Positions 1 through 12,850 of a DNA stretch of 12,850 nucleotides are shown piece after piece. Position numbers and translations under genes: made by a program. How positions within the stretch are numbered: position 1 is the first letter of the stretch; each line of letters starts with the position of its first letter. The notes beneath the pieces were generated by a model. That model did no database searches and was not told the DNA's origin. It saw only the letters and a list, made by a program, of their open reading frames with translations. The stretch comes from Candidatus Termititenax sp. (GTDB taxonomy: Bacteria; Margulisbacteria; Riflemargulisbacteria; GWF2-35-9; DYQY01): the NCBI GenBank assembly GCA_020719045.1, contig DYQY01000002.1, forward strand, positions 135,014-147,863, written 5' to 3'.

Positions 1-10
1 TCAAACGTAC

Positions 11-100
11 AATAGTCTAAACGCACCCCCTCGACCCCCCTCGAAGCGTTTAGTTATTGAAACTTAAAAGGAGCATTCCCCCCAATGCTCCTTTTTAATT
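11..100 (+). ncRNA. candidate small RNA 1 with C-rich hairpin loops
   Basis: Two strong inverted repeats lie in tandem. Hairpin H1 pairs CTAAACGC (17-24) with GCGTTTAG (46-53); CAATA (10-14) with TATTG (55-59) can extend it past a small internal loop. Its 21-nt loop (25-45) holds two C-runs, CCCCCTCGA and CCCCCCTCGA. Hairpin H2 pairs 66-77 with 84-95 (12 bp, perfect) around a loop of exactly six C, and is followed on the plus strand by a T-rich stretch, so it could be the RNA's own terminator. No ORF fits here. The plus strand is preferred because C-rich single-stranded loops are the known arrangement in anti-Shine-Dalgarno sRNAs (staphylococcal C-rich sRNAs, rhizobial cuckoo RNAs). A minus-strand transcript with G-rich loops cannot be excluded. 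No promoter is visible; it may lie left of the window. Confidence 0.42.
66..95. terminator. perfect 12-bp hairpin with C6 loop, possible terminator
   Basis: The stem AAAAGGAGCATT / AATGCTCCTTTT encloses six C. On the plus strand it runs into TTTTTAATTTTC, and on the minus strand into TTTTAAG, so the shape is that of an intrinsic terminator, slightly better on the plus strand. Confidence 0.5.
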
Positions 101-169
101 TTCAAAAGAAACAATAATTATCAATATATATTAGATGAAATATATTAGTAAATATTCCGATATATTGTA

Positions 170-304
170 TATATTACGTTATCTAAGCGCCCCTCTTCCC
201 CCCAGCAACGTTTAGATAACGTAGTCTTAGAAGGGATGTCTCCCCCAGGACATCCCTTCATTAACAATAAAACAATAAAAAAGGCCTGCGTTTGCAGGCC
301 TTTT
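170..304 (+). ncRNA. candidate small RNA 2, paralogous C-rich-loop hairpins
   Basis: Hairpin H3 pairs ACGTTATCTAA (176-186) with TTAGATAACGT (212-222). The stem continues through a G-T wobble and two G-C pairs to 189/209. Its loop (190-208) contains CCCC and CCCCCC runs. Hairpin H4 pairs 230-240 with 249-259 (11 bp, perfect) around the loop TCCCCCAG. The bidirectional terminator at 279-304 would end a plus-strand transcript. H3 resembles H1 both in stem (TCTAARCGC ... CGTTTAG) and in having two C-runs in its loop, and each is followed by a shorter hairpin with a C5-C6 loop. The two units therefore look like tandem paralogues. The region before H3 (121-175) is very AT-rich with TATATT hexamers but no clear -35 box. 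The transcript ends are guesses. Confidence 0.42.
279..304. terminator. bidirectional intrinsic terminator after the glycogen operon
   Basis: The 11-bp stem AAAAGGCCTGC (279-289) / GCAGGCCTTTT (294-304) has the loop GTTT. On the minus strand the stem is followed by six U and further U-rich sequence, 26 bp past the glgA stop. On the plus strand it is followed by TTTTATTTTA, so it can also end a transcript coming from the hairpin region at its left. Confidence 0.85.
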
Positions 305-330
305 ATTTTATCAAAACAGTTTAAACTACA

Positions 331-1797
331 TTAAACTGGATTAATCATTGATTCAAATAGCTCAATATAACTCTTTGCTGAAGCCTTCCAAGAAAAATCA
401 CAATTCATAGCATTGTGTCGTATCTTTTGCCATGCCATCTCATCATGATAAACCATTAATGAATCTCTAAGTGATTGCAGTAACTCATCACTATTATATC
501 CAGCAAAAACAAAACCATTACCTTTGTCATGCTCAAAGTCTTTAGCTAAATCAAAGTCTATAATCGTGTCAGCTAAACCTCCTGTTTCTCTTACAACTGG
601 AATCGTTCCATATTTCAAACTAATAAGTTGTCCTAATCCACAAGGCTCAAACCTTGATGGCATAATAAAAAAGTCAGATCCAGCATAAATAAGCTGAGCT
701 AACTTTGCATCATACTTAAGTATTACTTTGAATTTATTAGGATACTTTTCTTCTAATTCTTTTAATGACTTATGATAAATTTGATCACCTGTTCCAAGGA
801 TAACTATCTGAACATTGTGCTGTAAAAATGTTTCAAATATCTCAGATAAAATATCAAACCCTTTTTGCTCAGCTAATCTAGAAACAATCCCATACACAGG
901 AGTATCTTTTTTAAACTTCAAACCTACTTCATCTAATAAGGCTCTTTTATTTTCTGCTTTACCTTGTATCGTATCCCATGAGTACTTAACTGGGATTAAT
1001 TTGTCTTTATCAGGAGAAAAAACAGAATAATCTACGCCATTAATAATACCAGTCAAATCATCTTTTCTATTGATAAGCACACCCTGAAGTCCGCAACCAT
1101 ACTCATCTGTCTGGATCTCTTTGCTATATCTTTCACTTACTGTACTAATCTTATCAGCAAAGCAAAGTGCTGCTTTCATAAAATTAACTTTACCCCAAAA
1201 CTCCATCTTATCAACAGAAAAATAATCCCAACTAAGACTAGTTTTATCCATAATTTGTTTATCAAAAACTCCCTGATAAGCTAGATTATGAATAGTATAC
1301 AAGGACTTTATACCTTGGAAAAAATGATCAAGCTTAGCGTATTCTTTTAAGTAAACTGGTATTAAACCTGTTTGCCAATCATGGCAATGAATAACATCAG
1401 GTTTCCAATTCAACCTTTTAGCTAAAAGCAAGGCTGCTCGTGAAAAATAAATAAACCTTTCATCATTATCAGGATAATCGCCACTAGCATCTCCATAAAG
1501 ACCATCTCTATTATAAAACTGATCATTTTCAATAAAATAAATTGGTGTCTTAGAACCAGGGATACAAGCACTATAAGCCGCTCCGCTTATTGTTACTTTC
1601 CCAAGATGTACTTCAAGATTAGAAACCTCTAAAGTAGCGCCATAAGCTTCTTTGTTAATATTCTTATACCTTGGCATAACTACTATGACTTCGTGCCCTA
1701 ACTTAGTTAATTCTTTAGGTAAAGCACCTGCTACATCTGCTAACCCTCCTGTTTTTGCAAAAGGTACGACTTCTGAAGCAACAAACAATATTTTCAT
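331..1797 (-). CDS. glgA: glycogen synthase (ADP-glucose type, GT5)
   Basis: This 488-residue protein is full length for bacterial/plant-type starch synthase, which transfers glucose from ADP-glucose to the growing alpha-1,4-glucan chain. The N-terminal KTGGLADVAGALP (residues 15-27) is the GT5 nucleotide-sugar signature with Lys15. HCHDWQTG (137-144) carries the catalytic His139, and TIHNLAYQG (168-176) is typical. In the C-terminal GT-B domain, VSRLAEQKG (305-313) supplies Arg307 and Lys312, and EPCGLGQL (384-391) supplies the conserved Glu384. The ATG at 1797 is preceded by a very G-rich ribosome binding site, GAGGGGGG (1803-1810), 5 nt away. It is the last gene of the glycogen operon, 28 nt after the branching-enzyme stop, and is followed by a strong terminator. 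Its RBS is complementary over 9 nt to the loop of hairpin H1 at the left edge, so post-transcriptional control is conceivable. Confidence 0.96.
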   Translation of the reverse strand: MKILFVASEVVPFAKTGGLADVAGALPKELTKLGHEVIVVMPRYKNINKEAYGATLEVSNLEVHLGKVTISGAAYSACIPGSKTPIYFIENDQFYNRDGLYGDASGDYPDNDERFIYFSRAALLLAKRLNWKPDVIHCHDWQTGLIPVYLKEYAKLDHFFQGIKSLYTIHNLAYQGVFDKQIMDKTSLSWDYFSVDKMEFWGKVNFMKAALCFADKISTVSERYSKEIQTDEYGCGLQGVLINRKDDLTGIINGVDYSVFSPDKDKLIPVKYSWDTIQGKAENKRALLDEVGLKFKKDTPVYGIVSRLAEQKGFDILSEIFETFLQHNVQIVILGTGDQIYHKSLKELEEKYPNKFKVILKYDAKLAQLIYAGSDFFIMPSRFEPCGLGQLISLKYGTIPVVRETGGLADTIIDFDLAKDFEHDKGNGFVFAGYNSDELLQSLRDSLMVYHDEMAWQKIRHNAMNCDFSWKASAKSYIELFESMINPV

Positions 1798-1825
1798 AAT
1801 AACCCCCCTCTACACTATGTATAAA

Positions 1826-3427
1826 TTATCTTGTCAAATCAGCTGTCTGATAAACAGTATAATCAATATTTGGAAAAATATTATCCTTAAACTCCAAATC
1901 TGCTAAATAGCCTGTATCAATACAATTCCCCAAAATCATATCGTACAAATTATTAAATCTTGTAACATGGCTCTTGGTTCTTCTATTTGCATATTCAACC
2001 ATTGTGCCGGTCTTCATAATAAATGCCCAATCTGAACTCTGAGCAAGCAATACTTCCCTTGCTGCTTGATTAAGAGCCCTTCTTAAAACATCGTCTGCAT
2101 AAGTAAACTTATTTGCTAACTCAACCATTCTGTCAGCTACCTTATGCAAATGTGGATATACCCAATCATTACTACCTTCTAACCAAACCTCGTTATAACC
2201 CTTATTTCCCCAACTAGACATAGATGGCGTAACTACCTGATTCGTTGGATTATCCTGCAGATATTCATACGGATTAACCAGCCTAACTGTATCTTGGTCA
2301 TAATACGCCTTACGAATAAGATTCTCTAAAAACTTAGGCCCTTCAAACCACCAATGGCCATATAATTCTGCATCATATGGAGAAATAATCAGAGGCTTTT
2401 TGCCACCCATTACATCATATAAATACTCAACTTGTTTTTCTCTGTTGAAAAGAAAATTACTTGCATGTTCGGCAGCTGCTGCGTCTGCTTCAAAATGATT
2501 ATAAGGTTGTTTATTATCTGTCTTGCCAGTAATCTTATAATACTTAATACCAGTATGTTTTCTAATGCCATCTGGATGGATGTAACCCTTAATGTATTCC
2601 ATATCTAAGTCAAAACCAATATCTCTATAGAAATCTCTATACCTTTGGTCTCCAGGATAACCTTCTTCAGCACTCCATACTGACTTAGAAGACTCCATAT
2701 CACGTCCAAAAGCAGCTACTCCGCTTCTTGTATACACTGGAGCAAAAACTCCATATTTAGGCCTTGGATTGCCGTGCAGAATACCATGAGTATCTACAAA
2801 GAAGAAACTTATTCCAGCTTTCTTTAACTCTTCTTCATCACCTGGGTTATAGCCACATTCTGCTAGCCAAATTCCTCTTGGTCCTCTACCAAAATGTCTT
2901 TTATAATCCTCAGCTGCAACTTTAACTTGAGCATGAACAGCTTCACGGTTGTTTTCCATTAAAGGTAAAAATCCATGAGTCGCTGTACAAGTAATTACTT
3001 CTAGCTTGCCTAAATCTTGAAAATATTTAAAACCATTTACTAAATTTTTGTTATATTTTTCTGCAAATACATAACGGCTATTCATGAATACACCTTTATA
3101 CATTTTTGCAGTTTCATGAAACTGAGGAAGATATTTTGTTCTCTCAATTTCCTTGTCACTTAACTCGATTAATTGCTCAATATGATGAATATACTTATTC
3201 TGAAGCACACTATCAGCAAACATACCTGCAAGAGGAGGAGTTACTGACATAGTAAGCCTAAAATCTACACCATCATTAACTAACCTATCCATCATATTTA
3301 ATAATGGAATGTATGTTTCTGTAATAGCCTCGAAAAACCAATCTTCCTCTAAAAATGAAGCATACTCTGGGTGCCTAACGTATGGCAAATGAGCATGCAG
3401 TATTAGTGCTAAATATCCTTTTTCCAT
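1826..3427 (-). CDS. GH57 1,4-alpha-glucan branching enzyme (DUF1957 type)
   Basis: The 533-residue protein has the GH57 barrel followed by the helical DUF1957 C-terminal domain, as in the Thermus thermophilus branching enzyme TTHA1902. It should cut alpha-1,4 chains and rejoin them as alpha-1,6 branches. Visible landmarks are HAHLPYVRHPEY (11-22), the nucleophile region WLAECGYNPG with Glu190, the acid/base region SPYDAELYGHWWFEG with Asp352, and the C-terminal SSDWAFIMKTGT (464-475). Both catalytic residues sit where the family has them. The gene starts 7 nt after the stop of the DUF4912 gene, with AAAGGA overlapping that stop, so translational coupling is likely. GlgA follows directly, making a synthase plus branching-enzyme pair. 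A GH57 amylase is the alternative, but the DUF1957 tail and the glgA neighbour favour branching. Confidence 0.9.
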   Translation of the reverse strand: MEKGYLALILHAHLPYVRHPEYASFLEEDWFFEAITETYIPLLNMMDRLVNDGVDFRLTMSVTPPLAGMFADSVLQNKYIHHIEQLIELSDKEIERTKYLPQFHETAKMYKGVFMNSRYVFAEKYNKNLVNGFKYFQDLGKLEVITCTATHGFLPLMENNREAVHAQVKVAAEDYKRHFGRGPRGIWLAECGYNPGDEEELKKAGISFFFVDTHGILHGNPRPKYGVFAPVYTRSGVAAFGRDMESSKSVWSAEEGYPGDQRYRDFYRDIGFDLDMEYIKGYIHPDGIRKHTGIKYYKITGKTDNKQPYNHFEADAAAAEHASNFLFNREKQVEYLYDVMGGKKPLIISPYDAELYGHWWFEGPKFLENLIRKAYYDQDTVRLVNPYEYLQDNPTNQVVTPSMSSWGNKGYNEVWLEGSNDWVYPHLHKVADRMVELANKFTYADDVLRRALNQAAREVLLAQSSDWAFIMKTGTMVEYANRRTKSHVTRFNNLYDMILGNCIDTGYLADLEFKDNIFPNIDYTVYQTADLTR

Positions 3428-3434
3428 AATAAAA

Positions 3435-4658
3435 TTATCCTTTCGTCCTGACTTTTTCCTGTTCCATGAATCGGATTACTTTTGGCGTAACCTCCTCTAC
3501 CATGTCTCCACATTTAGAGACGGCACGCACCTGAAAAGGATATTCTCCATTTGGAAGAGCCATATGCAATCTAAATCTTCCTTCTTTATCTAATTTCACA
3601 TTCTCGCCATTAATAGTAAGCTCTTTAGCATCTGCTTTGGTTTGACCATAAACAATAAGCTCAGTATCTACCCATAGCCAAAAATCCTTCTGTTTTTTCA
3701 CGAGTGACTGTGAAGATAATGAAGAAGAAGATAATGAATCTGAACTTAAACTTACTGTTGGCACCTTAAACTCGTATGGTTTTTCAACTCTTTCAGTAAT
3801 AAAGGCAGAATTTAATTGATATCTCTTCATGTCATATCCGCCAGAAAGTCTATACAACTCACTATAGATATTCTTATTGTTATTAAAATCAATCATCATC
3901 CATTCTTCATCATAGAAATCGCTAACAGAATCCCTAGGTGTTTCAATAATATTCGATCTAACAATACGAATATACTTACCACTACCATGAATCTTCATAC
4001 CTATTTCAGCACAATAACTTCTATTTGCAGTTACTGAAAAATACCAATTCCTTGAATATCCAACATTAAGCTCTTGCTCACTCCAAGCATTAACACCGTT
4101 AAAGTCAATATCCGTTACATCAAATAGTTTTAATACTAAATCAAAACCACTTCCTTCATATCCTGATTCTTTTAACAATCTTTGCTGCGTTCCTTGTGTT
4201 GTTTCCCAATAAACATGAATATGTGTTGGATCTACAACCATTGCAATTACTTTATCATCACCATAAGCAAATGGAACGTGAACTGAATCATTTAATGTAT
4301 CAAACTTGTTGTATCCATATTCAACTGGTTTTTCTACTACTGTTTCAGCAACAACTTCCTTTTCATCAACTTCTAAAGCAAGCTTTTGTTTAGGTTCTGC
4401 TTTAGTATATTTGGAAGCATGAACAGCCTCCCTATCTTTTGCGGAATCTATATCTAACTGACGATTTTTCTCTTGTTCATCTAGAATAACCTCTTTTTGA
4501 GGGTCAAAATCTTTTTTCTTTATTGCTATTTCAGCAAGGATAGATTCAACCAACAGTGGCTTAGCCATCCTCGTTCTATATTTAACATCCAACTCGGTTG
4601 CTATGTCTAACAACTCGAATTTAGTTAATTTATTTAATTGGTCCTCTTCATATATCAT
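3435..4658 (-). CDS. DUF4912 domain protein with N-terminal Rho_N/SAP-like segment
   Basis: The start ATG at 4658 was chosen over an upstream in-frame start (4712) because AAAGGGG lies 6 nt before it and the longer form would overlap the preceding gene. The 407-residue product has four parts. Residues 1-45 resemble the small helical Rho N-terminal/SAP-type fold (LTKFELLDIATELDV). Residues 46-125 are a charged linker. Residues 126-260 match DUF4912, with the typical hydrophobic strand ending HIHVYWE (146-152). A serine-rich linker (302-319) then leads to a beta-rich C-terminal domain (325-395) that looks like an immunoglobulin-like or carbohydrate-binding fold. There is no signal peptide, so it is cytoplasmic. 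DUF4912 has no established biochemical role. Its place between a glycogen-binding protein and the branching enzyme suggests a scaffold or regulator of glycogen synthesis, which is inference. Confidence 0.82.
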   Translation of the reverse strand: MIYEEDQLNKLTKFELLDIATELDVKYRTRMAKPLLVESILAEIAIKKKDFDPQKEVILDEQEKNRQLDIDSAKDREAVHASKYTKAEPKQKLALEVDEKEVVAETVVEKPVEYGYNKFDTLNDSVHVPFAYGDDKVIAMVVDPTHIHVYWETTQGTQQRLLKESGYEGSGFDLVLKLFDVTDIDFNGVNAWSEQELNVGYSRNWYFSVTANRSYCAEIGMKIHGSGKYIRIVRSNIIETPRDSVSDFYDEEWMMIDFNNNKNIYSELYRLSGGYDMKRYQLNSAFITERVEKPYEFKVPTVSLSSDSLSSSSLSSQSLVKKQKDFWLWVDTELIVYGQTKADAKELTINGENVKLDKEGRFRLHMALPNGEYPFQVRAVSKCGDMVEEVTPKVIRFMEQEKVRTKG

Positions 4659-4674
4659 TTTAAACCCCTTTCGG

Positions 4675-4968
4675 TTATACAACCTTGACGCTATTAATAC
4701 CGCCAACCCCATTTTCTACAAATCTTTCAGCACCTGGATCATTTACCCATTCACCATCGACGATGAATTTATATTGATGCTCTCCTTCTACAAGAATAAC
4801 TCTTGTTAGCCACTCACCTTTTTCATTAATTTTCATTTTTTTCTTAATTGGATTCCATTTATTAAATGTACCAACCAAATATACTTCATTAGCTTGAGGT
4901 GCATAAAATTTAAATTGAATTTTTCTTTTTTCGTCTTCCTTCTGAACTTTAACTGGTTTCTTTTTCAT
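4675..4968 (-). CDS. stand-alone CBM48/AMPK-type glycogen-binding protein
   Basis: This small protein (97 residues) is essentially one glycogen-binding domain after a basic N-terminal tail. FKFYAPQANEVYLVGTFNKW (19-38) and YKFIVDGEWVNDP (66-78) are the classic halves of the CBM48/AMPK-beta module, including the aromatic residues that stack on glucose. It has no catalytic domain. The ATG at 4968 is preceded by the purine-rich AAGGTAGGTGAGG and is preferred to an in-frame GTG at 4977. It is the first gene of the glycogen operon, with a promoter about 27 nt upstream and the DUF4912 gene 16 nt downstream. It may tether the operon's enzymes or the DUF4912 protein to glycogen granules (inference). 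Confidence 0.88.
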   Translation of the reverse strand: MKKKPVKVQKEDEKRKIQFKFYAPQANEVYLVGTFNKWNPIKKKMKINEKGEWLTRVILVEGEHQYKFIVDGEWVNDPGAERFVENGVGGINSVKVV

Positions 4969-4994
4969 GTTCCTCACCTACCTTCGTATAGCAG

Positions 4995-5023
4995 ATTATA
5001 CATCCGCAGATACGCCTATACAA
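4995..5023 (-). promoter_or_regulatory. sigma70-type promoter of the glycogen operon
   Basis: On the minus strand TTGTAT (5018-5023) and a perfect TATAAT (4995-5000) are separated by 17 bp. The predicted transcript begins about 7 nt downstream, leaving a short leader that contains the purine-rich RBS of the CBM48 gene. Unlike the three leaderless promoters to the right, this one leaves room for a Shine-Dalgarno sequence. Confidence 0.7.
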
Positions 5024-5199
5024 TATAATTTGGCTTCTTTACGTCCAATATATATGCTGTTTTACCGTTTTGTGTCCACTTTATGTCCCCAAACAATAAT
5101 TAACAAAAAAAGGGATTATTGAGGTATACAAATTCAACCACATAAAAACCTCTAAAAACGGTATAGAATCTAGGTTGAGATGACTTAAATTAAATACTT

Positions 5200-6987
5200 C
5201 TAGCTAACTGAGCTGGTTTTTAATTTAACACCTAATTCTTTTAGTTGCTCTTGAGAAACTTCACCAGGAGCATCAGATAAAGGACAACCTGCACTTTGAG
5301 TTTTAGGAAAAGCTATAACATCTCTAATTGAAGCTGAGTCAGTCATTAACATGATTAGTCTATCTAACCCTATTGCTAAACCACCATGAGGAGGAGCACC
5401 ATATTCTAAAGCACTTAACAAAAAACCAAACTTCTCTTCAGCTTCCTTTGGTCCAATTCCAAGTAGTTCTAGTATCTTTGACTGCATCTCTGTTTGATGA
5501 ATACGAATAGAACCTCCACCAAGCTCACATCCATTAAGTACAATATCATAACCAATAGAATACAAGGATAAAGGATCCTCATCTAATTCTGAAACATCCT
5601 TAATATTAGGCTTCGTAAATGGATGATGTAATGCTTTTAGCCTTCCCTCTGACTTCTCAAACATTGGAAAATCAGTAACCCAAACAAAAGCATATTTTTG
5701 CTTTGGCGTTATCTTTAGCAAATCTGCAATTTCTAGTCTTAGTCTCCCAAGAACATCATTAGCCACAGCAACTGAATCAGCAATAAACACTAAAACATCT
5801 CCTGGCTTTGCATCAAATCTTTCCATTGTTTGTCTTAGTTGGTCTTCATTAAAAAACTTTGTTATAGGTGATGTATATTCATATTTACGAATATCAGCTG
5901 GCGATTCTGGTCTGACTGTTATATAAGCCATACCCTTTGCTCCATGCTTCTGAGAAAAAGCTATCAAGTCATCCATGTTCTTCCTACTCAAGGAATGTCC
6001 ATTTTTCACATTTAAGCCCTTAACCATACCTCCACTATTAGCAATCTGGTTAAAAACCTTTAATTCAACGTTTTTACAAATATCTGTTATATCTACAAGC
6101 TTTAAATCAAAACGCATATCTGGTTTATCGCTGCCATAATAATTCATAGCATCGTCATAGGTAATTCTACTTATTGGCAAAGAAACATCTTCTCCAATAA
6201 CCTTAAAAGCTTCTTTGATAACACCTTCAGTTAAGGCAATAACATCGTCTTGTTCAACAAAGCTCATCTCTAAGTCTATCTGCGTAAATTCAGGTTGACG
6301 GTCTGCCCTTAAGTCCTCGTCTCTAAAGCATTTAGCAACTTGATAGTATTTCTCAAAGCCACTTACCATCAATAATTGCTTAAATAGTTGAGGTGATTGT
6401 GGAAGTGCAAAAAACTTACCAACATTAACTCTGCTTGGAACAAGATAGTCCCTAGCTCCTTCTGGTGTGCTCTTGTTAAGTATTGGAGTTTCTACTTCAT
6501 AGAAACCTTCTTTATTTAAATGGTTACGAATTGCAGCAGTAACATTATGTCTAATTTTGAAATTATTTAGAGATTTCTCTTTTCTTAAATCCAAATATCT
6601 ATATTTTAGTTTAAGTGTTTCATCAACTTGCTCATCATCAGCAACACTAAACACTGGAGTTTTACTAGTATTTAGAATATCTACAATAGTACATTCAACT
6701 TCTACTTCACCAGTCGGCATGTTTGGGTTAACAGTTGATTCAGAACGAGCAATAACTTGTCCTTTAACAGCTAGAACATATTCACTACGAATACTCTCTG
6801 CTAATTGATGTGACATCCCTGCTTTTGAAGAATCAAATGTTATCTGAATAACACCTGTTCTGTCTCTAAGGTCAATAAATATTACCCCACCATGGTCTCT
6901 TCTTCGATTGACCCATCCGTTAAGGATAACTTCCTTACCAATATCTGACCTTCTAATATCACCACAATTGATTGTTCTTTTAAGCAT
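5200..6987 (-). CDS. aspS: aspartyl-tRNA synthetase, bacterial type
   Basis: This complete class II synthetase (595 residues) charges tRNA with aspartate. The N-terminal OB fold contains [19 protein letters not shown] (24-42). Motif 1 lies around YEVETPIL (163-170), motif 2 is [19 protein letters not shown] (220-238), the bacterial GAD insertion lies roughly at 290-420, and motif 3 ends in GLDR (540-543). Residue 32 is His in the DHGG sequence, where E. coli's discriminating enzyme has Leu (DLGS), and the later loop reads SESTVNPN. Both resemble non-discriminating AspRS enzymes that also make Asp-tRNA(Asn) for GatCAB; this is inferred from similarity. No Shine-Dalgarno is visible. TATAAT lies 7 nt before the ATG, predicting a leaderless mRNA. 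No convincing terminator follows the gene. Confidence 0.97.
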
Positions 6988-6994
6988 GGAAAGT

Positions 6995-7000
6995 ATTATA
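6995..7000 (-). promoter_or_regulatory. -10 box of aspS, predicted leaderless start
   Basis: A perfect TATAAT on the minus strand ends 7 nt before the aspS ATG (6985-6987). Transcription would start at or next to the A of ATG, since the bases between are mostly pyrimidines. There is no consensus -35; the upstream 27 bp (7001-7027) are an unbroken pyrimidine tract on this strand built from CTTTTCCC-like units. Confidence 0.6.
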
Positions 7001-7035
7001 AAGGGAAAAGAGAAAAGGGAAAAGGGGAATGTTTT

Positions 7036-7686
7036 CTAAATACTTAATATTGGATCTTCTATGCCAGCTTCCATAAACCCCTTAGCTCTCAACTTACAAG
7101 CTGGGCACTCACCACAAGGTGGGCGTTGTCCTTTATAACAAGTGTGAGTGTATTTCATTACATCTAAAGCCCCATATTCTTTTGCCATAAGAACTGTCTC
7201 TTTCTTGTCTTTATCTATAAGCGGAGTATGTATTATAAATTCAAAGTCCATCCCCAAAGAAATTGTCTTCTCTAAAGACTTAATCGTCTCCCTACGACAA
7301 TCAGGATATCCACTGTAATCAACCTGCGACACTCCTAATATAAGGTCTTTGATACCTTTTCCATAAGCATACCCTGCTGCTAAAGTGACAAATATCAAAT
7401 TTCTACCGGGAACAAAGGTTGTAGGTAATCCAGTAAGTTTATTAATAACAATCTCTTTATCCTGAATCATAGCGTTATCTGCTAACTGCTCCAAAGCTGT
7501 AATCTTAACTAACTTGTTTGGCACACCGGCAATTTCAGCGACTTTCTTGGCTGACTCAATCTCGATTTTATGACGCTGACCGTAATCAAAAGTAATGGTT
7601 TCCACTTCATCAAACTGCTTCTTAGCCCAAAACAAGGCAGTGGTTGAATCCTGTCCACCAGAAAGTATCACAAGTGCTTTAGTCAT
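7036..7686 (-). CDS. queC: 7-cyano-7-deazaguanine synthase (queuosine biosynthesis)
   Basis: QueC uses ATP and ammonia to convert 7-carboxy-7-deazaguanine to preQ0, the precursor of queuosine in tRNA. The 216-residue length is normal. The ATP-pyrophosphatase loop is SGGQDSTT (9-16), followed by FDYGQRH (33-39) and VPGRNL (92-97), all typical. The zinc site near the C-terminus is complete: Cys183, Cys191, Cys194 and Cys197. No other queuosine gene is in the window, so the partners must be elsewhere. No Shine-Dalgarno sequence is seen. TATAAT lies exactly 7 nt before the ATG, as for the neighbouring aspS, so this mRNA is also predicted to be leaderless. The gap to aspS is 48 bp and contains the aspS -10 box. 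Confidence 0.96.
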   Translation of the reverse strand: MTKALVILSGGQDSTTALFWAKKQFDEVETITFDYGQRHKIEIESAKKVAEIAGVPNKLVKITALEQLADNAMIQDKEIVINKLTGLPTTFVPGRNLIFVTLAAGYAYGKGIKDLILGVSQVDYSGYPDCRRETIKSLEKTISLGMDFEFIIHTPLIDKDKKETVLMAKEYGALDVMKYTHTCYKGQRPPCGECPACKLRAKGFMEAGIEDPILSI

Positions 7687-7693
7687 GTGGTTT

Positions 7694-7699
7694 ATTATA
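7694..7699 (-). promoter_or_regulatory. -10 box of queC, predicted leaderless start
   Basis: TATAAT on the minus strand is followed by AAACCAC and then the queC ATG (7684-7686), a 7-nt gap. The local context CTTTATAATA matches the one before aspS exactly. No good -35 is seen; a TTTAAT lies 17 bp upstream inside the 14-bp tandem repeat. Confidence 0.58.
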
Positions 7700-7700
7700 A

Positions 7701-7733
7701 AGATTAAAGACGAAAGATTAAAGACGAAAGATA
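7701..7733. repeat. 14-bp tandem repeat upstream of queC
   Basis: The unit AGATTAAAGACGAA occurs at 7701-7714 and 7715-7728, with a partial third copy to 7733. It abuts the queC -10 box. Both strands can be read as short open frames, but these encode only repetitive peptide and are not genes. Confidence 0.8.
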
Positions 7734-7885
7734 ATTGGACAAATTGTCAATCGCAGTTACAATTAGGCTACTCTGGTCGCTAGACTAGATGCTTAGAGGC
7801 TTGGAAATCAATCCCTCTGTCACTATGTGACTTCCCCCTTTATCAAGGGGGACTATTAAAAACATCCCTCCAGACCTCTATACAT
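7734..7885. other. non-coding intergenic stretch with palindromes
   Basis: Together with the tandem repeat and promoter to its left, this forms a 199-bp gap between queC and the DUF4143 gene. GTCAC TAT GTGAC (7819-7831) and TCCCCCTT TATC AAGGGGGA (7833-7852) form two adjacent hairpins. Neither is followed by a T-run on either strand, so they are not typical terminators. The block resembles a dispersed palindromic intergenic element. The end towards 7890 holds TATACATC direct repeats. No ORF with coding character was found. Confidence 0.55.
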
Positions 7886-7890
7886 CTATA
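7877..7890. repeat. 14-bp direct repeat, left copy flanking the DUF4143 gene
   Basis: TCTATACATCTATA occurs here, overlapping the last codons of the DUF4143 gene, and again at 9171-9184 just upstream of it. The two copies bracket the gene. They could be a target duplication, or two pieces of a common low-complexity intergenic sequence. Confidence 0.6.
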
Positions 7891-9058
7891 CATCCATCCC
7901 GCTACTAACGTCTTTCCAAGAAACAACTGAACCAAATTTATAATCAAAAGATTTATCTCCAGTAAATATAAGAGACAAGTTCTTATCTGATGAATTAACC
8001 AACTTTTTCCAATAAATCAATCCTTTGAATAAATCATCCCTAACAGTACCTGTTGATTTAACTTCAATAGCTTTAAAGTCCGCACCATTAATCTCATAAA
8101 TAAAATCAACCTCATTACCATTGCTATCTCTAAAAAAATATATTTCTTTCTTCTCACCTCGATTGTAAAAAGTTTTAATTATTTCAATCAAAATAAAGTT
8201 CTCGACCAACGCTCCTTTTAAGTAATGTGAAGATAGTTGTTCTTTGTTATTAATACTAAGTAAATTACATGCTAAACCAGTATCATAAAAATATAATTTC
8301 TTTTGCTTAATTATTCTTTTATTAAAATTTTTATAATAAGGACTAACTAGCTTAATAATATAGCTTGATTCAAGAATGGATAACCAACTATTAACTGTAT
8401 TATGGGAAATTCCACATTCATTAGCCAAAGAATTCATATTAAGTAATTGACCAATTCTTCCCGCACAAAGAAATAAAAACTTCTGAAACAAACTTAAGTC
8501 ATTAATATTCTTAATGCTACGAATATCACGTTCGATATATGTTTCTATATAATCAGGATACCACTCCCATGGACTAAGCTTCCTATCATAAATAACAGGA
8601 TACATACCATTAAATACTAATTCTTCTATAGAAATATCCTTACTTAAGGAATCTCTTAACTCATTATAACTAAACGGTAATAATTTTATGACTTTAACTC
8701 TTCCTGATAATGACTGAGAAATATGTTCGGAAAGTAAAAAATTTTGTGAACCAGATAAAACAACTTTACCTAAACTTTGACTAGCATCTATATAACCCTG
8801 CAAATAAGAGAAAAACTCTGGAACCCTCTGTACTTCATCAAGAATAATACCTTTCTCAGTAAATTGTTTTATAAAATTATTTGGATCATTCTTGGCAAAA
8901 TTTCGATTATCAAGATTTTCTAAAGAAATATAATCATAACTAGAAAAAACTTTTCTAATAAGAGTAGTTTTACCAGATTGACGCGGTCCGGTAACTGAAA
9001 TAACAGGAAACTTCTTAGAAATATTCAGTAAATATTTTTCTAAATCTCTATTTAACAT
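7886..9058 (-). CDS. AAA ATPase with DUF4143 domain
   Basis: The ATG at 9058 gives 390 residues beginning MLNRDLEKYL, the usual start of this family. An in-frame upstream start at 9163 would run through promoter and repeat sequence and is rejected. Walker A is GPRQSGKTT (24-32), Walker B is IILDE (71-75), and a sensor-like strand VVLSGSQNFLL lies at 99-109. A winged-helix-like segment (about 190-240) is followed by the DUF4143 nuclease-fold region, with GALVENF (282-288), NEVDF (315-319) and IEVKS (331-335), which form a PD-(D/E)XK-type pattern. Such proteins are common accessory ATPases of unknown function. A strong promoter (TTGACA, 16 bp, TATAAT) ends 7 nt before the ATG, so the mRNA should be leaderless. 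A 14-bp direct repeat flanks the gene, which may hint at mobility. Confidence 0.92.
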   Translation of the reverse strand: MLNRDLEKYLLNISKKFPVISVTGPRQSGKTTLIRKVFSSYDYISLENLDNRNFAKNDPNNFIKQFTEKGIILDEVQRVPEFFSYLQGYIDASQSLGKVVLSGSQNFLLSEHISQSLSGRVKVIKLLPFSYNELRDSLSKDISIEELVFNGMYPVIYDRKLSPWEWYPDYIETYIERDIRSIKNINDLSLFQKFLFLCAGRIGQLLNMNSLANECGISHNTVNSWLSILESSYIIKLVSPYYKNFNKRIIKQKKLYFYDTGLACNLLSINNKEQLSSHYLKGALVENFILIEIIKTFYNRGEKKEIYFFRDSNGNEVDFIYEINGADFKAIEVKSTGTVRDDLFKGLIYWKKLVNSSDKNLSLIFTGDKSFDYKFGSVVSWKDVSSGMDV

Positions 9059-9065
9059 ATTAGCA

Positions 9066-9093
9066 ATTATAATAATTTTATGCAATTTGTCAA
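9066..9093 (-). promoter_or_regulatory. consensus promoter of the DUF4143 ATPase gene, leaderless
   Basis: On the minus strand a perfect TTGACA (9088-9093) and a perfect TATAAT (9066-9071) are 16 bp apart. The ATG (9056-9058) begins 8 nt after the -10 box ends, leaving 7 nt between them. This puts the transcription start at or beside the A of the start codon. It is the best promoter match in the window and the strongest support for the leaderless pattern. Confidence 0.75.
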
Positions 9094-9170
9094 TATAAAC
9101 CACAAACTGCATAGGCTCTGGTCGATAATCTAAAGTCAACGGTCTGAGGAAGCCCCTAATCATCCATACT

Positions 9171-9184
9171 TCTATACATCTATA
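9171..9184. repeat. 14-bp direct repeat, right copy flanking the DUF4143 gene
   Basis: TCTATACATCTATA is identical to 7877-7890. It lies 4 bp from the stop codon of the unknown 486-residue protein gene. Confidence 0.6.
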
Positions 9185-9187
9185 TTG

Positions 9188-10648
9188 CTATTCTCCGTAA
9201 AGCTCACCTGTTTGGTATAGCTCAACAAAAGTCGCTAATATTTTATCCCTAGCCTCTCTTGCTTCAGTAAGATTCTTTGCATTCCACAAATCAAAAAATA
9301 AGGATCTATATTTCTCTTTAGCTGAAACACTGACAATTCTATTTCCAAAAAACTTTCTATCTCTAATAAAAAGGTCTGATAAATCATATTTTTCACAAAG
9401 CATCATTCTTAATACTTTGGTGGACTTTAACTTAATAAATTCAATTGCTTCATGGTAGGACATTTGACCAAGATCTGTTCTTTCAAGCATTCTATTAACC
9501 ATGTTTCTGCTTATAAAATAAGCTAAACCACCATTTTCTAAAGCATCAACCTCTGGATAAAAGCTTTGAATACCAAAAAATGTTTTACAGTCCTCAGGAC
9601 CTTCGAAAACCACATCCTTAAATCTTTCCAATAATTCTTGTTCAAGACCAATTTCCTCTAAACGCTTAGCCACATCTTCTTTGGGAATTTTCTTAGTCCA
9701 AAAATCTCTTATAAGTAAAGAGATCTCTACTTTGTTTGATTCACTTAACCGTGAATGTATTGAAATATAAGAATATACATTTCTAAAAACCAATAACCGA
9801 TGAACATAATTTTTATATGCTGAATTTACCATTAACTTTTTTTTATTACCATTAAAGTCTTGATATGTATAATCTCTATCTATAAAAGAAATCCCGTAAA
9901 TAGAAAAGACCTCAGCATCTCTTGGCACATCAGTTTTTATAATACTTCTATCAACTGTAGAAAAAAAATAACCTGTTCTTCTAGCATATTCAGTTTGTAC
10001 TTCGATTACTCTAGTAGGGTGGCTATGATTCCAAGGAAACACCGCTATTTCACCAAATGCTTGTTTTGTTGGTTCCATTAAGGCTAGGGCTTTAAAAACA
10101 TCAGTTTCAATATTTATTTTAGAAGCCTGTTCATTATTCCAATACAAATAATTCTCAACATTATTGCCTATTTTAGATAATAAAAAATCAAACAAACCTG
10201 GTATAGCATTATTTGCCTTAATTATATCTGACTGGCTTAAATCGCTTCTTAATGCAAAAGACACATAGATACTTCCATCAACAGTAGTTATATTTTGGCT
10301 TACACAAAAGTCTTTCATCCAAGAATCAACATCGAATACGACCTCCTTAGAAAAGTCATTTATCAATTGCCTAAACTCTACCTCACTTAATCCTCTTTTT
10401 ATACTAAGCAAAGAAATCTCTTGTTTATTATCAAAAAAATCTACATATTCTAAATAATCTCGAAACTTTAAATTATCACATCTTCTTAAACTATAGAGCA
10501 TTTTTTGCAAATCATTGAGAATTTTTTGATAACCTGAAAAACCATTCCTTATCCCATTAAGGTAATAACTAATGATTGGCTCAATCTCTTTAGTCAATAA
10601 AGGACCAATTTCAAAAATAGATGGGAGAGCTACTGTCTTAGTCTTCAT
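9188..10648 (-). CDS. uncharacterised 486-residue protein, second gene of unknown pair
   Basis: I do not recognise a family. The protein appears soluble and mixed alpha/beta, with no signal peptide or membrane segment. The N-terminal part (1-115) is mainly helical. A more strand-rich middle (115-260) includes FPWNHSHP (204-211) and then YFFSTVDRS (227-235). The rest is helical, ending in a charged segment (455-486). The HSHP plus SxxD arrangement recalls the JAMM metal site, but the spacing is wrong (see rejected items). The ATG is 3 nt after the stop of the upstream gene and has no clear Shine-Dalgarno, so translation probably depends on reinitiation after that gene. This suggests the two proteins act together. 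No terminator is seen before the next promoter. Codon and base usage look like the neighbours'. Confidence 0.85.
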   Translation of the reverse strand: MKTKTVALPSIFEIGPLLTKEIEPIISYYLNGIRNGFSGYQKILNDLQKMLYSLRRCDNLKFRDYLEYVDFFDNKQEISLLSIKRGLSEVEFRQLINDFSKEVVFDVDSWMKDFCVSQNITTVDGSIYVSFALRSDLSQSDIIKANNAIPGLFDFLLSKIGNNVENYLYWNNEQASKINIETDVFKALALMEPTKQAFGEIAVFPWNHSHPTRVIEVQTEYARRTGYFFSTVDRSIIKTDVPRDAEVFSIYGISFIDRDYTYQDFNGNKKKLMVNSAYKNYVHRLLVFRNVYSYISIHSRLSESNKVEISLLIRDFWTKKIPKEDVAKRLEEIGLEQELLERFKDVVFEGPEDCKTFFGIQSFYPEVDALENGGLAYFISRNMVNRMLERTDLGQMSYHEAIEFIKLKSTKVLRMMLCEKYDLSDLFIRDRKFFGNRIVSVSAKEKYRSLFFDLWNAKNLTEAREARDKILATFVELYQTGELYGE

Positions 10649-10651
10649 AGT

Positions 10652-12322
10652 TTAATCTAAGGAAACACAAAACCCACAATCCGTCATTCCATCTAAAACA
10701 AATGTTCTAATATCTTCACCATATTTCTGACTAGCTTCTTTACCACCAAACCTAAGAATACAATCCCTATATAAAAGTTTGGATCTTGCTGTAACAATCA
10801 TTCCTATATTCTTAATAATCTCTGGACTTAAAGAGTTAACCTGTGCAAAAAAATTTAACCAAAAATTATTTAATTGTTGTTTGTCAGTGTTTTCCTTTCC
10901 ATAACACAAAAGATAATTTATCATTTTTATTTTTTCACTGAATTCAGAATAACTCAAAAGAGAACCTTTTGTGTCTTTATACGTAGCCTGTTTCACTAAA
11001 ACAAGAATCTCTGAAATTGTATTCCTAAACCAATCAAGAAAAAAATCAAATACTTGTTTCAATTGACCATGCAACTCCACAAAATCAAAATTATTTTCAT
11101 CATCAAAACAACTAATAAAAGCAGAAAACATTATATAGGTATATGGATACATAAACTCAGTATCAGTATCTAAAAACCATCCGTCACTCATATATATGTA
11201 TAATAATTTTTTAGCAGCCTCAATATCATTTCTCTTAATAGCCACATCTACAATGTTCTGTAATGGTCCCTTTAAATGCATAGTAGTTGGCATCCATTCA
11301 GTAAGAACTTCATTCATTACTGTTAAAACATTTTCTTCTATTGAAGATATTGCATTCACTATTGCTATTTCTTCCTCGTTTAAATTAAAATCTTCCAACA
11401 AATCATGAGAAATTTCATGATAAGAAAAATTTTCTACCATTCTAGAAATAAAATCTTCCTTCACGCTGACTAAATCACTTTCTTTTTCCACAGAAAAACA
11501 ATCAAAAACCTTTTTCTTAATTGCATCAGAGACTTTATTCTCTAAGTCGTTTCCCATAAAACCATACATGAACGAATCAATTTTAACAGCTGGTACCCAT
11601 TTTTTATAAAAAATATACTCACAAACTTCTCTTCTGATTGCTATTTGGTTTTGATCTATAACAGCTACAATATAACTAACAGCATTTGGAGTTCGCATTT
11701 CTTCCTTATAAAACTGGTGTATATCGTAAGTATGATATTTATTAGAACTAGCTACACCATAAATCATAGTAACAAACTCTCCGGATGACCCCATCATAAC
11801 TCTACGATTACTACCTAATATTTGTAATAATTTATTAAGTTGCTCAGTTTCAGTAAAAGAAAATTGCATATCAAAAACTCTTATAACCGGATTTTTTATT
11901 ATTTCTAGTAATTCTGAGTCACTTTTATTTATTAAATCATGAAAGTTTGCCGTTTCAGCAATGCGAGCTTCTCCTAATTCAAACTCACTATAAGATAAAT
12001 CTTCGTTAGCTTGTTTTTCCAATAGAACAGAAAAAAAAGAATTCTTCACTCTATCCTGACCAGCATCTGACCAATTATTTGATTTCTTCATATATAAATA
12101 CTGGACTATTGCGTAATACTGCACATATCCATAAATTGAATGTTCAGCAAGCATACCCAAATCATCTATAATTTTGGGAATATTTTTTAATTCGCTTTTC
12201 TTTTCTAAATACTCCGACAAAAGAATCAATTTTTCAGATTCTACTAATTTTTGTAATATTTTTGAAAACTTCTGAGAATATTTCTTTTCAACTTCTATAA
12301 TACTTGTTTCATTTTTCCCCAT
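10652..12322 (-). CDS. uncharacterised 556-residue protein with HEXXH motif
   Basis: I do not recognise a family. The ATG at 12322 is chosen because GAGGGGG (12330-12336) lies 7 nt before it; the longer in-frame start at 12355 lies inside a terminator-like hairpin. The protein is largely helical, without a signal peptide or obvious membrane segment. Residues 301-306 read YHEISH, an HEXXH motif as in gluzincin metallopeptidases. Glu329 and Glu330, 23-24 residues past the second His, could be the third zinc ligand. A further striking stretch is WMPTTMHLKGPLQ (343-355). The C-terminus carries CGFC (549-552), four residues from the end. A single HEXXH can occur by chance, so a peptidase role is only a possibility. 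It is followed 3 nt later by the 486-residue protein gene, probably in one transcript. Its RBS matches the H3 hairpin loop over 8 nt. Confidence 0.85.
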   Translation of the reverse strand: MGKNETSIIEVEKKYSQKFSKILQKLVESEKLILLSEYLEKKSELKNIPKIIDDLGMLAEHSIYGYVQYYAIVQYLYMKKSNNWSDAGQDRVKNSFFSVLLEKQANEDLSYSEFELGEARIAETANFHDLINKSDSELLEIIKNPVIRVFDMQFSFTETEQLNKLLQILGSNRRVMMGSSGEFVTMIYGVASSNKYHTYDIHQFYKEEMRTPNAVSYIVAVIDQNQIAIRREVCEYIFYKKWVPAVKIDSFMYGFMGNDLENKVSDAIKKKVFDCFSVEKESDLVSVKEDFISRMVENFSYHEISHDLLEDFNLNEEEIAIVNAISSIEENVLTVMNEVLTEWMPTTMHLKGPLQNIVDVAIKRNDIEAAKKLLYIYMSDGWFLDTDTEFMYPYTYIMFSAFISCFDDENNFDFVELHGQLKQVFDFFLDWFRNTISEILVLVKQATYKDTKGSLLSYSEFSEKIKMINYLLCYGKENTDKQQLNNFWLNFFAQVNSLSPEIIKNIGMIVTARSKLLYRDCILRFGGKEASQKYGEDIRTFVLDGMTDCGFCVSLD

Positions 12323-12340
12323 AATAATTCCCCCTCTTAA

Positions 12341-12375
12341 ATAAACAGGAAGCATCTACGATGCTTCCTGTTTAT
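12341..12375 (-). terminator. 15-17 bp hairpin between the repeat protein gene and the 556-residue gene
   Basis: ATAAACAGGAAGCAT (12341-12355) pairs perfectly with 12361-12375, the stem can be extended at both ends, and the loop is CTACG. On the minus strand it is followed by TTTAAG, a weak U-tract. It follows the stop at 12392 by 17 nt, so it probably terminates the repeat-protein mRNA at least partly. It also ends 5 nt before the G-rich RBS of the next gene, so it could equally act as a 5' stem-loop protecting that mRNA. Confidence 0.65.
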
Positions 12376-12402
12376 TATAAACTCTAAATAATTATAATCC
12401 AA
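12374..12402 (-). promoter_or_regulatory. possible promoter for the unknown two-gene operon
   Basis: TATAAT (12374-12379) on the minus strand has TTGGAT (12397-12402) 17 bp upstream, which matches the -35 consensus at only three positions. Transcription would start inside the hairpin's first arm, so this promoter would disrupt or shorten the stem. It overlaps the stop region of the upstream gene. Confidence 0.35.
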
Positions 12403-12850
12403 CTTTTTCTAATGCAGCTGTAAGATCTGAAGAACTCATGTTTAAAATTTCAGCAAATGATTTAACTTCTTCTGTTGTCATTTTTACCTGCGTAACATAT
12501 ACTCCGTTTACCTTAACAACTTCTGATTTAACTTTAGCTAATACTGTTTTAAGTCCCTCGACGGTTCTGTTCTTAGGATCTAACTCTGAAAATTCTTTAA
12601 GAATAGCGGCAACCATTATCTCCAATGTTTCTGCTTTTGAGTCTATAGCTGCAAGCTCCGCTGGATTTACAGCGTCTGAATCTAGCTTAGAATTACGTGC
12701 TGAGCCTATAGCTGCAAGCTCCGCTGGATTTACAACGTCTAAATCTAGATTAGCATCACTTGCTGAGTCTGGCTCCGCTGGATTTACAGCGTCTGAATCT
12801 AGATTAGCATCACGTGCTGATGGACCTTTTGGGTCTGTAGCTGCAAGCTT
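12392..12850 (-). CDS. 3' part of a gene with 21-residue tandem repeats, start beyond window
   Basis: The frame is open from the stop at 12392-12394 to the right edge (152 sense codons visible) with no credible start. A TTG at 12625 in mid-frame has no RBS and lies after in-frame repeats, so it is not the beginning. The visible N-terminal half has three copies of a 21-residue unit of the type SARDANLDSDAVNPAELAAI plus one residue, rich in Asp, Asn, Ala, Ser and Pro and probably disordered. The first copy lacks three residues. The last 78 residues form a separate, probably helical domain (KEFSELDPKNRTVEGLKTVL, then a short hairpin VNGVYVTQVKM, then two helices) that I cannot assign. The function is unknown; the repeats look like a spacer or interaction region. 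Confidence 0.8.
   Translation of the reverse strand, partial: KLAATDPKGPSARDANLDSDAVNPAEPDSASDANLDLDVVNPAELAAIGSARNSKLDSDAVNPAELAAIDSKAETLEIMVAAILKEFSELDPKNRTVEGLKTVLAKVKSEVVKVNGVYVTQVKMTTEEVKSFAEILNMSSSDLTAALEKVGL
12641..12820 (-). repeat. three in-frame 63-bp tandem repeats
   Basis: Copies lie at 12641-12703 (63 bp), 12704-12766 (63 bp) and 12767-12820 (54 bp, missing 9 bp in frame). The core encoding VNPAE is nearly identical in DNA in all three, and most differences change the amino acid. This points to recent duplication or gene conversion. An incomplete further unit, ending in a KLAATD-encoding stretch, lies at the window edge. Confidence 0.85.

Follow-up and report, generated by a model that had tools for sequence, protein, structure and literature searches.

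The window, meaning the whole stretch of 12,850 nucleotides that was analysed (G000:C22:135014-147863), is immediately preceded by a run of 100 N. It opens on the last codons of a small-protein gene, which are followed by two pairs of C-loop hairpins (here unit 1 and unit 2) and by a convergent glgA gene. The features that enter into the argument are these:

3-20, plus strand: end of the third copy of a small-protein gene of about 74 amino acids (last five codons and stop, KRTIV*); the second copy, L009 8655-8879, ends identically
10-59, plus strand: unit 1 hairpin 1, with loop and inner region CACCCCCTCGACCCCCCTCGAAG and the stop codon in its 5′ arm (from the fold and from copies upstream and in G001)
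66-106, plus strand: unit 1 hairpin 2, with a CCCCCC loop and a T-rich tail; intrinsic-terminator-like
137-166, plus strand: ECF-type promoter-like site in front of unit 2, GAAAT-16-CGATATATT, weaker than consensus
173-225, plus strand: unit 2 hairpin 1, with a 17-bp stem and a loop containing CCCCTCTTCCCCCC (from the fold, the alignment and pair counts)
230-259, plus strand: unit 2 hairpin 2, with a 12-bp stem and a loop containing CCCCC (from the fold)
279-304, both strands: bidirectional intrinsic terminator common to unit 2 (plus) and glgA (minus)
331-1797, minus strand: glgA, a glycogen/starch synthase gene by its sequence and by the name of its relatives (open reading frame and family homologues); convergent neighbour and candidate target
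1802-1811, minus strand: G-run ribosome-binding site of glgA, TAGAGGGGGG, in which GAGGGGGGT is complementary over 9 nt to ACCCCCCTC in the loop of unit 1
10652-12322, minus strand: gene of unknown function with the G-run ribosome-binding site AGAGGGGG (12330-12337); second candidate target

Hairpin pairs and the small-protein gene

Folding placed the four hairpins at 10-59 (core 17-53), 66-95, 173-225 and 230-259; comparison with dinucleotide shuffles gave z-scores of -7.6 and -9.2. Within the 12.85-kb window, five of the nine C or G runs of five or more fall in the loop of a perfect stem 8 bp or longer; in 200 shuffles the mean was 0.035 and the highest count one. An earlier note, made from the letters alone, had described four near-perfect stems exposing C-runs, and all four were recovered in slightly longer form. 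Its proposal that the pairs are related copies of one unit is borne out by a covariance model that was built on the second pair and also detects the first. The interval 1-330, which it took to be free of genes, is not: a small gene truncated by the 100-N gap has its last coding bases at 3-20.

The rest of this third gene copy lies in or beyond the assembly gap preceding the window. Two tandem 74-codon genes are found upstream (L009 8242-8466 and L009 8655-8879), each with a strong ribosome-binding site and with the same C-loop hairpin from the stop codon onward; the first copy also has the C-loop terminator hairpin, and the second runs into the gap. Since bases 3-20 end a third gene copy and hairpin-bearing copies stand upstream, the first hairpin pair is read as the 3′ end of the small-protein mRNA. 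The gap itself (L009 8915-9014) separates near-identical repeats, and the number of small-gene copies in G000 is uncertain. The small-protein ORF is real and under protein-level selection by codon evidence, with dN/dS values of 0.15 between G002 and G005 and 0.20 between the tandem copies. None of the eight proteins showed DUF1127 or any convincing family when scanned with Pfam and NCBIfam, and a comparison of the small protein with solved structures returned nothing significant.

Conservation of the structure and its tie to the gene

A search of 75 genomes, 74 from the phylum and one from outside it, found the small protein in all seven genomes of the order and nothing convincing in the others. 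The covariance model detected the RNA in the same seven genomes, always at this locus and at one locus per genome, and not in the remaining 68. Common to the seven is a small gene followed by a double C-loop hairpin that overlaps the stop codon. In five relatives from the order's second family, a single unit comes after the gene, and its first hairpin takes its 5′ arm from the coding end (NYVI or NCVI, then stop). The second pair of the window is the orthologue of this single unit, and its first hairpin, which is orthologous to the order's stop-codon hairpin, has no coding region in the window's genus: both species have lost the coding part of unit 2, so that unit 2 stands alone and unit 1 remains with the gene copies. 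Other double C-runs in G000-G006 were also considered, and those that were folded are not C-loop hairpins of the kind described here. In viral contigs the loop pattern was not matched.

When the seven single units are aligned, 99.4% of cells are paired (35-45% in slid controls) and 8 of 27 pairs differ on both sides; the covariation score of 0.347 compares with 0.018-0.097 in slid versions. This alignment was fitted to the structure, which favours pair counts and covariation score. The second hairpin of unit 2 has changes on both sides in 6 of its 11 pairs. The C-rich loop of 13 bases, CCCTCTTCCCCCC, is invariant among the unit 2 orthologues and was so already in the sequence-only alignment that preceded fitting. 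Fourteen cells of the seven-unit alignment are G-U pairs on the plus strand; the opposite strand would have C-A mismatches there, which identifies the plus strand as the RNA strand. A minus-strand RNA of glgA was ruled out by these G-U pairs and by G003, in which the element has no adjoining glgA and no close glgA was found in the genome.

The two hairpin pairs are thus real, evolutionarily maintained RNA structures, in keeping with the structural constraint that the earlier note had supposed, now seen on the plus strand as compensatory changes in the stems and C-run loops that stay the same. A mobile repeat scattered at random, which the note had named as a result that would overturn its view, is rejected by the finding of one locus per genome. 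Its duplicated unit stands, with a twist that it did not foresee: one unit is tied to duplicated gene copies, and the other is the older unit, from which the gene was lost. Its candidate small-RNA family holds as a structured plus-strand RNA under constraint, but this structure is the 3′ end of a small-protein mRNA and not just a small RNA from a stretch devoid of genes.

Such an element might act in cis only, as a stable mRNA 3′ end at which transcription stops and exonucleases are held off; a stop codon placed in the stem would then couple translation termination to RNA stability. The second hairpin of unit 1 is terminator-like, with a T-run directly after it that matches an intrinsic terminator, and the stop codon lies within the first hairpin in every member that has the gene. 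Neither stability nor termination would need an invariant C-rich loop of 13 bases, however, and the stems and loops of unit 2 are retained in two species without its gene; several relatives, moreover, have no T-run after the second hairpin. A purely cis-acting role is therefore considered rather unlikely. The explanation preferred here, and judged somewhat better than an even bet, is a conserved small-protein gene with a double C-loop hairpin RNA as its 3′ end, the C-loops repressing ribosome-binding sites that contain G-runs. In combining invariant C-run loops with stems that vary, the element resembles RNAs whose loops do the pairing.

Relation to known C-loop RNAs and the ECF-type promoter

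No Rfam family reached its gathering score in the window and five homologous loci, and the weak-threshold matches, among which 6C does not appear, contain nothing meaningful; the impression of the earlier note that the arrangement belongs to none of the known families is upheld to this extent. Three known systems come closest. In 6C RNA and mycobacterial B11, hairpins carry 5-9 C in their loops and one of them is the terminator; the C-rich terminator loop of B11 pairs with G-tracks near the ribosome-binding sites of its targets (PMC12395582). The present locus, too, carries C-runs of roughly six in the loops of two hairpins. The candidate targets glgA and the gene at 10652-12322 have G-run sites with good duplex energies; a genome-wide signature of such targeting was not found. 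The locus differs from 6C/B11 in its host organisms, in the lack of an Rfam match, and in a first hairpin that has two C-runs and overlaps the stop codon of a small ORF.

At the CIN1 locus of alphaproteobacteria, CcaF1 (71 amino acids, DUF1127) is co-transcribed from an alternative-sigma promoter with the tandem RNAs CcsR1-4 of the cuckoo family (PMC10253847, PMC8625941). The likeness extends to a protein of about 70 amino acids, to tandem C-loop RNAs in the 3′ region, and to an alternative-sigma promoter in front of both, here of an ECF-type pattern (33 occurrences against 0 in the control) and in CIN1 of RpoH type. The protein described here is, by contrast, not DUF1127, the loop is CCCTCTTCCCCCC and not the CCUCCUCCC of cuckoo/CcsR RNAs, and the g1 locus repeats gene and RNA together where CIN1 repeats the RNA alone. 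The alpha-r14 RNAs, such as NfeR1, similarly hold a fixed anti-Shine-Dalgarno loop on the variable stems of several hairpins (PMC10746234); they differ in having three hairpins with CCUCCUCCC, and the description in that source ties them to no small ORF. The arrangement thus works like 6C/B11 and CIN1 (DUF1127-CcsR) and is a member of neither.

CcaF1 binds the CcsR RNAs (PMC10253847), a precedent for the idea that the loops are a platform for a protein, whether a poly-C-binding or cold-shock-type protein or the small protein itself. Protein and RNA are co-inherited in seven of seven genomes, which also speaks for this idea. Set against this are the lack of any recognised RNA-binding domain in the small protein and the hydrophobic, membrane-like N-terminus of its members outside g1, and a platform of this kind is held to be very unlikely. 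The locus is an independent case of the alphaproteobacterial design of small protein and C-loop RNA. With it come a family of RNAs and one of small proteins, neither of them found in Rfam, Pfam and NCBIfam, and no described small RNAs were found in the literature for these bacteria.

The small gene is preceded by an ECF-type promoter, GGGAA/GCAAC-16-CGATA, for which about 30 other sites were found in the order. The motif occurs 26 times in eight genomes against two in the reversed control; with the upstream element included (GSRAM-16-CGATAWMTTA), the counts are 33 and 0. Its layout is that of ECF sigma promoters, and it is called ECF-type on this account. The sites of the g1 gene copies are the top scores of their loci, and those in other genera are weaker. 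In front of unit 2, the promoter-like site has the best PWM score in the window (10.0, the next being 4.2), but the reversed control reached 10.2; in the same place G001 has GCAAT-16-CGATATATT, which scores 11.8 and ranks third in its locus. Unit 2 in the window's genus is perhaps a free small RNA that has lost its gene and kept a weaker promoter copy, and the locus appears to catch the step at which a 3′-end RNA turns into a gene of its own.

Two further observations concern promoter-led loci. In G005 and G002 (L176 about 1370-1480, minus strand; L177 1442-1560, plus strand), an ECF-type promoter is followed at once by another C-loop hairpin, GCAATGATACTGATGG...ACCCCCCCCAACCCCCC...CTATCAGTATCATTGC, which precedes a 46-aa ORF with an AAGGGG ribosome-binding site; this element is a second C-loop RNA in these two genomes. 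Among loci L165-L217, many promoter-led genes encode unrelated-looking proteins with a similar N-terminal stretch (M..KIIAN, M..KIISC, KIVS), which could be a shared N-terminal signal.

Candidate targets of the C-loops

By the preferred explanation, the 3′ part of unit 1 would be released from the small-protein mRNA as a small RNA and unit 2 would be made as one from its own promoter. The exposed CCCCCC and CCCTC stretches of both would pair with G-run ribosome-binding sites and repress translation, with glgA and the gene at 10652-12322 as the best candidate targets. Through its exposed C-runs the RNA can probably obstruct translation initiation at other genes, the neighbouring glgA for one. 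Four C or G runs of five or more lie outside hairpins in the window, and two of them are the ribosome-binding sites of these two genes. The duplex with the glgA site, at -23.9 kcal/mol, is the best of 26 genes tested in G000, and glgA ranks first in G000 and G006 and second in G004, in a ranking that used a sample of candidate genes instead of the whole genome and left out the G001 glgA, for which the wrong start had been chosen. Relatives of the gene at 10652-12322 in G002 and G005 sit directly behind an ECF-type promoter. GGGG near the start was found in 10 of 27 promoter-led genes and in 14 of 100 others (p about 0.01, with orthologues counted separately and hence not independent).

Several results speak against pairing. 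Genome-wide enrichment of G-run ribosome-binding sites was not found in the order relative to the rest of the phylum; the G-run of glgA is short (GGG) in G002 and G005; and G037 and G022 have a G-run at glgA though they are without the RNA. The gains from joint folding, -6 to -10 kcal/mol, are modest, with one control gene reaching -7.4 with unit 2, and pairing needs the full hairpins to be opened or their loops to be reached. An AGAGGGG before the ATG, considered as a mark specific to glgA, is not rare enough to single that gene out. C-loop pairing to glgA is accordingly regarded as a good hypothesis, not a result, and one that a fixed loop and a named neighbour target make directly testable with reporters.

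The small gene might instead limit itself, its strong ribosome-binding site (AGGAGGTGAG) being the partner of the C-loops. The g1 copies do have a strong Shine-Dalgarno sequence, and CACCCCC of unit 1 is complementary to GGAGGTG at all but one position. The CACC is missing from the unit 2 loops of relatives, however, whose own ribosome-binding sites vary (TTGGAG in G006, ATGGGTGG in G004), and the fixed loop CCCTCTTCCCCCC has no specific match to the sites of its own genes, leaving self-limitation highly improbable. A broader scheme, distinctly unlikely as a whole, would have an ECF-type sigma regulon of this uncultured order carry its own brake: the C-loops in the tail of the small-protein mRNA would shut down regulon genes and glycogen synthesis at their G-run ribosome-binding sites, a ribosome that terminates within the stem would open or close this tail, and the RNA would have escaped its gene in one genus to become a free small RNA.

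Three observations on G-run genes may be added. A perfect hairpin (AATAAACAGGAAGCATCGTAGATGCTTCCTGTTTATT) lies at 12323-12372 on the minus strand of the window, just upstream of the G-run ribosome-binding site of the gene at 10652-12322. The likely start of this gene is 12322, the ORF list placing it 11 codons too early. Near the locus, a G-run ribosome-binding site (GGGGG or GGGGGG) also belongs to the first gene of a chemoreceptor-like protein in four of the five genomes inspected (gene positions L135 891-2951, L137 11473-13515, L133 11968-13977 and L009 2794-4803).
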